In this document: in pieces, positions 1 to 64,000 of the stretch
Numbering within the stretch: position 1 is the first letter of the stretch
Layout: each line of letters opens with the position of its first letter
NCBI RefSeq assembly: GCF_003958625.1
Contig: NZ_RSEL01000013.1
Location: 1-64,000 of the forward strand
Direction: 5' to 3'
DNA: 64,000 nucleotides
Origin: Tsuneonella rigui
GTDB taxonomy: Bacteria; Pseudomonadota; Alphaproteobacteria; Sphingomonadales; Sphingomonadaceae
The notes under the pieces: model-generated
The model's database searches: none
What the model saw: only the letters and a program-made list of their open reading frames with translations
Told to the model about the DNA's origin: nothing
Made by a program: the position numbers and the translations under genes

Positions 1-129
1 GGTCGCGGCGGCGTCAGCCGACATGGCGGCGTCGGTCGCGGCGGCGTCGGTCGCGGTGGCTTCCGGAGCCTTGTCGCAAGCGGCGAGCGAGAGAGCGGCC
101 GCGAGGGCCGGAAGGACGAACTTCTTCAT
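1..129 (-). CDS. Small lipoprotein, 3' part beyond window edge
   Basis: The first 43 codons of a secreted lipoprotein are visible; the gene runs off the left edge. It starts with a short signal peptide (MKKFVLPALAAALSLAAC) whose lipobox cysteine is residue 18, so an outer- or inner-membrane lipid anchor is expected. The mature part begins with DKAPEATATDAAATDAAM, an Ala/Asp/Thr-rich low-complexity stretch with repeated ATDAA units. A good ribosome site (AGGAGA) lies about 8 bases before the ATG. The family cannot be named from this fragment. Confidence 0.7.
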   Translation of the reverse strand, partial: MKKFVLPALAAALSLAACDKAPEATATDAAATDAAMSADAAAT

Positions 130-205
130 GGACGTAATCTCCTGGGCAGACGAGCCTGCCGCGGGCCCTATACAATGGACATGATTACGCCACAATTGGG
201 AATCG

Positions 206-1303
206 TCATTCTTCTGTGCGTATGAGCACGGTCTCGCCAATGAGGGCGAACAGCACGAACGGCGCCCACGCCGCGAGCAGCGGCGGGTAGCCGCCGAAGT
301 TGCCCATCGCGAGCGCCGCGTTGTCGACCACGAAGTAGGCAAAGCCGAGCGCCATGCCGATTATCGCGCGCACGAACAGCTGGCCGGACCGCGCCAGTCC
401 GAAGGCGGCGACCGCGCCGAGGAGCGGCATCAACACGGAGGACAAGGGCCCGGCAAGCTTGTGCCACCACTTGGCCTTGAACTCCGCCGTCCGCCGCCCC
501 GCGGCCTCGTAATCGTCGATCGAGCGGCGCAGCTGCCAGAACGACTGCGCGTCCGGATCGACCTTGCCCAGCGCGACCTGCTCAGGCGTGATCTTGGGCG
601 CGACGACCACGCTGGCGAGCTTTTCGGTCCGCGCGCCCGCGACGTCGAAGCGGGTCGCGTTCTCCAGCCGCCAGCCGGGGTTGGCGTACGTCGCATGCTC
701 GCTGCGGACCTGGTCGGCGATCGCCCCGCTGGGCGTGCGGCGGTACCAGTTGACGCCGGTCATCTCTGTCGCCGCGCCGGAACCGGTCACGGTCGCGGCG
801 GCGAGGATGTCGGTCCCGTCGGTCAGGTAGACGTTGGTCTTGACCCCCGAATCCGCCGGCACCTTCTTGAACTCGTTGGCGTCCCACGCCTTGAGCGTCG
901 CGTTGGCGCGGGTGACCACGCGTTCGTTGAACGCGAAGCTGCCGATCCCGATCACCAAGGCGGTCAGCAGCAGCGGGGCGAGGATCTGGTGCGCGGAAAG
1001 CCCCGCCGCCTTCATCGAGATCACTTCGCTGTTCTGGTTGAGCCCGACAAGCGTGATGATGGTCGCCAGTAAGACCGAATAAGGCAGGAAGCGCGCGACC
1101 AGCTGCGGCGCCCGCAGCGTGGCGTAAGTCCAGATCTCCGCCTGTCCATTGCCGGGCACGGCGAGGATCTTCCCCGTGCTCGACAGCAGATCCATCATCA
1201 GCAGGACCAGCACCAGCATCACCAGCACGGCGAAGATGCGCACGACGAACAGCTTCGCGAGATACAGCGTCAGCGTGCGCGAGGGGAAGAAATCGAACTG
1301 CAT
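206..1303 (-). CDS. lptG: LPS export ABC transporter permease LptG
   Basis: LptG is one of the two inner-membrane permease subunits of the LptB2FG complex that extracts lipopolysaccharide and passes it to LptC/LptA. The 365-residue protein has the YjgP/YjgQ layout: about three N-terminal membrane segments (residues 20-130), a central periplasmic beta-jellyroll part, and about three C-terminal membrane segments (285-360). The ATG at 1303 (MQFDFFPSRTL) is chosen because it follows the lptF stop after 8 bases and matches the usual N terminus; upstream codons in frame lie inside lptF. Placed directly after lptF on the same strand, as expected for a two-gene operon. Confidence 0.9.
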   Translation of the reverse strand: MQFDFFPSRTLTLYLAKLFVVRIFAVLVMLVLVLLMMDLLSSTGKILAVPGNGQAEIWTYATLRAPQLVARFLPYSVLLATIITLVGLNQNSEVISMKAAGLSAHQILAPLLLTALVIGIGSFAFNERVVTRANATLKAWDANEFKKVPADSGVKTNVYLTDGTDILAAATVTGSGAATEMTGVNWYRRTPSGAIADQVRSEHATYANPGWRLENATRFDVAGARTEKLASVVVAPKITPEQVALGKVDPDAQSFWQLRRSIDDYEAAGRRTAEFKAKWWHKLAGPLSSVLMPLLGAVAAFGLARSGQLFVRAIIGMALGFAYFVVDNAALAMGNFGGYPPLLAAWAPFVLFALIGETVLIRTEE

Positions 1304-1311
1304 GGCGTGCG

Positions 1312-2541
1312 CTACTCGGCCGGAGCTTCGGCCAGCACGGGCGCGTGTCCGCGGCGGCGCAGCAGCGCGCGGATCCGCTTGCCGAGCTTGGCGAACCAGG
1401 TCTCGAGCGCGCCGATCGCCTGTCCGCCGGGGACGTAAGCAACCCGCCAGTACATCCACGCGATCAGCGCCGCGAACAGCACGAACGGCACCCACAGCGC
1501 CAGCGTGGGATCGAACCGCCCGAGCGTCGCCACGTCCTCCGCGTACTGGTTGATCTTGTGATAGGCGACGACCATCACGATCGACACGAACACGCCCAGT
1601 GCGCTGGTCGATCGCTTGGGCGGGATGGCCAGCGCCACGCCGAGCAGCGGCATCAGGAACATCATGATCACTTCGACCAGGCGGAAGTTGAAGCTCGCCT
1701 GGCTGCCGTCGCGCTGCGCTTCGGTCGTCTGCCGCTCGCCCCAGCCGATGCGGAGCAGTTCGGGAAGGATGTATTCGCGCTCGGCATCGCCGCGATTGCG
1801 GAACTTGGCCACGGTCGGCAGGTCGATCGGCAGGTCGTGGCGGGTGAAGCTGAGCACCCGCGGGGTCGACTTGCCGCCCATGTCCTGCACGATCACCCCG
1901 TCGGTCAGGCGCAGGATGATCGTGTCGGGATTGTCGGTGGTGGCGAGGAAGGTCCCCTCGTTGGCCGAGATCGACAGTTCCTGGCCCTTCTCGTTGGCGA
2001 CGCGGGCGAAGATGCCGATCAGGCGGCGGCCGTCATCCTCGCTCCGCTCGATGCGCAGCGCCATGCGGTCCTTGAGAGTGGTGAACTCGCCGACCTTGAT
2101 CGAGGCGCCCAGCGCGCCCGAGCGCAGTTCGTAGTCGAGTCGCTCGTACCAGTACCGGCTCACCGGCTGGATGTAGAACACCAGCGCGACGTTGGCGGCG
2201 ATCAGTACCAGGGCGATTGCGTAAGGCACACGCAGCAGCCGGGTGTAACCGAGGCCGACCGCGCGCATGATGTCGAGCTCGCTGGTGGTGGCGAGCTTAC
2301 GGAAGGCGAACAGCACCCCGAGGAGCAGCCCGAGCGGGATCGCCAGCGACGCGTATTCGGGCATCATCGTCGCCAGCATCTTGAACACGACGCCGATCGG
2401 CCCGCCCTGAACCGCGACGAAATCGAGCAGCCGCAGCATCTTGTCGAGCACCAGCAGCGATGCCGCGAGCGCGAACACACCCAGCATCGGTACCACCGTC
2501 AGGCGCAGGATGTAGCGGTCGATGGCGGGCAGGAACTTCAA
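1312..2541 (-). CDS. lptF: LPS export ABC transporter permease LptF
   Basis: Partner permease of LptG in the LPS exporter. The protein (409 residues from the chosen start) carries the YjgP/YjgQ fold: N-terminal membrane helices including TVVPMLGVFALAASLLVLDK, a long periplasmic segment with the FTTLKD and RVLSFTRHDLPIDL strands, and three C-terminal helices. No ATG is available at the expected place. I chose the TTG at 2541 (LKFLPAIDRYILRL) because family members begin near IDRYI; a second TTG at 2607 would add 22 unconserved residues. The lptF-lptG gap is only 8 bases, so they are co-transcribed. Confidence 0.87.
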   Translation of the reverse strand: MKFLPAIDRYILRLTVVPMLGVFALAASLLVLDKMLRLLDFVAVQGGPIGVVFKMLATMMPEYASLAIPLGLLLGVLFAFRKLATTSELDIMRAVGLGYTRLLRVPYAIALVLIAANVALVFYIQPVSRYWYERLDYELRSGALGASIKVGEFTTLKDRMALRIERSEDDGRRLIGIFARVANEKGQELSISANEGTFLATTDNPDTIILRLTDGVIVQDMGGKSTPRVLSFTRHDLPIDLPTVAKFRNRGDAEREYILPELLRIGWGERQTTEAQRDGSQASFNFRLVEVIMMFLMPLLGVALAIPPKRSTSALGVFVSIVMVVAYHKINQYAEDVATLGRFDPTLALWVPFVLFAALIAWMYWRVAYVPGGQAIGALETWFAKLGKRIRALLRRRGHAPVLAEAPAE

Positions 2542-2687
2542 GCGGCTCTGCGTTTGCTGGCGGGGTGCGGCGCTATAGCCGCGCGATGCGGCAAGGTCAT
2601 GCCCCAATCGGACGTGCCGTGGGAAACGGCGCGGGCCTTGAGCGGTTCAGCCATCATCATCCCAGGTTGAACGGAGGTCGCGAGGAA

Positions 2688-3425
2688 ATGGGTGCTCTGA
2701 ACTTGAACGGCAAGCGCGTGCTGATCACCGGTGCCGGCGGCGGCGTCGGTCGGGCACTGGCACAGCGGATGGCGGACGAGGGCGCGGCGCTGCTGCTGAC
2801 CGACCGGAACACCGAGACGCTCGATGCCGTGCTCGGTGATTTGGGCGAGAGTGGGGCTTGCACAGTCGCAGCGGATCTCGGAAGCCCCGAAGGCGTCGAA
2901 CGCCTGTTCGCCGAAGTCGATGCGCAGCTCGGTGGGCTCGACATCATGGTGGCCTGCGCCGGTATCGGTTCCGAACCGCTAATGGCCTTCCACGACGAAA
3001 GCTGGCGCGATGTCATTACGAGCAACCTGGTAAGCTACGTCGCCTGCACCCGCCGGGCGATCGACCGAATCCGGAAGGCTTCGCGGGGTGAGGGATCGGT
3101 GATCCTGCTCGGATCGATCAGCGTGCATATCAAGGCGGTGGGCGAAAGCGTCTACAACGCGGCGAAGGGCGGGGTTGCCTCATTCGCCGAAACGCTGCGC
3201 AAGGAATTGATCCCCGACGCGATACGGGTGACCCTGATCGAGCCGGGCGCGATCGGTTCTGCGATGCAGCCGTTCAATGCCGAAGAGCGCGCGCGGCTGA
3301 TTGCCGCCGAAGAACTGCTGCCCCCGGGAGAAGTGGCGGAGGCAGTCATGTTTGCGGCGACGCGGCCGGTCGGCGTCGACTGCGTGACCTTGCGAATCGA
3401 GCCGATGGTCCAGAAAATCTACTGA
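2688..3425 (+). CDS. Short-chain dehydrogenase/reductase (SDR)
   Basis: Classical SDR oxidoreductase of 245 residues, a Rossmann-fold NAD(P)-dependent enzyme. Visible hallmarks: cofactor-binding TGAGGGVG (14-21), the NNAG-type segment CAGIG (90-94), active-site Asn in SNLV (113), Ser in LLGSIS (143/145), and the YNAAK catalytic pair Tyr156/Lys160. An aspartate after strand 2 (LLLTDRN) suggests NAD preference. Substrate is not evident. The ATG has an AGGTCGCGAGGAA leader. Divergent from lptF, convergent with clpS 4 bases away. Confidence 0.85.
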   Translation: MGALNLNGKRVLITGAGGGVGRALAQRMADEGAALLLTDRNTETLDAVLGDLGESGACTVAADLGSPEGVERLFAEVDAQLGGLDIMVACAGIGSEPLMAFHDESWRDVITSNLVSYVACTRRAIDRIRKASRGEGSVILLGSISVHIKAVGESVYNAAKGGVASFAETLRKELIPDAIRVTLIEPGAIGSAMQPFNAEERARLIAAEELLPPGEVAEAVMFAATRPVGVDCVTLRIEPMVQKIY

Positions 3426-3429
3426 GAGA

Positions 3430-3795
3430 TCACGCCTTTTCAAGCGTGCACTGGAGCGGGTGCTGGTTCTGGCGCGCGAAGTCCATCACCTGGTTGACCT
3501 TGGTCTCGGCGACTTCGTAGGGGAACACCCCGCACACGCCCACGCCGCGCTGGTGGACATGCAGCATCACCCGCGTCGCCTGTTCCATGTCCATGCGGAA
3601 GAAGCGCTTGAGGACGATCACCACGAATTCCATCGGGGTGTAGTCGTCGTTGAGCATCAACACCTTGTATTGGCTCGGCTTCTTGGGCTTGGCGCGGGTC
3701 TTGGTGGCGACGCCGACCTGATCGTCCGTGCCGATATCCTCGTCGCGCCCGGCGGAGCGGACAGCGAATTGGGTGGCGGCAGGGAAGTCGGTCAT
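3430..3795 (-). CDS. clpS: ATP-dependent Clp protease adaptor ClpS
   Basis: ClpS binds the N-domain of ClpA and delivers N-end-rule substrates to ClpAP. The 121-residue protein has a variable, acidic-then-basic N-terminal extension (1-40) followed by the conserved core: [17 protein letters not shown] with the DD and TPMEFV elements, the [13 protein letters not shown] loop, and ETKVNQV near the end. Start placed at MTDFPAATQ; longer in-frame versions add unconserved sequence. No clpA lies next to it here; the upstream neighbour on the same strand is the phasin gene, separated by a strong terminator. Confidence 0.9.
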
Positions 3796-3868
3796 CGGGG
3801 TCGCAATATCGTATGCAAAGGCCGGGCCGCAAGATGGCGGGGACGAGTTAAGGCCGCGCAAACGAGAA

Positions 3869-3898
3869 CGGGCCGGACGGCTTGCACCGTCCGGCCCG
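3869..3898 (-). terminator. Terminator after phasin gene
   Basis: A perfect 12-bp GC-rich stem (CGGGCCGGACGG with its complement) and 6-base loop lies 25 bases past the phasin stop. On the minus strand it is followed by GTTCTCGTTT, only moderately T-rich. It would separate the abundant phasin transcript from clpS downstream. Confidence 0.7.
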
Positions 3899-3923
3899 CT
3901 GATGTTCGCTTGCAGCGCGACGC

Positions 3924-4703
3924 TTACGCGGCGTTCGAAAGACGCTCGGCGGCGAGGCTCATGCGGCTCGAGATCGGCGCGAAGGCGTCGTTGGCGAGCT
4001 TGACCGAGACTTCGGCGTTCTTCGAAGCGCGGGCAACCGCGGCGTCGAAGTTGCGGCGGGCGATCTCGCCCTGCAGCTTGAACAGCTCGGTCGGGCTCTT
4101 GACCGCGGCCATCGCCTTGAGGTCGGCAGTCGCGGTCTCGAACGCGCCCTTGGCGGCTTCGAACTCACCGCGCGCGATGTCCTGCACGCCGGCGCCGAGG
4201 ATCTTGCCCGATTCGACGAGCGCTTCGACGTTGCCCTTGGTGAACTCGTTCACTTCGCCGGCGAAGCCCTGGAACTTGTCGTAGGCGGCCTTGGCGCGGG
4301 TCTGGGCGTCGGCGGCGGCGGTCTTCACCGAGGCGGCGAAGTCGGTGGTCTTGGTGTTGGCCATTATCTTGTCCTTCAACTGGGTGATAGTGGGGATCGC
4401 ACGCTTCGGGGCGGCGACAGATTTCTTGGGGGCGATTTGGGCGGCAACCGGCTGGGCCTTAGCGGCACGGCGCGGAGCCTGGGTCTTCTTGGCGGCCGCC
4501 TTCTTCGCGGGCACCTTCTTGGCAACGGCCTTGCGGACGGCCTTCTTCTTCGGAGCGGCCTTCACTTCGGCGAGAGCCTTATCGATCTTGGGGGCTTCGA
4601 CCTTGGCGGCGACAGGCTTGGCCTGGGCAGCTTCGGCGTAGGCTTTCTCGACCGCGGCTTCAGCCTTGGCGTCGGTGACCGGGTTGTCGGCAGTGCTGGC
4701 CAT
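3924..4703 (-). CDS. Phasin family protein with Lys/Ala/Pro-rich N-terminal segment
   Basis: Phasins coat polyhydroxyalkanoate granules. The C-terminal half (about 115-259) is a helical phasin_2-type domain: [19 protein letters not shown], then [20 protein letters not shown] and [19 protein letters not shown] are typical. The N-terminal ~110 residues are unusual, with repeated KKA/AKK/PAKK units (residues about 50-90) like a histone-H1 or PhaF tail. ATG 4703 has AGGAGC about 6 bases upstream. The gene has its own promoter, downstream of phaC, flanked by palindromes and followed by a terminator. Length 259 is long for a phasin because of the basic segment. Confidence 0.88.
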
Positions 4704-4718
4704 CGAACTTCGCTCCTA

Positions 4719-4733
4719 TGTTGCAGTGCACAA
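4719..4733. promoter_or_regulatory. Candidate operator 1 (imperfect palindrome) at phasin promoter
   Basis: TGTTGC-AGT-GCACAA, an imperfect copy of the perfect palindrome at 4767-4781 (same AGT centre and right half). It sits between the -10 element and the phasin ribosome site, overlapping the -10 by two bases. TGC/GCA-rich sites at phasin promoters are the known type of target of the PHA-responsive repressor PhaR; assignment to PhaR is inference. Confidence 0.55.
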
Positions 4734-4759
4734 AATAGGCATTGCAAGCGCGAAGTCAA
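4732..4759 (-). promoter_or_regulatory. Phasin gene promoter (-35 TTGACT, -10 TATTTT)
   Basis: On the minus strand TTGACT (4759-4754) and TATTTT (4737-4732) are separated by 16 bases, a near-consensus sigma-70 arrangement that is rare in this GC-rich sequence. The spacer contains TTGCAATGC, a further TGC-rich element. The promoter is bracketed by the two palindromic sites, a layout suited to repression. Confidence 0.6.
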
Positions 4760-4766
4760 TGGATTT

Positions 4767-4781
4767 TTGTGCAGTGCACAA
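4767..4781. promoter_or_regulatory. Candidate operator 2 (perfect 15-bp palindrome) at phasin promoter
   Basis: TTGTGC-AGT-GCACAA is a perfect inverted repeat with a 3-base centre, just upstream of the phasin -35 element. Its centre is 48 bases from that of the second copy. Together they suggest cooperative binding of a dimeric regulator such as PhaR. Confidence 0.6.
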
Positions 4782-4811
4782 TATGCCGGTTTAGCATTTC
4801 AGGTCAATTGT

Positions 4812-6665
4812 CTAGCGCGTCTTTACGTAGCGACCCGGTGCGTCCTCGATCACTTTGTCGCCCGACGAACCGGGCACGCGCTTGCCCTTTGCGGCGACCA
4901 TTTCGCCACCGCGCTGTTCCAGCCACGCCCTCCAGTGCGGCCACCAACTGCCCTTGTGCTCGGTCGCGCCCTCGACGAACGCCTCGAGCGATGGCGCGGC
5001 GCTGTCGCCGGTCCAGTACTGGTACTTGCCCGCATCCGGGTGGTTGACCACCCCGGCAATGTGCCCCGAGCCGGCGAGCACGAACGTCGTGTCGCCGCGC
5101 ACGTGCCGGGTCATCCGCCACACGCTCTCCGCCGGGGCGATGTGATCCTCGCGGCCCGCCTGGATGTAGATCGGGGTCTCGATCCGGGTGAGATCGATCG
5201 GCGTGCCGTCGGCTTCCATCGCATCGGGCACCACCAGCTTGTTGCCGCGGTAGAGATCGCGCAGGTAGTCGCCGTGCCACTTGGCGGGCAGGTTGGTGAC
5301 GTCGCCGTTCCAGTGGAGCAGATCGAACGCCGGGTAGTCCTCGCCCAGCAGGTAGTTGTTGACCACGTAGTTCCAGATCAGATCCCGCCCGCGCAGCAGG
5401 TTGAAGGTCGCGGCCATGTAGCGTCCGTCAAGGTACCCATCCTTGGCGATCTGGCCGATCATCTCGAGCTGGCCGTCGTCAATGAAATGCTTGAGCTCGC
5501 CGGCCTTCTCGAAATCGACTTGCGCGGTGAAGAAGGTCGCGCTGGCGACTTTGTCCGCCTCACCACGCCGGGCGAGGATCGCTAGCGTCGCCGCCAGGGT
5601 GGTGCCGGCGACGCAATAGCCGATCGAGTGGACCGACTTCACCCCCAGCCGCTCGCGGATCAGGTCGATCGCTTCCATCTGGGCGCGGATGTAGTCGTCC
5701 CACACCACGTCCTTCATGCTCGCGTCGGCCGATTTCCAGCTGACCACGAACACGGTCAGGCCTTGCTCGACCGCCCACTTGATGAAGCTCTTCTTCGGCG
5801 TGAGATCGAGGATGTAGAAGCGGTTGATCCACGGCGGGAAGATGACCAGCGGCGTCTCCAGCACTTGCGGCGTGGTCGGCGCGTACTGGATCAATTGGTA
5901 GAGCGGCCCTTCATGCACGACCTTGCCGGGGGTCGTGGCGATGTTCTCGCCCAGCTTGAATGCCTCGGTGTCGGTGTGGGTCAGCTGCCCGCGTTCGAGG
6001 TCGTTGATCAGGTGCGCCATGCCCTTGACCAGGTTCTCGCCCTTGCTGTCGATCGTGCGTTGCAGGACCACGGGGTTGGTGGCGAGGAAGTTGTCGGGAC
6101 TCATCGCCTCGACCAGCGCCTTGGTGGCGAAGGTCAGCTGCTCCTTTTTCTCCGCGTCGACGCCTTGCACCTCGGCCGCCGCCTTCACCATGTAATCGGC
6201 GACCATCAGGTAGGTCTGGTGGAGCAGCGCGAACGCCGGGTGGTTTCGCCATGCCGGATCGGAGAAGCGCTTGTCCTTGCGCGGCAGTTCGGGCTCGGCC
6301 GCGCCCACGCCGGCTGCACCAGCCGCGACGCTCTGCCACAGCTTCATGCCCTCTTCCGCCATGCCCTGCGCCGCGGCAACGCCCTGCTGCGCCGCCGCTT
6401 GCCAGCCCTGGCCCATCAGCATGAACTGCGCGGGATCGAGCGCATGCGCCGCGTCGCCGCTCGAGCTGGCCTTGGCGGCGACGAATTCCAGCCACATCGC
6501 CTGCAGCTTGCGCGCGGTATCGGCCCAGGCGCGGATCTCGCTCCAATCCTTCATCACCTGCGGCGCGCCGGCGGGGACGAACTGGCCCCACATCTCGCGC
6601 ATCGCTTCGCCCTGCATGTCGAAGAACGCGGAGAACGGGTCGGGCGTGCGGTCGTCTTCGGCCAT
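4812..6665 (-). CDS. phaC: Class I poly(3-hydroxyalkanoate) synthase PhaC
   Basis: Polymerises (R)-3-hydroxyacyl-CoA into PHA at the granule surface. The 617-residue protein has the variable N-terminal domain (1-190) and the alpha/beta-hydrolase catalytic domain. The lipase-like box is SIGYCVAGT, with nucleophile Cys at 351; the catalytic Asp is in REDHIAP and the His in GSGHIAGVVNHP near residue 530. Length fits class I enzymes, which work without PhaE. ATG 6665 (MAEDDRTPD) has GGGAGA 9 bases upstream; a start 20 codons earlier lacks support. The phasin gene follows on the same strand, 108 bases later, with its own promoter. Confidence 0.95.
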   Translation of the reverse strand: MAEDDRTPDPFSAFFDMQGEAMREMWGQFVPAGAPQVMKDWSEIRAWADTARKLQAMWLEFVAAKASSSGDAAHALDPAQFMLMGQGWQAAAQQGVAAAQGMAEEGMKLWQSVAAGAAGVGAAEPELPRKDKRFSDPAWRNHPAFALLHQTYLMVADYMVKAAAEVQGVDAEKKEQLTFATKALVEAMSPDNFLATNPVVLQRTIDSKGENLVKGMAHLINDLERGQLTHTDTEAFKLGENIATTPGKVVHEGPLYQLIQYAPTTPQVLETPLVIFPPWINRFYILDLTPKKSFIKWAVEQGLTVFVVSWKSADASMKDVVWDDYIRAQMEAIDLIRERLGVKSVHSIGYCVAGTTLAATLAILARRGEADKVASATFFTAQVDFEKAGELKHFIDDGQLEMIGQIAKDGYLDGRYMAATFNLLRGRDLIWNYVVNNYLLGEDYPAFDLLHWNGDVTNLPAKWHGDYLRDLYRGNKLVVPDAMEADGTPIDLTRIETPIYIQAGREDHIAPAESVWRMTRHVRGDTTFVLAGSGHIAGVVNHPDAGKYQYWTGDSAAPSLEAFVEGATEHKGSWWPHWRAWLEQRGGEMVAAKGKRVPGSSGDKVIEDAPGRYVKTR

Positions 6666-6704
6666 CGGATCGTCTCCCGTTCGCGCTTGGCGGTTTCGTC
6701 CGCA

Positions 6705-6721
6705 CTGTAATTCGCTTACAG
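6705..6721. promoter_or_regulatory. Palindrome between divergent phaC and aminotransferase genes
   Basis: CTGTAA-TTCGC-TTACAG, two perfect 6-base half sites with 5-base spacing, lies in the 98-base divergent promoter region. It could be an operator for either gene; no regulator can be named. Confidence 0.4.
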
Positions 6722-6763
6722 CCAAACGCGTCGCAACGCACCAAGCTCCAACGAACGAGAACG

Positions 6764-7963
6764 ATGACCGAGGAATTCTACCGCATCAAGCGCCTGCCGC
6801 CCTACGTGATTGCCGAAGTGAACGGCATGCGCGCGGCAGCACGTGCCAGCGGCCTCGACATCATCGACCTCGGCATGGGCAATCCGGACCTGCCGCCGCC
6901 GCAGCACGTGATCGACAAGCTGTGCGAAGTGGCGATGAAGCCCGATGCGCACGGCTATTCGCAGTCGAAGGGCATTCCGGGGCTGAGGCGCGCCCAGGCG
7001 AACTACTACGGCCGCCGCTTCGGGGTCGATCTCGATCCCGAGAGCGAAGTCGTGGTCACGATGGGCTCCAAGGAAGGGCTCGCCAGCCTCGCGACCGCGA
7101 TCACCGCGCCGGGCGACGTGGTGCTGGCGCCCAACCCGAGCTACCCGATCCATACTTTCGGCTTCATCATCGCCGGGGCGACCATCCGCAGCGTGCCGAC
7201 CACGCCGGACGAGAACTACTTCCGCAGCCTAGAGCGGGCGATGGCCTTCACGGTGCCACGGCCGAGCATCCTGGTGGTCAATTACCCCTCGAATCCCACC
7301 GCGGAGACCGTGGACCTCGCGTTCTACGAGCGGCTGGTCGCGTGGGCGAAGGACAACAAGGTCTGGATCATCTCCGACCTCGCCTATTCGGAGCTCTACT
7401 ACGACGGCAATCCGACGGTCTCGATCCTGCAGGTCCCGGGCGCCAAGGACGTGGCGATCGAGTTCACCTCGCTCAGCAAGACTTTCTCGATGGCCGGCTG
7501 GCGGATGGGCTTCGCGGTCGGCAACAAGCAGCTCATCGCGGCGATGACGCGGGTGAAGAGCTACCTCGATTACGGCGCGTTCACCCCGATCCAGGCGGCG
7601 GCCTGCGCCGCGCTCAACGGGCCGCAGGACATCGTCGAGAAGAACCGCCAGCTCTATCACAAGCGGCGCGACGTGCTGGTCGAGGTGATGGGCCGCGCCG
7701 GGTGGGATATTCCGCCGCCCGCCGCCAGCATGTTCGCCTGGGCGCCGCTGCCGCCGGCTCTGGCGCACATGGGCAGCCTCGAATTCTCCAAGCAGATGCT
7801 CACCCACGCGCATGTCGCGGTCGCGCCGGGCGTCGGCTACGGCGAGGACGGCGAGGGCTTCGTGCGCATCGCGCTGGTGGAGAACGAACAGCGCCTCCGC
7901 CAGGCCGCGCGCAACGTGCGCCGCTGGTTCCAGCAGATGGGCGTCAACTCTAGCGCTGCGTAG
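6764..7963 (+). CDS. alaC: PLP-dependent aminotransferase, AlaC (alanine transaminase) type
   Basis: Fold-type I class I/II aminotransferase of 399 residues. Features: IIDLGMGNPDLPPP near the N terminus, the NYPSNPTA segment (cofactor Asn), SDLAYSELYYDG (Asp/Tyr contacts) and the Schiff-base lysine in SLSKTFSMAGWRMGF. This combination is typical of the AlaC/LL-diaminopimelate-aminotransferase-like group that makes alanine from pyruvate and glutamate. The alternative is a broader aspartate/other aminotransferase; in this order the AlaC assignment is usual. Followed by a strong hairpin terminator. Confidence 0.85.
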   Translation: MTEEFYRIKRLPPYVIAEVNGMRAAARASGLDIIDLGMGNPDLPPPQHVIDKLCEVAMKPDAHGYSQSKGIPGLRRAQANYYGRRFGVDLDPESEVVVTMGSKEGLASLATAITAPGDVVLAPNPSYPIHTFGFIIAGATIRSVPTTPDENYFRSLERAMAFTVPRPSILVVNYPSNPTAETVDLAFYERLVAWAKDNKVWIISDLAYSELYYDGNPTVSILQVPGAKDVAIEFTSLSKTFSMAGWRMGFAVGNKQLIAAMTRVKSYLDYGAFTPIQAAACAALNGPQDIVEKNRQLYHKRRDVLVEVMGRAGWDIPPPAASMFAWAPLPPALAHMGSLEFSKQMLTHAHVAVAPGVGYGEDGEGFVRIALVENEQRLRQAARNVRRWFQQMGVNSSAA

Positions 7964-7973
7964 AATTACTGAC

Positions 7974-7993
7974 CGGGGCACTCAAGTGCCCCG
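7974..7993 (+). terminator. Terminator after alaC
   Basis: Perfect 8-bp stem CGGGGCAC/GTGCCCCG with TCAA loop, starting 11 bases after the stop codon, followed by a moderately T-rich stretch (GTTTGTTTATCTTG). Confidence 0.6.
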
Positions 7994-8053
7994 CCGTTAG
8001 TTAGCAGTTTGTTTATCTTGTTCCTTGCCCCCCAAGGGGAGTAAACGAGCGCC

Positions 8054-8611
8054 ATGCCGGCCGCGAAAAACCGAGGACTGTCCGATCGCGAGCGTGCGGT
8101 GCTCGACGGAGTCGATCGCCGTTTGCCGCTGAAAGCCGTCGCGGCCGAGCTCGGCATCTCGGAATCGCGGGTCAACCAGCACATCCGCGCGCTCAAGGAG
8201 CGTTACGGCGTCAACAATCTGCCCGATCTGGTCGAGGCGTGGCGCACGCAAGATCCTGAAAAGGCTATGGAAGACATCTGCAGGAATTCTGCATGGAGAA
8301 TTCCGCAGGTTCCGGACGATGACGTCCACGGCGAAACGAAGAGCCGGGTCGCACCCGGGGAATTCGTCCTCGCCGATGCCGCGCCACTTGCGATCGAGGC
8401 GCCGTGGATGGCGATGATAGAGCCCCGGGTAGTCCCCGGGATGCTCGACGGTGACAACGCCGTCCTCATGCGCCTCGCCCTCATTGTCGGTCTCGCGTTC
8501 GGGCTTATCGCCGCGATCGTGCTGGTAATGACGGCATCGCTCTCCCTGAGCGCGGCGTTCGAGGACAAGGTTGAAGCCGCTCCCGAAACAGGATCTGCCT
8601 CCGCCGGGTGA
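8054..8611 (+). CDS. LuxR-type HTH protein with C-terminal membrane helix
   Basis: 185-residue protein. The N-terminal 65 residues form a GerE/LuxR-type HTH (LSDRERAVLDGV, then AVAAELGISESRVNQHIRAL and a YGVNNLPDLV helix). The middle is a linker with no recognised domain. Residues about 140-170 are a single hydrophobic helix (LALIVGLAFGLIAAIVLVMTA), followed by a short polar tail, so the DNA-binding domain should be tethered to the inner membrane from the cytoplasmic side. No sensor or receiver domain is present. Translationally coupled (GTGA) to the next gene. Such pairs occur in sphingomonads but I know no established function. Confidence 0.7.
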   Translation: MPAAKNRGLSDRERAVLDGVDRRLPLKAVAAELGISESRVNQHIRALKERYGVNNLPDLVEAWRTQDPEKAMEDICRNSAWRIPQVPDDDVHGETKSRVAPGEFVLADAAPLAIEAPWMAMIEPRVVPGMLDGDNAVLMRLALIVGLAFGLIAAIVLVMTASLSLSAAFEDKVEAAPETGSASAG

Positions 8612-8979
8612 GCAACGGCGGGGGCACCCGTTCGGAGTTCACCACCATGCCCGCCACCCTGCGTGAAGATGCCCTCGCGATCCGCAAACTGATCCGCGAA
8701 GCCGAAGCCGTCAGCGACGAAGCCATGATTGCCTGCGCCCGCCTCAAGCAGGCGATGGTCCGCGCCCGCCAGAATCCGGAGCTCGGAGTAGACGCCGGCC
8801 AGCGCGCGCTGATCCGCCTCAACCAGGCCGAAGGCCAGGCCCTCGCGCTCTCCACCAGCCTGCTGCGCGTCCACGACGAGCTCAGCAAGATCGGCCGCGA
8901 GACGATGGGCGGAGATGAGAACACCAACATCGCCCCCGGCGCGATCGCGGAGGAAGCTCCCGCTTTGCAGGCCGCCTGA
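8608..8979 (+). CDS. Hypothetical helical protein coupled to HTH-membrane gene
   Basis: Up to 123 residues; starts either at the GTG overlapping the previous stop codon (GTGA) or at ATG 8647 (MPATLREDALAIRK). The core (residues 14-100) is predicted all-helical, Arg/Glu/Ala/Leu-rich, without membrane segment or cysteine, ending in a disordered acidic/Ala tail. No family recognised. Overlap with the HTH gene implies co-expression, perhaps as an accessory or antagonist of the regulator (inference). Confidence 0.6.
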   Translation: MSNGGGTRSEFTTMPATLREDALAIRKLIREAEAVSDEAMIACARLKQAMVRARQNPELGVDAGQRALIRLNQAEGQALALSTSLLRVHDELSKIGRETMGGDENTNIAPGAIAEEAPALQAA

Positions 8980-8998
8980 CCGCGGTTAGTCCGGCGAT

Positions 8999-9511
8999 GT
9001 GTTCGAATTCGTTCTCGCCAACCGGGTCGATGCCCAGACGTTTGCTTTCGTGCTCCTGGCCCTTGCCGCATGGCGGTGGGGGGCAGGGCCCGAACGAGCG
9101 CTGGCGGCGATCCTGGCCTGGTTTCGCATCGCCGACTGGCTGTACCACGGCGTATTCGCCGCGGCGCTCCAGCTTACCGACATCGATCTGGCGCATGCCC
9201 TGATCGATGTCGTCGCCTGCGTGGCCGCGTTCGGGGTCGCGCTTTATGCCAACCGGATTTACCCGCTATGGTTCGCAGCAGTCCAGCTTCTCGCGGTGTT
9301 CGCGCATCTGGCGCGGGCGATGGCGGTGGAGATCGTCCCGACGGTCTATGCGATCATGTTCATCGCGCCGTCCTATTTGCAGATAGTCATCCTGGCACTG
9401 GGCATCTGGTTCCATCGGCGGCGGGTGCGCCGATACGGTCCCTATCGGTCGTGGCGGAGCTTTTCGCCCCGTTCGCCGGAGATGCCGCGCCGCAGCTGGC
9501 CGAACGGCTGA
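8999..9511 (+). CDS. Hypothetical integral membrane protein
   Basis: 170 residues from a GTG start (MFEFVLANRVDAQTFAFVLL). Four to five hydrophobic segments span about residues 12-27, 35-60, 65-85, 88-108 and 118-138, followed by a basic tail (HRRRVRRYGPYRSW). The sequence type (aromatic-rich, 4-5 helices) resembles small uncharacterised membrane proteins common in sphingomonads. The last 60 bases overlap the radC start out of frame, so the C-terminal tail is constrained by another gene. Function unknown. Confidence 0.55.
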   Translation: MFEFVLANRVDAQTFAFVLLALAAWRWGAGPERALAAILAWFRIADWLYHGVFAAALQLTDIDLAHALIDVVACVAAFGVALYANRIYPLWFAAVQLLAVFAHLARAMAVEIVPTVYAIMFIAPSYLQIVILALGIWFHRRRVRRYGPYRSWRSFSPRSPEMPRRSWPNG

Positions 9512-10035
9512 TCGCCAATTTCGGTAGCCTCGGCCGCGTGCTGTCGGCCTCGCTGCCGCAGCTACGGGCAGCTGCGGGCGGTCACGAGGCGGCGATCGGC
9601 GCGATCTTCGGTGCCCGCCGGCTGGTCGAGGCCGCGCTTGGCGAAGAGCTGGTCGGAACTCCGGTCGACGGCGGCGATCCGGCGATCCACCGCTACCTAC
9701 AAGCGCGGATTGGCGGTGCGAGCGAGGAGCGGCTGCACGCCATCTTCGCCGATCGCACGCGGGGCTACATCCTCGACGAGCCGGTCACGATGGGCTCCTC
9801 CACCCGCATCGAAGCGCGCGTCCGGCCGCTGGTGGAGCGCGCGCTGGCGCTCGGAGCGTCGGGTATCCTGCTGGCGCACAATCACCCGTCCGGCCGCTGC
9901 CGCCCGAGCGAAGACGATGTCACCGGCACCCGGCGACTGGTGGAAATCGCCGAGGCGCTCGAGCTGACCCTGCTCGACCACCTGATCGTCACCCGCACGC
10001 GGGTATTCTCGATGCGCTTGGGAAACTGCTTCTAA
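9451..10035 (+). CDS. radC: RadC-like JAB domain protein
   Basis: 194 residues from GTG 9451 (VAELFAPFAGD). The N-terminal part has the helix-hairpin-like LIANFGSLGRVLSAS stretch; the C-terminal JAB/MPN domain carries the full JAMM motif HNHPSGRCRPSEDD (H-x-H-x7-S-x2-D), which binds zinc. The usual RadC N-terminal segment (RERLL..SDAELL) is missing, so it is a short version. The family is widespread, often called a DNA repair protein, but its biochemical role remains unsettled. Start chosen because residues from it align with the family; it overlaps the upstream membrane gene by 61 bases. Confidence 0.8.
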   Translation: MAELFAPFAGDAAPQLAERLIANFGSLGRVLSASLPQLRAAAGGHEAAIGAIFGARRLVEAALGEELVGTPVDGGDPAIHRYLQARIGGASEERLHAIFADRTRGYILDEPVTMGSSTRIEARVRPLVERALALGASGILLAHNHPSGRCRPSEDDVTGTRRLVEIAEALELTLLDHLIVTRTRVFSMRLGNCF

Positions 10036-10074
10036 GCGATTGCGAGAGCAGCCTGGGTTTCCCATCTCGGCCCC

Positions 10075-10659
10075 GTGCCGAGCCAGCTTGCCCTGTTTGC
10101 CGATGATCCGCCGGCACCGCCGATCCCCGGCCTGCGGCTGGTTCTCGACGCCATCACCCCAGAGCAGGAAGCCCAGATCGCCGCGCGGATCGACGCCTCC
10201 CCGCTTACCCCCTTCCAGTTCGGCCAGTGGGAGGGCAAGCGCCTCACTGCGAACTGCGGCTCGGCTTACGACTATCAAAGAGCCCACCCGATTCCCGCGC
10301 CGCCGCTCCCCGAGTGGCTCGAAGACCTGCGCAGCCAACTTGCGCCACTGTTCGAGCGCGAGCCGGCGGCGTTCCTACAGGGCCTGCTGATCCGCTACGA
10401 TCCGGGCGCCGGCATCGGCTGGCACCGCGACCGGCCGCAGTATGGCGAGGTGATCGGCCTGTCACTGTCGGCGCCCGCAACCATGCGCTTTCGCCGCAAG
10501 CTGCCTGACGGCAAGTTCGAACGGGTCGGAGTCGATCTACCCCCGCGCTCGGCCTATCTCCTCACCGGACCCTCGCGCTCGGAGTGGCAGCACTCGATCG
10601 TGCCGATGGAACAGACCAGGCGCAGCGTGACCCTGCGATCGATGGCGGAATCGGATTGA
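10075..10659 (+). CDS. AlkB-like 2-oxoglutarate/Fe(II) dioxygenase
   Basis: 194 residues from a GTG start. The double-stranded beta-helix signature of AlkB-type oxygenases is complete: iron ligands His117 and Asp119 in WHRDRP, His173 in WQHSI, and the R-x5-R 2-oxoglutarate-binding pair (Arg182/Arg188 in TRRSVTLR). Family enzymes oxidatively demethylate alkylated nucleic acid bases. Length and the short N terminus resemble the ALKBH8/AlkB-homologue group found in alphaproteobacteria rather than E. coli AlkB, so the exact substrate (DNA or RNA) is open. Downstream of radC by 39 bases, probably one transcript. Confidence 0.85.
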   Translation: MPSQLALFADDPPAPPIPGLRLVLDAITPEQEAQIAARIDASPLTPFQFGQWEGKRLTANCGSAYDYQRAHPIPAPPLPEWLEDLRSQLAPLFEREPAAFLQGLLIRYDPGAGIGWHRDRPQYGEVIGLSLSAPATMRFRRKLPDGKFERVGVDLPPRSAYLLTGPSRSEWQHSIVPMEQTRRSVTLRSMAESD

Positions 10660-10720
10660 TTCGCGCGCCAATGAGCGCATCCTGCTGGCTCTCGGGGACT
10701 CGATCTGGGGGGATGCCACG

Positions 10721-11077
10721 ATGCTCAGGACAACCATTTTCGCCGCCGCCACGCTCGCCTTCGCCGCCGCGCCCGCAGGCGCGCAGGGCAAGCAGGATTT
10801 CAAGCTGACCAACGCCACCGGCTACGACATCGCCGAAGTCTATGTCGCGCCGACCTCGTCCGATAACTGGGAAGAGGACGTGATGGGCGAGGACACGCTC
10901 GACAACGGCGAGAGCGTCAACATCCACTTCGCGCCCAAGGACAAGCAGTGCGTCTACGATGTCCGCGTGGTGTGGACCGACGGAGACGAGGCCGACTGGC
11001 GCAAGTTCGATCTGTGCACCGTCAGCCACATCACGCTGTACTGGAACAACGGCAAGGCCACCGCCGAGTACGAGTGA
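10721..11077 (+). CDS. Small secreted protein, unknown function
   Basis: 118 residues with a clear signal peptide (MLRTTIFAAATLAFAAAPAG, cut near AQG). The mature ~95 residues look like a compact beta protein: TNATGYDIAEVYVAPT, WEEDVMGEDTL, GESVNIHFAP, with two cysteines (CVYDVRV and DLCTVSH) that could form a disulfide. Family members are annotated as hypothetical periplasmic proteins in many alphaproteobacteria. Convergent with rimO, 4 bases apart. Confidence 0.7.
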   Translation: MLRTTIFAAATLAFAAAPAGAQGKQDFKLTNATGYDIAEVYVAPTSSDNWEEDVMGEDTLDNGESVNIHFAPKDKQCVYDVRVVWTDGDEADWRKFDLCTVSHITLYWNNGKATAEYE

Positions 11078-11081
11078 CGCG

Positions 11082-12470
11082 TCAGCCGACCACGCCGTAG
11101 AGGTCGTGCGCATCTGAATCCTCGATCAAGGCATCGGCGAAGTCGCCGGGCTTGAGCGTGGCGGGGACGTTGCGCAGGAACACGTGGCCGTCGATCTCGG
11201 GCGCGTCGGCCTGGCTGCGCGCGGTCGCGCCCACGTCGCCGTCCTCGTCGGGCTCACCGACCTCGTCGACGATCACCGGCAGCGTGCGGCCGACCTTGGC
11301 GGCGAGGCGGGCCGAGCTGATCCGCTCGGTCACTTCCATCAGGCGGGCGTAGCGCTCTTCCTTGACTTCCTCGGGCACCGGATCGGGCAGCAGGTTTGCC
11401 TGCGCCCCCGCGACCGGCTCGAACCGGAAGCCGCCGACGCGGTCGAGCTGTGCTTCCTCCAGCCAGTCGAGCAAATAGCGGAAATCGTCCTCGGTCTCGC
11501 CGGGGAAGCCGACCACGAAGCTGGATCGGATCGTCAGGTCGGGCGCGATCGCGCGCCAGTTGCGGATTCGCTCGAGCACGCGCGCGTCGTTGGCGGGGCG
11601 CTTCATCGCGCGCAGCACCTTGGGGCTGGCGTGCTGGAAGGGGATGTCGAGGTAGGGCGTCAGCAGCCCCTCCGCCATCAGCGGGATGACCTGGTCGACG
11701 TGCGGGTAGGGATAGACGTAGTGCAGCCGCACCCACGGCACCTGGCCCTCTGGCGTCCGCAGCTGGCCGAGTTCGCGCGCCAGGTCGGTCATATGGGCGC
11801 GCACTTCGTGCCCGTGCCACATGCGGGGTTCGTGCCGGACGTCCACGCCGTAAGCCGACGTATCCTGGCTGATCACCAGCAGTTCCTTGGTCCCGGCCGC
11901 GACCAGCTTCTCGGCCTCGCGCAGCACCGCGTCGATCCGCCGGCTGGCGAGCTTTCCGCGCAGCGACGGGATGATGCAGAAGGCGCAGGAGTGATTGCAC
12001 CCTTCGGAAATCTTGAGGTAGCTGTAGTGGCGCGGGGTCAGCTTGATCCCGCCGTCCTCGCCGTAGATTTGCGGGACCAGATCGACGTACGGTCCCTGGC
12101 TCGCCGGCGCCGCTTCGCGCACCGCATCGACCACTGCCTCGTACTGATGCGCGCCGGTCACCGCGAGTACGTCGGGGAAGCGCGCGCGGATCGCGTCGGC
12201 CTCGTCGCCCATGCAGCCGGTGACGATCACGCGGCCGTTCTCGGCGATCGCCTCGCCGATCGCCTCCAGGCTTTCTTCCTTGGCGGAATCGAGGAAGCCG
12301 CAGGTGTTGACCAGCACCACGTCGGCACCGGCATAATCGGGGCTCATCGCATAACCGTCGGCGCGTAGCGCGGTGAGGATGCGCTCACTATCGACGAGGG
12401 CCTTGGGACAGCCAAGGCTGACCATCCCGACCTTCTTCTGGTCGGGGATCGCGGTGATCGGGGATGTCAT
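11082..12470 (-). CDS. rimO: Ribosomal protein S12 methylthiotransferase RimO
   Basis: Radical-SAM enzyme that adds a methylthio group to the conserved aspartate of ribosomal protein S12. The 462-residue protein has the three MTTase domains: N-terminal UPF0004 ([18 protein letters not shown] with its first cluster-binding Cys; [21 protein letters not shown]), the radical-SAM core with [16 protein letters not shown] (C-x3-C-x2-C), and a C-terminal TRAM domain. The [10 protein letters not shown] start distinguishes RimO from MiaB. Convergent with the secreted protein gene. Confidence 0.95.
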
Positions 12471-12547
12471 GACGCGCGCGCCCCTACACCTCTTGGCAAG
12501 ATTGCGCTACACCGACCTAAAATAACAAAAGTGAGAGGGGTTGCTGG

Positions 12548-12958
12548 GTGGGACCGGTCAACTGGATCGCCGTCGTCGTTGCCGCGATTGCCGCGGGCGT
12601 GCTCGCGCTCGCCTGGTTCGGGCCGGCGTTCGGGCGGGCCAAGACCCGCAAGGTCGCCGGCGGGCGATTGATGACCAAGGCGCCTGCCGAACGGATCGCC
12701 GCGCTCTCCGCCGTCCTGCTGCTGGTCACCTCGACCATGCTCGGCCACATGTTCGCCCGCGTGGGAGCGGAGACGTTAGCTGCCAAGCCGTGGCTCTATT
12801 TCATGATGAGCGGCGGGCTGGCGATCGCGTTCGTGATCCCCGCGCTGTGGATCAGTTTCAGCCATATCCGGGTGGCGACGCGGGTAGCGTTGATCGACGC
12901 CGGATATTGGCTCGCCGCGTATCTCGCGATGGGGCTGGTGTTTTACCTGTTCGGCTAG
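12548..12958 (+). CDS. DUF1761 family membrane protein
   Basis: 136 residues from a GTG start, four hydrophobic segments (about 5-25, 52-70, 82-102, 115-135). The N-terminal WIAVVVAAIAAGVLALAWFGPAFG and central FMMSGGL/DAGYWL features fit DUF1761, small four-helix membrane proteins of unknown function. Its stop codon overlaps the stop of the convergent K+ channel gene in a shared CTAG. Confidence 0.75.
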   Translation: MGPVNWIAVVVAAIAAGVLALAWFGPAFGRAKTRKVAGGRLMTKAPAERIAALSAVLLLVTSTMLGHMFARVGAETLAAKPWLYFMMSGGLAIAFVIPALWISFSHIRVATRVALIDAGYWLAAYLAMGLVFYLFG

Positions 12959-13977
12959 GTGTGCGTCGGGACGATTTCGACCACGACGTCGCCTTCCTCC
13001 AGCGTGCAGCTTTCCCAGAAACCGAGCTCCTGCTCGCCGCGATATACGCGCAGGCCCCGTCCCCCGGTGGCGAGATCGTGGAGGCTGTGCCCGATTTCTT
13101 CCGGCTTCACTGGCCGTTCGACCAGCTGAACCTGCCCGCCGACTGAAGCGAGGTCGGCCATGTAATCGGCCACGTGGCTCCCCTGCGCACTGCCCGCGAG
13201 CAGCAGCCCGGTGAAGCGCACCGGGTTGATCACGTTGTCGGCGCCCGCCTGCCGCGCGAGCAGCTCGTTGTCGTCGGCGCGCACCACCACGCTGATCGGC
13301 ACTTTGGGCGCCAAGTGCCGCACGGTGAGCACGATCAGGATCGAGCTATCGTCCCGTCCGGCGGAGACCAGCACGGTCTTTGCCGCCTGCACCCGCACGG
13401 CGACCAGGTTCTCGTCGCGCGAAGCATCGGCCGCCATCACGTTGCAGCCGAGCTCTTCAGCCTCTTCGAGCCGCTCCTCGCTAGTGTCCATCACCACGAT
13501 GCAGCTTGGCTCGGTCCCGCGCTCGATCAGCTCGCGCACTGCTTCGGAGCCCGAGATACCGAACCCGATCACCACCACGTGGTTCGACAGGCGTTCCTGG
13601 ATGCGCTTCATGCGGAACTTCTCCCAGCCCCTGCGGATGACGAAATCGTAGGCCGCGCCCACGAAAATGAACAGCACGGCGAAGCGGATCGGGGTGACGA
13701 TCACCGCCTCCACCAGCCGCGCCTTGTCGCTTACCGGGGTGATGTCGCCGAACCCGGTAGTGGTGATCGAGATCATCGTGAAATAGACGACGTCGAGCAG
13801 GCTGACGTGCCCGTCGTGGCTATCGCGCAGCCCTTCGCGATCGAACCAGTGGATGGTGACCACCAGCGCCACCAAGCCGATCGCCAGCGCCAGCCGGATG
13901 AAGATGTCGGCCCAGACCGGCAGCTTCAGCTTGCGGCGAAGCGGATGGTAGCCGGGCTCGACGCGCTTGGGCCTCAT
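12955..13977 (-). CDS. Potassium channel with TrkA-N/RCK domain
   Basis: 340-residue inner-membrane ion channel subunit. Two membrane helices (about 25-43 and 88-110) flank a pore loop with the K+ selectivity filter TTTGFGD (72-78), as in two-TM KcsA/MthK channels. A cytoplasmic Rossmann RCK (TrkA-N) domain follows, with the nucleotide loop GFGISGSEAV near residue 125, then a TrkA-C-like domain ending in EEGDVVVEIVP. Such channels are gated by ligands such as NAD(H), ATP or Ca2+. ATG 13977 (MRPKRVEPG) is preferred to one 17 codons upstream that lies within surE. Last gene of the serS-surE unit. Confidence 0.88.
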   Translation of the reverse strand: MRPKRVEPGYHPLRRKLKLPVWADIFIRLALAIGLVALVVTIHWFDREGLRDSHDGHVSLLDVVYFTMISITTTGFGDITPVSDKARLVEAVIVTPIRFAVLFIFVGAAYDFVIRRGWEKFRMKRIQERLSNHVVVIGFGISGSEAVRELIERGTEPSCIVVMDTSEERLEEAEELGCNVMAADASRDENLVAVRVQAAKTVLVSAGRDDSSILIVLTVRHLAPKVPISVVVRADDNELLARQAGADNVINPVRFTGLLLAGSAQGSHVADYMADLASVGGQVQLVERPVKPEEIGHSLHDLATGGRGLRVYRGEQELGFWESCTLEEGDVVVEIVPTHT

Positions 13978-13990
13978 CCGGCAGCGTGCC

Positions 13991-14752
13991 TCACGCGAAC
14001 CGTTCGCCGAGATCGCCCAGCGAGGCATGATGCGTCAGGTCGAGCTGGAGCGGGGTGACCGAGATGTATCCTTCGGAGATCGCTTCGAGATCGGTACCGT
14101 GGTCGAGCGTGTGCTCGATCGAATCCAGGCCGAACCAGTAGTAGGGATAGCCGCGCGGATCGCGCCCTTCGACCACGGTACCGCGCGAGTAATCGTGGAA
14201 GCCCTGGCGAACAACGCGGATGCCCTTGATCGCGTCGGCGGGGAGGGCAGGGAAGTTGACGTTGACCAGCGTACGCTTGGGCAGCGGCACATCGAGCAAG
14301 GGGGCAAGCACCTTGGTGCCCCAGGCGAGCGCGGCGTCGAACGGCACCGCGTCGCCCATTCCTTCGCCAGCATAGACCTGGCTGAGCGCGATCGCGCGGA
14401 TGCCCGCCAGCGCACCCTCGATCGCGGCCGAAACGGTGCCTGAATAAGTGATGTCGTCGGCGAGGTTCGCGCCGCGGTTGACGCCCGACAGGATCACGTC
14501 GGGCATGCCGTCCATCGCCTTGCGCAGGCCCATCGTCACCGCGTCGGTTGGGGTGCCGCTGACCGAGAAGCGCCGCTCGTCGTGCTTGCGCATCCGCACT
14601 GGGCGGGTGAGGGTGAGCGAGTGTCCGGCGCCCGACTGCTCCTCGCTCGGGGCGCAAATCCAGATGTCGTCGGTGAACTGGCGGGCTATCTGTTCCAGCA
14701 CGGCCAACCCGGGCGCGTGGATGCCGTCGTCGTTGGTGAGGAGGATTTTCAC
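13991..14752 (-). CDS. surE: 5'/3'-nucleotidase SurE
   Basis: Metal-dependent nucleotidase of the SurE family that dephosphorylates nucleoside monophosphates. 253 residues from GTG 14752 ([16 protein letters not shown]), with the DD metal pair at the start, [22 protein letters not shown] (Ser/Asn ligands) and [11 protein letters not shown] near the C terminus. The GTG overlaps the serS stop (GTGA), so translation is coupled. SurE is commonly near pcm and stationary-phase genes; here it lies between serS and a K+ channel. Confidence 0.92.
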
Positions 14753-16023
14753 GACTGCGGCACCAGCCGTTCGAGCCCGCCCGCCCACGGCTTAAGCGCC
14801 TCGGGCACCAGCACCGATCCATCTTCCTGCTGGTAGTTCTCCAGCACCGCCACCAGCGTGCGGCCGACTGCGAGGCCTGAGCCGTTGAGCGTGTGCACGA
14901 AAGCCGGCTTGCCGTTGTCCGCCCGGTAGCGCGCATTCATCCGCCGCGCCTGGAAGTCGCCGCACCAGGAGACCGAGCTGATCTCGCGGTAAGCGCCCTG
15001 GCCGGGCAGCCACACCTCGAGGTCGAAGGTCTTCCGCGCCCCGAAGCCCATGTCGCCCGCGCACAGCAACATCGTGCGGTAGGGCAGCTCGAGCCGCTCG
15101 AGGATCACCTGCGCCGAACGCAGCATATGCTGGTGCTCGGCCTCGGCATCCTCGGCGCGGCAGATCGAAACCAGCTCAACTTTGTCGAACTGGTGCTGGC
15201 GGATGTAGCCCCGCGTATCGCGGCCCGCCGAACCGGCCTCCGAGCGGAAGCAAGGGGTCAGCGCGGTCAGCCGCAGCGGCTCGGCGAGGTCGAGAATCTG
15301 CTCGCGCACCGAGTTGGTCAGGCTGACCTCGCTGGTAGGGATCAGCCAGCGGCCGTCGGTGGTGCTGAAGGAGTCCTCGGCGAACTTGGGGAGCTGGCCC
15401 GTGCCGAACATCGCCTCTTCGCGAACCAACAGTGGGGTCGCGCACTCGGTGTAGCCATGCTCACCCGTTTGTGCGTCGAGCATGAACTGTGCGAGCGCCC
15501 GCTGCAGCCGCGCCATTTGCCCTTGGAGGAAGGTGAAGCGCGCCCCGGCGATCGCCGCGCCGGTCTCGAAATCGAGGCCCAGCGCCGGGCCGAAATCGGC
15601 ATGCTCCTGCGGCTGGAAGGTGAATTCACGCGGGGTGCCCCAGCGGCCGGCTTCGACGTTGCCGTCTTCGTCCTCGCCCTCGGGCACATCGTCGGCAGGC
15701 AGGTTAGGCAGCCGCGCAAGCAGGTCATTCTGGGTCGCTCCAGCGGCGCGCTCCTCTTCCTCGACCGCCGGCAGCTCGGTCTTGATGGCCGCAACCTCGG
15801 CCTTGAGCGCCTCGGCACCATCCTTGTCGCCGCGACCCATCGCCGCGCCGATCGCCTTCGACGCTTCGTTACGCCGGGCGAGCAATTCCTGCGCCTTGGT
15901 CGCCGCCGCGCGCCGCTGCTCGTCGAGCGCCAGGATCTCCGCCGACGACGCGGCAAATCCCCGGCGCGCGAGGGCGGCGTCGAATGCAGCGGGATCGTCA
16001 CGGATCAGGCGTATGTCGTGCAT
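14749..16023 (-). CDS. serS: Seryl-tRNA synthetase
   Basis: Class II aminoacyl-tRNA synthetase charging tRNA-Ser (and tRNA-Sec where present). 424 residues: an N-terminal long antiparallel coiled-coil arm (about 30-110) that contacts the tRNA variable arm, then the catalytic domain with motif 2 [22 protein letters not shown] and motif 3 near [19 protein letters not shown]. Standard length. ATG at 16023; followed by surE in translational overlap. Confidence 0.96.
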
Positions 16024-16115
16024 GGGCGCGGCCTATGCCCGACGCCTCGGGTGCGCGCAATGCGGGAACCGGCGGGCAAGCGAGCGGTAGAGCAAGCCAG
16101 GCACAGGGGAAAATT

Positions 16116-17420
16116 TTGCAGTCAGTTCAATCCATCGCACCGCCGCGGCGCACTCCGTTCATCGACCTGCTCGACACCGGCGTGCGCGCCGGGCGCAAGC
16201 TCGGGCTGATCGAACCGGCGCATCTGGAGAAGGATTGGCTGCTGGAGCACGCGGCCGCCGAGGCGGGCCTCGACGACTTCGGCGACCGCTGGTTCGAATG
16301 CCCGATGGAGGTGCTGCTCGAGGCCGTGAACGGCGAGGCGCGGCTCAATGCAGCGGGCGATCTCGCGGCCAAGCACCAGTTCCTCCACGTCCTGCGCGAC
16401 CGGCTGCTGACCCAGATGTGGTTCGATCGGCATCCGGAAATCCTCAATCGCCCGATCCCGCATCCGGTGGTGATCGTCGGTCCGATGCGCACCGGCACCA
16501 CGCGGCTCCACCGCCTGCTCGCCGCCGACCGCCGCTTCGCGCACTTGCGCAGCTTCGAGACCATCAGCCCGGTCCCGCGGCCGGGGTTCGAGGAGGTGAT
16601 GGCCGGGCGCAAGGCGGATTTCCGGCCCAAGCTGGCGAGCCGGATCATGAAGGTCGCCCGGCTCGCCAACCCGCGCACGCTTTCGATCCACCCGACCGGT
16701 CCCTACGAGCCCGAGGAAGAGCTCGGCCTGCTGGTCGCGAGCATGTGGGGCATGAAGCACGAGGCGCAGTGGCATGTGCCCAGCTACGGCCGCTGGTGTG
16801 AGGGTGAGGACGCGACGCCGGCCTATCGCCACATGGCGAACCTGCTGCGCCTGATCGGCTGGTCGCAGCAGGAAAGCTCGCTGCGGCCGTGGATCTTGAA
16901 GACCCCGCAGCACATGCTCGACCTGCCCGCGCTGCTCAAAGTGTTCCCCGATGCGCGGCTGATCTTCACCCACCGCGATCCGCGCGCGGTGGTCGGCAGC
17001 GCCGCCAGCCTCGCGTGGAACCAGACAATCATCTACTCCGACCATGCCGATGCGCCGACCATCGGCCGCGAGTGGCTGCACAAGACCGAGCTGATGACCA
17101 GCCGCATGATGGCCGCCCGCCGCGCGATCCCCGCCGACCGGATGATCGACGTGCAATACGATGACATGGACCGCGACTGGCGCGGGACCATGGCGCGAGT
17201 TTATCGGTTCCTCGGCCTCGAAATCGAGGGCGCCTTGCCCGGAATGGAGCGCTACATCCGCCGCAGCCGAGCCTTGAAGCGGCGGCCGCACCGCTACAGC
17301 CTGGAGGAGTTCGACCTCAGCGAAGGTGAGGTGCTCGAGCGAATGGACGGTTACATCAACCGGTTCGGGGTGTTCATCGAGCGCCGAACACCGCCGATCA
17401 AGCGCTTCATTGCACGCTAA
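16116..17420 (+). CDS. Sulfotransferase family protein
   Basis: 434 residues from TTG 16116 (GGGGAA leader about 7 bases upstream); no ATG fits before the conserved region. The PAPS-binding 5' loop GPMRTGTTRLHRLL (near residue 125) and 3'-phosphate motif IFTHRDPRAVVGS (near 290) mark a cytosolic PAPS-dependent sulfotransferase of the Sulfotransfer_3 type. These proteins are numerous in sphingomonads, and acceptors are usually unknown. It is divergent from serS, with only about 90 bases between starts, and ends just before tRNA-Val on the other strand. Confidence 0.82.
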   Translation: MQSVQSIAPPRRTPFIDLLDTGVRAGRKLGLIEPAHLEKDWLLEHAAAEAGLDDFGDRWFECPMEVLLEAVNGEARLNAAGDLAAKHQFLHVLRDRLLTQMWFDRHPEILNRPIPHPVVIVGPMRTGTTRLHRLLAADRRFAHLRSFETISPVPRPGFEEVMAGRKADFRPKLASRIMKVARLANPRTLSIHPTGPYEPEEELGLLVASMWGMKHEAQWHVPSYGRWCEGEDATPAYRHMANLLRLIGWSQQESSLRPWILKTPQHMLDLPALLKVFPDARLIFTHRDPRAVVGSAASLAWNQTIIYSDHADAPTIGREWLHKTELMTSRMMAARRAIPADRMIDVQYDDMDRDWRGTMARVYRFLGLEIEGALPGMERYIRRSRALKRRPHRYSLEEFDLSEGEVLERMDGYINRFGVFIERRTPPIKRFIAR

Positions 17421-17423
17421 GGG

Positions 17424-17447
17424 CCATTCCCGCGAGGGCAGGAATGG
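17424..17447 (-). repeat. Small inverted repeat abutting tRNA-Val 3' end
   Basis: CCATTCC and GGAATGG (17424-17430/17441-17447) with CCCGC..GGGCAG-like centre overlap the encoded CCA end of tRNA-Val. It resembles half of the bipartite palindrome at 43697-43781 and may also act as a terminator or processing hairpin. Confidence 0.4.
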
Positions 17448-17519
17448 TGGGCGCGACAGGGATTGAACCTGTGACCCCACCCGTGTGAAGGGTGTGCTCT
17501 ACCGCTGAGCTACGCGCCC
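17445..17519 (-). tRNA. tRNA-Val (anticodon CAC)
   Basis: 75 bases including an encoded CCA. Acceptor GGGCGCG pairs with CGCGCCC; D-arm GCTC/GAGC; anticodon stem CACCC/GGGTG with loop TTCACAC giving anticodon CAC; T-arm ACAGG-TTCAATC-CCTGT. Reads GUG valine codons. Confidence 0.96.
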
Positions 17520-17585
17520 GTCCGAGCGGCCAGGGGCCGGGACAGGGGCGCGCCTTTGCCACCCGTCCCGCCGCTTGGCAAGCGC

Positions 17586-19487
17586 CTATCCGATGAGCGC
17601 GATCAGCTTCGCCAGCCAGCCCTGCAGCGTGCCCACCGGCCCGGTCCGCAGCGTGCTCGCGCATTCGAGGCAATAGGCCTGCATGCCTTGCGCCTTGCCG
17701 AGCCGCTCGGCATCCGCCGCGATCTGCGCCAGCTGCGCCTGCTGCCGCCCGGCGAGCGTGCCGAACAGGTCGGTCGAGGCGGTGCGCGCGTCGCTGTCGC
17801 CCACCAGCAGGCGGCGCAGCAGCGTGTCGGTCGTGCGGCCTTCGTCGCCGAGATACTCGGCATGCCAATCGCCGTCGCCGAGCTTGGCCTGCTTGGCGAC
17901 CCATTCGAGCGCATCGCTTAAGCCGCCATACTGGTCGACCAGCCCGATCTGGCGCGCGGTCCCGCCGTCCCACACGCGGCCCTGGCCGATCTCGTCGACC
18001 CGCGCGGCGGTCATCTTGCGAGAGGCGGCGACGCGGCTGATGAAATCGCCGTAGCCGTTCTCGATGTAGCCCTGCAGCAGCGCATCGGCCTCGGGCGGCA
18101 GGCCCCCGATGAGGTCGGGCTGGCCGGAGAGTGGGGTGGTCTTCACTCCGTCTGCGTGCACGCCCCATTTCGCCGCCGCCTTCTCGAAGGTCGGCACGAC
18201 CGCGAAGATGCCGATCGAGCCGGTGATCGTGTCGGGCTCGGCGAAGATGCGCTGAGCGGGGGTGGAGACCCAGTAACCGCCGCTCGCCGCGAGGTTGCCC
18301 ATCGACACCGCGACCGGAATGCCCTTCGCCTTGTGGCGCAGGATCGCGCGGCGGATTTCCTCGCTCGCCATCACCGATCCGCCCGGCGAATCGACCCGCA
18401 CGACAAGTCCCGCGAGGTCGTCGTCGAGCGCTTCGTCGAGCACCTTGGCGATGCGGTCGCCGCCGGCGGTGCCGGGGCCCGCGTCGCCGTCGACGATCTC
18501 GCCCGCGATGGTTACCACGCCAATCGCCTTGCCGCTGTCGTCGAGCGGGTTGTCGGCGATCCACGGCTCGAGCTCCGTCTTGGCGTATGCGCCCGGCATG
18601 TCGTCCCAAGCATCTTCGCCGGCAACCGCCGCCACCCGCTTGCCGAATGCGACCTTGTCTCCAAGCTGGTCGACGAGGCCGGCGTTCCTGGCCGCGGTCG
18701 CCGCGTCGCCGCCCGCAGCCTTGAACCACCCGACCGGATCGGCGGTGAGCGCGGCGAGCTTCGCCTGCGGCCGCGCCTTCAGGACGTTGGCCTGCCACTC
18801 GCTCCATAATGCGCCGTAGAGCTGCGTGTAGTTCTCCCGCGCGGGATCGGACATCTTGTCGAGAATGTAGGGCTCGACCGCGCTCTTGTAGGTGCCGACC
18901 TTGTACACCCGCGCGTTGACGTCGAGGTTCTTGAGCAGTTCGCCGTAGTAGAGGTGATTGCCGCCGGGCCCGACGACGAACGCGCCGCCCAGGGGATCGA
19001 CCCACACCTCGCTCGCGTGGCTCGCCAGCAGCACGCCGTCGTCGCTGTAGGCGACCGCCCAGCTCAGCACCGGCTTCTTCGCCTTGCGCACCCGGTCGAG
19101 CGCGGCGCCGACTTCCTCGAGATGCACCTGCCCGCCGCCGACGAAACGCGAGAGGTCGAGCACCACCGCCTTGATCCGGTCGTCCTTGGCCGCAGCGTCG
19201 ATCGCGTGGACCAGCTCCTGCACGTCGTATTCGGCCGCCGGCGCCTGGCCCGACATCAGCGTGTCGAACAGGCCGACCTGGCTCTTCTCCTCGACGATCG
19301 TCCCGTCGAGCTTGAGCAGCAGCGCGCCCTCGCGCACCGCCGCCGGGCTCGGGCGGGCGGTCAGTACCGCGTAGAGCGCGAAGAAGAACAGCAGCAGGAA
19401 CACCAGGCTGAGGCCGTCCTTGACGGCGACGATCAGGTGCCAGACCTTGCGGGCGAACGACATTCTTTCAGGGCTTTCGGTAGTCAT
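17586..19487 (-). CDS. sppA: Signal peptide peptidase SppA, 67K type
   Basis: Inner-membrane serine protease that degrades cleaved signal peptides. 633 residues with one N-terminal membrane anchor (about 18-42, DGLSLVFLLLFFFALYAVL) and two tandem peptidase S49 domains, as in E. coli SppA. The nucleophile serine is in MGNLAASGGYWVST of the second domain; the catalytic lysine is expected in the first. ATG 19487 (MTTESPERMS) is used; ATG 19463 (MSFARKVW) is an equally possible start. Divergent from pyrB with about 90 bases between starts. Confidence 0.92.
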   Translation of the reverse strand: MTTESPERMSFARKVWHLIVAVKDGLSLVFLLLFFFALYAVLTARPSPAAVREGALLLKLDGTIVEEKSQVGLFDTLMSGQAPAAEYDVQELVHAIDAAAKDDRIKAVVLDLSRFVGGGQVHLEEVGAALDRVRKAKKPVLSWAVAYSDDGVLLASHASEVWVDPLGGAFVVGPGGNHLYYGELLKNLDVNARVYKVGTYKSAVEPYILDKMSDPARENYTQLYGALWSEWQANVLKARPQAKLAALTADPVGWFKAAGGDAATAARNAGLVDQLGDKVAFGKRVAAVAGEDAWDDMPGAYAKTELEPWIADNPLDDSGKAIGVVTIAGEIVDGDAGPGTAGGDRIAKVLDEALDDDLAGLVVRVDSPGGSVMASEEIRRAILRHKAKGIPVAVSMGNLAASGGYWVSTPAQRIFAEPDTITGSIGIFAVVPTFEKAAAKWGVHADGVKTTPLSGQPDLIGGLPPEADALLQGYIENGYGDFISRVAASRKMTAARVDEIGQGRVWDGGTARQIGLVDQYGGLSDALEWVAKQAKLGDGDWHAEYLGDEGRTTDTLLRRLLVGDSDARTASTDLFGTLAGRQQAQLAQIAADAERLGKAQGMQAYCLECASTLRTGPVGTLQGWLAKLIALIG

Positions 19488-19574
19488 CGGCTGTGCTGAT
19501 AGGGTTTCGCGCGCGCCCGCGCCACCTGAATGCACTTGACCGACCCATGGGCCTCGACCAAGGGCATGGCTTCA

Positions 19575-20591
19575 ATGACATCGGCGGCAAACCCTCGCAC
19601 CGCGAGCCGGTACCCGGCTGGCGCGCGCGCCTTCCCGCACCGCGACCTGCTGGCGATTTCGCGGCTGGAGCGGCACGAGATCCTGTTCCTGCTCGATGAG
19701 GCGGAACAGTGGGTCGAACTGAACCGCGGGGCAGCCAAGCGGACCGACCTCCTCACCGGGCTGACGGTGATCAACGCCTTCTTCGAGAACTCGACCCGCA
19801 CGCTGCTGAGCTTCGAGATCGCCGGCAAGCGCCTCGGCGCCGACGTGGTCAACATGCACGCGGCGCAATCGAGCGTGAAGAAGGGCGAGACGCTGATCGA
19901 CACCGCGATCACGCTCAATGCCATGCGGCCCGATGCGATCGTCATCCGACATGGCAGCAGCGGCGCGACCGCGCTGATCGCCGACAAGGTCGATTGTCCG
20001 GTGCTCAATGCGGGCGACGGGCAGCATGAGCACCCGACGCAGGCGCTGCTCGATGCGCTCGCGCTGCGCCATGCGCTACGGGCGCGGGGGCAGGCCGCGG
20101 ACGATTTCACAGGCCTGACCGTGACGATCTGCGGCGACGTGCTGCACAGCCGGGTCGCGCGCTCGAACATCCTGTGCTTGCAGGCGCTCGGCGCCAGCGT
20201 GCGGGTGTGCGCGCCGCCCTCGCTGCTGCCGAGCCATGTCGAGGCGATGGGGGTGACCGCTTTCACCGACTTCGATCAGGCGCTTGAAGGGGCCGACGTC
20301 GCGATGATGCTGCGATTGCAGACCGAGCGGATGAACGGCCAGTTTGTGCCCTCGGCGCGCGAATATCATCACCTCTACGGACTCACCCGCAAGCGCCTCG
20401 CGCGGGCTGCCCCCGATGCGCTGGTGATGCACCCTGGCCCCATGAACCGCGGGGTCGAGATCGACAGCGAAGTAGCCGATGCGCTCGACCGCTCGATCAT
20501 CACCGGACAGGTCGAGATGGGCGTGGCGATCCGCATGGCCTGTCTCGACGTGCTCACCCGCCGCCGGCGCGGCGTGGAGGGCTGGGCATGA
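19575..20591 (+). CDS. pyrB: Aspartate carbamoyltransferase catalytic subunit PyrB
   Basis: First committed step of pyrimidine synthesis: carbamoyl phosphate plus aspartate to carbamoyl aspartate. 338 residues with the carbamoyl-phosphate motif [13 protein letters not shown], the HGSSGA loop, [13 protein letters not shown] and the aspartate-binding [10 protein letters not shown] and HPGPMNRG segments. ATG 19575 ([10 protein letters not shown]) is chosen; an ATG 15 codons earlier is possible. No pyrI is present; its stop overlaps the start of a dihydroorotase-like gene, the arrangement seen where a non-catalytic PyrC' subunit associates with PyrB. Confidence 0.94.
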
Positions 20592-21808
20592 AGCAGCAGC
20601 GCTCGCTCGCGATCGTCGGCGGCCGGCTGGTCACGCCGGAAGGTGTGCGCGAGGGATCGCTGCGGCTGGTCGACGGCCGCATCGCGGGGTTTGGCGGAGC
20701 GCAGCCCGGCGACGAGGTGGTTGACGCGAAGGGCCTGCTGGTCGCGCCCGGCCTCGTCGATCTCGGCGTGTTCGCGGTCGACAAGCCCGCGTTTCGCTTC
20801 GGCGGGATCACCCGCGCGGCGCTGATGCCCGATCAGAACCCGCCGCTCGACTACGCGGCGCGGGTCAATTTCATCGCCAAGAGCGGCAAGCCAGACCTGT
20901 GGGTGCACCCGCTCGCGGCGGCAACGGTCGGTCTCGAAGGCAAGGAACTCGCTGAGATTGCGCTCATGCGCGATGCCGGAGCGCGAGCGATCGCGACCGG
21001 GCGCAGGTGGATCGCCGACTCGGGCGTGATGTTGCGTCTCCTCCAATACGCGGCGATGCTCGACCTCGTGGTGGTGACGCACGCCGAGGATGCCGGGCTC
21101 ACCGGCAACGCGGTGGCTACAGCGGGCGACGTGGCGACCCGTCTTGGGCTCCCGAGTGCGCCGGCCGAGGCTGAAGTACTGGCAGTTGCACGCGACATCG
21201 CGCTCGCTGAGATGAGCGGTGCGCGGGTGCACTTCCGCCAGGTGACGACGCGCGCCGCGCTCGCGCTGGTGAGAGCGGCCAAAGCGCGGAGCGTACGCGT
21301 CACCGCCGGGGTCACGCCGGCACACTTCATGCTGTCCGACCTCGCGACGATGGACTTCCGCACGTTCGCGCGCCTGTCGCCGCCCTTGCGCTGCGAGGAT
21401 GATCGGCTGGCGGTGCGCGAGGCGCTCGCCGACGGCACGATCGACGTGATCGCCAGCGGTCACGATCCGCGCGGTCCGGAGGACAAGCGCCTGCCGTTCG
21501 CCGATGCCGCTCCCGGCATGGCGGGCGCCGAGACCCTGCTGGCAATGACCCTGACGCTGAGGCGCGACGGAGTAATCGACCTGCCGCGCGCGTTCGACCT
21601 GCTCGCCGCGAACCCAGCCCGGCTGCTGAGTGTCGATGCCGGCGCCTTGCGCGAAGGCGCCGAGGCCGACATCGCGCTGATCGATCCCGGGCGCCCGTGG
21701 GTGGTCGACAGCCGCGAGATGGCCGCCACTGCCGGCAACACCCCGTTCGATCGCCAACCGACGCAGGGCCGCGTGGTCGCGCTCTACAAGGGCGGCGTCG
21801 CGCTCTAG
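20588..21808 (+). CDS. Dihydroorotase homologue lacking the metal-binding HxH (PyrC'-like)
   Basis: 406 residues of the amidohydrolase/dihydroorotase fold, coupled to pyrB by an ATGA overlap. Active enzymes have DxHxH (VDLHVHLR) after strand 1; here the segment is [12 protein letters not shown], with Gly60 and Phe62 in place of the two histidines. HAED and HDPRGPEDK occur later but the carboxylated-lysine/His set looks incomplete. This matches the PyrC' type known from Pseudomonas, a structural partner that holds PyrB in the dodecamer without catalysis. A true dihydroorotase should exist elsewhere in the genome. Its stop overlaps that of the convergent DUF899 gene. Confidence 0.85.
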
Positions 21809-22494
21809 TACGAGAGCTTGGGGTACCAGTCGGTGCCGCGGCCCTCTGGCGTCATGTCGAGCACGTTCCACATCGGCGCGAGATCGACCCCGCCGCGCGG
21901 GTCCTTGCCTTCATCCGCCATCTCGCCGGTCATCTCGCCCTTCCAGAACAGGCGGACCTGGTCGCCGTCCTTCCGGAACACGGCCATGATCGGGTATTCC
22001 CACTGCTTGTCGGGGATCCAGCCGCCGAAATCGAGCGGGTAGGCGTCGCCTTCGCATTGCACGAACTTCAGGTGCTGCCAGCCGCGCTCCCGCGCGAAGG
22101 CGATCTGGCGTTCGACCGGGCTGCGGCCGATCACCACCAGGGCCGCGCGCTGCTCGATGTCGGGTGCGTTGGCGTCGAGCGGGCCGAGCAGGTTGGTGCA
22201 CATCGGGCAGGGCCGCTCGCGCTCGGGCCCGTACATCCAGAAGTAGGTCACCAACGTATCGTGCGCGCCGAACAGCCCGGCAAGCGTGACCGTCTCGCCA
22301 TTCATGTCGTGAAAGCGGTAATCCTGATCGATCGCCGGGCCGGGCGGAAGCGCCGCCCGCTTGGCGGCCAACGCATCGATCCGCCGTTGCAGTTCGATCT
22401 CGTCGGCGAGCAGGTCGGTGCGCGCCTTGCTGTATTCGGCGCTTTCGCCGGGGCGCGGCTCGCGCTTGGCGGCGAGCGTGGCGGCGTCATCCAT
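21805..22494 (-). CDS. DUF899 family thioredoxin-like protein
   Basis: 229 residues of the DUF899 family, with a thioredoxin-like fold: TYFWMYGPERERPCPMCTNLLG carries a CPMC pair in the usual redox position, followed by AALVVIGRSPVERQIAFARERGW. The C terminus (GVDLAPMWNVLDMTPEGRGTDW) is a family hallmark. Some homologues are annotated as dithiol-disulfide isomerases; function in vivo is not established. ATG 22494 has a strong GAGGAG site. Confidence 0.85.
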   Translation of the reverse strand: MDDAATLAAKREPRPGESAEYSKARTDLLADEIELQRRIDALAAKRAALPPGPAIDQDYRFHDMNGETVTLAGLFGAHDTLVTYFWMYGPERERPCPMCTNLLGPLDANAPDIEQRAALVVIGRSPVERQIAFARERGWQHLKFVQCEGDAYPLDFGGWIPDKQWEYPIMAVFRKDGDQVRLFWKGEMTGEMADEGKDPRGGVDLAPMWNVLDMTPEGRGTDWYPKLSY

Positions 22495-22550
22495 GGGGCG
22501 TCTCCTCGGCCAAGCTAACCTATGATGCGCTGGCCGCGTTCCGCGCAACG

Positions 22551-22587
22551 AAAAAGGCCCCTCCCGCTTTGCGCGAGAGAGGCCTTT
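22551..22587 (-). terminator. Rho-independent terminator of the ParA/SPOR operon
   Basis: On the minus strand GGCCTCTCTCGC, loop GCAAA-like, GCGGGAGGGGCC followed by TTTTT. All 12 stem positions pair with two G-U wobbles; AAA/TTT extend the stem. About 23 bases past the stop of the SPOR lipoprotein gene. Confidence 0.85.
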
Positions 22588-22609
22588 CGCTCGGTGGCTG
22601 TGAAGCTGG

Positions 22610-23998
22610 TTAGCGTGAAGCCATGCGCACGCCGCGGTCGACCGCGCCGGGTAGCGGACGGCCCTCGGCCCAGGCGAAGCACTGCTGCCCGCGGCCCCGG
22701 ACTGACGAACAGGCCGAGTTCGCCTCGGCGCGCTGCAGGCCGCCGGCATTGACCCGGTAGTAGGTCTTGCCGCGGACCACCGCCTTGGTGATCACCATCT
22801 CGAATTCGGACAACTGCGGAAACTGCTTGGCGTAGATGCTCCAGGCGCGGCGGGCCCCCTGTTCGGACGAGAACGAGCCGAGCTGGACAAGGTGGCCGCC
22901 GGAATGATCGGCGGCGATCTGGCGGCTGGCGACACGCCGCGGAGTTGAAGCTTGCTCGGCTGCCGCGACGCGGACGGGCGCCTGCTGGACGACCGGCTGC
23001 GAGACGAACTCGACCGCTGCGGCCATCATTTGTGCGGGCGTCGCGCCGGTGGGCGCAGGCGCGGCGAAGGCGGCTTCGAAATTCTGCGGCGCTTCGACCT
23101 GAGTCTCGGCGACCGCGAACACGGGCGCTTCCTCGGTAACGACCGGAGCCATCGGGACCGGCGTGGTCGCCGGCAGCTCGCCGCCGGTAAAGGCGACGTC
23201 CTGCGCCGGAGAGGCATGGGCGACTGGCACGGCAATGGCGGCGGCTTCGGCCGCAAGCTGCTGGTTGGTCGGGTGATTGGCGAGCGCCAGCATCGCCGGC
23301 TGGCCCGGATCGGCAACCGCGCGGGTGCCGAGCAGCGAGGCGACGCGGGTGGTGGTGTCGCTCGAGGTCGCAAGCGCGGCCCACTGGGCGATGCGCGCGT
23401 CGAGCTGGTCGGCAGGCACGTCTTCGGCCGCCATCAGCTTCGCACCCGCCCAATTGCCGCCCAAGGCGAGCGCGTAGGCGAGGTTCTGGCGCGTCTTGGG
23501 CGTGTTGTCGCCCGAGCGGACGGCGTTCGACAGGACGAACACGCCCTGCTGCATCTCACCCGCCAGCGCGAGCGCCAGGCCGAGATCGGCCGCCGGAATG
23601 TCATCGCGGTAATCGCTCAGCACCTTCAGCGCCGAAGCGCGGTCGCCGACGGCGATCGAGGCGAGCGCATAGCCGGTCGCGGTGCGGGCGCTGGTGTCAC
23701 CGAGCGTTATTGCATCGTCGAAGCTGGTCCGCGCGGCCTGGAAGCGGCCCGCATTCATGTACACCGCGCCGAGCACCGTGCGGTACGCCGCGTTGCGCGG
23801 ATCGGCCAGCACGGCGGCCTCAGCATTGGCGATCGCGTCGCCGGTGTTGCCCTTGGCGAGCGCCACTTCGGCGCGGTTGGCCGACAAGTCCGCGCGCGGC
23901 GCCGCCTTGGTCGCGCAGCCCGCCAGGCTCGTCGAGGCGAGCGCGGTGCCGGCGGCGAGCACCAGCATGCGAGTGGTCCGGTTCGTGCGGGTCGTCAT
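22610..23998 (-). CDS. TPR lipoprotein with C-terminal SPOR domain
   Basis: 462 residues. Signal peptide with lipobox (ALASTSLAGC, Cys about 24). Tetratricopeptide-type helices follow (RAEVALAKGNTGDAIANAEAAV, NAAYRTVLGAVYMNAGRFQAA), then an Ala/Pro/Val-rich linker, and a C-terminal SPOR domain (GGHLVQLGSFSSEQGARRAWSIY ... AVVRGKTYYRVNAGGL) with a likely disulfide pair. SPOR domains bind denuded septal peptidoglycan, so a periplasmic division- or wall-associated lipoprotein is likely. Last gene of a minus-strand unit with a ParA-like gene, ended by a strong terminator. Start at ATG 23998 with AGGGGAA. Confidence 0.83.
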   Translation of the reverse strand: MTTRTNRTTRMLVLAAGTALASTSLAGCATKAAPRADLSANRAEVALAKGNTGDAIANAEAAVLADPRNAAYRTVLGAVYMNAGRFQAARTSFDDAITLGDTSARTATGYALASIAVGDRASALKVLSDYRDDIPAADLGLALALAGEMQQGVFVLSNAVRSGDNTPKTRQNLAYALALGGNWAGAKLMAAEDVPADQLDARIAQWAALATSSDTTTRVASLLGTRAVADPGQPAMLALANHPTNQQLAAEAAAIAVPVAHASPAQDVAFTGGELPATTPVPMAPVVTEEAPVFAVAETQVEAPQNFEAAFAAPAPTGATPAQMMAAAVEFVSQPVVQQAPVRVAAAEQASTPRRVASRQIAADHSGGHLVQLGSFSSEQGARRAWSIYAKQFPQLSEFEMVITKAVVRGKTYYRVNAGGLQRAEANSACSSVRGRGQQCFAWAEGRPLPGAVDRGVRMASR

Positions 23999-24020
23999 GG
24001 TCGTTCCCCTGTGGTCCCGT

Positions 24021-24536
24021 TCAGTGCCGCTTGACCTGCGCGGCGAGCGTATCGAGTTCGGGCATCCGGCCGAGCAGCGCATCGAGCGCCTCAGTCACCA
24101 GCGCCTGCGCGCTGACGTTCTTGATGGTGGTGGCGAGGCGCAGCTTGAGGTGCCGGTCGGCATCGAGCCGCAGCGTGAATGCGGCGCGGCCGCTCTTTTC
24201 GCGTACCGCGCGGCGCTTGGCCGTCGGGGCGGGCGCGACGAGGCGTTCGGCGATCTGTTCCTGCTGGGCGAGCACGGCCGGGCGCCTGGCCTCGGCATCG
24301 TCGTCCTCGTGCACGCGCGGCATCGGCGTCAGGTGATAGACTTCGGCGCTCGCGGTCTCGCTGTCGCCCATGTCGTTCCAGCCGAGATCCTCGAGATGCT
24401 CCGATTCGGGCTCGGCCATCGGCTCGGCCGCCTGCATCGAGGCGAGCGCGGCGTGCTGCGGACGCATGGCCGGCTTGGCGCCGCCCTTGCGGGCCAGCAG
24501 CGTCGGGCTGAGCGAGGCGAAGGAAATTTCGGCCAC
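24021..24536 (-). CDS. ParA-adjacent small protein, possible DNA-binding partner
   Basis: 171 residues from a GTG start, with AAGGGG upstream. The first ~85 residues look disordered and acidic (SEHLEDLGWNDMGDSE). The C-terminal ~65 residues (GRAAFTLRLDADRHLKLRLATTIKNVSAQALVTEALDALL) have the strand-helix-helix pattern of a ribbon-helix-helix fold, like small partners of ParA-type ATPases. It is between the ParA gene (24 bases upstream) and the SPOR lipoprotein (22 bases downstream). The RHH reading is inference from the residue pattern. Confidence 0.65.
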   Translation of the reverse strand: MAEISFASLSPTLLARKGGAKPAMRPQHAALASMQAAEPMAEPESEHLEDLGWNDMGDSETASAEVYHLTPMPRVHEDDDAEARRPAVLAQQEQIAERLVAPAPTAKRRAVREKSGRAAFTLRLDADRHLKLRLATTIKNVSAQALVTEALDALLGRMPELDTLAAQVKRH

Positions 24537-24560
24537 TGCGATCGGCCCCTTGTTCCTGAC

Positions 24561-25277
24561 TTACTGCGCGACCCGGCGGCCGAAGCCACCTTGCGGACGA
24601 TAGGCGCTGGGGGCGGCCGAAACCGCGTTGGGCGCCGCGAACACGGTGCGGCGGAAGTTCTTTTCGAGCCGGTCGGACACGTAGTTCCACAGCGCGGCCA
24701 TCTCGGCGGCCGAGCGGCCTTCCGGATCGACTTCCATCACCGTGCGGCCGTCGATCATCGAGGCGGCGAAATCGGTGCGGTGGTGAAGCGTGATCGGCGC
24801 GACGGTGCCGTGCTGGCTCAGCGCGACCGCGGCTTCCGAAGTGATCTTGGCCTTGGGCGTCGCAGCGTTGACCACGAAGATCAGCGGCTTGCCGGCGCGT
24901 TCGCACAGATCGACGGTGGCGCCGACGGCGCGCAGATCGTGCGGAGAGGGGCGGGTCGGCACCACGATCAGTTCGGCAACGCCGATGACCGACTGGATCG
25001 CCATGGTGATGGCGGGCGGGGTGTCGATCACCGCCAGCTTGAAGCCCTGCTGGCGCAGGACCTGCAAATCGCTGGCGAGCCGCGCGACGGTGGTTTGGGC
25101 GAACGCCGGGTACTCGGCCTCACGCTCGTTCCACCAATCGGCGAGCGATCCTTGCGGATCGATGTCGATCAGCACCACCGGCCCTGCTCCGGCGCGCTGC
25201 GCCTGCACGGCGAGGTGCCCGGACAGGGTCGTCTTGCCCGATCCGCCCTTCTGCGAAGCCAATGCCAGTACCCGCAA
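24561..25277 (-). CDS. ParA/MinD-family ATPase
   Basis: 238-residue P-loop ATPase with the deviant Walker A KGGSGKTT (10-17), the Walker A' lysine context of ParA, VVLIDIDPQGSLADWW, and AVIDTPPA for Walker B. It lacks an N-terminal HTH, so it is a small (type Ib-like) ParA or orphan positioning ATPase, not the chromosomal ParA with ParB beside it. Start at TTG 25277 (LRVLALASQ), with AGGGGGA 8 bases upstream; an ATG 15 codons earlier has no ribosome site. First gene of a three-gene unit with the RHH-like and SPOR proteins. Confidence 0.85.
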   Translation of the reverse strand: MRVLALASQKGGSGKTTLSGHLAVQAQRAGAGPVVLIDIDPQGSLADWWNEREAEYPAFAQTTVARLASDLQVLRQQGFKLAVIDTPPAITMAIQSVIGVAELIVVPTRPSPHDLRAVGATVDLCERAGKPLIFVVNAATPKAKITSEAAVALSQHGTVAPITLHHRTDFAASMIDGRTVMEVDPEGRSAAEMAALWNYVSDRLEKNFRRTVFAAPNAVSAAPSAYRPQGGFGRRVAQ

Positions 25278-25501
25278 GGCTGGTCCCCCTGAAAAACCCG
25301 TTACCCAGGTGCGCCCATGCACCCTTCGGACCGGGGGATCGCAGCATACCCCTAATTTAACGTTAATGACGCGGCACCGGGGGCCCCTTGAAGTGCCACC
25401 AAAAAAGCCGCGAAAAGAAACCCTTTGCTAACGAGCCGTTCACTATGTCACGCTGGTTAACGAACCCGCCCCGGCGGGCGCGAGGGGAAGAATTCGCTAC
25501 C

Positions 25502-26653
25502 ATGAAGCGCTTCGGAGCTCCGATCGCTGCGGCCGGCCTGATCGCCGGTATCGCTCTCGCGTGTGCCGCGCCCGCGCTCGCCGACGTGAAGGCCGGGGTG
25601 GATGCGTGGGCAGCCGGCGATTTCACGCGCGCGGTCGCGGAATGGAAGGGACCGGCCGCCAAAGGCGATGCCGATGCGCTGTTCAACCTCGCGCAGGCGT
25701 ACCGCCTCGGGCGCGGCGTGCCGGAGGACCTGAAGCAGGCCGAGACGCTCTATGCCCGCGCGGCGGCGAAGGGCCACATCAAGGCGGCCGACAACTACGG
25801 GCTGCTGCTGTTCCAGGACGGCCGGCGCGAGCAGGCGATGCCCTACGTCACGGCCGCCGCCGAGCGCGGGGACCCGCGTGCGCAGTACCTGCTGGGCATC
25901 GCGCATTTCAACGGCGACCTGGTGCCCAAGGACTGGGTCCGCGCCTACGCTTTGCTGACGTTGGCTAACGGCGCAGGGCTGCCGCAGGCGGGCCCGGCGA
26001 TCAAGCAAATGGACGAGTTCGTGCCGCTGGCGCAGCGCCAGCAAGCGCAGACGCTGGCTACCCAGATGCGGGCGAGCGCCGATGCGCAGCGGTCGAGCCA
26101 GATGGCCGCCGCCGATCTGGGTGACGGGGTCGCGGCGGTTACTTCGATGCCTGCAAGGGTTGCGGCCGTCTCGCCGACGGTGCTGCCGCCCGCGCGAGTG
26201 CCGCAACCGGTTGCAAGCGTCGCCGTGCCGCCGTCTTCGATCGCGGTTGCCGAGGCCGCCGTCGCCGAGGCGATGCGCGCGACCGGCACGGAAAGCCCGG
26301 CCACCGCGGGTGCCGACTTCGCGCGGCCGGAGCAGGTCGCGTCTCCGCCAAGCCGTCCGGCTCGCGATGTGGCGCAAGCGCAAGTGCAGCGCGCCGATCC
26401 GCCGGTGAAGCCCAGTGCGACCACTGGCGGCCCATGGAAACTACAGCTCGGCGCATTCTCGGTCGCCGGGAATGCGGACCGCCTGTGGTCGCAGCTCGCC
26501 GGCAAGGCCGCTCTTGCGGGCAAGAGCAAGCTGACCGCACCGGCGGGCCGCCTGACCCGTTTGCTCGCAAGCGGCTGGCCGAGCGAAGCTGCCGCGCAAA
26601 CGGCCTGCGCCTCGCTCAAGGCGAGCGGACAGAGCTGCCTCGTCACCCGTTGA
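25502..26653 (+). CDS. Sel1-repeat protein with SPOR domain
   Basis: 383 residues. Signal peptide (MKRFGAPIAAAGLIAGIALA, cut near ALADVKAG). Sel1/TPR-like repeats occupy about 35-180 (GDADALFNLAQAYRLGRGVPEDLKQAETLY; GHIKAADNYGLLLF; GDPRAQYLLGIAHFNGDLVPKDW). A Pro/Ala/Val-rich linker leads to a C-terminal SPOR domain (PWKLQLGAFSVAGNADRLWSQL) with paired Cys. Same architecture type as the TPR-SPOR lipoprotein encoded 1.5 kb away on the opposite strand; the two flank the ParA unit. Probably periplasmic, binding septal glycan strands. Confidence 0.82.
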   Translation: MKRFGAPIAAAGLIAGIALACAAPALADVKAGVDAWAAGDFTRAVAEWKGPAAKGDADALFNLAQAYRLGRGVPEDLKQAETLYARAAAKGHIKAADNYGLLLFQDGRREQAMPYVTAAAERGDPRAQYLLGIAHFNGDLVPKDWVRAYALLTLANGAGLPQAGPAIKQMDEFVPLAQRQQAQTLATQMRASADAQRSSQMAAADLGDGVAAVTSMPARVAAVSPTVLPPARVPQPVASVAVPPSSIAVAEAAVAEAMRATGTESPATAGADFARPEQVASPPSRPARDVAQAQVQRADPPVKPSATTGGPWKLQLGAFSVAGNADRLWSQLAGKAALAGKSKLTAPAGRLTRLLASGWPSEAAAQTACASLKASGQSCLVTR

Positions 26654-26684
26654 GCCGAGCCCCTCGCCGCTCTACCACCAGGCG

Positions 26685-27938
26685 GTGAGCGCCGCCGAAC
26701 CCGCCCTGCCGACCGGCGCCAGCGAACGCCTCGTCAGCCTCGATTTTACTCGCGGCGTGGCGGTGATGGGTATCCTCGGTGCCAACATCATCGCCTTCGG
26801 GCAGCCGTATCTTGCCTACATGTGGCCGGGCGGGTTCGCGACCGCGCACGGGACGGTGTCGGACTGGCTGTGGGTGGCGCAGTTCGTCCTCGTCGACGGC
26901 AAGATGCGCGGATTGTTCACCCTCCTGTTCGGCGCCGGTCTGGTGCTGTTCGCCGAGCGTTCGGCGGCGCGAGGAGCGGCCCAATGGTTGCAGCTTCGCC
27001 GGTTGTTCTGGCTATTCCTGTTCGGCCTCGCGCATTTCTACCTGCTGTGGCGGGGGGACATCCTGACGCTCTACGCCCTGTGCGGCGCGATCGCGCTGCT
27101 TTTGCTGCGGTGGTCGGCCATTCACCAGTTCACGGTCGGTCTGACCGTCTATGTCTTCGGCGCGTTGTGGAGTTCGGCTCAGTTCGGCCTGATCTGGGCC
27201 GCGAACCAGACCGCGCTAGGTTCCGGCGAACGCTATGCGCCGATTGCGCGCGAAACCGAGCGTATTCTCGCCAGCGAGCGCGCCGATGCCATCCGCGAGA
27301 TCGCGATCAACACCCGGGGCGATTACGCCGGATTCGTCGCCCACGCGTTCAACGCCCACCGCTGGAACTGGGTCGACCTGTTCCAGTACACCGTGCTCGA
27401 GACACTGCCGCTGATGCTGATGGGCATGGCGCTTTATCGTGGCGGGCTGTTCGACGGCCGCCTCGATCCGCGCATGCAGGCGCGCTGGGGGTGGTGGGGT
27501 CTTGCGATCGGCACCGTGCTGACGCTGGCGCTGGCGCTGTGGGCGCTCGCCGACGGGCTGAGCTACAGCGGCACGATGTTCGCCTTCCTGGGGCCGCAGG
27601 CGCTGACGCGGCTGCCAGCAGTGCTCGGCCTCGCCGCGCTGCTCGCGCTGTGGGGTCCGCGCGCGGCGGGCTGGCTCGGCACTCGCGTCACCGCCGCCGG
27701 GCGCATGGCGTTCTCGAATTACCTCGGCACTTCGCTGCTGATGCTGGTCGTGTTCCAGAGCTGGGGCCTGGACCTGTTCGGCGCCCTCGACCGGCCGCGG
27801 CTCTACGCCGCGGTCCTCCTGACCTGGATCGTGATGCTCGCTTGGTCGAAGCCGTGGCTCGCCCGCTTCCGCTACGGCCCGCTCGAATGGCTCTGGCGCT
27901 GCCTGACCTATGGACGGTTCTTCGCCCTCAAGCGTTAG
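26685..27938 (+). CDS. DUF418 family membrane protein
   Basis: 417 residues from GTG 26685. N-terminal RLVSLDFTRGVAVMGILGANIIAFG is the typical opening of DUF418/YeiB-like proteins, which have about 8-10 membrane helices. The FAFLGPQALTRLPAV and GRMAFSNYLGTSLLM segments are the characteristic C-terminal DUF418 region. Related to acyltransferase_3-like folds, function unknown. Convergent with der; stop codons overlap in TTAG. Confidence 0.85.
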   Translation: MSAAEPALPTGASERLVSLDFTRGVAVMGILGANIIAFGQPYLAYMWPGGFATAHGTVSDWLWVAQFVLVDGKMRGLFTLLFGAGLVLFAERSAARGAAQWLQLRRLFWLFLFGLAHFYLLWRGDILTLYALCGAIALLLLRWSAIHQFTVGLTVYVFGALWSSAQFGLIWAANQTALGSGERYAPIARETERILASERADAIREIAINTRGDYAGFVAHAFNAHRWNWVDLFQYTVLETLPLMLMGMALYRGGLFDGRLDPRMQARWGWWGLAIGTVLTLALALWALADGLSYSGTMFAFLGPQALTRLPAVLGLAALLALWGPRAAGWLGTRVTAAGRMAFSNYLGTSLLMLVVFQSWGLDLFGALDRPRLYAAVLLTWIVMLAWSKPWLARFRYGPLEWLWRCLTYGRFFALKR

Positions 27939-29320
27939 TCTTTCGAGAACGGATTCTTCGGACTCTTCAGAACGATGCGCAGCGGCACCCCGTCGAAGCC
28001 GAGCGCGCCGCGGATAGAATTGAGCAGATACCGCTCATAGCTAGCGGGCAGCATGTCGAGCCGCGTCCCGAACACCACGAAGCGCGGCGGGCGGGTGCCG
28101 GCCTGGGTAATGTAGCGCAGCTTGATCCGCTTGCCCTTGGGCGCGGGGGGAGGATTGGCTTCCAGCGCATCGTCGAACCAGCGGTTGAGCGCGGCGGTCG
28201 GGACGCGCTTCGACCACGCTTCGCGTAACACGAAGGCGGCTTGCAGCATCTGGTCGAGCCCCTTGCCGGTGCGCGCGCTGACCGCAAACACCGGTACGCC
28301 CTTGACCTGCGATAGACCGTCCTCGAGCGCGCCCTTAATGCCGTTGAACAGGCTGCTGGCGTTCTCGGCAATGTCCCACTTGTTGATCGCGATCATCAGC
28401 GCGCGCCCTTCCTCGAGCACGTGCGCAGCAATCTTCAAATCCTGATGCTCGAGCCCGCGGGTGGCGTCGAGCAACAGTACAACAACCTCGGCGAAATCGA
28501 CCGCGCGCTTCGCGTCGGCGACCGACAGCTTCTCCAGCTTCTCGACCACCTGCGCCCGCTTGCGCATGCCGGCGGTGTCGATCAGTCGCACGTCCCGCAT
28601 TTCGCCGTCGGGCGCGGCCCACTGCCAGTCGACCGCGATCGAATCGCGGGTGATGCCGGCCTCGGGGCCGGTCAGCAAACGGTCCTCGCCTAGCAGGCGG
28701 TTGATCAGGGTCGATTTGCCCGCATTGGGGCGGCCGACGATTGCCAGCTTGAGGGGACCGAGCTCGAGATCGTCGGGCTCAGCCGGTTCGCCCGCGCGGT
28801 CGGCGGCTTCGCGTTCGTCTTCCGCGGCTCCAATCAACGGCCACAGCGCGTCGAACAGGTCCGCGACCCCCTCCCCATGCTCGGCGCTGAGCGCGACCGG
28901 TTCGCCGAAGCCGAGCGAGAATGCCTCGAACAGGCCCGCGTCGCCCGCGCTGCCTTCTGCCTTGTTGGCCACCGCCACCACCGGCACTTCCTGCGTGCGC
29001 AGCCAGCGGGCGATTTCTTCATCGAGCGGGGTGAGCCCGGCGCGCGCGTCGATCACGAACAGCGCCGCGTCGGCGCCTTCGACGCTGACTTCGGTCTGCT
29101 TGCGCATCCGGCCCGGAAGCGTGTCCTCGTCCTCGTCTTCCCAGCCCGCGGTGTCGATGATGGTGAATTCGAGCCCCGCCAGCGAGGCGTCGCCCATCCG
29201 GCGGTCGCGCGTCACCCCGGGCTGGTCGTCGACCAGCGCCAGCTTCTTGCCGACCAGCCGGTTGAACAGCGTCGACTTGCCGACGTTGGGCCGACCGATG
29301 ATGATGACTTGCGGTTTCAT
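27935..29320 (-). CDS. der: Ribosome biogenesis GTPase Der (EngA)
   Basis: Essential double-GTPase for 50S subunit maturation. 461 residues: first G domain with GRPNVGKST near residue 8 and DTAGWEDE, second G domain with GRPNAGKST and DTAGMRKRAQV, NKWD (G4), and the C-terminal KH-like domain with LRYITQAGTRPPRFVVFG. Standard layout and length. ATG at 29320; divergent from the CHAP gene. Confidence 0.96.
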   Translation of the reverse strand: MKPQVIIIGRPNVGKSTLFNRLVGKKLALVDDQPGVTRDRRMGDASLAGLEFTIIDTAGWEDEDEDTLPGRMRKQTEVSVEGADAALFVIDARAGLTPLDEEIARWLRTQEVPVVAVANKAEGSAGDAGLFEAFSLGFGEPVALSAEHGEGVADLFDALWPLIGAAEDEREAADRAGEPAEPDDLELGPLKLAIVGRPNAGKSTLINRLLGEDRLLTGPEAGITRDSIAVDWQWAAPDGEMRDVRLIDTAGMRKRAQVVEKLEKLSVADAKRAVDFAEVVVLLLDATRGLEHQDLKIAAHVLEEGRALMIAINKWDIAENASSLFNGIKGALEDGLSQVKGVPVFAVSARTGKGLDQMLQAAFVLREAWSKRVPTAALNRWFDDALEANPPPAPKGKRIKLRYITQAGTRPPRFVVFGTRLDMLPASYERYLLNSIRGALGFDGVPLRIVLKSPKNPFSKD

Positions 29321-29410
29321 GGACGCGCACGCAGGTGGCGTCTTGGCGCGCGCTTGGCAAGCGCCGCCGCCGGTAAGCCGATTTTAACCTTGTCGCGCCA
29401 GCTTGGCCGC

Positions 29411-30172
29411 ATGAGGGGATCGCTGCCGCTTTTGCTGATGTTGTGCGCGCTCGCGTGGCCGGGTGCCGCGCAGGCCGATGCGGCGGGCGATTTCGAAACC
29501 GGCGTTCCGCAACGCGAGCTGCCGCCCTACCTGCAATGCGTGCCCTATGCCCGCGAGCGGTCCGGCGTACAGATCTATGGCGATGCGCGGACCTGGTGGG
29601 ACCAGGCTGCCGGTCGCTACAAGCGCGGCAACCGTCCGCGTCCGGGCGCGGTGATGACCTTCCGGCCGTATGCCGGCATGACGCTCGGCCACGTCGCGGC
29701 GGTCGCCAAGGTGATCGATAGTCGCACCGTGCTGCTCGACCACGCCAACTGGTCGCCGATTGACGGCCGCCGCGGGCAGATCGAACGCGGGGTGAAGGCG
29801 GTCGATGTCTCGCCGGCGAACGACTGGAGCCAGGTGCGCGTGTGGTACGATCCGCTGCAGGACCTGGGCACGACGGCCTGGCCGGTCGCGGGGTTCATCT
29901 ACAACGAGCGCGACAACGGCGGCGAGCTCGGCGGGCCGCGGGTGCTGGCGAGCGCGAACTACGCGCTGCCGCCGGTCATGCAGCGACCAATCTCCGACAA
30001 GCCATCGAAAAAGTTCGCTTCGGCCTTTGCTTCGTTCGGCGAGCCGCGCATGGCGGAGGCCGCTCCCGCGCGACGGGTAGCTGTGGCGCCCGTGCCCGCT
30101 CGCCGCGTCACTCCGGCGCAGGCCAAACCGCGCGACCCGATCGACGCCGCGATCGCGCGCTACGGCAGCTGA
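29411..30172 (+). CDS. CHAP-domain secreted protein
   Basis: 253 residues. Signal peptide (MRGSLPLLLMLCALAWPGAA). The CHAP (NlpC/P60-like amidohydrolase) domain covers about 35-165: nucleophile Cys43 in LQCVPYARERSG, His94 in MTLGHVAAV, and Asn113 in LLDHANWSP give the Cys-His-Asn set. Domain members cleave peptidoglycan peptides or glutathionylspermidine-type amides. The C-terminal ~75 residues are Ala/Arg/Pro-rich and probably disordered. Its stop abuts that of the convergent DUF3297 gene. Confidence 0.83.
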   Translation: MRGSLPLLLMLCALAWPGAAQADAAGDFETGVPQRELPPYLQCVPYARERSGVQIYGDARTWWDQAAGRYKRGNRPRPGAVMTFRPYAGMTLGHVAAVAKVIDSRTVLLDHANWSPIDGRRGQIERGVKAVDVSPANDWSQVRVWYDPLQDLGTTAWPVAGFIYNERDNGGELGGPRVLASANYALPPVMQRPISDKPSKKFASAFASFGEPRMAEAAPARRVAVAPVPARRVTPAQAKPRDPIDAAIARYGS

Positions 30173-30454
30173 TCAGGCCTTCTTGGCCACCGGCGGATTG
30201 TCGCCGAGGTCTTCGAACCACGCTTCCACCGGGCCGTTGAGCTTGAGCGTCAGCGGCTGGCCCTTGCGGTCGACCGTCTTGCCAGCCTGCACGCGGATCC
30301 ATCCTTCGGAAATGCTGTATTCCTCGACATCGGTGCGCACCCGGTCCTTGAAGCGGATGCCGATGCCACGCTGGAGCACTTCGGCGTCGAAGTGCGGGCT
30401 CTGCGGATTGACCGAGAGATGGTCGGGCGGGGTCTGATTCTGGTCGTCGCTCAT
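30173..30454 (-). CDS. DUF3297 family small protein
   Basis: 93-residue acidic cytosolic protein. The sequence PPDHLSVNPQSPHFDAEVL, GIGIRFKDRVRTDVEEYSISEGWIRV and a C-terminal WFED match DUF3297, sometimes mislabelled as a glutathione peroxidase. Function unknown; conserved in many Proteobacteria. Confidence 0.85.
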   Translation of the reverse strand: MSDDQNQTPPDHLSVNPQSPHFDAEVLQRGIGIRFKDRVRTDVEEYSISEGWIRVQAGKTVDRKGQPLTLKLNGPVEAWFEDLGDNPPVAKKA

Positions 30455-30494
30455 GGGGCCGCGCCCTTAATCAGCCGCGGCCCGAGCGGCAAGC

Positions 30495-30686
30495 TCAGTC
30501 CGGCGGCATGGGAATTTCGGTCGGCTGCTGGCTCGGTTGGGTGGTGTCGTGCTGCGGCGATTCGATCTCACCCGGCTGCTGCATCGGCTCTTCGGAGGGC
30601 GTCTGCGAGGGCTGGGTTTCCGGCGGGCTCTGCGGCTCGATCGTATCGGGGCCGGGATCGGGCTGGATTTCGGGGTTGGAGGCCAT
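30495..30686 (-). CDS. Short Pro/Gln/Glu-rich hypothetical protein
   Basis: 63 residues, start ATG 30686 with AAGGA about 8 bases upstream. Composition is extreme: almost only P, Q, E, S, T, D (for example PETQPSQTPSEEPMQQPGE), no hydrophobic core, no signal peptide. Predicted disordered. Reality is supported by the ribosome site and the strand shared with DUF3297; could be a fast-evolving or spurious gene. Confidence 0.5.
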   Translation of the reverse strand: MASNPEIQPDPGPDTIEPQSPPETQPSQTPSEEPMQQPGEIESPQHDTTQPSQQPTEIPMPPD

Positions 30687-30828
30687 GGGAAGGGTCCTTT
30701 CGTCTGGCTCTACAACGCCTTCGTCGGGCAGGCCGTTCCGCGCGCTTGCCCTTTGCGCGTGCGCGCTGTAACGGCGCTCCCCTGATCGCGGGCGGGGCTC
30801 TTGAGCCCCCGCGCGGCTGCGTTCGGAT

Positions 30829-30913
30829 GCGGGCGTGGCGGAATTGGTAGACGCGCTGGTTTTAGGTACCAGTATCGCAAGATGTGGGGGTTCGAGTCCC
30901 TTCGCCCGCACCA
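30829..30913 (+). tRNA. tRNA-Leu (anticodon TAG)
   Basis: 85 bases with encoded CCA and a class II long variable arm. Acceptor GCGGGCG/CGCCCGC, anticodon stem CTGGT/ACCAG with loop TTTAGGT (anticodon TAG), T-arm GGGGG-TTCGAGT-CCCTT. Just upstream of tig. Confidence 0.96.
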
Positions 30914-30975
30914 GCCTCCCGCCCCGGTACCGAGCGCAGGAAGAGTTTTGATTCGAAAAGGCTTTTGACCCTCCC

Positions 30976-32529
30976 ATGAAGATCGAAGAGACCACCAACG
31001 AAGGCCTGCGCCGCGCCTATGCGGTGACCATTCCGGCGAAGGACATCGACGCCGCGATCGAGGCCGAGGTGAAGAAGATCGCCCCGCAGGTGCGCATGCC
31101 CGGTTTTCGCCCCGGCAAGGTGCCCTCCAACCTCGTCAAGAAGATGCACGGCGAGGCGATCCACGGCCAGGTGGTCAACGAGCAGATCCAGGGCGCGGTC
31201 GATTCGCTGATGCGCGACAAGAAACTGCGTCCCGCGATGCAGCCGCGCGTCGAATTCGGCGACGGGTACGAGCAGGGCAAGGACGCCAAGCTGACCGTCG
31301 ACCTCGAAGTGCTGCCCGAGATCGAGACGCCCTCGCTGGATGGCCTGAAGCTCGAGCGCCTGATGGTGCCGGTCGCCGACAGCGAAGTCGATGAGGCGGT
31401 GAACAACATCGCCAGCCAGCAGAAGAGCTGGAAGGACGCGCCCAAGACCAAAAAGGCGGCCGACGGCGACCAGCTGATCATCGACTTCGTCGGTTCGATC
31501 GACGGCGTCGAGTTCGAAGGCGGTAAGGCGGAGGAAACTCCGCTGGTGATCGGCGCGGGCCGTTTCATCCCGGGCTTCGAGGAACAGCTCGCCGGTGCCA
31601 AGGCGGGCGATGACAAGACCATCACCGTGACCTTCCCGGCCGACTATCCGGCCAAGGAGCTTGCCGGCAAGGACGCCCAGTTCGCGATCCACGTGCACAA
31701 GGTGCAGGTCGAGGATGAGACCAAGGTCGACGAGGACTTCGCCAAGTCGCTCGGCCTCGAAAGCATGGAGCAACTGCGCGGCCTGCTGAAGGGCCAGCTC
31801 GAGCAGGAGCTCGGCGGGCTCACCCGTACCGCGATGAAGCGCCAGCTGCTCGACACGCTGGCTTCGGGTCACGACTTCGCCGTGCCGCAGGGCATGGTCG
31901 ATGCCGAGTTCGAGCAGATCTGGGCCCAGCTCCAGCAGGAAGCTGCGAACGACGCCGATCCCAAGGCCGCGCTCAAGGAAATCGAAGCCGAGAAGGACGA
32001 TTACCGTGCGATCGCCGAGCGCCGCGTGCGCCTCGGTCTGCTCCTGTCGGAAATCGGCCAGGCCAACGGCGTGCAGGTGACGCAAGCCGAAATGAGCATG
32101 CTGATCCAGCAGGCCGCCCAACAGTATCGCCCGGAAGACCGTGAGCGGTTCAACGAGCTCATCCGCACCAACGACATGGCCGCCGCCCAGCTGCGCGCGC
32201 CGCTGTACGAGGACAAGGTCGTCGACTTCCTGTTCGACAAGGCCGACATCACCGACCGTGAAGTGACCCGTGAGGAGCTTCAAGCCGCGATCGAGGCTGA
32301 AGAGACCCCCGCGCCCGCTCCGGCGAAGAAAAAGGCTCCGGCGAAGAAGGCCGCCAAGGAAGAGGCTCCGGCCGAAGCCAAGCCGGCCAAGAAGCCTGCC
32401 GCCAAGAAGGAAGCGGCTCCGGCGGAGGACAAGCCCGCCGCCAAGAAGGCTCCGGCCAAGAAGGCGGCTGCGGACGACAAGCCGGCCGCCAAGAAGGCCC
32501 CGGCGAAGAAGGCCGCCGCCAAGAAGTAA
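30976..32529 (+). CDS. tig: Trigger factor with Lys/Ala/Pro-rich tail
   Basis: Ribosome-bound chaperone and peptidyl-prolyl isomerase. The 517-residue protein has the N-terminal ribosome-binding domain with GFRPGKVP (the signature loop), a central FKBP-type domain (GDQLIIDFVGSIDGVEFEGG ... PGFEEQLAGAK), and the C-terminal helical chaperone domain. It ends with a non-family tail of about 75 residues (from roughly 440) built of K/A/P units such as KKAPAKKAA and DKPAAKKAPAKKA. E. coli Tig is 432 residues, so the tail accounts for the extra length. Strong bidirectional terminator follows. Confidence 0.95.
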   Translation: MKIEETTNEGLRRAYAVTIPAKDIDAAIEAEVKKIAPQVRMPGFRPGKVPSNLVKKMHGEAIHGQVVNEQIQGAVDSLMRDKKLRPAMQPRVEFGDGYEQGKDAKLTVDLEVLPEIETPSLDGLKLERLMVPVADSEVDEAVNNIASQQKSWKDAPKTKKAADGDQLIIDFVGSIDGVEFEGGKAEETPLVIGAGRFIPGFEEQLAGAKAGDDKTITVTFPADYPAKELAGKDAQFAIHVHKVQVEDETKVDEDFAKSLGLESMEQLRGLLKGQLEQELGGLTRTAMKRQLLDTLASGHDFAVPQGMVDAEFEQIWAQLQQEAANDADPKAALKEIEAEKDDYRAIAERRVRLGLLLSEIGQANGVQVTQAEMSMLIQQAAQQYRPEDRERFNELIRTNDMAAAQLRAPLYEDKVVDFLFDKADITDREVTREELQAAIEAEETPAPAPAKKKAPAKKAAKEEAPAEAKPAKKPAAKKEAAPAEDKPAAKKAPAKKAAADDKPAAKKAPAKKAAAKK

Positions 32530-32538
32530 TCGTTATGC

Positions 32539-32570
32539 GAGTGACCGGCGCGGATGCGCGCCGGTCACTC
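32539..32570. terminator. Bidirectional terminator between tig and amidase
   Basis: Perfect 13-bp stem (GAGTGACCGGCGC and its complement) with GGATGC loop, 9 bases after the tig stop. The right arm contains the stop codon of the convergent amidase gene. No long T tract. Confidence 0.65.
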
Positions 32571-34064
32571 CGGATGCCACGGCCCGAGTGACGGCTTGGG
32601 TACTTCGGCGGTGCGCGCGGCCTCGTAGGCCGCGCCCGCGCGCAGGACGTTGAGATCGTCCCATTGCGCACCCATGAAGCTTAGACCAACCGGCAACCGA
32701 TCGACTGTGCCCATCGGCACGGTGAGGTGCGGGTAGCCGGCGACAGCGGCAAGGCTGCCGGCGCCGATGCCGCCGGGGAACGCGTCGCCGTAAACGAGGT
32801 CGCTGGGCCACGCCATGCCCTCGGTCGGGGCGACCAGCAGCGCAACGCCATTGTCCTTCAGCAGCTTGTCAATGCCTTCCTTCCCCGCCAGCCGACGCGC
32901 GTCCACGCGCGCCTTTTCGTAAGTGGCACGGTCGGTGGTCTGGAGCGCTTCCTCGAAGCTCTCTTGCCCGAACCAACGCATTTCCTTGTCGGCGTGCGCA
33001 CGGTTGAAGGCGACCACATCGGCGAGGCTGCGCACCGGGATGTTGGCCGGCGAGCCCTTGAGGTAAGCATCCAGCCCCTCGCGCAATTCGTAGTAGAGCA
33101 CGGTGTGTTCGGCTTCGCCCATCGCGGGGTTGTAGGCGTAGTCGACCTCGACCAGCTCGGCGCCCGCATTCCTGAGATCTGCGAGCGCGCGGTCGAACAA
33201 TGCGATCACATCGGCGCGTTTGCCGGCTGCCTTGCGCAATACGCCGATCCGGACGCCCATGAGCGACGCCCCCGCGAGGCCCGCCGCGAACCGCCCGGCG
33301 TACTGATCGGCCGGCGCTGTCGCGGGATCAACCGGGTCACTCCCCGAAATCGCATCGAGCAGCAGCGCTGCATCGGCGACGGTGTGCGCCATCGGTCCGG
33401 CGGTGTCCTGCGTCACGCTGATCGGCACCACGTGCGTGCGGCTGACGAGGCCGACCGTAGGCTTGAAGCCGACAATCCCGTTCACGCTCGCCGGGCAGGT
33501 GATCGAGCCGTCAGTCTCGGTCCCGATCGCCGCCCACGCAAAGTCGGCCGCGACAGCTGCGCCGCTGCCCGAGGACGAGCCGCAGGCGTTGCGATCGGTC
33601 GCGTGCGGGTTCTGCGTCAGCCCGCCAACCGCGCTCCACCCGCTGGTCGAGTTGTTCGAGCGGATGTTGGCCCACTCGCTGAGGTTGGTCTTGCCGAGCA
33701 CCACGCCGCCCGCCGCGCGCAGGCGTGCGATCAACGGTGCATCGCGGCCGGTCGCGTTGTCCGCCAGCGCCAGGCTGCCCGCGGTGGTGGGCCACTCGCG
33801 GGTCTCGATGTTGTCCTTCACCAGCACCGCGCGCCCCTCAAGCGGGCCCACGCCTGCAGCGGCGACGCTCTTGGCTGCCGCATCCTTGTCGTACGCGATC
33901 ACCGCATTCAGCCGCGGCCAGCCGTCATCGAGATGGTCGATCCGCTCGAGGTAGACCGCGGTCGCTTCTGGCGGAGGGGCGGGGATGGACTGCGGCGGCT
34001 CCTTCAGCACGCACCCCGCGGCGAAGACGGGAAGGAAGGCGGCGAGCAGGCGGGCGTTCGGCAT
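32565..34064 (-). CDS. Amidase-signature family lipoprotein
   Basis: 499 residues. N-terminal signal with lipobox-like AAFLPVFAAGC suggests export and lipid anchoring. The amidase-signature Ser-cisSer-Lys set is intact: Lys in VLVKDNIETREWPTTAGS, cis-Ser in GSSSGSGAAVAADFAW, and nucleophile Ser in GTETDGSITCPAS. Family enzymes hydrolyse amides (peptide amides, N-acyl amides); substrate unknown. With the TonB receptor gene upstream on the same strand (38 bases), the two may form a uptake-and-hydrolysis pair. Confidence 0.88.
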   Translation of the reverse strand: MPNARLLAAFLPVFAAGCVLKEPPQSIPAPPPEATAVYLERIDHLDDGWPRLNAVIAYDKDAAAKSVAAAGVGPLEGRAVLVKDNIETREWPTTAGSLALADNATGRDAPLIARLRAAGGVVLGKTNLSEWANIRSNNSTSGWSAVGGLTQNPHATDRNACGSSSGSGAAVAADFAWAAIGTETDGSITCPASVNGIVGFKPTVGLVSRTHVVPISVTQDTAGPMAHTVADAALLLDAISGSDPVDPATAPADQYAGRFAAGLAGASLMGVRIGVLRKAAGKRADVIALFDRALADLRNAGAELVEVDYAYNPAMGEAEHTVLYYELREGLDAYLKGSPANIPVRSLADVVAFNRAHADKEMRWFGQESFEEALQTTDRATYEKARVDARRLAGKEGIDKLLKDNGVALLVAPTEGMAWPSDLVYGDAFPGGIGAGSLAAVAGYPHLTVPMGTVDRLPVGLSFMGAQWDDLNVLRAGAAYEAARTAEVPKPSLGPWHPE

Positions 34065-34102
34065 GCGCCGAACATGCCACGACCTGCCGCCTTATCAAGC
34101 GG

Positions 34103-36205
34103 CTAGAACTTGCCGGACACCGTGATGTCGAACAGGTCGCCCACGCCCTGATTGGTGTCCTCCACGAACAGCACCGGCGAGACATCGCGCGGTCCGTCGA
34201 ACACGGTCCGGCGCACGATCCGCCGTCCGTTGGCGACATTGAACCATTGCGCCCGCACGGTCAGGCCGAACACGTCCTTGTTCTCCACGAACGCGTAGGT
34301 GTAGGTCGGTCCTTCGTACTGCCGGCCGATCTCGAACAGCCGGAAATACGGCTGCACGTGGTTGTATTCGAAGCCCACCCCGTATGCCCAGTCGCTGCCG
34401 GGAAGGTCATGCCGCAAGGTCGCGTCGGCGTGCCGGTCGGTGTCGTTGCTGAACCGGCGGCCGATCCCGAGCACCGGATCGATAACGTTCGAGCTCTGCC
34501 ACTGGAAGTTGCTGTCGATCTTGGCGCCCTTGAGCCCGATCGGGTCGAGCTTGATCGTGCTGACCAACTGGACGCCGTAGAGACTGGCGTGATCGATGTT
34601 GCCGCGCGATTCCCCGCCGCCGGGGATCGGGATCACGTCGATGTAATCGTCATATTTGCGGCCGAACAGGGTGAGGGTGGTCGAGCCCCACGCGCCGAGG
34701 TCTTTCTTGGCTTCGAGATCCAGCTCCCAGCTCTGCGGCGGGACAAGCTCGATATTACCGGCGTTGTTGTTGCCCTGGTAGATGTCGGCGGTCGCTAGGA
34801 AGTCGCCGAACGACAACTGCCCGACCTTGCGCGCGAGCTTCAGCGACAGGTCGAGGCCCGGTTGCGGCTTCCACGCGAGGCTCACCGATCCCTTTGGCCG
34901 GCGGAAGCTGCGCACCAGCCCCATCGAGCCGGTCTGCGCGATCTTGGAGTATTCGCCGCCCGCGCTCACCTGCAGCGACAGGTTGTCCGATAGCTGGCGT
35001 CCGTGAGTGAGGATCGCTTCGTAGCGATCCTCGGTAACCCCGCCGGTGCCGGCGGGAAAGGGGATCTCGATGAAATTGATCCCCGCGGGGTTGAGATCGA
35101 AGATGTGCGCTTCGCCGTTGTAGCGGTTGAACGCCGCCTCAGCCGCGAGCTGGAAATCGCCGTCCAACATCTTCCAGCTGTACTCGGCGCGGCCGATATG
35201 CTCGCCGCTTTCGCTGACGTTGGTGTAGCGGCTGCCGTTGGCGGGCGAGCCGTCGGCGGGATAGTAGACGAAGTCCTCGCGGTAGCGGTCGTGATTGTAC
35301 CGTTCGAGGCCGATCAGCTTGAGCCGCCCGGGGCCGAGCGCGAATTCATAGTCGCCGCCCAGTTCGTAACCGCGCGCTCGATCGGTCGGATCGTAGATTC
35401 GCGTGCGGTCGGGCAGACCCGGCCGCTGATTGAATTCGATGTCGCTGTTGTCCTGGAAGGTCCAGCGGTACGACCCGCTAAGGTTGAGCACCGACGTACC
35501 CGGCCCGCGCCACTTGAGCGACGCGGCGACCTTGGGGGCCTCGATCACGTTCTTGATATGCGTCTGCCGCGTCTCGATCACCGCGCCGGTACCGTCGTAG
35601 ATGGTCGAAGGACCCTCGGCCGCTCCGCGCCCCGCGTTGTTGGCGAGCGACAGCGAGTACTCGAGCCGGTCGGTGGTGCCGCTGATGGAGACATTGCCGC
35701 CGAACCAGTTGGGCTTCACGTATTCGGGTCGGAAGCGAGTCCGCCACGCGAACTGGCCGGTCAGCCTGCCCGCTTTGGTGACGATGTTGGCCACTTGTCC
35801 CGAGAGACCGGGAATGCCGAGCGTGGCGCCGTCGACGATTTCGATCCGCTCGACCTTTTCGGCCGAGATGCGCTGCAGGCGATCCTCGATGCTTTCGGAC
35901 TTGAGCGCCACGCGCTCGCCATTGACCAGCACATTGGTGCTCGCCTCGCCGAGCCCGCGCCCCTGGTCGTCCGATCGGACCACGAAGCCGGGCACCTGGT
36001 TCAACATGTCGAGCGCGGTCTTCGGGCTGAAGCGCGCGAAATCGGCCGGGGTGTAGGTCTGCCGCCCCGCGACGGTGGCGGGCGTGGGCGCCTCTGGGGG
36101 CGGGGCGTCGCCGGTTGGAGCGTCCTGCGCGAGGGTGGGCATTGCGAGACAGGCAAAGACCGCGGCGGACAGAGCAGTTACAGATTTTAGCTGTGCTTTT
36201 CGCAC
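34103..36205 (-). CDS. TonB-dependent outer-membrane receptor
   Basis: 700 residues from GTG 36205 with GGGGAGA upstream. Signal peptide ([17 protein letters not shown]), short linker, plug domain ([56 protein letters not shown]) and a beta-barrel ending in the aromatic terminus TVSGKF expected for outer-membrane insertion. The plug type with DMLNQVPGF is common in sphingomonads, substrate not readable. Reading frames upstream of 36205 are antisense to clpP and not part of it. Divergent from clpP. Confidence 0.88.
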
Positions 36206-36346
36206 GTTATTCTCCCCATCGGTCCCCGGCAACGAGGTGTATTGCGACAATCGGACAGCGCCATCCGGCGGTCGACCAACCGCTGGGACGCGGCGATCAA
36301 CGACGAGCGTCGTCCACAAGCGGGAAGGCGAGGGAAGGTTAAGGCC

Positions 36347-36375
36347 CTTGAACATGCGCGGGCCACTCGCGACAT
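36347..36375 (+). promoter_or_regulatory. Possible RpoH-type promoter of clpP
   Basis: CTTGAA (36347-36352), 17-base spacer, CGACAT (36370-36375), about 30 bases before the clpP ATG. The -35 matches the heat-shock consensus; the -10 is only loosely similar. Confidence 0.35.
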
Positions 36376-36406
36376 AGGTGCCTCTAGACGGAAGGACGAA
36401 TTTCCC

Positions 36407-37111
36407 ATGATCGACGTGTTGGGCGGCTACGGCGAAACCTATGGCAGCCAGGGCAAGTTCACCCGCGACCCGCTGACCGGCGCGCTGGTGCCGGTGGTGG
36501 TCGAGCAGACCAGCCGCGGCGAGCGCAGCTTCGATATCTTCAGCCGCCTGCTGCGCGAACGCATCGTGTTCGTGACCGATCAGGTGGAGGACAACATGGC
36601 CTCGCTGATCGTGGCGCAGCTCCTGTTCCTCGAGAGCGAGAACCCCTCGAAGCCGATCAGCATGTACATCAACTCGCCGGGCGGCGTGGTGACCGCGGGC
36701 CTCGCGATCCACGACACCATGCAGTACATCAAGCCGCGCGTCTCGACCGTGTGCGTCGGCCAGGCGGCGTCGATGGGCAGCTTCCTTCTCGCCGCGGGCG
36801 AGCCGGGCATGCGCATCGCGCTCCCCAACGCGCGGATCATGGTCCACCAGCCCTCGGGCGGCGCGCGCGGCATGGCCTCCGACATCGAGATCCAGGCGCG
36901 CGAGATCCTGCGCATGCGCACGCGGCTCAACAGCCTCTATGCCAAGTACACCGGCAAGACGATCGAGGAGATCGAGCGGGCGATGGACCGCGATACCTTC
37001 CTCGAAGCGGAAGAAGCGCGCGACTTCGGCATCGTCGACAAGGTGTTCGAGACCCGGCCCGAGAGCGAAACTCCGGGCGAGGACGCGGGTTCTGGAGGTG
37101 CGCCGGAGTAA
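36407..37111 (+). CDS. clpP: ATP-dependent Clp protease proteolytic subunit ClpP
   Basis: Serine protease forming tetradecamers with ClpX or ClpA. 234 residues; catalytic Ser in [11 protein letters not shown], His in [12 protein letters not shown], Asp in [19 protein letters not shown]-terminal extension ([21 protein letters not shown]) and a 20-residue acidic C-terminal tail are longer than in E. coli. ATG 36407 has AAGGA. Followed by clpX after 144 bases. Confidence 0.96.
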
Positions 37112-37255
37112 TCCGTAGCATTTCGGCAACCCTGCCGCTTCAGCTTGCCGCAAGGGCGGACAGGCTAGGCGCTATGGATTGATTATAACGATTCCGGCCT
37201 TAGGGTCGGCGAATCCCCAGTCCCTTGGACGATCGCGGGATCGGAAGTTCAGGAT

Positions 37256-38521
37256 ATGACCAAGTTGAGCGGAACCGACAGCAAGAGCACCCTTTACTGC
37301 AGTTTCTGCGGTAAGTCCCAGCACGAGGTGCGCAAGCTGATCGCCGGCCCCACGGTGTTCATCTGCGATGAATGCGTCGAGCTGTGCAACGACATTATCC
37401 GGGAAGAGACTAAGGCCGGCATCGCGGGGCGCAAGGAAGGCGACGTTCCGACGCCGCTCGATATCTTCACCACGCTGAACGACTACGTGATCGGCCAGGA
37501 CCGCGCCAAGCGCGTGCTCTCGGTCGCGGTGCACAACCACTACAAGCGGCTGAAGCACGGCGGCAAGGCGGGCGACGTCGAGCTGGCCAAGTCGAACATC
37601 CTGCTCGTCGGCCCGACCGGTTGCGGCAAGACCCTGCTCGCGCAGACGCTGGCGCGCACCTTCGACGTGCCCTTCACGATGGCTGACGCGACCACGCTGA
37701 CGGAAGCGGGCTATGTCGGCGAGGACGTCGAGAACATCATTTTGAAGCTGCTGCAGGCGAGCGACTACAACGTGGAGAAGGCGCAACACGGCATCGTCTA
37801 CATCGACGAGATCGACAAGATCACCCGCAAGGCGGAAAACCCCTCGATCACCCGCGACGTGTCGGGCGAAGGCGTGCAGCAAGCGCTGCTCAAGCTGATG
37901 GAAGGCACCACCGCCTCGGTCCCGCCGCAGGGCGGCCGCAAGCATCCGCAGCAGGAATTCCTGCAGGTCGATACGACCAACATCCTGTTCATCTGCGGCG
38001 GCGCCTTCGCGGGCCTCGACAAGATCATCGCCGACCGGCTGCAGAAGCGCTCGATCGGCTTCGGCGCGCATGTCGCCGATCCCGACAAGCGCCGGGTGGG
38101 CGAGCTCTTGCAGAAGTGCGAGCCGGAAGACCTGCTCAAGTTCGGGCTGATCCCCGAATTCGTCGGCCGCCTGCCGGTGATCGCCACGCTCAACGACCTC
38201 GACGTCGCGGCGCTGGTGCAGATCCTCAGCGAGCCGAAGAACGCGCTCGCCAAGCAGTACGCCAAGCTGTTCGAGCTCGAGGACGTCGAGCTGACCTTCA
38301 CCGACGACGCGCTGCGCGCGATCGCCGAGAAGGCCATCCAGCGCAAGACCGGCGCGCGCGGCCTGCGCTCGATCGTCGAGGGCATCCTGCTCGACACGAT
38401 GTTCGACCTGCCCGACATGGACGGCGTGACCGAGATCGTCGTCGACAAGGACGTGGTCGAAGGCCGCAAGGACCCGGTCCGGGTGGTCGAAGCCAAGAAG
38501 GGCAAGGAAGAAGCGGCCTAA
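37256..38521 (+). CDS. clpX: ATP-dependent Clp protease ATPase ClpX
   Basis: AAA+ unfoldase that feeds ClpP. 421 residues: N-terminal zinc-binding domain ([12 protein letters not shown] ... CDECVELC), Walker A GPTGCGKT, Walker [11 protein letters not shown], sensor regions and the pore GYVGEDVE and RKHPQQ loops; IGF loop for ClpP contact present as IGFG. Standard length. In Caulobacter ClpXP removes CtrA; here it co-occurs with chpT 6 kb away. Confidence 0.97.
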
Positions 38522-38524
38522 GCC

Positions 38525-38776
38525 GTGGAGGCACGGCAGCGGTCGCGCCTGCACCGTTTCGCCGTTGCCGCTTTCGTTTCAATCGTTGCAGCCGCCGCGG
38601 TCTGGCATCTCGTCGGACCGCGCGCGGGCCTGGGTGTTGGGGTGGTCGGCTACCTCGTCACCGCGTGGCGCAGCGACGGGAATCTCGGCTACTGCTTCAT
38701 CTTCGCGGTGCTCGCGCTGCTGATAGTGGTGATCCTGCTGATGGCGCTGGTCGGCAGCGTGATGATCAACCGGTAA
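38525..38776 (+). CDS. Small two-helix membrane protein
   Basis: 83 residues from GTG 38525, 3 bases after clpX. Hydrophobic segments at about 12-33 and 55-78 with GVGVVGYLVTAWR between. No family recognised; location directly behind clpX suggests co-transcription. Confidence 0.5.
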   Translation: MEARQRSRLHRFAVAAFVSIVAAAAVWHLVGPRAGLGVGVVGYLVTAWRSDGNLGYCFIFAVLALLIVVILLMALVGSVMINR

Positions 38777-38795
38777 CGAGCAACCGAGCGCCCAA

Positions 38796-39200
38796 TCAGC
38801 GTGCGGTCAAAGCCGCCCCGGCGGGCGTGCGCAGGACCAGCGCGCCTGAGGCATCGATCGCGAAGCTATCGACCGCGTTCAGGACATCGAGAAAACGCCG
38901 CTCCTGGTCCATCACCGCGGGAACGCAGGCGCGCCTGGTCACCCCGGCCTGGCCGATGCTGAGCTTGGCGCCATCGACCGTATAGTCCGCGAAATAGCGG
39001 TTGCAGCTCGTGTCGCCGGACAGGCGCCCGTCGGCGCCGAACACCAGCGTCGCGCGTGGGTCGTCGATCACGCCGCGGCCGGAGATGTCCTCAACGGCCC
39101 AGGTCTTGCCTACCAAGGCAGCGTCTGTGCCGGGTGCAGTCACACAGCCGCAGAGTAGCGAGGTTGCAACCAAGGCGGAGGTGAAAAGCGCGCGCTTCAT
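38796..39200 (-). CDS. META-domain (HslJ-like) lipoprotein
   Basis: 134 residues. Signal with lipobox TSLLCGC. The META pattern follows: LVGKTWAVEDISGRG, ATLVFGADGRLSGDTSCNRYFADY (the G-x-C-N-R-Y/F hallmark) and RACVPAVMDQERRFLDVL. E. coli HslJ is the best-known relative, an outer-membrane lipoprotein linked to heat and novobiocin tolerance. A Cys pair may form a disulfide. Confidence 0.84.
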   Translation of the reverse strand: MKRALFTSALVATSLLCGCVTAPGTDAALVGKTWAVEDISGRGVIDDPRATLVFGADGRLSGDTSCNRYFADYTVDGAKLSIGQAGVTRRACVPAVMDQERRFLDVLNAVDSFAIDASGALVLRTPAGAALTAR

Positions 39201-39295
39201 GGGAGTGGCCTCCGAAAATGCAGCAGTATGAACATGAACGTCCGGGTCCGGATCGGTATCCAGGGCCTGCCCGCCGAAGTCTATCGAAGCGCTGG

Positions 39296-40201
39296 TCAGC
39301 AATCCACCTCGCACTGCGCGCCGGTCTCCACCTGCACGGTCGTGTGACCGATCTTAAAGTCGTGCTCCAGCCGGTGCGCGAGGTCGTGCAGGAACGCGTC
39401 GCCGGGGCAGCCCGCCGGCATCACCAGGTGCGCGGTGAGCGCCGCCTCGGTGGTGCTCATCGGCCAGATGTGGAGATCGTGCACCGCGGTGACGCCAGGC
39501 AGGGCGGCGAGATGGGCGCGCACCGCTGCTTCGTCGATGTGTTCGGGCACCGCGTTGAGGCCGAGCTTCACGCTGTCCTTGAGCAGGCCCCAGGTGCCCC
39601 AGGCGATCACCAGCACGATGATCAGGCTGGTGACCGGATCGATCCAGCGCTCGCCGGTCAGCAGGATCGCTAGGCCCGCGACCACCACGCCCAGGCTCAC
39701 CAGCGCGTCGGCCGCCATGTGAAGGAACGCGCCGCGGATGTTGATGTCGTGCTCGCGCCCGCGGGCGAACAGCAGCGCGGTGGCGCCGTTGATGAGGATG
39801 CCGATGCCGGCGACCACCATCATCGTCCGCCCCTCGACCGCGGGCGGCGCCGCCATCCGGCCCACCGTCTCGTAGGCGATGCCGGCAATCGCGACCAACA
39901 GCAGGCCCGCGTTGGCGAGCGCGGCGAGGATGGTCGAGCTCTTGAAACCGTAGGTGAACCGCCCGCTCGGCGCACGCCTGGCGAGCACGCTCGCGCCCCA
40001 TGCCAGCGCGAGGCTCAGGACATCCGACAGGTTGTGCCCGGCGTCCGCCACCAGCGCCATCGAGCCCGACAGGAAGCCGTAGGTCGCCTCGACCGCCACG
40101 AAGGCCAGGTTGAGCGTGACGCCGATCGCAAACGCCGCGCCGTGGCTGGCCGGGCCATGCGCGTGCCCATGCCCATGATCGTGTGAGTGCCCCGCTCCCA
40201 T
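39296..40201 (-). CDS. Cation diffusion facilitator (CzcD/ZitB type) transporter
   Basis: Divalent cation/proton antiporter, probably Zn2+ efflux. 301 residues: His-rich start (GHSHDHGHGHAHG), six membrane helices, metal site ALVADAGHNLSDVLSLAL (helix II HxxxD) and LHMAADALVSLGVV (helix V), then a cytoplasmic domain (HDLHIWPMSTTEAALTAHLV) that matches the ZitB/CzcD group. ATG 40201 is used because the His-rich stretch begins there. Just downstream of mtgA. Confidence 0.9.
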   Translation of the reverse strand: MGAGHSHDHGHGHAHGPASHGAAFAIGVTLNLAFVAVEATYGFLSGSMALVADAGHNLSDVLSLALAWGASVLARRAPSGRFTYGFKSSTILAALANAGLLLVAIAGIAYETVGRMAAPPAVEGRTMMVVAGIGILINGATALLFARGREHDINIRGAFLHMAADALVSLGVVVAGLAILLTGERWIDPVTSLIIVLVIAWGTWGLLKDSVKLGLNAVPEHIDEAAVRAHLAALPGVTAVHDLHIWPMSTTEAALTAHLVMPAGCPGDAFLHDLAHRLEHDFKIGHTTVQVETGAQCEVDC

Positions 40202-40205
40202 CAGC

Positions 40206-40880
40206 TTACTCGTAGATGCAGGAATCGAGGCCGTCACGCCGCACGACGCCGATCCGCGCGGCGATCGTGTTGCCGTAGCGGCGGGTGAACCCGGACGCGC
40301 CCACGACCGCGCGCTCCTTGGGCAGGGGTAGCACCGCCGCAATCCGCGCCGCCTCGGTCCGGCTCAGGCGATCGGCGGAATGTTTGTAGTACCGCTGCGC
40401 CCCGGCCTCCGCGCCGTAGGTCCCAATCCCGGTTTCGGCGACGTTGAGATAAACCTCCATGATCCGCCGCTTGCCCCACACGTTCTCGATCAGGAAGGTG
40501 AACCACGCCTCCAGCCCTTTGCGGAAGTAGCCGCCGCCCTGCCACAGGAACACGTTCTTCGCCGTCTGCTGGCTGATCGTGGAGCCGCCGCGGATGCGGC
40601 CGCCCTGCATGTTGCGTTTGAGCGCCTTCTCGATCGCTTCCTGGTCGAAGCCGTTGTGGCTGCAGAACTTGCCGTCCTCGCCCGCGATCACCGCGTCGAC
40701 CAGGTTGCGGTCGATGTTCGACAGCGATTCCCAGTCCTTGGTGATCCCGTTCCTGTCCATCAGCATGGTCGCGGTTACCGGCACCGGGACAAACGCATAG
40801 AGCAGCACCAGCGCAAGGCTGAGCAGGACGAAGCCGACGGCGATCTTGGCGAGGAACTTCGCGACCCGGAGCATCGGCAT
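40206..40880 (-). CDS. mtgA: Monofunctional peptidoglycan transglycosylase MtgA
   Basis: Glycosyltransferase family 51 enzyme polymerising lipid II. 224 residues: N-terminal membrane anchor (about 10-32), then catalytic motifs AGEDGKFCSHNGFD (the essential Glu), RGGSTISQQTAKNVFLW, and KRRIMEVYLNVAETG. No transpeptidase domain. Start ATG 40880; upstream codon possible. Divergent from the DUF4242 gene. Confidence 0.94.
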   Translation of the reverse strand: MPMLRVAKFLAKIAVGFVLLSLALVLLYAFVPVPVTATMLMDRNGITKDWESLSNIDRNLVDAVIAGEDGKFCSHNGFDQEAIEKALKRNMQGGRIRGGSTISQQTAKNVFLWQGGGYFRKGLEAWFTFLIENVWGKRRIMEVYLNVAETGIGTYGAEAGAQRYYKHSADRLSRTEAARIAAVLPLPKERAVVGASGFTRRYGNTIAARIGVVRRDGLDSCIYE

Positions 40881-40951
40881 GCTGCTAGGGCTATCGACTC
40901 CCGCCCGCAAGCGGCGCACAATCGGCTGCGGGTCGCTTGGGGAGAAATGCG

Positions 40952-41224
40952 ATGCCGCAATTTGTAATCGAACGGGAAATGCCGGGCGCAGGCTCGCTCT
41001 CCGGCGGAGAGCTGCAGGGCGCCTCGCAACAATCGTGCAGCGTGCTGAAGAGCATGGGCCCCGACATCCAGTGGGTCCACAGCTACGTCACCGACGACAA
41101 GATCTACTGCATCTACCGCGCGCCCAACGCCGACATGATCCGCCAGCATGCGCAAGACGCGGGCTTCCCCGCGAACAGCGTGTCCGAGGTGCGCAACGTG
41201 ATCGATCCGACCACGGCCGAGTAG
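40952..41224 (+). CDS. DUF4242 family small protein
   Basis: 90 residues, ATG 40952 with GGGGAGA. Sequence MPQFVIEREMPGAGSLS, WVHSYVTDDKIYCIYRAP and MIRQHAQDAGFP fits DUF4242, a ferredoxin-like small family of unknown role (some members called nickel-binding). Stop is 3 bases from the end of the convergent cupredoxin gene. Confidence 0.8.
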   Translation: MPQFVIEREMPGAGSLSGGELQGASQQSCSVLKSMGPDIQWVHSYVTDDKIYCIYRAPNADMIRQHAQDAGFPANSVSEVRNVIDPTTAE

Positions 41225-41227
41225 CGC

Positions 41228-41626
41228 TCAACTCACCTTGATCAGGCCCGACATGCCCATCGGCATGTGGATGCGGTGCGAGCAGCGGTACGAGTAACGG
41301 CCCTTGGCCGGGGCTATCAGGTGCAGGGTCACGCGTTCACCCGGTTTGAGCTCGATCCGGTCGCCAGCGAGCCGGGCCCGCTCCGCCGGTGCCATGTGGG
41401 CCGCGGCGAAGAACCCGGTGGCGACGAAGTTATGGCTCTCGTCGGATGAATTGACCAGTTCGAGCGCGTACGGTTGCCCGTGGACGAGCTTGATCTCGTC
41501 TGGCTTGAACCGGAACGTGGACATGGAAACGCTCACGCGTTGCTCGGGCGGAGCGGCGGAATGCGTGGGGGCCGCAACGAACGCGGCGGCGAGCGTCAGT
41601 GCGATAACGGCAGGGCGTAGGTCCAT
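41228..41626 (-). CDS. Periplasmic cupredoxin-like protein
   Basis: 132 residues with a signal peptide (LTLAAAFVAAPTHS). The mature domain has cupredoxin strands and type-1 copper ligands: His in SDESHNFVATG and Cys/His/Met in YRCSHRIHMPMGM. Members act as periplasmic electron carriers or copper-binding proteins. The HMPMGM context resembles cupredoxins adjacent to copper stress genes; no such genes are close here. Confidence 0.82.
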   Translation of the reverse strand: MDLRPAVIALTLAAAFVAAPTHSAAPPEQRVSVSMSTFRFKPDEIKLVHGQPYALELVNSSDESHNFVATGFFAAAHMAPAERARLAGDRIELKPGERVTLHLIAPAKGRYSYRCSHRIHMPMGMSGLIKVS

Positions 41627-41685
41627 GAGGTCCTCCTGTGGCCGAGACCCTCAATCTACACCCTGCCGGCTATCAATTCAATCGC

Positions 41686-42615
41686 TTAGCCCGCCATCGG
41701 CGCCGGCAGCAGCCGCTCGCCGGCGATGCGCTGCATCGCCTTCTGCAGCTTCTCGAACGCGCGCACCTCGATCTGGCGGATACGTTCGCGGCTGACGTCG
41801 TAGACCTGGCTGAGCTCTTCGAGCGTCTGCGGGTCGTCGGTCAGACGGCGTTCGGTGAGGATGTGCTTCTCGCGGTCGTTGAGGCTGTCCATCGCCTCGA
41901 CCAGCATCTCGTGCCGCACGTGCGCTTCCTCGACCTCGGCGGTGACTTCGTCCTGCAGAGGACGGTCGTCCTTCAGCCAGTCCTGCCACTCGCCGGCGCC
42001 TTCTTCGCCGTTGCGCATGCTGACGTTGAGCGAGCCGTCGCCGCCCATCATCATGCGCCGGTTCATGTTGATCACTTCCTGCTCGGGCACGCCCAAGTCG
42101 GTCGCGATCTTGGCGACATCGTCCGGATGGAGATCGGCGTCCTCGTAGGCTTCGAGCTCTTTCTTCATCCGCCGCAGGTTGAAGAACAGCTTCTTCTGCG
42201 CCGCGGTGGTACCCATCTTCACGAGCGACCAGGAGCGGAGGATGAATTCCTGGATCGACGCCTTGATCCACCACATCGCGTAAGTCGCGAGGCGGAAGCC
42301 GCGATCGGGCTCGAACTTCTTGACGCCTTGCATCAGGCCGACGTTGCCTTCGGAAATGAGATCCGAAACGGGCAGGCCGTAGCCGCGATAGCCCATGGCG
42401 ATCTTGGCCACGAGGCGCAGGTGGCTGGTCACCAGCTGCGCCGCGGCATCGGGGTCCTCGTGCTCCTGATAGCGCTTGGCGAGCATGTACTCCTGCTCGG
42501 GCTTCAGGATGGGGAATTTCTTGATCTCGGCCAGATACCGGTTGAGGCTCTGTTCGCCATTCAACGCGGGGACCGATAGCTTCTTGGAAGTGCTCACTTT
42601 ACCCTGACCTTTCAT
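41686..42615 (-). CDS. rpoH: Heat-shock sigma factor RpoH (sigma-32)
   Basis: RNA polymerase sigma-70 family, group 3 RpoH. 309 residues from ATG 42615 (MKGQGKVST); GTG 42597 is an alternative. Region 2 SHLRLVAKIAMGYRGYGLP and GLMQGVKKFEPDRGFRLATYAMWWIKASIQEFILRSW, the RpoH box region near AQKKLFFNLRR, and region 4 LNDREKHILTERRL ... VSRERIRQIEVRAFEKL. Expected targets include clpP, tig and clpX nearby. A TATATA element lies upstream; rluD is the preceding gene on the same strand. Confidence 0.94.
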   Translation of the reverse strand: MKGQGKVSTSKKLSVPALNGEQSLNRYLAEIKKFPILKPEQEYMLAKRYQEHEDPDAAAQLVTSHLRLVAKIAMGYRGYGLPVSDLISEGNVGLMQGVKKFEPDRGFRLATYAMWWIKASIQEFILRSWSLVKMGTTAAQKKLFFNLRRMKKELEAYEDADLHPDDVAKIATDLGVPEQEVINMNRRMMMGGDGSLNVSMRNGEEGAGEWQDWLKDDRPLQDEVTAEVEEAHVRHEMLVEAMDSLNDREKHILTERRLTDDPQTLEELSQVYDVSRERIRQIEVRAFEKLQKAMQRIAGERLLPAPMAG

Positions 42616-42676
42616 CGCGTCGCCCTCGTTATCGGGACCCCGAATGGGCATCCGTCGGATGGGGCACGCTTCTCCA

Positions 42677-42682
42677 TATATA
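42677..42682 (-). promoter_or_regulatory. Possible rpoH -10 element
   Basis: ACTATATATGG on the minus strand is strikingly AT-rich for this GC-rich sequence, and lies about 60 bases upstream of the rpoH start in the rluD-rpoH gap. The matching -35 (CTGCAC) is weak. Confidence 0.35.
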
Positions 42683-42720
42683 GTGGAATGCGCGCCGCTG
42701 TGCAGCGCCTTTCGTCGATT

Positions 42721-43665
42721 TCAATGACCGGTTCGGTCGATAAGTTCCTCCATGTCGGCGGGCGGTTTCGCCGCAAAGGCGAGCCGTTTTCCGGTGACGG
42801 GATGCACGAAGCCGAGGCTCGCGGCGTGGAGGGCCTGACGGGCGAAACCGAGTTCCTGGAGGAGCGGCCGCAGCGCCTTGGGATCGCGTCCATAGACAGG
42901 GTCACCCAATAGCGGATGGCCGATTGATGCAAGGTGAACCCGCACTTGGTGCGTGCGGCCGGTTTCCAGCTTGCACTCGATCAGCGCGCAATCGCGCAAG
43001 GGTTTCAGCGTGCGGTAGTGGGTCACCGCATGCTTGCCGCGATTGGCGGTATCGGGAAGCACCGCCATCTTCTTGCGGTTGGCGTCCGAGCGGCCGAGGC
43101 GGGCGCTGATCGTGCCTTTGGCGGGGCGCGGATGGCCCGAGCAAACCGCCAGGTAGGTGCGCTCGATCGAATGGTCGGCGAACTGCCGGGCCAGTCCCTC
43201 GTGCGCGGCGTCGCTCTTGGCCACGACCAGCAGGCCGGAGGTGTCCTTGTCGATCCGGTGGACGATCCCGGGCCGCAGAGTGCCATTGATGCCCGACAGG
43301 CGCCCCGCGCAGTGATGCAGCATTGCATTGACCAGCGTACCGTCGAGATTGCCCGCCGCCGGGTGCACGACCAGCCCGGCCGGCTTGTTCACGACGATGA
43401 GATGCTCGTCCTCGAACACGACATCGAGCGGAATGTCCTGCGCCTCGGCATCGAGCGGCGCGAGAGGGGGCAGGGCGATCGCGAACTGCTCGCCCCCGGC
43501 GATCTTCGCCGATGTGTTCCCGGCCACCCGTCCGCTTACCGTGACGGCCCCATCTGCGATCAGCGTCTTGATGCGTTCGCGCGACAGGCCGCTCGCGTCG
43601 GCGAGCGCCTTGTCGAGGCGGGCCGGGCCCGCCAGCACGCCGGTGATGATTTCGCTTTCCGCCAT
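42721..43665 (-). CDS. rluD: RluA-family pseudouridine synthase (RluD-type)
   Basis: Converts uridines in 23S rRNA helix 69 to pseudouridine if truly RluD. 314 residues: S4-like N-terminal domain (LDKALADASGLSRERIKTLI), catalytic Asp in PGIVHRIDKDTSGLLVVAK, ETGRTHQVRVHLASIGHPLLGD. RluA/RluC cannot be excluded from sequence alone, but RluD is the most common. Start MAESEI; upstream ATG is less likely. Followed by rpoH. Confidence 0.9.
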   Translation of the reverse strand: MAESEIITGVLAGPARLDKALADASGLSRERIKTLIADGAVTVSGRVAGNTSAKIAGGEQFAIALPPLAPLDAEAQDIPLDVVFEDEHLIVVNKPAGLVVHPAAGNLDGTLVNAMLHHCAGRLSGINGTLRPGIVHRIDKDTSGLLVVAKSDAAHEGLARQFADHSIERTYLAVCSGHPRPAKGTISARLGRSDANRKKMAVLPDTANRGKHAVTHYRTLKPLRDCALIECKLETGRTHQVRVHLASIGHPLLGDPVYGRDPKALRPLLQELGFARQALHAASLGFVHPVTGKRLAFAAKPPADMEELIDRTGH

Positions 43666-43696
43666 CCGGCACCCTCTAGCCACTTCTCCCCATTTC

Positions 43697-43781
43697 CGTC
43701 ATCCCCGCTTAGGCGGGGATCCATCTCCGGCCTCGGCGCGGCGGGAAAGTCGGATGGATTCCCGCCTGCGCGGGAATGACG
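43697..43781. repeat. Bipartite palindromic repeat element
   Basis: Outer ends CGTCATCCCCGC and GCGGGAATGACG are inverted; extending inward, about 29 bases on each side match with few mismatches (left to GGGGATCCATC, right from GGATGGATTCCCGC). Each half is itself a hairpin (CCCCGC-TTA-GGCGGGG; CCCGC-CTGC-GCGGG). This is the form of REP/BIME-like dispersed palindromes. Located between rluD and the JAMM gene; the right end touches the JAMM gene's possible start. Confidence 0.65.
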
Positions 43782-43794
43782 AGTGGGGCGTTTA

Positions 43795-44184
43795 GTGGAA
43801 ATTGGAGGGGCAATTGAGCAGGGTTTGCTTGCTCTCGCTGATTCAGCCTACCCATTGGAGGCGTGCGGCTTATTGCTAGGTGTTGGCGACCGGATCACGG
43901 AGGCCCGTTCGTGCTCCAACGTGCACCCTGAGCCCACTCGTCATTTCGAGATCGACCCGCAAGCGCTGATCGACGCGCACCGCGCCGAACGAGGCGGCGG
44001 ACCTTCCGTGCTCGGCTCTTTTCACTCCCATCCGTCCGGCCCGCCCGAACCCAGCGTGACCGACCGCGCGCATGCCACAGGTGACGGCCGGGTGTGGGCG
44101 ATCGTCGGTGAAGGGAAGGTCGGCTGGTGGCGGGACACACCGGATGGTTTCCAGCCACTTTCCTACGCGCCGTGTGACAGGTAG
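43795..44184 (+). CDS. JAB/Mov34 (JAMM) metallopeptidase-like protein
   Basis: 129 residues from GTG 43795 (VEIGGAIEQG); a GTG 4 codons earlier lies in the repeat element. The MPN domain shows the whole JAMM set: Glu in YPLEACGLLLG and HSHPSGPPEPSVTD (H-x-H-x7-S-x2-D). Bacterial members can cleave ubiquitin-like sulfur carriers or act in cysteine and thiamine-related pathways; no such partner is nearby. It is directly upstream of chpT on the same strand. Confidence 0.82.
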   Translation: MEIGGAIEQGLLALADSAYPLEACGLLLGVGDRITEARSCSNVHPEPTRHFEIDPQALIDAHRAERGGGPSVLGSFHSHPSGPPEPSVTDRAHATGDGRVWAIVGEGKVGWWRDTPDGFQPLSYAPCDR

Positions 44185-44264
44185 GGCGCGGTAGTGCGCT
44201 GTTTCGCCAACCACCTTTGCTCCTTTTTCCGGCCAGTTCGATGAGTGGTGGTTTCTTCGCCAGA

Positions 44265-44294
44265 ACAGTGTGACAAGTGTGACAAGTCCAACAG
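44265..44294 (+). repeat. 30-bp repeat, copy 1 (upstream of chpT)
   Basis: Reads ACAG-TGTGACAAG-TGTGACAAG-TCCAACAG, a tandem of two 9-base units. An identical 30-base sequence occurs at 62228-62257 on the other strand. It ends 16 bases before the chpT ATG, in the same orientation relative to the gene as the queE copy. Confidence 0.8.
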
Positions 44295-44310
44295 GAAACC
44301 TCCCCACTCG

Positions 44311-44955
44311 ATGACCCAGACCGATCCGCTCGACCTTGCCAGCCTGCTCTGTTCGCGCCTGTGCCATGACCTGCTGTCGCCGGTCGGCGCGCTGACCAAC
44401 GGGCTTGAACTGCTGGCCGATGAGCGCGACCCCGACATGCGCCAGCGCTGCTTCGAACTGCTCGAACAGAGCGCCAAGATCAGTGCAGACAAGCTCAAGT
44501 TCTTCCGCCTCGCCTTCGGCGCCGCCGGCGGCTTCGGCGAAAGCGTGCCGGTCGACGAGGCCAAGGCGGTGACCGAAGCGCTGGTCGGCGACGCCAAGCG
44601 GGTGGAGCTCAACTGGGCGCTCAGCGCCGATCGCCTGCCCAAGGGCGCGGTCAAGGTCCTGCTCAACTTCGCGCAGATCGGGCTCGACGCGCTGGTTCGC
44701 GGCGGCACGCTCGATGTCGGCGCCGAAAGTCGTGGCGGGGCGAGCGAGATCGTGGTGCGCGCCGCTGGTCCTCGCATTGCGTTCGACGAGACCATCGGAC
44801 GGGCGCTGGAAGGGGGGCTGTCGCAGGGCGAACTCACCAGCCGCACCGCCGCCGCGCACATGCTGTCGATGCTGGCGGCGCAGGCGGGCGGGGGCCTCCA
44901 GTACATGCTGTCCGAAGAAGCGCTGGTGCTCGGCGCGGTACTGCCTGAGGGCTGA
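44311..44955 (+). CDS. chpT: Histidine phosphotransferase ChpT
   Basis: Relays phosphate from the hybrid kinase CckA to the master regulator CtrA (and CpdR) in alphaproteobacteria. 214 residues: N-terminal four-helix DHp-like region with phosphoacceptor His19 in SRLCHDLLSPVGALTNGLELL, then a degenerate HATPase-like domain that cannot bind ATP (no N box). ATG 44311 (MTQTDPLD); an in-frame GTG at 44245 would add 22 residues containing QCDKCDKSN, from the repeat element. Stop overlaps the next gene (TGATG). Confidence 0.88.
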   Translation: MTQTDPLDLASLLCSRLCHDLLSPVGALTNGLELLADERDPDMRQRCFELLEQSAKISADKLKFFRLAFGAAGGFGESVPVDEAKAVTEALVGDAKRVELNWALSADRLPKGAVKVLLNFAQIGLDALVRGGTLDVGAESRGGASEIVVRAAGPRIAFDETIGRALEGGLSQGELTSRTAAAHMLSMLAAQAGGGLQYMLSEEALVLGAVLPEG

Positions 44956-45659
44956 TGGACGAGCTCGTCCACCGCACGGTCCCGTCGCCCAACTGGGACG
45001 AGCGCAAGCTGCCGATCTCGATGGTCGTGCTGCATTACACTGAGATGGCGAGCGCCGACGACGCGCTCGCCCGCCTGACTGATCCGGAAGCCAAGGTCAG
45101 CGCGCATTACCTGATCAGCGAGGCGGGCGAGGTGATCCGGCTGGTCGACGAGGACAAGCGCGCCTGGCACGCCGGTCTCAGCTACTGGCGCGGGCATCCC
45201 GATGTGAACTCGGCCAGCATCGGCATCGAGCTCGACCATCCCGGTCACGCGCTGGGCTACCGCGAGTTCAGCGAAGCGCAGTTCGCCGCGCTGGTCCCGC
45301 TGCTCGCGCGGATCGTTCAGCAATACGACGTGCCGCGCGCCAACGTCGTCGGCCACTCCGATGTGGCGCCGGCGCGGAAGATCGATCCGGGCGAGCTGTT
45401 TCCGTGGGATCGCCTCGCCGAGTACAAGCTCTGCCTCGCGCGGCCGGACAAGCTCGAACAGGGCGATCCATTCGATAACGACGCGGCGTTCTACCTCGCG
45501 CTCGAGCGCTTCGGCTACGACATCACCGACGGGCACAAGGCGGTCGAGGCGTTCCAGCGGCGCTGGCGGCCGGAGAAGATCGATGGCCAGGTCGACGGGC
45601 AGGTGAGGGCAATCCTGTTTCAGCTGCTCTTGGATCGCGACCAAGGCCGCGCTAGATAG
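44955..45659 (+). CDS. N-acetylmuramoyl-L-alanine amidase (AmpD/AmiD-like, amidase_2)
   Basis: Zinc amidase that cuts the muramoyl-alanine bond. 234 residues without signal peptide. Metal ligands: His in MVVLHYTEM and His/Asp in VVGHSDVAPARKIDPG (the K-x2-D catalytic segment); C-terminal PGB-like region (DPFDNDAAFYLALERFGYDI ... FQRRW) suggests a glycan-binding domain. Absence of an export signal points to cytosolic recycling as AmpD, though the C-terminal domain resembles AmiD. Translationally linked to chpT. Confidence 0.87.
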   Translation: MDELVHRTVPSPNWDERKLPISMVVLHYTEMASADDALARLTDPEAKVSAHYLISEAGEVIRLVDEDKRAWHAGLSYWRGHPDVNSASIGIELDHPGHALGYREFSEAQFAALVPLLARIVQQYDVPRANVVGHSDVAPARKIDPGELFPWDRLAEYKLCLARPDKLEQGDPFDNDAAFYLALERFGYDITDGHKAVEAFQRRWRPEKIDGQVDGQVRAILFQLLLDRDQGRAR

Positions 45660-45662
45660 CGC

Positions 45663-46053
45663 GCGCCAGGAGGCTGGGCAGTCGCGGCTTTTTGCCGAGG
45701 AAAGTCCGGGCTCCACGAAACAAGGGTGGCGGGTAACGCCCGCCCGGGGCAACCCGAGGGAAAGTGCCACAGAGAGCAGACCGCCTCGTTCGCGAGGTAA
45801 GGGTGAAAGGGTGCGGCAAGAGCGCACCGGGGTGCTGGCAACAGCGCTCGCACGGCAAACCCCACCCGGAGCAAGGCCAAATAGGGGCCTCGCGCCATGC
45901 AAGTGGCAGGGACGTTTCGTCCCGAGAGGCCCGGGTTGGCTGCTCGAGCCGGCGGGCAATCGCCGGCCTAGACGAATGGCTGCCCCCGAGCGGCCGGTCT
46001 CCTTCGGGAGATACCGCGCACGGGACAGAACCCGGCTTACAGGCCTCCTGGCA
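45663..46053 (+). ncRNA. rnpB: RNase P RNA
   Basis: Catalytic RNA that matures tRNA 5' ends. The P1 helix is GCCAGGAGGC (45665-45674) pairing with GCCTCCTGGC (46043-46052). Conserved cores are present: GAGGAAAGTCCGGGCTCC, the AACGCCCGCCCGGGG region, GAGGGAAAGTGCCACAGAGA, GGTAAGGGTGAAAGGGTGCGG, and the 3' ACAGAACCCGGCTTACAGG. About 390 bases, alphaproteobacterial type A. Confidence 0.95.
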
Positions 46054-46123
46054 CTATCTTTCGTTGCGATTTCCGAAGGGTGGCGACAGAGCGGCCTCAC
46101 GAGTCTTTTGGGGAGCTTAAAAC

Positions 46124-48157
46124 ATGATCCGTTCCGGCCTGTTCCTGTCCGCCGCTGCTCTGGCCTTCGCCGCCGCGCCTGCCTCCGCCGATGAAGGCAT
46201 GTGGACCTTCGACAACTTCCCGGCCGCCAAGATGAAGGCCGACTACGGCTGGGCGCCCGACCAGGCCTGGCTCAACCGCGTGCAGAACGCCGCGGTGCGC
46301 CTGACCGGCGGCTGCTCGGCCAGCTTCGTGTCGGGACAGGGCCTGATCCTCACCAATCACCACTGCGTGGCGAGCTGCCTGTTCGACAATTCGAACGACA
46401 CCAACGACTATCTCAATCGCGGTTACGTCGCCGATCGACGCGATCTGGAGCTCAAGTGCCCCGGCCAGCAGGCTGAGGTGGTGACCAAGATCACCGACGT
46501 TTCCAATGACGTGAAGGGCGTATTCGGCACGCTCACCGGCGAAGCGCTGACCAAAGCGCGCGATGCCAAGATCGCCGAGATCGAGAAGGCTGGCTGCACC
46601 GACACCGCCACCACTCGCTGCCAGGTCGTCACCCTGTTCGGCGGCGGCCAGTACAAGCTCTACCAGTACCGCAAGTATTCGGACGTGCGGCTCGTCTGGG
46701 CGCCCGAGGACCGGGCGGCCACGTTCGGCGGCGATCCGGACAACTTCAACTTCCCGCGCTACTCGCTCGATGCGAGCTTTCTGCGCGCTTACGAAAACGG
46801 CAAGCCGGTCGCGACGCCCAATCACCTCAAGTGGAATCCGCGGCCCCCGAAGGACGGCGAGGCGACGTTTGTGGTCGGCAACCCCGGCTCGACCAGCCGT
46901 CTGTGGACCGGCAGCCAGTTCGCCTTCGAGCGGGAAGTGCGCCTGCCCGTGACCGTGGCCACGCTGTCCGAACTGCGCGGCCGCCTGATCCGCGCGATGG
47001 ACGAAAGTCCCCAGCATAAGCGCGAGGGCCTCGACGAACTCAACGGCATCGAGAACAGCCTCAAGGTCTACATCGGCCGCGTGAAGGCGCTCAACGACCC
47101 CGCCTTCACCGGTAAGCTGGCGGCAGCGGAAGCCGATCTCAGGGCCAAGGGCGCGGGCGGCAAGGACCCTTGGACGACTGTAGACTCGGCGGTCAGCGCC
47201 TATCGCTCGCTGTACCTGCCGCTGCGCTTCACCCAGCCTTCGAGCGAGCTCTACGGCTACGCACAAACGCTGGTGTTCGCGGCGCAAGAGCGCGGCAAGC
47301 CGAACGGCGAGCGCCTCCCCGGCTACACCGACAGCGCGCTGCCGCTGACCGAGAAGCGGCTGCTTGACCAGAAGCCGATCTACCCGTGGCTCGATGAACT
47401 GACGCTCGAATGGAGCCTGTCGAAGGCCCGCGAATATCTGGGCGCGGATGACCCCGACACCAAGCTGCTGCTCGGCAAGGCCAGCCCGGAGGGCCTCGCG
47501 CAGTCGCTCGTCTCGGGTTCGAAGCTCGCCGATCCGGCGGTGCGCAAGGCGCTGTGGGACGGCGGGATGAAGGCGATCAAGGCCTCGGACGATCCGATGA
47601 TCGTCTACGCGCTGCGCCTCGCCGATCGCCAGCGCGAGCTGAAGCAGCAGTCCGACGCGGTCTATACGGGTCCGCTGACGATTGCCGGCGGGCAACTCGC
47701 CGACGCGCGCTTCGCCGCCTATGGCGATACGCTTTATCCCGATGCGACGTTCACGCTGCGGATCAGCTACGGCAAGGTCGCCGGCTGGACCGAGCGCGGC
47801 AACCCGGTGCCGATCATGACCACCATGGGCGGCACCTTCGACCGGGCGACCGGCAGCGAGCCCTATGATGCGGCCCCTGGTTTCCTGGCGGCGAAGGGCA
47901 AGATCAACCCGGCGACCGCCTATGACTTCGTCACGACCAACGACATCATCGGCGGCAACTCGGGCTCGCCGGTGATCGACCGCGCGGGCACGGTGATCGG
48001 CGCCGCGTTCGACGGCAACATCAACTCGCTGGGCGGCAACTACGGCTACGACGGCACGGTCAACCGCACGGTCGTGGTTTCGACCGACGCGGTGCAGGAA
48101 GCGCTGGAGAAGATCTACCCGGCGCCCGCCTTGGTGAAGGAACTGGCCGCCAAGTAA
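46124..48157 (+). CDS. S46 family dipeptidyl peptidase (DPP7/DPP11 type)
   Basis: Exported serine exopeptidase releasing dipeptides. 677 residues. Signal peptide (MIRSGLFLSAAALAFAAAPASA). Chymotrypsin-fold halves flank a helical cap: catalytic His in LILTNHHCVASCLF, Asp in the FGGDPDNFNFPRYSLDASFLR area, and Ser in IIGGNSGSPVIDRAG; the FDGNINSLGG stretch after it sets substrate preference. Such enzymes supply peptides to non-fermenters. Specificity (hydrophobic versus acidic) cannot be fixed here. Downstream of rnpB, GGGGAG upstream. Confidence 0.9.
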   Translation: MIRSGLFLSAAALAFAAAPASADEGMWTFDNFPAAKMKADYGWAPDQAWLNRVQNAAVRLTGGCSASFVSGQGLILTNHHCVASCLFDNSNDTNDYLNRGYVADRRDLELKCPGQQAEVVTKITDVSNDVKGVFGTLTGEALTKARDAKIAEIEKAGCTDTATTRCQVVTLFGGGQYKLYQYRKYSDVRLVWAPEDRAATFGGDPDNFNFPRYSLDASFLRAYENGKPVATPNHLKWNPRPPKDGEATFVVGNPGSTSRLWTGSQFAFEREVRLPVTVATLSELRGRLIRAMDESPQHKREGLDELNGIENSLKVYIGRVKALNDPAFTGKLAAAEADLRAKGAGGKDPWTTVDSAVSAYRSLYLPLRFTQPSSELYGYAQTLVFAAQERGKPNGERLPGYTDSALPLTEKRLLDQKPIYPWLDELTLEWSLSKAREYLGADDPDTKLLLGKASPEGLAQSLVSGSKLADPAVRKALWDGGMKAIKASDDPMIVYALRLADRQRELKQQSDAVYTGPLTIAGGQLADARFAAYGDTLYPDATFTLRISYGKVAGWTERGNPVPIMTTMGGTFDRATGSEPYDAAPGFLAAKGKINPATAYDFVTTNDIIGGNSGSPVIDRAGTVIGAAFDGNINSLGGNYGYDGTVNRTVVVSTDAVQEALEKIYPAPALVKELAAK

Positions 48158-48181
48158 ACTACGGCGCGGGCGCGGCTGACC

Positions 48182-49492
48182 TCAGTCGCGCCCGATGCTC
48201 GAGTAGGTGAAGCCCGCGGAACGCACGTCGTCCGGCCGGTAGATGTTGCGCAAGTCTACAAGCACCGGCGCCTTGGCGATCTGCTTGATGCGGGCGAAGT
48301 CGAGCGCGCGGAAGGCGTCCCATTCGGTGACGATCGCCACCGCATCCGCATGCTCGATCGCGGCGTAGGGGCTGTCGCACATCTCGACCTCGGGCATCAG
48401 CGGGCGCGCCTGCTCCATGCCTTCGGGATCGTAAGCCGCGACGGTGACGCCCGCGTCGATCAGCGCCTGGGCGACCGCGATCGCCGGGCTGTCGCGCATG
48501 TCGTCGGTGTTGGGCTTGAAGGTAAGGCCGAGCAGCGCGACCTTCTTCCCGCGCGCGGCGTCCATCCCGCCCAGCGCTTCGAGCACCTTGCGGCCCATCG
48601 CGCGCTTGCGGTGATCGTTGACCTTGACCACCGCCTCGACGATCCGGACCGGGCTGTCGTAGTCCTCCGCGGTCTTGAGCAGCGCCAGCGTGTCCTTGGG
48701 GAAGCAACTGCCGCCGTAGCCGGGCCCGGCGTGCAGAAACTTGGCGCCGATGCGGTTGTCCATGCCGATCCCGCGGCTGACGTCCTGCACGTTGGCGCCG
48801 ACCTTCTCGCACAGGTCCGCCATCTCGTTGATGAAGGTGATCTTGGTCGCGAGGAAGGCGTTGGCGGCGTATTTGATCAGCTCGCTCGAACGGCGGCTGA
48901 CGAACAGCATCGGTGCTTCGTTCAGGAACAGCGGGCGGTAGACCTCGCGCATAACCTCGCGGCCGAAATCGTCCTCCGCGCCGATGACGATGCGGTCAGG
49001 CCGCTTGAAGTCGCCGATCGCCGCGCCCTCACGCAGGAACTCAGGGTTGGACACGACGGCGACGCGGTGCTTGGCGCCGGATTCGCGCAAGATTCGCTCC
49101 ACCTCGTCGCCGGTACCGACCGGCACAGTCGATTTGGTGACGACAACCGTATCGTTCGACAATTGCTCGCCCACTTCCTGCGCGACGGCGTACACAAACG
49201 ACAGGTCCGCGTGCCCGTCACCGCGTCGGCTGGGCGTGCCGACGGCGATGAACACCGCCGACGCCCCGCGGATACCTTCAGCCAGATCGGTAGTGAACGA
49301 CAAGCGCCCCGCCTTGACGTTGGCGGCGACCAGATCGTCGAGGCCGGGCTCGTAGATCGGCATGACGCCGTTCTCCAGCCGCTCGATCTTCGATGCATCC
49401 TTGTCGATGCACACGACATCGTGCCCGAAGTCGGCGAAGCACGCCCCCGACACCAGGCCGACGTACCCCGACCCCACCATGGCGATTTTCAT
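48182..49492 (-). CDS. ugd: UDP-glucose 6-dehydrogenase
   Basis: Oxidises UDP-glucose to UDP-glucuronate for exopolysaccharide or lipid A sugars. 436 residues: NAD-binding GSGYVGLVSGACFADFGH (8-), central domain, and catalytic Cys in GPGYGGSCFPKDTLAL. KFNPNTDDMRDS-type motif present as FKPNTDDMRDS. Coupled (ATGA overlap) to the phosphoesterase gene upstream. Confidence 0.94.
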   Translation of the reverse strand: MKIAMVGSGYVGLVSGACFADFGHDVVCIDKDASKIERLENGVMPIYEPGLDDLVAANVKAGRLSFTTDLAEGIRGASAVFIAVGTPSRRGDGHADLSFVYAVAQEVGEQLSNDTVVVTKSTVPVGTGDEVERILRESGAKHRVAVVSNPEFLREGAAIGDFKRPDRIVIGAEDDFGREVMREVYRPLFLNEAPMLFVSRRSSELIKYAANAFLATKITFINEMADLCEKVGANVQDVSRGIGMDNRIGAKFLHAGPGYGGSCFPKDTLALLKTAEDYDSPVRIVEAVVKVNDHRKRAMGRKVLEALGGMDAARGKKVALLGLTFKPNTDDMRDSPAIAVAQALIDAGVTVAAYDPEGMEQARPLMPEVEMCDSPYAAIEHADAVAIVTEWDAFRALDFARIKQIAKAPVLVDLRNIYRPDDVRSAGFTYSSIGRD

Positions 49493-50298
49493 GCGGCGTC
49501 CGTCCCCGTTTCGATTGTGATCACCCCATCGCGCTCGATCGCCTGAATCACCCGCCGGCTCGTTCCTTCGAGCACCAGCGCGGTCAGGCAACCCGAACGG
49601 TAGGCTCCGGTGTCGATGCCGATCCGATTGGGCCTCTCGTCGATCGCCTCGGCGATCGTGTGCCCATGGACCACGAAGTGCTCGTGCGGCTCGGCGTGCT
49701 CCAGGAAAGGTTCGCGAATCCACCGCAAGTGGTGCTCCTCCTGTTCCTCGAGCGGAACGTGCGGCGCGATACCTGCGTGAACGAACAGGTAGTCACCGGC
49801 GACTACGTAGTTCTTGGCGGCGGCCAGGAACCGGCGATCCTCGTCGGGCAGTACCGAGTTGAGCATCTCCTGCAGCTCTTCCATCGTCGCGCGGTCGTAC
49901 TGATCCCGCGGTATTCCGTAGCTCAGCGCGGTCTGGCGGCCGCCGTGGCGCAGGAAGTGGCGCAGGACGGCGATGTCCTCGAGCGCGAAGAGAAACATTT
50001 CCTCATGATTGCCCGCGAGCAGTCGCACCCGACGCTGCGCCTGCCACGCGCGAGCGCGGGCCACCACACCGGCACTATCCGGACCGCGATCGACCAGATC
50101 GCCGAGCAACACAACAGTGGTATCCGCAGGTGGCGCCTCGGCATCGTCGCGCTCGATCGCCGCAATCAGTTCCTCGAATAGATCGAGGCGTCCGTGGATG
50201 TCGCCGACCGCATACCAGCGCGTGCCGGGTGGCACCGCGGGAAGTGGGCGCTCTGGCTGGCGGGCGCGGGAGAAGATCTTGCGAAGGGGCTCGAACAT
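49489..50298 (-). CDS. Metallophosphoesterase (calcineurin-like, PPP-type)
   Basis: 269 residues. Phosphoesterase motifs in order: GDIHGRLDLF, LLGDLVDRGPDS, LAGNHEEMFLF, FVHAGI and VVHGHTIAE; these bind the di-metal centre of PPP-type phosphatases. The C-terminal ETGTDAA runs into the ugd start. Start at ATG 50298 (MFEPLRK); 50313 is possible. Often called a serine/threonine phosphatase; diadenosine tetraphosphatase is another possibility. Coupling with ugd suggests a link to surface sugar metabolism (inference). Confidence 0.87.
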   Translation of the reverse strand: MFEPLRKIFSRARQPERPLPAVPPGTRWYAVGDIHGRLDLFEELIAAIERDDAEAPPADTTVVLLGDLVDRGPDSAGVVARARAWQAQRRVRLLAGNHEEMFLFALEDIAVLRHFLRHGGRQTALSYGIPRDQYDRATMEELQEMLNSVLPDEDRRFLAAAKNYVVAGDYLFVHAGIAPHVPLEEQEEHHLRWIREPFLEHAEPHEHFVVHGHTIAEAIDERPNRIGIDTGAYRSGCLTALVLEGTSRRVIQAIERDGVITIETGTDAA

Positions 50299-50535
50299 GA
50301 GTGGCAGCCGCATAGGCGAGCGCGCCATGCGCGGCAATGAATGACGCTGGGGTTAATCGAGCGGCGGCTGGTGCCGAAAATCCACACACGGGCGGCGCAT
50401 CGCGGCGCGGGCATTTTTATCTTGTGCACCGCAGCATCGAGCGGCAAGAAAGTTGCGTATTCGTCGGAAGAGACCCGCTGCCATGGGCGACCGTACGATG
50501 CGCAGGCGGGACGAGGCACAAACGAGGAGTTTGCC

Positions 50536-51294
50536 ATGCTTACGTCCACTCGCGGCTTGATCGCCGCCTTTATGTTCTCTGCAGCCTTCGTCGCTTCTCC
50601 CGCGTTCGCGCAGGAAGAGGGTGATGATACCAGTTCGATTACTGTTTCCGGAAGCGTCACGCTCGTTTCCGATTACCGCTTCCGCGGCGTCTCGCTGTCG
50701 GGCGGGGATCCGGCGATCCAGGGCGGGGTCACTGTCACCAGCAATAGCGGGTTCTATGTTGGAACCTGGGCTTCGTCGATCGACGATGGCGGGACTGACA
50801 TCTACGGCGACGCCGAGGTCGATCTGTTCGGCGGGTGGAGCGGCAATGTCGCCGAGGGCGTCGGCCTCGATGTCGGCCTGCTCTACTACGCGTATCCCGG
50901 CAACGCGAAGGGCTTCGACGCCGAGTACTTCGAACCCTACGCCACAATCAGCGGCGAGCTGGGGCCGGTGCAAGCCAAGCTCGGCGTGAACTACGCGTGG
51001 GAACAGGACTCGCTCGGCGGGGACGATAACCTGTACATCCATACCGAGCTCAGCTCGGGTATTCCGGCGACGCCGCTGACCCTCTCGGCGCACCTCGGCT
51101 ACACCGACGGCGTTCAGGCTCCGCCGCTGCTGGCGGGCACGGGCGACGACACCGGCTTCGACTGGTCGCTCGGCGCGAGTGCGGCGGTGTTGGGCAACTT
51201 GACCCTTGGCGTGTCCTACGTCGGTACCGAAGGTCCCTCGATCGACGGATTTACCGACGACGCGGTGGTGTTTTCGGTAGGCGCCAGCTTCTGA
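50536..51294 (+). CDS. TorF-family putative porin (Gcw_chp)
   Basis: 252 residues. Signal peptide (FSAAFVASPAFAQ). The mature sequence is a 10-12 strand beta-barrel pattern with GSVTLVSDYRFRGVSLSGGDPAIQGGV near the start, as in the Gcw_chp/TorF family, and ends in aromatic Phe (VGASF) for outer-membrane assembly. Upstream 237-base spacer is a divergent promoter region with an AGGAG site before ATG. A strong terminator follows. Confidence 0.85.
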   Translation: MLTSTRGLIAAFMFSAAFVASPAFAQEEGDDTSSITVSGSVTLVSDYRFRGVSLSGGDPAIQGGVTVTSNSGFYVGTWASSIDDGGTDIYGDAEVDLFGGWSGNVAEGVGLDVGLLYYAYPGNAKGFDAEYFEPYATISGELGPVQAKLGVNYAWEQDSLGGDDNLYIHTELSSGIPATPLTLSAHLGYTDGVQAPPLLAGTGDDTGFDWSLGASAAVLGNLTLGVSYVGTEGPSIDGFTDDAVVFSVGASF

Positions 51295-51300
51295 CCCGTA

Positions 51301-51329
51301 CGGGGCCGGCGCAATTCGCACCGGCCCCG
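51301..51329. terminator. Bidirectional terminator after porin and SIMPL genes
   Basis: CGGGGCCGG and CCGGCCCCG form a 9-bp stem, extended inward by GC pairs past a single mismatch. It is between two convergent genes, 6 bases from each stop. Confidence 0.65.
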
Positions 51330-51335
51330 CCACTG

Positions 51336-52106
51336 TCAGTTCAGTGAGAAGCTGACCGTCGTGACCACCCGAACCTTCTTGTAGGGCGTGTCCGACGCAC
51401 CCCACTCGCCGCCGCTGCTTTCTCCGTCGCGCGATTCGATTTCGAAGTAGCCCTGCGTCGCATCCTTGATCGCGCCGACGCTGGTGCCGCTGTCCTTGGC
51501 GAACTGTTCGGCCGCCGACCGCGCATCTTTGGTCGCCTCGGCCACCATGGGCGGCTTGATCGCGTTGAGCTTGGTGAAGGTGTAAGCCATGCCGCTGCCT
51601 TCCTCGAGCAGGACGCCGCGGTTCACCAGATCGAACTGCCGCGCCACCGCCCGCTGTGCGCGCGGGATATCGTTGGTCCGCAAAGCCAGCCGCTGGCGCA
51701 CGGTGTAGCGCGTCACGCCCTGGTCCGTGTAGGTAGAAACGTTGGCGCCGGTCGGCTGCAGCGCGCCCTTGGGAAAGCCCAGCCCGGCGAAGAACTGCTC
51801 GATTGCCTGGGTGTCATTGCGGACCTTGGCCTGCACCGTGCCGAGGTCGGCGCCGGTATCGGAGTACGAGATCGTCCAGGTCGCGAGGTCCGCGGTGACG
51901 TTGCGCTCCGCAAGGCCGCGGACGGTCACTGCCCGATCAGCTTCCTTCGCGCGCAGCAGGCCGTTCCCGAGCAGATAACCGCTGGCCACCAATCCCACTG
52001 ATACGACCGCCGCTGTGCCCAGCCAGCGCAGCGACTTATCGTCGCGCGGGAAACCCGGCGCACCGGAACCATTGGATGGGGTGGATTGATCGGACAGGTC
52101 GTTCAT
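51336..52106 (-). CDS. SIMPL-domain protein
   Basis: 256 residues: N-terminal cytosolic stretch, one membrane helix (about 28-48, LGTAAVVSVGLVASGYLLG), then a SIMPL (DUF541) domain with VTVRGLAERNVTADLATWTISY and DPTQ-type repeats, ending in VVTTVSFSLN. SIMPL proteins are periplasmic; some form cage-like particles (OmpA-like BP26). Role unknown. Start ATG 52106 follows the usual N terminus. Confidence 0.8.
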   Translation of the reverse strand: MNDLSDQSTPSNGSGAPGFPRDDKSLRWLGTAAVVSVGLVASGYLLGNGLLRAKEADRAVTVRGLAERNVTADLATWTISYSDTGADLGTVQAKVRNDTQAIEQFFAGLGFPKGALQPTGANVSTYTDQGVTRYTVRQRLALRTNDIPRAQRAVARQFDLVNRGVLLEEGSGMAYTFTKLNAIKPPMVAEATKDARSAAEQFAKDSGTSVGAIKDATQGYFEIESRDGESSGGEWGASDTPYKKVRVVTTVSFSLN

Positions 52107-52190
52107 CGCTAGGCTCCGTTGGACGGCGCGACCCGTGAGACAAGTTGTGCATTTCTGTCGATGAACCGAGTTTGAATGGAGTGCGAGGCG

Positions 52191-52628
52191 GTGGTCAAAT
52201 ATCTGCATTCGATGATCCGGGTGTCCGATCCCGATGCGACGGTCGCCTTCTTCAAGCTGATCGGTCTTGAAGAGGTTCGCCGGTTCGACAGCGAGCAAGG
52301 CCGATTCACGCTGATCTTCCTGGCGGCACCCGGACAGGATGGCCTCGCTGAGGTCGAGTTGACCTACAACTGGCCGCCGGATGATGGCAGCGCGCCGGAG
52401 GAGTATGCGGGCGGGCGCAACTTCGGCCACCTCGCGTACCGGGTGGAGAATATCTACGAGACCTGCCAGCGCATTGCTGACGCCGGCCACGTGATCCACC
52501 GACCGCCGCGTGATGGTCACATGGCCTTCGTCAAATCGCCTGACGGGATTTCAGTCGAGCTGCTGCAGGACGGCAACTTGCCGCCACAGGAGCCATGGGC
52601 GAGCATGCCCAACACCGGCACCTGGTAA
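52191..52628 (+). CDS. VOC family (glyoxalase I-like) protein
   Basis: 145 residues from GTG 52191 (VKYLHSMIRVSD); ATG 52176 gives 150. KYLHSMIRVSDPDATVAFFKLIGLEEVRR is the lactoylglutathione-lyase opening; other hallmarks are VELTYNW, FGHLAYRVENIYETCQRI and AFVKSPDGISVELLQ, giving His and Glu metal ligands of the vicinal-oxygen-chelate fold. Likely methylglyoxal-linked, though family members vary. Convergent with nhaA. Confidence 0.85.
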   Translation: MVKYLHSMIRVSDPDATVAFFKLIGLEEVRRFDSEQGRFTLIFLAAPGQDGLAEVELTYNWPPDDGSAPEEYAGGRNFGHLAYRVENIYETCQRIADAGHVIHRPPRDGHMAFVKSPDGISVELLQDGNLPPQEPWASMPNTGTW

Positions 52629-52631
52629 CAG

Positions 52632-53840
52632 TTAGGCGCTCGCGCTCTCTGCGGGATCGCGAGGCTGGGTCACCAGCCGCAGCACCACGAAGCCGAGCAC
52701 GGCGGATATCAGCGACCCGAGCAGGATCCCGATCTTGGCCTCTTCGACGAGGAGCTGTGACCGCGGGAACGCCAGCTCGGAAATGAACAGCGACATCGTG
52801 AAGCCGATGCCGCACAGGATGCTGACGCCCCAGATCGCCGGCCAACTCGATCCCGCCGGCTTGGGTGCGAAGCCGATCGCGTTGGCAATCGCGATTGCGG
52901 CGAAGATTCCTAGTTGTTTGCCCAATACAAGGCCTGCGCCGATCGCCAGCGGGAGCGGGGCGAGCACGCCCGCCAAGCCGATGCCGGCAAGATTTACCCC
53001 CGCGTTGGCGAAGCCGAACAGGGGCACGATCAGGTAGGAACTCCAAGGCGCGAGCACGTGCTCGACGCGCTCGAGCATCGTGTCGTCGTCCTTGCCCACC
53101 ATCGGGATGGTGAGCGCGGCGGCCACCCCGGCGATCGTTGCGTGGACGCCCGAGTGGAGCACGCAGAACCACAGCAGCAGCGCGACGAGCAGGAACGGCC
53201 ACAGGCGCGTAACACGCGCCCTGTTGAGGGCGATGAGCATCCCGAGCAGTACCACTGCGCCGATCAGCCAGGCGAGATCGAGCCCGCTCGAGTAGAATAG
53301 CGCGATGATCAGCACCGCGCCGATATCGTCGACGATGGCGACGGTCAGCAGGAACAGGCGCAGTGCAGGCGGCACGCGCTGTCCGAGCAGGCCGACTACG
53401 CCCATCGCAAAGGCGATATCGGTCGCCGCCGGGATCGCCCAGCCGCGCTGCAACTCCGGTTCACTTCCCGCAACTAAGAGGTAAATCGCGGCCGGCGTCG
53501 CCATGCCGGCTATCGCAGCAAGTAGCGGCAGGCGGCGCTGTTCAGCAGTCGCGAGTTGCCCCTCGATCATCTCGCGCTTCACTTCGAGACCGACGACGAA
53601 GAAGAACACGGCCATCAGGCCGTCGTTGATCCACAGATGCAGGTTGCTCAGCTTGGCGATCGGCGTCCACGCGAGCGGATCGTGGAACAGCGCGTGATAG
53701 GCGTGGCCGAGCGGTGAATTGGCGGCCGCCATCGCCGCAACAGCAATGAGGATCAACAGCACGCCGGCGGCCCAATCCTGCACGAACAGGGTTCGGACGG
53801 GCGCGACGAAGGCGGAAAGTGGGTTGGGGCGGTCGGCCAT
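52632..53840 (-). CDS. nhaA: Na+/H+ antiporter NhaA
   Basis: Inner-membrane antiporter exporting Na+ in exchange for protons. 402 residues, 12 helices. Diagnostic segments: LMAVFFFVVGLEVKREM, PAATDIAFAMGVVGLLG, and LFLLTVAIVDDIGAVLIIA with the paired ion-binding aspartates. C-terminal GIGFTMSLFISELAF is also typical. Standard length. Confidence 0.95.
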   Translation of the reverse strand: MADRPNPLSAFVAPVRTLFVQDWAAGVLLILIAVAAMAAANSPLGHAYHALFHDPLAWTPIAKLSNLHLWINDGLMAVFFFVVGLEVKREMIEGQLATAEQRRLPLLAAIAGMATPAAIYLLVAGSEPELQRGWAIPAATDIAFAMGVVGLLGQRVPPALRLFLLTVAIVDDIGAVLIIALFYSSGLDLAWLIGAVVLLGMLIALNRARVTRLWPFLLVALLLWFCVLHSGVHATIAGVAAALTIPMVGKDDDTMLERVEHVLAPWSSYLIVPLFGFANAGVNLAGIGLAGVLAPLPLAIGAGLVLGKQLGIFAAIAIANAIGFAPKPAGSSWPAIWGVSILCGIGFTMSLFISELAFPRSQLLVEEAKIGILLGSLISAVLGFVVLRLVTQPRDPAESASA

Positions 53841-53892
53841 GATGCCGATCCGCCTCGCAACTAATTATCCGAAAGTATAGGCCTCGAGGGCG

Positions 53893-55590
53893 CTATTTGC
53901 CTTGCGACCGCCAGCGCTGGACGATGCGGTGCACCCGGTCCTCCTCGCCGCCAGACTGGCGCCACAAATCGACGAAGCTGGGATCTTCGGACGCCGGACG
54001 CTTCTGCTCTTCGAGATTGTCGAAGCTCACGCGCATCGGGATCGCGACACCCTCGCCGCAGATGATGCACTCGCGGTTGCGCAGCGCGGGGATCGAGTCG
54101 AGGAAGCCGCGCGCGCCTTCGGGCATCGCCGCCTTCACGAACGCCTGGTCGCGCTCGTTGTTGAGGCGCATCGACAGGATCGTGCCGCACTGCGACAGCA
54201 CGCCCTCGGCAAGGTCCGACGGACGCTGGGTGATGAGCCCCAGGCTGATGCCGTACTTGCGGCCTTCCTTGGCGATGCGGCTGAGGATCTTGCCGACCGA
54301 CGAGCCATCCGCGTTCTTCTCACTTGGCACGTACCGGTGCGCCTCTTCGCACACCAGCAGGATGGGCCGGGTCTTCTCTTCACGGCCCCAAATGGCGAAG
54401 TCGAACACCAGGCGGCTGAGCACCGCGACCACTGTACTGGTGATGTCGCTCGGCACCCCCGACACATCGATGATCGAGATCGGCTTGCCCGAACTGGGCA
54501 TGCGGAAAATCTTGGCGAGGAACTCGCCCATCGTGTCGCCGACCAGCATGCCGGAGAACATGAACTGATAGCGCGGATCTGCCTTGAGCTCGTCGAGCTT
54601 GGTCTTGATCCGCATGTACGGGGCGGAGTTGGTCGCCTTGTCGAGCTTACCCATCTCATTTTGGATCTCGTTAGCGAGGTCCGACAGGAGATAGGGGATC
54701 GGCGAATCGACTGTGATCTTGCCCATCGTTTCCGCGAGGCGATTCTTGGTGCGCGACTTGAGTAGGCATTTGGCAAGAATGTCCTGATCGGTCTGCCGGT
54801 CGTTGCCGCTGCTGGTCAGCAGGACCTCGCAGTGCTCCTCGAAATTCATCAGCCAGTAGGGCATCTGCAGGTTCGAGACGTCGAGGATCAGGCCGGTGTT
54901 GCGGAAGGCCGCCGAGTACTCGCCATGCGGGTCGATCATCAGGATGTGGCCGTCGGGCGCTGCATCGCAGATCCGGTGCAGGATCAGCGCGGCGCTGGTC
55001 GATTTACCGGTGCCGGTCGATCCGAGCAGCGCGAAATGCTTGCCGAGCATCGCGTCGATGTAGAGGCCCGCGCGGATGTCCTTGGTCGGATAGACGGTAC
55101 CGACTTGAACGTTCGAGCGCCCGTCGCTGGCGTAGATCTGGCGCAAGTCCGCGGTGGTTGCCGGATAGATCAGCGCCCCCGGGATCGGATAGCGGGTCAC
55201 ACCGCGGCGAAACCCGTGGATGCGGCCGGTGAGCTTTTCCTCGCTCCCTTCGCCCAGGAAGTCGATGTTGGCGATGATTCCGCCACCGCTCCGCCGGTCC
55301 TGCTTCTGGTTGCGGACGCTGGCGAGCAGCCACGAGTTGCCGACGCGAATCTTGATCTGGCTGCCGACCTGGCCGGCGAGTGCAATCGACGGGTCGTCAT
55401 CGGCCATGCATTCGTTGAGCCGTTCTAAGTCGAGCGCGATCTGTGAGCCGGAGCCCGCGATTTCCAGCACCACCCCAATCGGATGCATCGCATTGTCGAC
55501 TGGCGCGCCGCTCGTGCGCGCGGCAGGAGCCGAAGCGGACGCCTCAGCGCCTTCGAAACTCTGAAACGTCTGCTTACCCAATTCGTCCAT
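53893..55590 (-). CDS. HerA-like ATPase (DUF87/HAS-barrel)
   Basis: 565 residues: N-terminal HAS-barrel domain (about 35-160, VGSQIKIRV), RecA-like P-loop core with GSTGTGKSTSAALILHRI (Walker A), DPHGEYSAAF, and Walker B ILLVCEEAHRY, then sensor RPSDLAEGVLSQCGTILSMRLNN with the arginine finger region. HerA-type hexamers translocate DNA or act with nucleases. No nurA, SIR2-type or other defence partner is adjacent, so its role stays open. Start at ATG 55590 (MDELGKQTF). Confidence 0.85.
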   Translation of the reverse strand: MDELGKQTFQSFEGAEASASAPAARTSGAPVDNAMHPIGVVLEIAGSGSQIALDLERLNECMADDDPSIALAGQVGSQIKIRVGNSWLLASVRNQKQDRRSGGGIIANIDFLGEGSEEKLTGRIHGFRRGVTRYPIPGALIYPATTADLRQIYASDGRSNVQVGTVYPTKDIRAGLYIDAMLGKHFALLGSTGTGKSTSAALILHRICDAAPDGHILMIDPHGEYSAAFRNTGLILDVSNLQMPYWLMNFEEHCEVLLTSSGNDRQTDQDILAKCLLKSRTKNRLAETMGKITVDSPIPYLLSDLANEIQNEMGKLDKATNSAPYMRIKTKLDELKADPRYQFMFSGMLVGDTMGEFLAKIFRMPSSGKPISIIDVSGVPSDITSTVVAVLSRLVFDFAIWGREEKTRPILLVCEEAHRYVPSEKNADGSSVGKILSRIAKEGRKYGISLGLITQRPSDLAEGVLSQCGTILSMRLNNERDQAFVKAAMPEGARGFLDSIPALRNRECIICGEGVAIPMRVSFDNLEEQKRPASEDPSFVDLWRQSGGEEDRVHRIVQRWRSQGK

Positions 55591-55679
55591 AACCGGACAC
55601 GCCCCTCGAAATCTGCGACGAGCGGGCATGCCTCAAGTGCAGTTAAGATCGGGTCAACGCTACCCGAAAGGCCGAGTTT

Positions 55680-56435
55680 TCAGATCAGTGCGAACAACCG
55701 GCCAGCCATCCAGCCCATCGCAATCGACAGGCTGACCGCCAGCAACCCGTAGAAGAACGCCTGCCGCTGCGCGAACACCTCGACGAAGCGTTCGAAGCCG
55801 ACTTTCTTGACCTCGACCTCCGCAATCGCGGAAGCGACCACGCGGCCGTTGGTGACGGCAAAAGTCTCGGCGGTGTAGGTCCCGGTCTGCACATTCGAAG
55901 GCAGGGCGATGCGCGCCTGGTAGAGTACCTGACCGCTGATCTTCACCCCGTGCATGTCCTCTTCGTAGAGCCCCTGGCGGCGCTTGAGATCGACCAGGCC
56001 CGAGGTGAACCGGGCTTGCTCAGCCGGATCGATCTCGCCGGTGGGCGAGAGCTGGATGAAATCGGTCCCGAATTCATAGATGGCGGCGGTCCGCTCATCG
56101 ACGATGTCCTTCACCGGGCGCGAGGCGGCGACCGCGAAGAAGGACGGTGCTGAGCGGAAGTCCGTGCTGGCGGCATTGAGCCACATGCCACCGATCTTCG
56201 ATTTCTCGCGCAGTCGGATCGGCTCGCTGGGGCCCTTGAGCACGACCACCACGTCATAGCCGCGCGCTGCCCGGGTGCCGGCTGGATCGAGGATCGCGCC
56301 GAACAGCAGAAGCTCGGTACCGGTGAAACCCTGGCGCACCTTCACTTCATGTTGGCTGACCTCGGGCACGAGGATGGGATCGCGCGCGCCCGTCAGCGCG
56401 AAGAATGCCAGAAGCAGCAGCGCGATCCGAATCAC
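55680..56435 (-). CDS. TIGR02186 family membrane protein
   Basis: 251 residues from GTG 56435. N-terminal signal (IALLLLAFFALTGA), extracytoplasmic domain (SQHEVKVRQGFTGTELLLFGAI; FRSAPSFFAVAASRPVKDI) and one C-terminal membrane helix (FFYGLLAVSLSIAMGWMAG). The family is nearly always next to a TauE/SafE permease, as here, with GTGA overlap. It is a proposed accessory of sulfite/sulfonate export. Confidence 0.83.
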   Translation of the reverse strand: MIRIALLLLAFFALTGARDPILVPEVSQHEVKVRQGFTGTELLLFGAILDPAGTRAARGYDVVVVLKGPSEPIRLREKSKIGGMWLNAASTDFRSAPSFFAVAASRPVKDIVDERTAAIYEFGTDFIQLSPTGEIDPAEQARFTSGLVDLKRRQGLYEEDMHGVKISGQVLYQARIALPSNVQTGTYTAETFAVTNGRVVASAIAEVEVKKVGFERFVEVFAQRQAFFYGLLAVSLSIAMGWMAGRLFALI

Positions 56436-57346
56436 AGCGGGGTCACCGTGTAAATCTCGTCCGGCCGCACGCCGAGGCCCCACAACATGCGCAGCGCGAT
56501 CAGCAGCACGATTACGGCGAGGATCAGGCGCAGCATCTCCGGCTTCACCTTCTGCGCCATCTGGGTGCCGATCTGGGCTCCCGAGACCGAGCCCAACAGC
56601 AGCAGTGCGGCCAGCACCAGGTCGACCGCCTTGGTGGTGAGGGCGTGCATCATCGTAGTGACCATCGTCACGAACAGGATGTTGAACAGGCTGGTGCCGA
56701 CCACCACCCCCGCGCTCATCCCGAGGATATAGAGCATCGCGGGAACCAGCATGAACCCGCCGCCGACCCCCATGAGCATGGTGAGGATGCCAACCAGCGC
56801 CCCGAGGATGAGGGGCGCGAGCGGTGAGATGTAAAGACCCGAGCGGTAGAACCGCCACCGCCCTGGCAGAGCCGCCACCAGCGGGTGGTGCCGCCGCTTC
56901 GCCGCACGTGGCCGCTCACCCTTCTTGTCCGCGCGCAGCGTCCCCCACGCCTCGCGCGCCATCAGCGTGCCGATCGCGCCGAGCATGACCACGTAAAGGA
57001 TCGAGATGACCGTATCGATCTGCCCGATCGACTGGAAGAAACGAAACAGCAGCGCGCCGATGCCGCTGCCGATCATGCCGCCCGCGATCGTGACCGCGCC
57101 CATGCGGTAGTCGACCCCGCCGCGCCGGTTGTGCGCCAGCACGCCGGAAACGCTCGCGCCGGTGACCTGGGTCGAGGCCGAGGCCGCGGCGACGGTCGGC
57201 GGAACCCCGTAGAAGATGAGCAGCGGAGTGGTGAGGAAGCCGCCGCCCACCCCGAACAGCCCCGACAGCACGCCCGTCAGCGCGCCGAGCAGGACGATCA
57301 CCAGCCCGTTCACCGACAGGTTCGCGATCGGAAGGTAGACGTCCAT
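56432..57346 (-). CDS. TauE/SafE family sulfite exporter-like permease
   Basis: 304 residues, eight helices in two repeats: GLFGVGGGFLTTPLLIFYGVPP in the first and MLMGVGGGFMLVPAMLYILGM in the second, the signature of TauE/SafE. It exports small anions such as sulfite or sulfoacetate; substrate is not readable. Start ATG 57346. Translationally coupled to the TIGR02186 gene, so both form one unit. Confidence 0.88.
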   Translation of the reverse strand: MDVYLPIANLSVNGLVIVLLGALTGVLSGLFGVGGGFLTTPLLIFYGVPPTVAAASASTQVTGASVSGVLAHNRRGGVDYRMGAVTIAGGMIGSGIGALLFRFFQSIGQIDTVISILYVVMLGAIGTLMAREAWGTLRADKKGERPRAAKRRHHPLVAALPGRWRFYRSGLYISPLAPLILGALVGILTMLMGVGGGFMLVPAMLYILGMSAGVVVGTSLFNILFVTMVTTMMHALTTKAVDLVLAALLLLGSVSGAQIGTQMAQKVKPEMLRLILAVIVLLIALRMLWGLGVRPDEIYTVTPL

Positions 57347-57393
57347 CGAGGAGGCCCTACCCCCTCGCGGCGCGCTATTGAAGGTGGGCGACG

Positions 57394-58497
57394 TCAGAAT
57401 CCGGTCGAAAGCGTCACTGCCACTCCGTCGCCGGGAGACGCGTTGCCGGCCACCCGCATGCGGTAGTCGATGCTCAATCGCGCGGAGACTGCCCCGCGGC
57501 CGAGATCGACCGCGACGGTCGGCCCGACATCGAGGCGGCTGGCGAACTTTTGGGTGCCGCCCCACGCGCCGGCTCCAAGGTGGAGGCGTGCCGGGCCGGC
57601 CGCGAATATCTCGCGCGTCGCGCGTACCTGTCCATCGGCGAATGCGGTGGCATAGCTACCGCCAACCCAGCCGCCCTGTGCATAGCCCTCAACGGTCAGT
57701 TTGAGCGGAAGTTCGGCCGGCGGCAGTTCGGTCACGGCCAGCAGGGCGGGGCGTACGTCGACTTGGCCAAGGCTGCGGGTGGCGCGGACCTCGCCCATCA
57801 CGCGCACTGGCACCGCCGCCAAAGGACGGATACCGACGCCAGCTGCAATCTCGCTCTGCCGTGGACGGTCAGGCGCATGGGTAGCACGGACGTGAACCGC
57901 CGGGCGATGAACCCCGTTAGCGAGATCGAATTGGAGCAAAGCGCCGATCTGGGTGCCCCCATAGCTCGCGGGCCGCGGACCGTTCGCAACCCGGGGCAAT
58001 CCGGTGCCCTGTCGCCACGCGGCCCATGCTGCGAGGTGCCAGCGGCCCGGACCAGCGGTTGGGATGATCGGCAGAGGGTGAATTAGGGGCGGTGAGGATT
58101 CCGGAGCGGGAGGCGGCGCGATCGTCAGCAATGTTGAACCGGCCATGGCGATTGATGGGATGGGCCTAGAGATCGCTGCCGCGCCTTCCGCTTCTTCGAG
58201 CGCAGTCGACGAATGCAGGATGCCGGATCGAGCAATTCGACCAAGATCAGGTGCGAACCGCGGCACCTCGCGGCTGCCAATTGATGCAATGCTGACAGGC
58301 GCGACCGAGTGCAGCGTAAGATCGCTGACCGCCGCCTGCCGCATCGCTTTTTCGCCAGGATTCGTAAATTGTGAAGCGGTCCTCGCGAATGGCGATTCCC
58401 AAAGCATGACACGCACGCCAGTCCAGCCTCCCAGCAAGAGCACGAGCGCCATCAAGGGCTCGCCTCGACGGCGGCGCACGCCGGAAGGAGCGGTCAT
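57394..58497 (-). CDS. NfrA C-terminal-domain-like envelope protein
   Basis: 367 residues with one N-terminal membrane helix (about 15-33, PLMALVLLLGGWTGVRVML). The middle (40-150) is low complexity, Ala/Pro/Ser-rich. The C-terminal ~220 residues resemble the conserved C-terminal domain of the phage N4 adsorption protein NfrA: VTELPPAELPLKLTVEGYAQGG, WVGGSYATAFADGQVRATREI, GAGAWGGTQK, SRLDVGPTVAVDLG and a terminal VTLSTGF like an outer-membrane barrel end. There is no TPR part. Overlaps the glycosyltransferase gene upstream (ATGA). Domain call from memory of the family. Confidence 0.65.
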   Translation of the reverse strand: MTAPSGVRRRRGEPLMALVLLLGGWTGVRVMLWESPFARTASQFTNPGEKAMRQAAVSDLTLHSVAPVSIASIGSREVPRFAPDLGRIARSGILHSSTALEEAEGAAAISRPIPSIAMAGSTLLTIAPPPAPESSPPLIHPLPIIPTAGPGRWHLAAWAAWRQGTGLPRVANGPRPASYGGTQIGALLQFDLANGVHRPAVHVRATHAPDRPRQSEIAAGVGIRPLAAVPVRVMGEVRATRSLGQVDVRPALLAVTELPPAELPLKLTVEGYAQGGWVGGSYATAFADGQVRATREIFAAGPARLHLGAGAWGGTQKFASRLDVGPTVAVDLGRGAVSARLSIDYRMRVAGNASPGDGVAVTLSTGF

Positions 58498-59894
58498 TGG
58501 TTTGCCCCGGCCTCTTGGGCGATGGCCGGATGAATCGTGTGGCTAGTCTTGTCCCAACTCGGCTCTCGCCCGGTGAGCGAGGCGACATAGCCGCACAATG
58601 CGCGGCGGCCAGCCATGATCGCGATCACGTTGGCTACGGGAATGCGGAGTACAGCGCGCACGCCCTCGGCGACTCCGTACTCGCGGGCGGTAAAGGCAAA
58701 CCGCCAAGCGGCGCGCCAGGCGAAGCCCGCCAGGTTCACCGCCAGCAGGACGAACAACACCGGCGAAGGATCGGGCGCGAAGCCGAAGCCTGCCAGTTCG
58801 CCGATCCACCCTAATGCGACGAGCGCCAGCAGCAGGTACGCGACCGCGAGCACCAGCGCGGTCAGGGGGCCACGCCGGTCGCGCAGCCGCATCCACAGGT
58901 CCACTGGTCGCCGGCCCCAACCGAGCCGGTCCCATGACTGGAAGGCAATGCCGTGCACCCAACGGGTTTTCTGGCGCACCGCCGAATCGAGACGCGCTGG
59001 AAAGCAGGCGCGGGTCGCCACCAACCGCCCGTCGGCGGTGCGGCAACGCACGAATCGCGAGCGTCCGCCGAGTGCGGCAACGCCAAGGCCGAGCTCATAG
59101 TCCTCGGTCAGGCACTCGGCCGCGAACGGACCCTGACCGCCGTTCTTGCTATCGAGCTGGGCGAGTGCGTGACGAGCGATTGCGCAGCCAACGCCGGCGG
59201 TCGGCAGGCCCGCGCGCAACGCGTCGCGCACGACCATTGCCTTTCCGTGCGCCTCGGCGAACTCCTCGCAGTAATGTGAGGCGACCCAGCGGGACCCACT
59301 GAGTGGGTGCGGCAGGACCGGGAGTTGGACGAGATCCGCGGCTTCGATGTGCGTATCGAGTACGCTGAGCGCGGCGGGGTCGATCATGTCCTCGGCATCG
59401 TGCATCACCACCATGCGGGCGGTGCGGCCGGCGCGGCGTTCGTCGTCCTCCAGCGCTCGATAGAGGCGGTTGAGGCAGTCGGCCTTGGTGCTCGGTCCGT
59501 AGCGGCCATGGATGACCAGGCGCAGGCGCGGATCGCCTTGGGCGGCGGCGAGCACCGCCTCGATCGTCGCGGGATCGTTGCGGTAGCAGCCGACGTATAG
59601 CCGCAGCCGGTCGTGCGGCCAGTGCTGGAGGGCGTGGCGGACGGTGGGGCCGATCACCGCTGCTTCGCGCCAGGCCGGGATGAACACCGCGGCGGGGCCG
59701 GTCAGCGCGCGGTGGACCTGATCCTCCGCAATCCGCTCGGTCCGCGCCCGCCCCGTCAGGCGCAGCCACAGCCAGAGCAGGTCGACCGCCAGCTCGTCGA
59801 GCGTGCCGATAAGAAACAGCAGGCCGGCGAACAGCATCAATTCGTGCTCGACGAGCACGAACCATTCAGCAGGCGTGAATCCTCCCGCTGGCAA
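58494..59894 (-). CDS. NfrB-like inner-membrane glycosyltransferase
   Basis: 466 residues. N-terminal helices (about 18-45), GT2-type catalytic domain (AAVFIPAWREAAVIGPTVRHAL; MVVMHDAEDMIDPAALS, the DxD-like metal site; TEDYELGLGVAALGG; QKTRWVHGIAFQSWDRLG, the QxxRW motif), and C-terminal helices. Like NfrB of enterics it lacks or has a reduced C-terminal MshEN/cyclic-di-GMP domain; none is visible. Probably assembles a cell-surface polysaccharide with its coupled partner. ATG 59894; upstream 129-base spacer is unusually AT-rich. Confidence 0.84.
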   Translation of the reverse strand: MPAGGFTPAEWFVLVEHELMLFAGLLFLIGTLDELAVDLLWLWLRLTGRARTERIAEDQVHRALTGPAAVFIPAWREAAVIGPTVRHALQHWPHDRLRLYVGCYRNDPATIEAVLAAAQGDPRLRLVIHGRYGPSTKADCLNRLYRALEDDERRAGRTARMVVMHDAEDMIDPAALSVLDTHIEAADLVQLPVLPHPLSGSRWVASHYCEEFAEAHGKAMVVRDALRAGLPTAGVGCAIARHALAQLDSKNGGQGPFAAECLTEDYELGLGVAALGGRSRFVRCRTADGRLVATRACFPARLDSAVRQKTRWVHGIAFQSWDRLGWGRRPVDLWMRLRDRRGPLTALVLAVAYLLLALVALGWIGELAGFGFAPDPSPVLFVLLAVNLAGFAWRAAWRFAFTAREYGVAEGVRAVLRIPVANVIAIMAGRRALCGYVASLTGREPSWDKTSHTIHPAIAQEAGANQ

Positions 59895-60023
59895 CTGCGA
59901 CCCCTGTATTACCCTTGTTACCTAACTAACGGTACAAGTCAGGCGTGGCAATAATCACGAAGTCTTATTTATGTTTAATTTGCCGAAACCCTGTTCCCCT
60001 GGCAAACGACTGTTGCCCGCATC

Positions 60024-61493
60024 CTACAATTCGGGCTTGAACCGCCCCGCGGCCTCGCCGTCGGTGTGCGCTTCCTCTGCCGCGCGCTCGGGACTGATCG
60101 CGCGGCCCAACTCGCGCCAACCCGGCCGGCGGTAGAACCAGATCGCGATCACCATCGACACCAGCGACCCGAACGAGAAGCACCACCACAGCGCGTCCTG
60201 CCCGAGCACATCGCGGAATCCGTAGTAGAAACCGAGCCGCGCGGGGAACATCGCGATACCGAGCGCAATCAGCGGCACCCAGACCACGCCGCCCGCGCGC
60301 ATCGTGCCGAACAGCACGATCGTCACCCCGAACAGGATGAAACTCCAGCTGGCGAGGAACTGGATGTGCCGGGCGAGCGGCACGGCCGGGCTGTCGGGCC
60401 CGAGGAACAGCACCAGCGCCGGGCGGTCGAATAGCAGCAGCAACGCCGTCATCGTGCCGGTCATGACGAGGTTGATGAGGATGCCCGCCCGACTGATCGC
60501 GTCGAGCCGTTCGGGCAACCGCGCACCGATCGCCTGCGCGGCCATCGCGCTCACCCCGGCGCCGATCGCCATCGCCGGCATCTGCAGATAAGTCCACAGC
60601 TGGAGCGAGGCGCCGTAGGCGGCCGCGGCGTTGATCCCGTAGCGGTTGACCAGACCCACGATCACGATGCCGGCCGACGATATCAGCAGCATCTGCGCGC
60701 CCATCGGCAGGCCCTTGCCGACGATGTAACCGAGCTCCGCGCGCCGTGGGATCAGGTAGCCGAGTTCTGTACCGCGCAGCCGCAACGGCAAGTCCTTGGC
60801 GTAGACGTAGGCGAGCAGCGCCGCGAGCGACGCGTAGCCGGCAAAGGCGGTCGAGGCGGCCGAGCCGGCGATGCCCATCTTCGGGAACGGCCCGACGCCC
60901 GCGATCAGCAATGGGTTGAGCACCACGTCGAGCACCACCGACAGCGCCATGAACAGGAACGGCGTCTTGGAATCGCCCGCGCCGCGCAGCCCCATCGCGA
61001 TCATCACCGTCAGCATGCCGCCCGGGATCGAGACGAAGATGATCCGCAGGTACGCGAGCGCCAGCGCGTAGCTTTCGCCGGGTGTCGCCAGCAGGGTCAG
61101 CAGGTTCGGCGCGAAGATCCAGCCGGCGAGCGCGACCACCACCGCGAGCGCGACGCACAGCCCGACCGCGCTGCCGAAGGTGCGACGCGCGACATCGACC
61201 TCGCCGGCGCCGAACGCCTGGCCCATCTTGACCGTCGCCGCCATGCCGAAGCCGAAGACGGCGGCGAACACTAGGAACATGACGATGTTGGCATTGGCGG
61301 TCGCCGCCAGCGCGGCATCGCCGATCAGCCGCCCGACCCAGATCGAATTGACCGTGCCGTTTAACGACTGGAGCAGGTTCGAGCCGAGCGTCGGCAAGCT
61401 GAACATGACGAGCGTCCTCAGCACTGGCCCACTCGTCAGATCGCGCATGCCGCTTCGCTGCGGGGCGGCGGGAGAGGCATCGCCTTCGCTCAT
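60024..61493 (-). CDS. MATE family efflux transporter
   Basis: 489 residues, 12 helices in two six-helix bundles. Features: TLGSNLLQSLNGTVNSIWVGRLIGDAALAATANANIVMF and AIGAGVSAMAAQAIGARLPERLD, typical of MATE/NorM-like drug or metabolite-sodium/proton antiporters. ATG 61493 overlaps the queE stop (ATGA), so it is coupled to queuosine synthesis gene queE. Confidence 0.92.
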   Translation of the reverse strand: MSEGDASPAAPQRSGMRDLTSGPVLRTLVMFSLPTLGSNLLQSLNGTVNSIWVGRLIGDAALAATANANIVMFLVFAAVFGFGMAATVKMGQAFGAGEVDVARRTFGSAVGLCVALAVVVALAGWIFAPNLLTLLATPGESYALALAYLRIIFVSIPGGMLTVMIAMGLRGAGDSKTPFLFMALSVVLDVVLNPLLIAGVGPFPKMGIAGSAASTAFAGYASLAALLAYVYAKDLPLRLRGTELGYLIPRRAELGYIVGKGLPMGAQMLLISSAGIVIVGLVNRYGINAAAAYGASLQLWTYLQMPAMAIGAGVSAMAAQAIGARLPERLDAISRAGILINLVMTGTMTALLLLFDRPALVLFLGPDSPAVPLARHIQFLASWSFILFGVTIVLFGTMRAGGVVWVPLIALGIAMFPARLGFYYGFRDVLGQDALWWCFSFGSLVSMVIAIWFYRRPGWRELGRAISPERAAEEAHTDGEAAGRFKPEL

Positions 61494-62224
61494 GTGCCGC
61501 GGGTGTCGCCGAACAGGTGGATATGCAACCGATCGGACACCTTGAAGCCGTGGCCGGCAGCGAGCGGGGCCAGCCATTCGAGGCGGGAGCGCAGCGTCGC
61601 GCTATCGGTGCCCTCGGGCATCAGGAAGACTTTGTCGGGCGAGATGGCATAGGCGCGCTGCAGGAACAGAACCTCGTCCACATCGGCGGGTTCCGCGATC
61701 ACGAACTTAAAGAACGCGCGGGGCTCGCTCGCCCATTGCCGCATACGCGGCGGCAGCAGCGCGAGCGTGGCGGGGTTGCCGCTGTGCGATAGCTTGGGGC
61801 TGACGTTGTACTGCTCGACATAGGCGTCGAAGCGCGGATGCGGCTCGACGGTGCCGTTCGTTTCGACCTCGATCGCGTGCTCGGGGAGGAGCGCGGCGAG
61901 CTCGGCGAGGGCGGGGGCCTGGAGCAGCGGCTCGCCGCCGGTGACAACGAGGCGGCGCGGCTCGAACCGGTCGATCATCCGCGCGGCTTCGAGCGGGCTC
62001 AATGCGAGCTGGTTGGCCTTGCGGTCATAGCTGACGCCGGCACGGTGCGGGCGTTCGTCCCCGTCGAAGCGCCAGGTGTAGGCGGTGTCGCACCACTGGC
62101 ACGCGAGGTTGCAGCGGCTCAGCCGGATGAAGCTGCACGCTATGCCGGCGGACGGACCCTCGCCTTGCGGAGAGGCGAAAATCTCCGGCCCGCCGGTGTC
62201 ATCGGTGGCGAGCGTCAGCTGCAT
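61490..62224 (-). CDS. queE: 7-carboxy-7-deazaguanine synthase QueE
   Basis: Radical-SAM enzyme making CDG from CPH4 in the queuosine/7-deazaguanine pathway. 244 residues; cluster motif RLSRCNLACQWCDTAYTW (C-x3-C-x2-C, clade variant). Other queuosine genes (queC, queD) are not in the window. The ATG is 3 bases after copy 2 of the 30-bp repeat. Coupled to the MATE gene downstream. Confidence 0.92.
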   Translation of the reverse strand: MQLTLATDDTGGPEIFASPQGEGPSAGIACSFIRLSRCNLACQWCDTAYTWRFDGDERPHRAGVSYDRKANQLALSPLEAARMIDRFEPRRLVVTGGEPLLQAPALAELAALLPEHAIEVETNGTVEPHPRFDAYVEQYNVSPKLSHSGNPATLALLPPRMRQWASEPRAFFKFVIAEPADVDEVLFLQRAYAISPDKVFLMPEGTDSATLRSRLEWLAPLAAGHGFKVSDRLHIHLFGDTRGT

Positions 62225-62227
62225 CGG

Positions 62228-62257
62228 CTGTTGGACTTGTCACACTTGTCACACTGT
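62228..62257 (-). repeat. 30-bp repeat, copy 2 (upstream of queE)
   Basis: Identical over all 30 bases to 44265-44294, read on the minus strand; contains two tandem TGTGACAAG units and ends 3 bases before the queE ATG. Confidence 0.8.
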
Positions 62258-62269
62258 CCAGGGACAAGA

Positions 62270-62319
62270 GTCGCCTTGCGCGCAATTGTGTCGCCTTGCG
62301 GCCAAAGTGTCGCCTTGCG
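62270..62319 (-). repeat. Triple 11-bp direct repeat upstream of queE
   Basis: CGCAAGGCGAC (minus strand) occurs three times, at 62309-62319, 62290-62300 and 62270-62280, spaced 19 and 20 bases, in the valS-queE gap next to the 30-bp repeat. Confidence 0.7.
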
Positions 62320-62404
62320 AGCAGAAACAGAGAGTGCGGCGAACGACATGGTCCGCGCGCCTTGGCACATTCGCGCCGTGTAGGAAAACCGCCCCGGCGG
62401 AGAG

Positions 62405-64000
62405 TTACCCCAGCCGTTCGAGCGCCGCCTTGATCCGCTCCGCCTCCGCCGCGTGGTGTGCGTGATCGGCGCGGGCCTTCTCGACCGCTTCGGGCTTGGC
62501 GCGTTCGACGAAGTTGGCGTTGCCCAGGCGGCCGGCAAGTGCGGCGGCTTCCTTCTCGCTCACGCCAAGCGCCTTGGTCAGACGCTCCTTCTCCGCATTG
62601 ACGTCGATCAGGCCTTCGAGGGGGATGACCAACGCATCGCTGCCGGCACTGACCTGGATCGCCGGGCCCTCAGGGGCTGGCGTGACATTGACCGCGCTGA
62701 GCCGCGCGACCCGCTCGATCGCGGCGCTGTTGCCGGTGAGCACGCGGCTGGCGGTGTCGGACGGGGTGGCGAGCCATGCCTCCAGCTTGGCGCCCGGCGG
62801 AAGGCCGAGTTCGTTCTTCGCGGTGCGCAGAGAGCGGGTGAGGTCAATCAGCCACTCGACCTCGGCGCTTGCCGCCCGGTTGGCGTTCGCGCTCGCCTGC
62901 GGCCACTGCGCGACGATCAGCTCGTAGGGCCGGTTACCCTGCGCGTGCCACAGCTCTTCGGTGATGAACGGCATGAAGGGGTGCAGCATGACCAGGATCT
63001 GGTCGAGCACCCAGCCGGCCACCGTGCGGGTTTCGTCGTCGATCTGGCCCTTGATGAGCTCGAGGTACCAGTCGCAGAAGGTGTCCCACACGAACCGGTA
63101 GATCGCGCCCGCGGCGGAATCGAAGCGCAGGTCCGCCATCGCCTTGTCGATCGCGGCGACGGTCGCGGAGACTTCGCCGACGATCCACTGGTTGACCGCA
63201 CTGGTCGCCGCCGGCGCTGCGATTGTTTGCGAGCCGCCGATGCCGTTGGCCTGACAGAAGCGGGCCGCGTTCCACAGCTTGGTCGCGAAGTTGCGGTAGC
63301 CCTCGACCCGGCTCTCATCCATCTTCACGTCGCGACCCTGGCTTTCCATCGCGCACATGAAGAAGCGCAGGGCGTCGGCCCCGAACCGGTCGATCAGGCC
63401 CAGCGGATCGACCACGTTGCCCTTGGACTTGGACATCTTCTGCCCGTCGGCCGCGCGCACCAATCCGTGGAGATACAGCCGCTTCCACGGCACATCTCCC
63501 ATGAAGTGCATCCCCTGCATCGCCATCCGCGCGTCCCAGAAGAACAGGATGTCGAAGCCGGAGATGAGGAGGTCGTTGGGGTAGTGGCGGGCGAGCAGGT
63601 CAGTCTGCTCCGGCCAGCCGAGCGTGGCGAACGGCCACAGCGCGCTGGAGAACCAGGTGTCGAGCACGTCCTCCTCGCGGACGAGGTAGATGCCGTCGAA
63701 CTCGCCTTCGATGTTCGCGTCGTAGGCGTCGTCTTCCACCACCTCGACCGGCTTGTCGAAACCGTGCGAGCGATAGTACTCGCCTGCCTGCTGCAAAGCC
63801 TCCTCTTCGGTCTCGGCGACGAAGATCATGTTCGCGTTCGACATGCTCTGGTCGATCATCAACATGCCGCCGTCGACTCTTGGGCCAAACCACGCCGGAA
63901 TTCGGTGCCCCCACCATAGCTGGCGGCTGACGCACCACGGCTGGATGTTCTCCATCCAGTTGAAGAAGGTCTTCTCCCAGCTCTTGGGGACGATCTCGAT
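62405..64000 (-). CDS. valS: Valyl-tRNA synthetase (C-terminal part; 5' end beyond window)
   Basis: The last 531 codons of ValS are present. Visible: [20 protein letters not shown] (class I core), the KMSKS loop in [16 protein letters not shown], the anticodon-binding HEAT-like domain, and the C-terminal coiled coil ([23 protein letters not shown]) that contacts tRNA. HIGH and the editing domain are beyond the right edge. The gene is followed by 180 bases to queE holding repeats. Confidence 0.95.

Follow-up and report, generated by a model that had tools for sequence, protein, structure and literature searches.

The window, a 64,000-nucleotide stretch of Tsuneonella rigui DNA, holds two genes, chpT and queE, that are each preceded by the same short element (Table 1). 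As the first-pass annotation had reported, the two 30-mers are identical at all 30 positions, share their orientation relative to the gene that follows, and stop 16 bases short of the chpT ATG (44311) and 3 bases short of the queE ATG (62224). It had also described a unit carried twice by each 30-mer; the window contains TGTGACAAG exactly four times, always within these two elements, and GTGTGACA five times, versus 0.96 expected, a count reached in none of 100 shuffles. Within the 30-mer lie two 9-bp direct repeats, TGTGACA-AG-TGTGACA, hereafter R-R. The same annotation pointed out that both copies read QCDKCDKSN in their frame. This is true of the window copies and fails as a general rule: over 104 copies, frames run into R-R in all three phases (42, 33 and 29 copies), and the repeat words of other genomes translate differently, so that a coding repeat can be rejected. 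Elsewhere in the window, an RNase P RNA gene lies 0.7 kb downstream of chpT (45666-46055, +; Rfam RF00010, 296 bits), and TGTCCTAC is present at 51212-51219 (+) with no R-R, seemingly within a coding region and probably by chance.

Table 1. Positions in the window of the two elements, their downstream genes and the features of their leaders
Feature	Position	Strand	Remarks
TTTCCTAC, -35-like left block of the chpT element	44159..44166	+	106 bp before the AC of R-R
GGTAGG at the -10-like block position, chpT element	44180..44185	+	offset 19 from TCCTAC
Candidate upstream reading frame, chpT element	44194..44244	+	GTG at the leaderless position, offset 33
R-R element before chpT	44265..44294	+	constant CAGAAC block precedes its repeats
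R1 (TGTGACA) of the chpT element	44269..44275	+	
R2 (TGTGACA) of the chpT element	44278..44284	+	
chpT	44311..44955	+	downstream of the element; Pfam HPTransfase 3.6e-33
queE	61490..62224	-	downstream of the element; Pfam Radical_SAM 1.3e-7 and Fer4_12; orthologues compared
Upstream reading frame, queE element	62215..62349	-	ATG at the leaderless position, 62349
R-R element before queE	62228..62257	-	R1 62253-62247, R2 62244-62238
Array unit CAAGGCGACT, second type of site, queE leader	62269..62278	-	
Array unit CAAGGCGACA, second type of site, queE leader	62289..62298	-	
Array unit CAAGGCGACA, second type of site, queE leader	62308..62317	-	
TTTCCTAC, left block of the queE element	62380..62387	-	

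In the 2.86 Mb source genome (30 contigs), the 18-mer core TGTGACAAGTGTGACAAG is found 14 times without a mismatch and 4 times with 1-2 mismatches, against five matches to a reversed control pattern at up to two mismatches. The HerA protein encoded there is matched best by proteins of Tsuneonella species. The core counts exclude chance as the origin of the copies. By inspection, a gene on the same strand starts 13 to about 140 bp downstream of 14 of the 18. One of the remaining four lies inside a gene (L014), another in the 3′ part of the frame of a related gene (L017), and two sit beside convergent genes (L010, L013). A bias toward start codons and toward one strand, which the annotation had proposed to look for genome-wide, is thus present. 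Recent duplication of a larger segment, which it had named as the outcome that would speak against its reading, is not the case, the sequences flanking the copies being unrelated. Of its broader suggestion, a dispersed functional or mobile sequence, the protein target site survives, and is favoured because site sequence and the recognition helix of a single protein vary together (see below). A freely mobile repeat finds no support, because many positions are orthologous between genera.

Upstream of queE in other members of the family, the same architecture is found with other repeat words, which we call dialects. A degenerate pattern detects R-R in 24 of 119 family genomes with no control match, and in a class-wide draw it appears in 3 of 289 genomes (the source genome, G024 and, as a lone match, G345), with one control match. 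All 11 genomes of the genus carry R-R at up to one mismatch, with one control match among the matches listed. Their dialects are TGTGACA (6 genomes), TGTTCCA (G004), TGGTCCA (G006) and TGTAACA with GGTCCA (G001, G005); G007 has a single degraded R-R among the matches listed. A second group of genomes is marked by TGTCRCC-TT repeats, and one of them, G153, has 27 matches at up to one mismatch versus one in the control. Within a genome the wording is near-uniform in many cases, in several of them even at the spacer base, and mixed in some, as with TGTAACA and GGTCCA. Since one dialect serves nearly all sites of a genome, neither recent duplication nor peptide coding explains R-R.

The dialects switch at orthologous sites. 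Among the sites fetched, this is seen before an enoyl-CoA hydratase gene (8 genomes), moaC (7), pdxH (6) and queE (6), and 14 of the 18 own sites are common to at least one of four congeners. Pfam scans of downstream genes give MoaC, RuvA and GcpE (IspG) above the cut-off and enoyl-CoA hydratase and signal peptidase below it; the scanned fragment that we take to be pdxH has no Pfam match. The target genes have no obvious common pathway. Two lone sites, L205 (G129) and L249 (G014), are written in the dialect of another genome, TGGTCCA-TG-CGGTCCA, with a complete tail, which suggests horizontal import of the gene together with its leader.

We compared the surroundings of R-R in 147 distinct family copies, sequence duplicates having been removed; the reverse-strand readings of L018 and L221 were dropped, as were L098 and L134, and loci fetched later are absent. 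TCCTAC lies 100-206 bp upstream of R-R in 116 of the 147 copies, at 104-108 bp in 51 of them. In the alignment, the left block CT[TG]TCCTAC is followed after some 13 bases by a -10-like SCATAG or GCTAG and then by ATG, which stands at offset 33-36 in 100 of the 116 copies. We read it as a putative promoter, typically about 107 bp upstream of R-R, with an ATG where the transcript is expected to begin. The pattern on its own is unspecific, with eight matches in the source genome, three of them at R-R, and four in the control. From an ATG at the leaderless position, the frame is open as far as R-R in 101 of 104 copies (41 and 69 for the shifted frames). Together with the free phase through the repeats, this fits a translated leaderless frame in which the repeat is kept as nucleotides. 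The upstream frame of queE stays open through R-R, and its stop overlaps the queE start. The chpT copy is one of the 12 among the 116 with no ATG at the leaderless position, and its candidate upstream frame, read by hand, terminates ahead of R-R. At L257 (G000, the source genome, C13:278416-278443, -), a weak, degenerate R-R (GTCAGTGTGACACCTGCGAC) lies some 200 bp beyond a left block; because searches at two mismatches miss sites of this kind, the own count of 18 is a lower bound.

Immediately before the repeats, the order is a T tract (TTT in 111 of 147 copies), CAG[GA]AC-N-G, and R-N2-R, and the interior between left block and R-R is unrelated among copies. Hairpins ahead of the T tract are modestly enriched (34% vs 20%). 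A consistent intrinsic terminator was rejected on a mean folding z of -0.5 over 136 copies, 23 of which fall below -1.5. Helical phasing of the left block with R-R was also rejected: a period of 11-11.5 bp scores high on all 116 distances and weakly on the 56 over 110 bp, for which nR2 at 11 bp is 3.7 and 11 bp is not the best period. At the elements of the window and of 10 loci, Rfam recognises no known RNA family. The queE ATG of T. litorea (L063) directly follows a similar promoter and the insert is absent, a single example judged by eye. Several leaders of the TGTCRCC genomes (L264-L289) carry an extra CCTGTCCGTCACC or similar unit about 60-80 bp before GGTGACAGGG-R-R; the stretch between is AT-rich, like an operator pair round a second promoter.

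One of two sites found in eight genomes falls inside the coding region of a gene for a helix-turn-helix (HTH) protein, which has 33-49% identity to proteins in nine other genomes; in the source genome (G000) this gene lies at about C24:118402-118710. The protein matches the phage terminase small subunit profile PHROG 4044 (4e-16 for the own protein, 2.2e-20 for that of G004 and 1.9e-4 for a second own paralogue). Pfam and NCBIfam give HTH matches below the cut-off alone, with Pfam Sf6_terminase at 0.17 for G004, and a sequence search of the PDB yields no credible relative, the best match being ribosomal L20 at 0.004. The location of the gene is fixed, after a gene that we take to be uvrA-like and before a presumably rlpA-like gene and argG (Pfam 4.6e-37); the uvrA-like neighbour has weak Pfam ATPase matches only, and the rlpA-like one has no Pfam match. 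In seven loci of about 10-20 kb, these neighbours are conserved and no large terminase subunit was recognised among them by reading the neighbours and by Pfam scans of some. On this survey, the HTH gene does not stand beside a terminase large subunit gene and phage head genes.

Among 37 genomes, each represented by its fitting or best-matching gene, R-R lies inside the HTH reading frame in 30: 16 of the 18 in the first set, 8 of the 9 with a queE dialect already known, and 6 of the 10 added later. In three more (G016, G135, G115) it lies within 40 bases after the stop, and in the HTH gene of the other four (G029, G451, G060, G137) it was not found. One of the five left-block matches away from R-R in the source genome stands 76 bases before the start of this gene. 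In the genus, all 10 genomes with at least six R-R have an orthologue at E <1e-43, and the best match in G007, with its one degraded R-R, is 3e-9. Over 36 family genomes, gene and R-R presence are associated (16/1/2/17; Fisher p = 6e-7) at a threshold of 1e-34 that was picked after the data had been seen and with G012 counted by its paralogue; G025 has the gene and no R-R match.

The recognition helix of this protein, its position set by eye on weak HTH matches, changes with the dialect. In a table of 18 genomes, ten of which yielded the rule and eight of which came afterwards, YRT[VA]Y accompanies TGTGACA (6/6), HQ[TS][AVC]Y accompanies GGTCCA or TGTAACA/GGTCCA (7/7), [AP]QTAY accompanies TGTTCCA (4/4) and, in one genome, RSTTY accompanies TGTGTCA. 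The helix class matches the dialect in all 18, and none of 20000 permutations does as well, although the permutation ignores descent. G012 entered this table by its second-best match, the one holding R-R, and G027 and G028, with weak protein matches, were excluded. When the queE dialect of further genomes was read first, the helices were as expected for TGTTCCA (3/3), the GGTCCA types (5/5) and TGTCACC with SRQSAY (3/3). Outside these 11 genomes, L119, with dialect TGTCTCA, has a new helix, ARATAY; at L098, GPNTAY is the best match and RQSAY the second; the helix of L107 is unclear; and the genome of L100, a metagenome bin, has R-R at queE and no HTH match.

The final set comprised the remaining 12 of the R-R genomes from the 119-genome survey, two of which (G098, G149) were already covered via L069 and L072, leaving 10 new ones; G447, G459, G457 and G454 are the same as G009, G008, G098 and G149 (same coordinates) and were counted once. 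Eight of the 10 fit by best match: G060, G111, G113 and G135 with [AP]QTAY, G067, G092 and G138 with HQT[AV]Y, and G115 (TGTCTCA) with RATVY, the class of L119. Allowing a second-best match that holds R-R adds G097, for nine; G137, with a single R-R and no [AP]Q protein, disagrees. Overall, 29 of the 32 R-R genomes from the 119-genome survey and the genus search fit the rule, 27 of them by best match (G007 left out), and the misfits are G137 together with G027 (one R-R) and G028 (four R-R, 85% complete), both with weak protein matches only. The code is not one to one, because the HQ class accompanies both TGTAACA and GGTCCA halves. Judging from the tree of the whole domain, which needs three changes for four dialects, the least possible, part of the association is shared descent. 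When the helix region is left out, TGTGACA still clusters and the GGTCCA class is scattered, with five changes, a number as low in 290 of 500 shuffles. A UvrA tree puts G006 beside G000 (support 81/84) despite their different helices and dialects.

A second type of site accompanies some R-R copies. Arrays of CAAGGCGACA units, spaced 19-21 bp, stand just upstream of R-R on the same strand at 7 of the 18 own sites, and all 13 array junctions found by pattern in the source genome fall at those seven. The second own paralogue of the HTH protein (L017) has the helix GRQSAYKLRA, of the type of the TGTCRCC genomes, and its reading frame contains a AAGGCGACA array, the reverse of TGTCGCCTT, plus R-R. 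Since the frame of the RQSAYKLRA paralogue itself holds an array, this second protein probably binds the arrays before R-R, among them the window's array at queE. Genomes of the genus have 2-10 matches each to the small-terminase-like HTH family, with varied helices (L437, L438, L439, L440, L447 and similar); among the other paralogues examined, R-R is found only in that of L017, and each may have sites of its own. Period-9 TG repeats lie in or beside a related HTH gene at L408 (G037; TGTGACTTTTGTGACT), L412 (G035; TGTCACTTTTGTCACT) and L406 (G033; TGTCAACAGTGTCAAC). One such locus comes from another family of the order, and the link may predate the family.

We consider it likely that R-R is an operator-like site of the PHROG 4044-type HTH protein, which would be an autoregulated transcription regulator. 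The site recurs in one orientation before gene starts, it is found at the gene of the candidate regulator, and the specificity of the protein, as far as covariation can indicate, matches the site. The protein would read two head-to-tail 9-bp units behind the constant CAG[GA]AC block, and because R-R usually lies within its own coding region, it probably regulates itself. Its further sites, of which the source genome has 18, belong to unrelated genes and fall mostly near the beginning of their predicted transcripts; upstream stands a candidate promoter whose -35-like box reads T[TG]TCCTAC, with an AUG where transcription would start. Bound just downstream of such a promoter, the protein would most likely control transcription there. 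Binding there, some 70 bp into the predicted transcript, would most simply hinder elongation and so repress the gene, as a block that polymerase must pass, perhaps aided by ribosomes on the upstream frame. The specificity of the protein and that of its sites would shift together between species.

How such a protein arose is less certain, and with modest confidence we favour the idea that a phage small terminase was domesticated as a chromosomal regulator. Its operators, up to two dozen and for the most part close to promoters, would descend from a pac-like site in its own gene, and specificity of protein and sites would have been rewired jointly several times within single genera. As part of this reading, the helices YRT, HQ, AQ/PQ, RQS, RST and RAT may form a recognition-code series against TGTGACA, GGTCCA/TGTAACA, TGTTCCA, TGTCRCC, TGTGTCA and TGTCTCA, respectively. 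The HTH domain and the region following it match the profile of the small subunits (PHROG 4044; P22 gp3, SPP1/SF6 gp1). According to PMC9611059 and PMC4737164, the P22 pac site lies inside the small terminase gene, and that of SPP1 contains direct repeats and spans the start of its small terminase gene, much as R-R is a direct repeat inside or beside the HTH gene. Unlike these phage genes, the gene described here is chromosomal, has no large subunit recognised beside it and has many dispersed sites before metabolic genes. The DNA-binding domain of the SF6 protein, according to PMC4737164, binds pac almost without specificity, whereas the protein considered here appears strongly specific.

The same homology could mean that R-R is still a packaging (pac-like) signal, at which the protein marks host DNA for a gene transfer agent or a satellite, the dispersed sites being packaging starts. 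Some sites do lie at a gene that we take from its sequence to be lysozyme-like, and after a presumably holin-like gene. Yet packaging has no need of the ties to promoters, start codons and one strand, and the neighbourhood of the HTH gene, between the uvrA-like and the rlpA-like and argG genes, offers no recognised partner subunit. We therefore regard this reading as unlikely, and keep it because the pac sites of P22 and SPP1 (PMC9611059, PMC4737164) lie in or at the small terminase gene, as R-R does. R-R might also act as RNA, a 5′-leader element for an RNA-binding protein or a small RNA that is read with the leaderless upstream frame, by attenuation or translational coupling. Its place within the predicted leader, the open upstream frame that often ends near the main start codon, the T tract with some hairpin enrichment, and the leaderless queE of L063 would all suit such a role. 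However, sites also occur in coding regions and beside convergent genes, Rfam has no match at the elements searched, the 19-21 bp spacing of the arrays suggests one face of the DNA, and it is the turn-and-helix part of the HTH protein that covaries, so we hold action as RNA to be rather improbable. That R-R is a short mobile or self-copying repeat with a preference for promoter-proximal positions, its dialects reflecting bursts of copying, seems to us very improbable: it would account for the near-uniform sequence within a genome, several times down to the spacer base, but not for the orthologous positions shared with congeners or for the unrelated stretch between left block and R-R.

The operator reading has parallels among characterised regulators. 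LexA is an example of an autoregulated bacterial repressor regulon with co-evolving operators. Like LexA-type regulons, the R-R system appears to combine a single HTH protein, whose own gene bears a site, with 10-25 mostly promoter-proximal sites and with operators that change together with the helix; unlike them, it has head-to-tail 9-bp units, sites in leaders or coding regions, and four dialects in one genus. The ops element of RfaH resembles R-R in its copy number of roughly 10 per genome, in lying early in transcribed regions and in keeping one orientation, whereas tandem repeats and dialects set R-R apart. RfaH/ops itself, which involves a NusG paralogue, was rejected, as each of 30 genomes (30/30) has one NusG match. 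A DNA-binding protein with co-evolving operators is of a known kind, while a small-terminase-like one with the R-R architecture is absent from the literature searched, in which we found neither any of twelve exact dialect words nor, judging by the listings, a small terminase acting as a gene regulator.

It has long been asked how a transcription factor can acquire a new DNA specificity when tens of sites have to follow. The R-R sites make this directly testable: a single bacterial family contains at least six dialects and a single genus four of these, many of them are found at orthologous positions, and a candidate helix has been identified. If the domestication of a small terminase is true, it would be a new source of bacterial regulators and would bear on the poorly resolved question of how these phage proteins recognise DNA. 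Because R-R precedes conserved genes (queE, chpT, moaC, pdxH, ruvA, ispG), the annotation of starts and leaders in the Erythrobacteraceae should consider the upstream frame and the element. With up to two dozen sites per genome, the R-R family points to an undescribed system of gene control.
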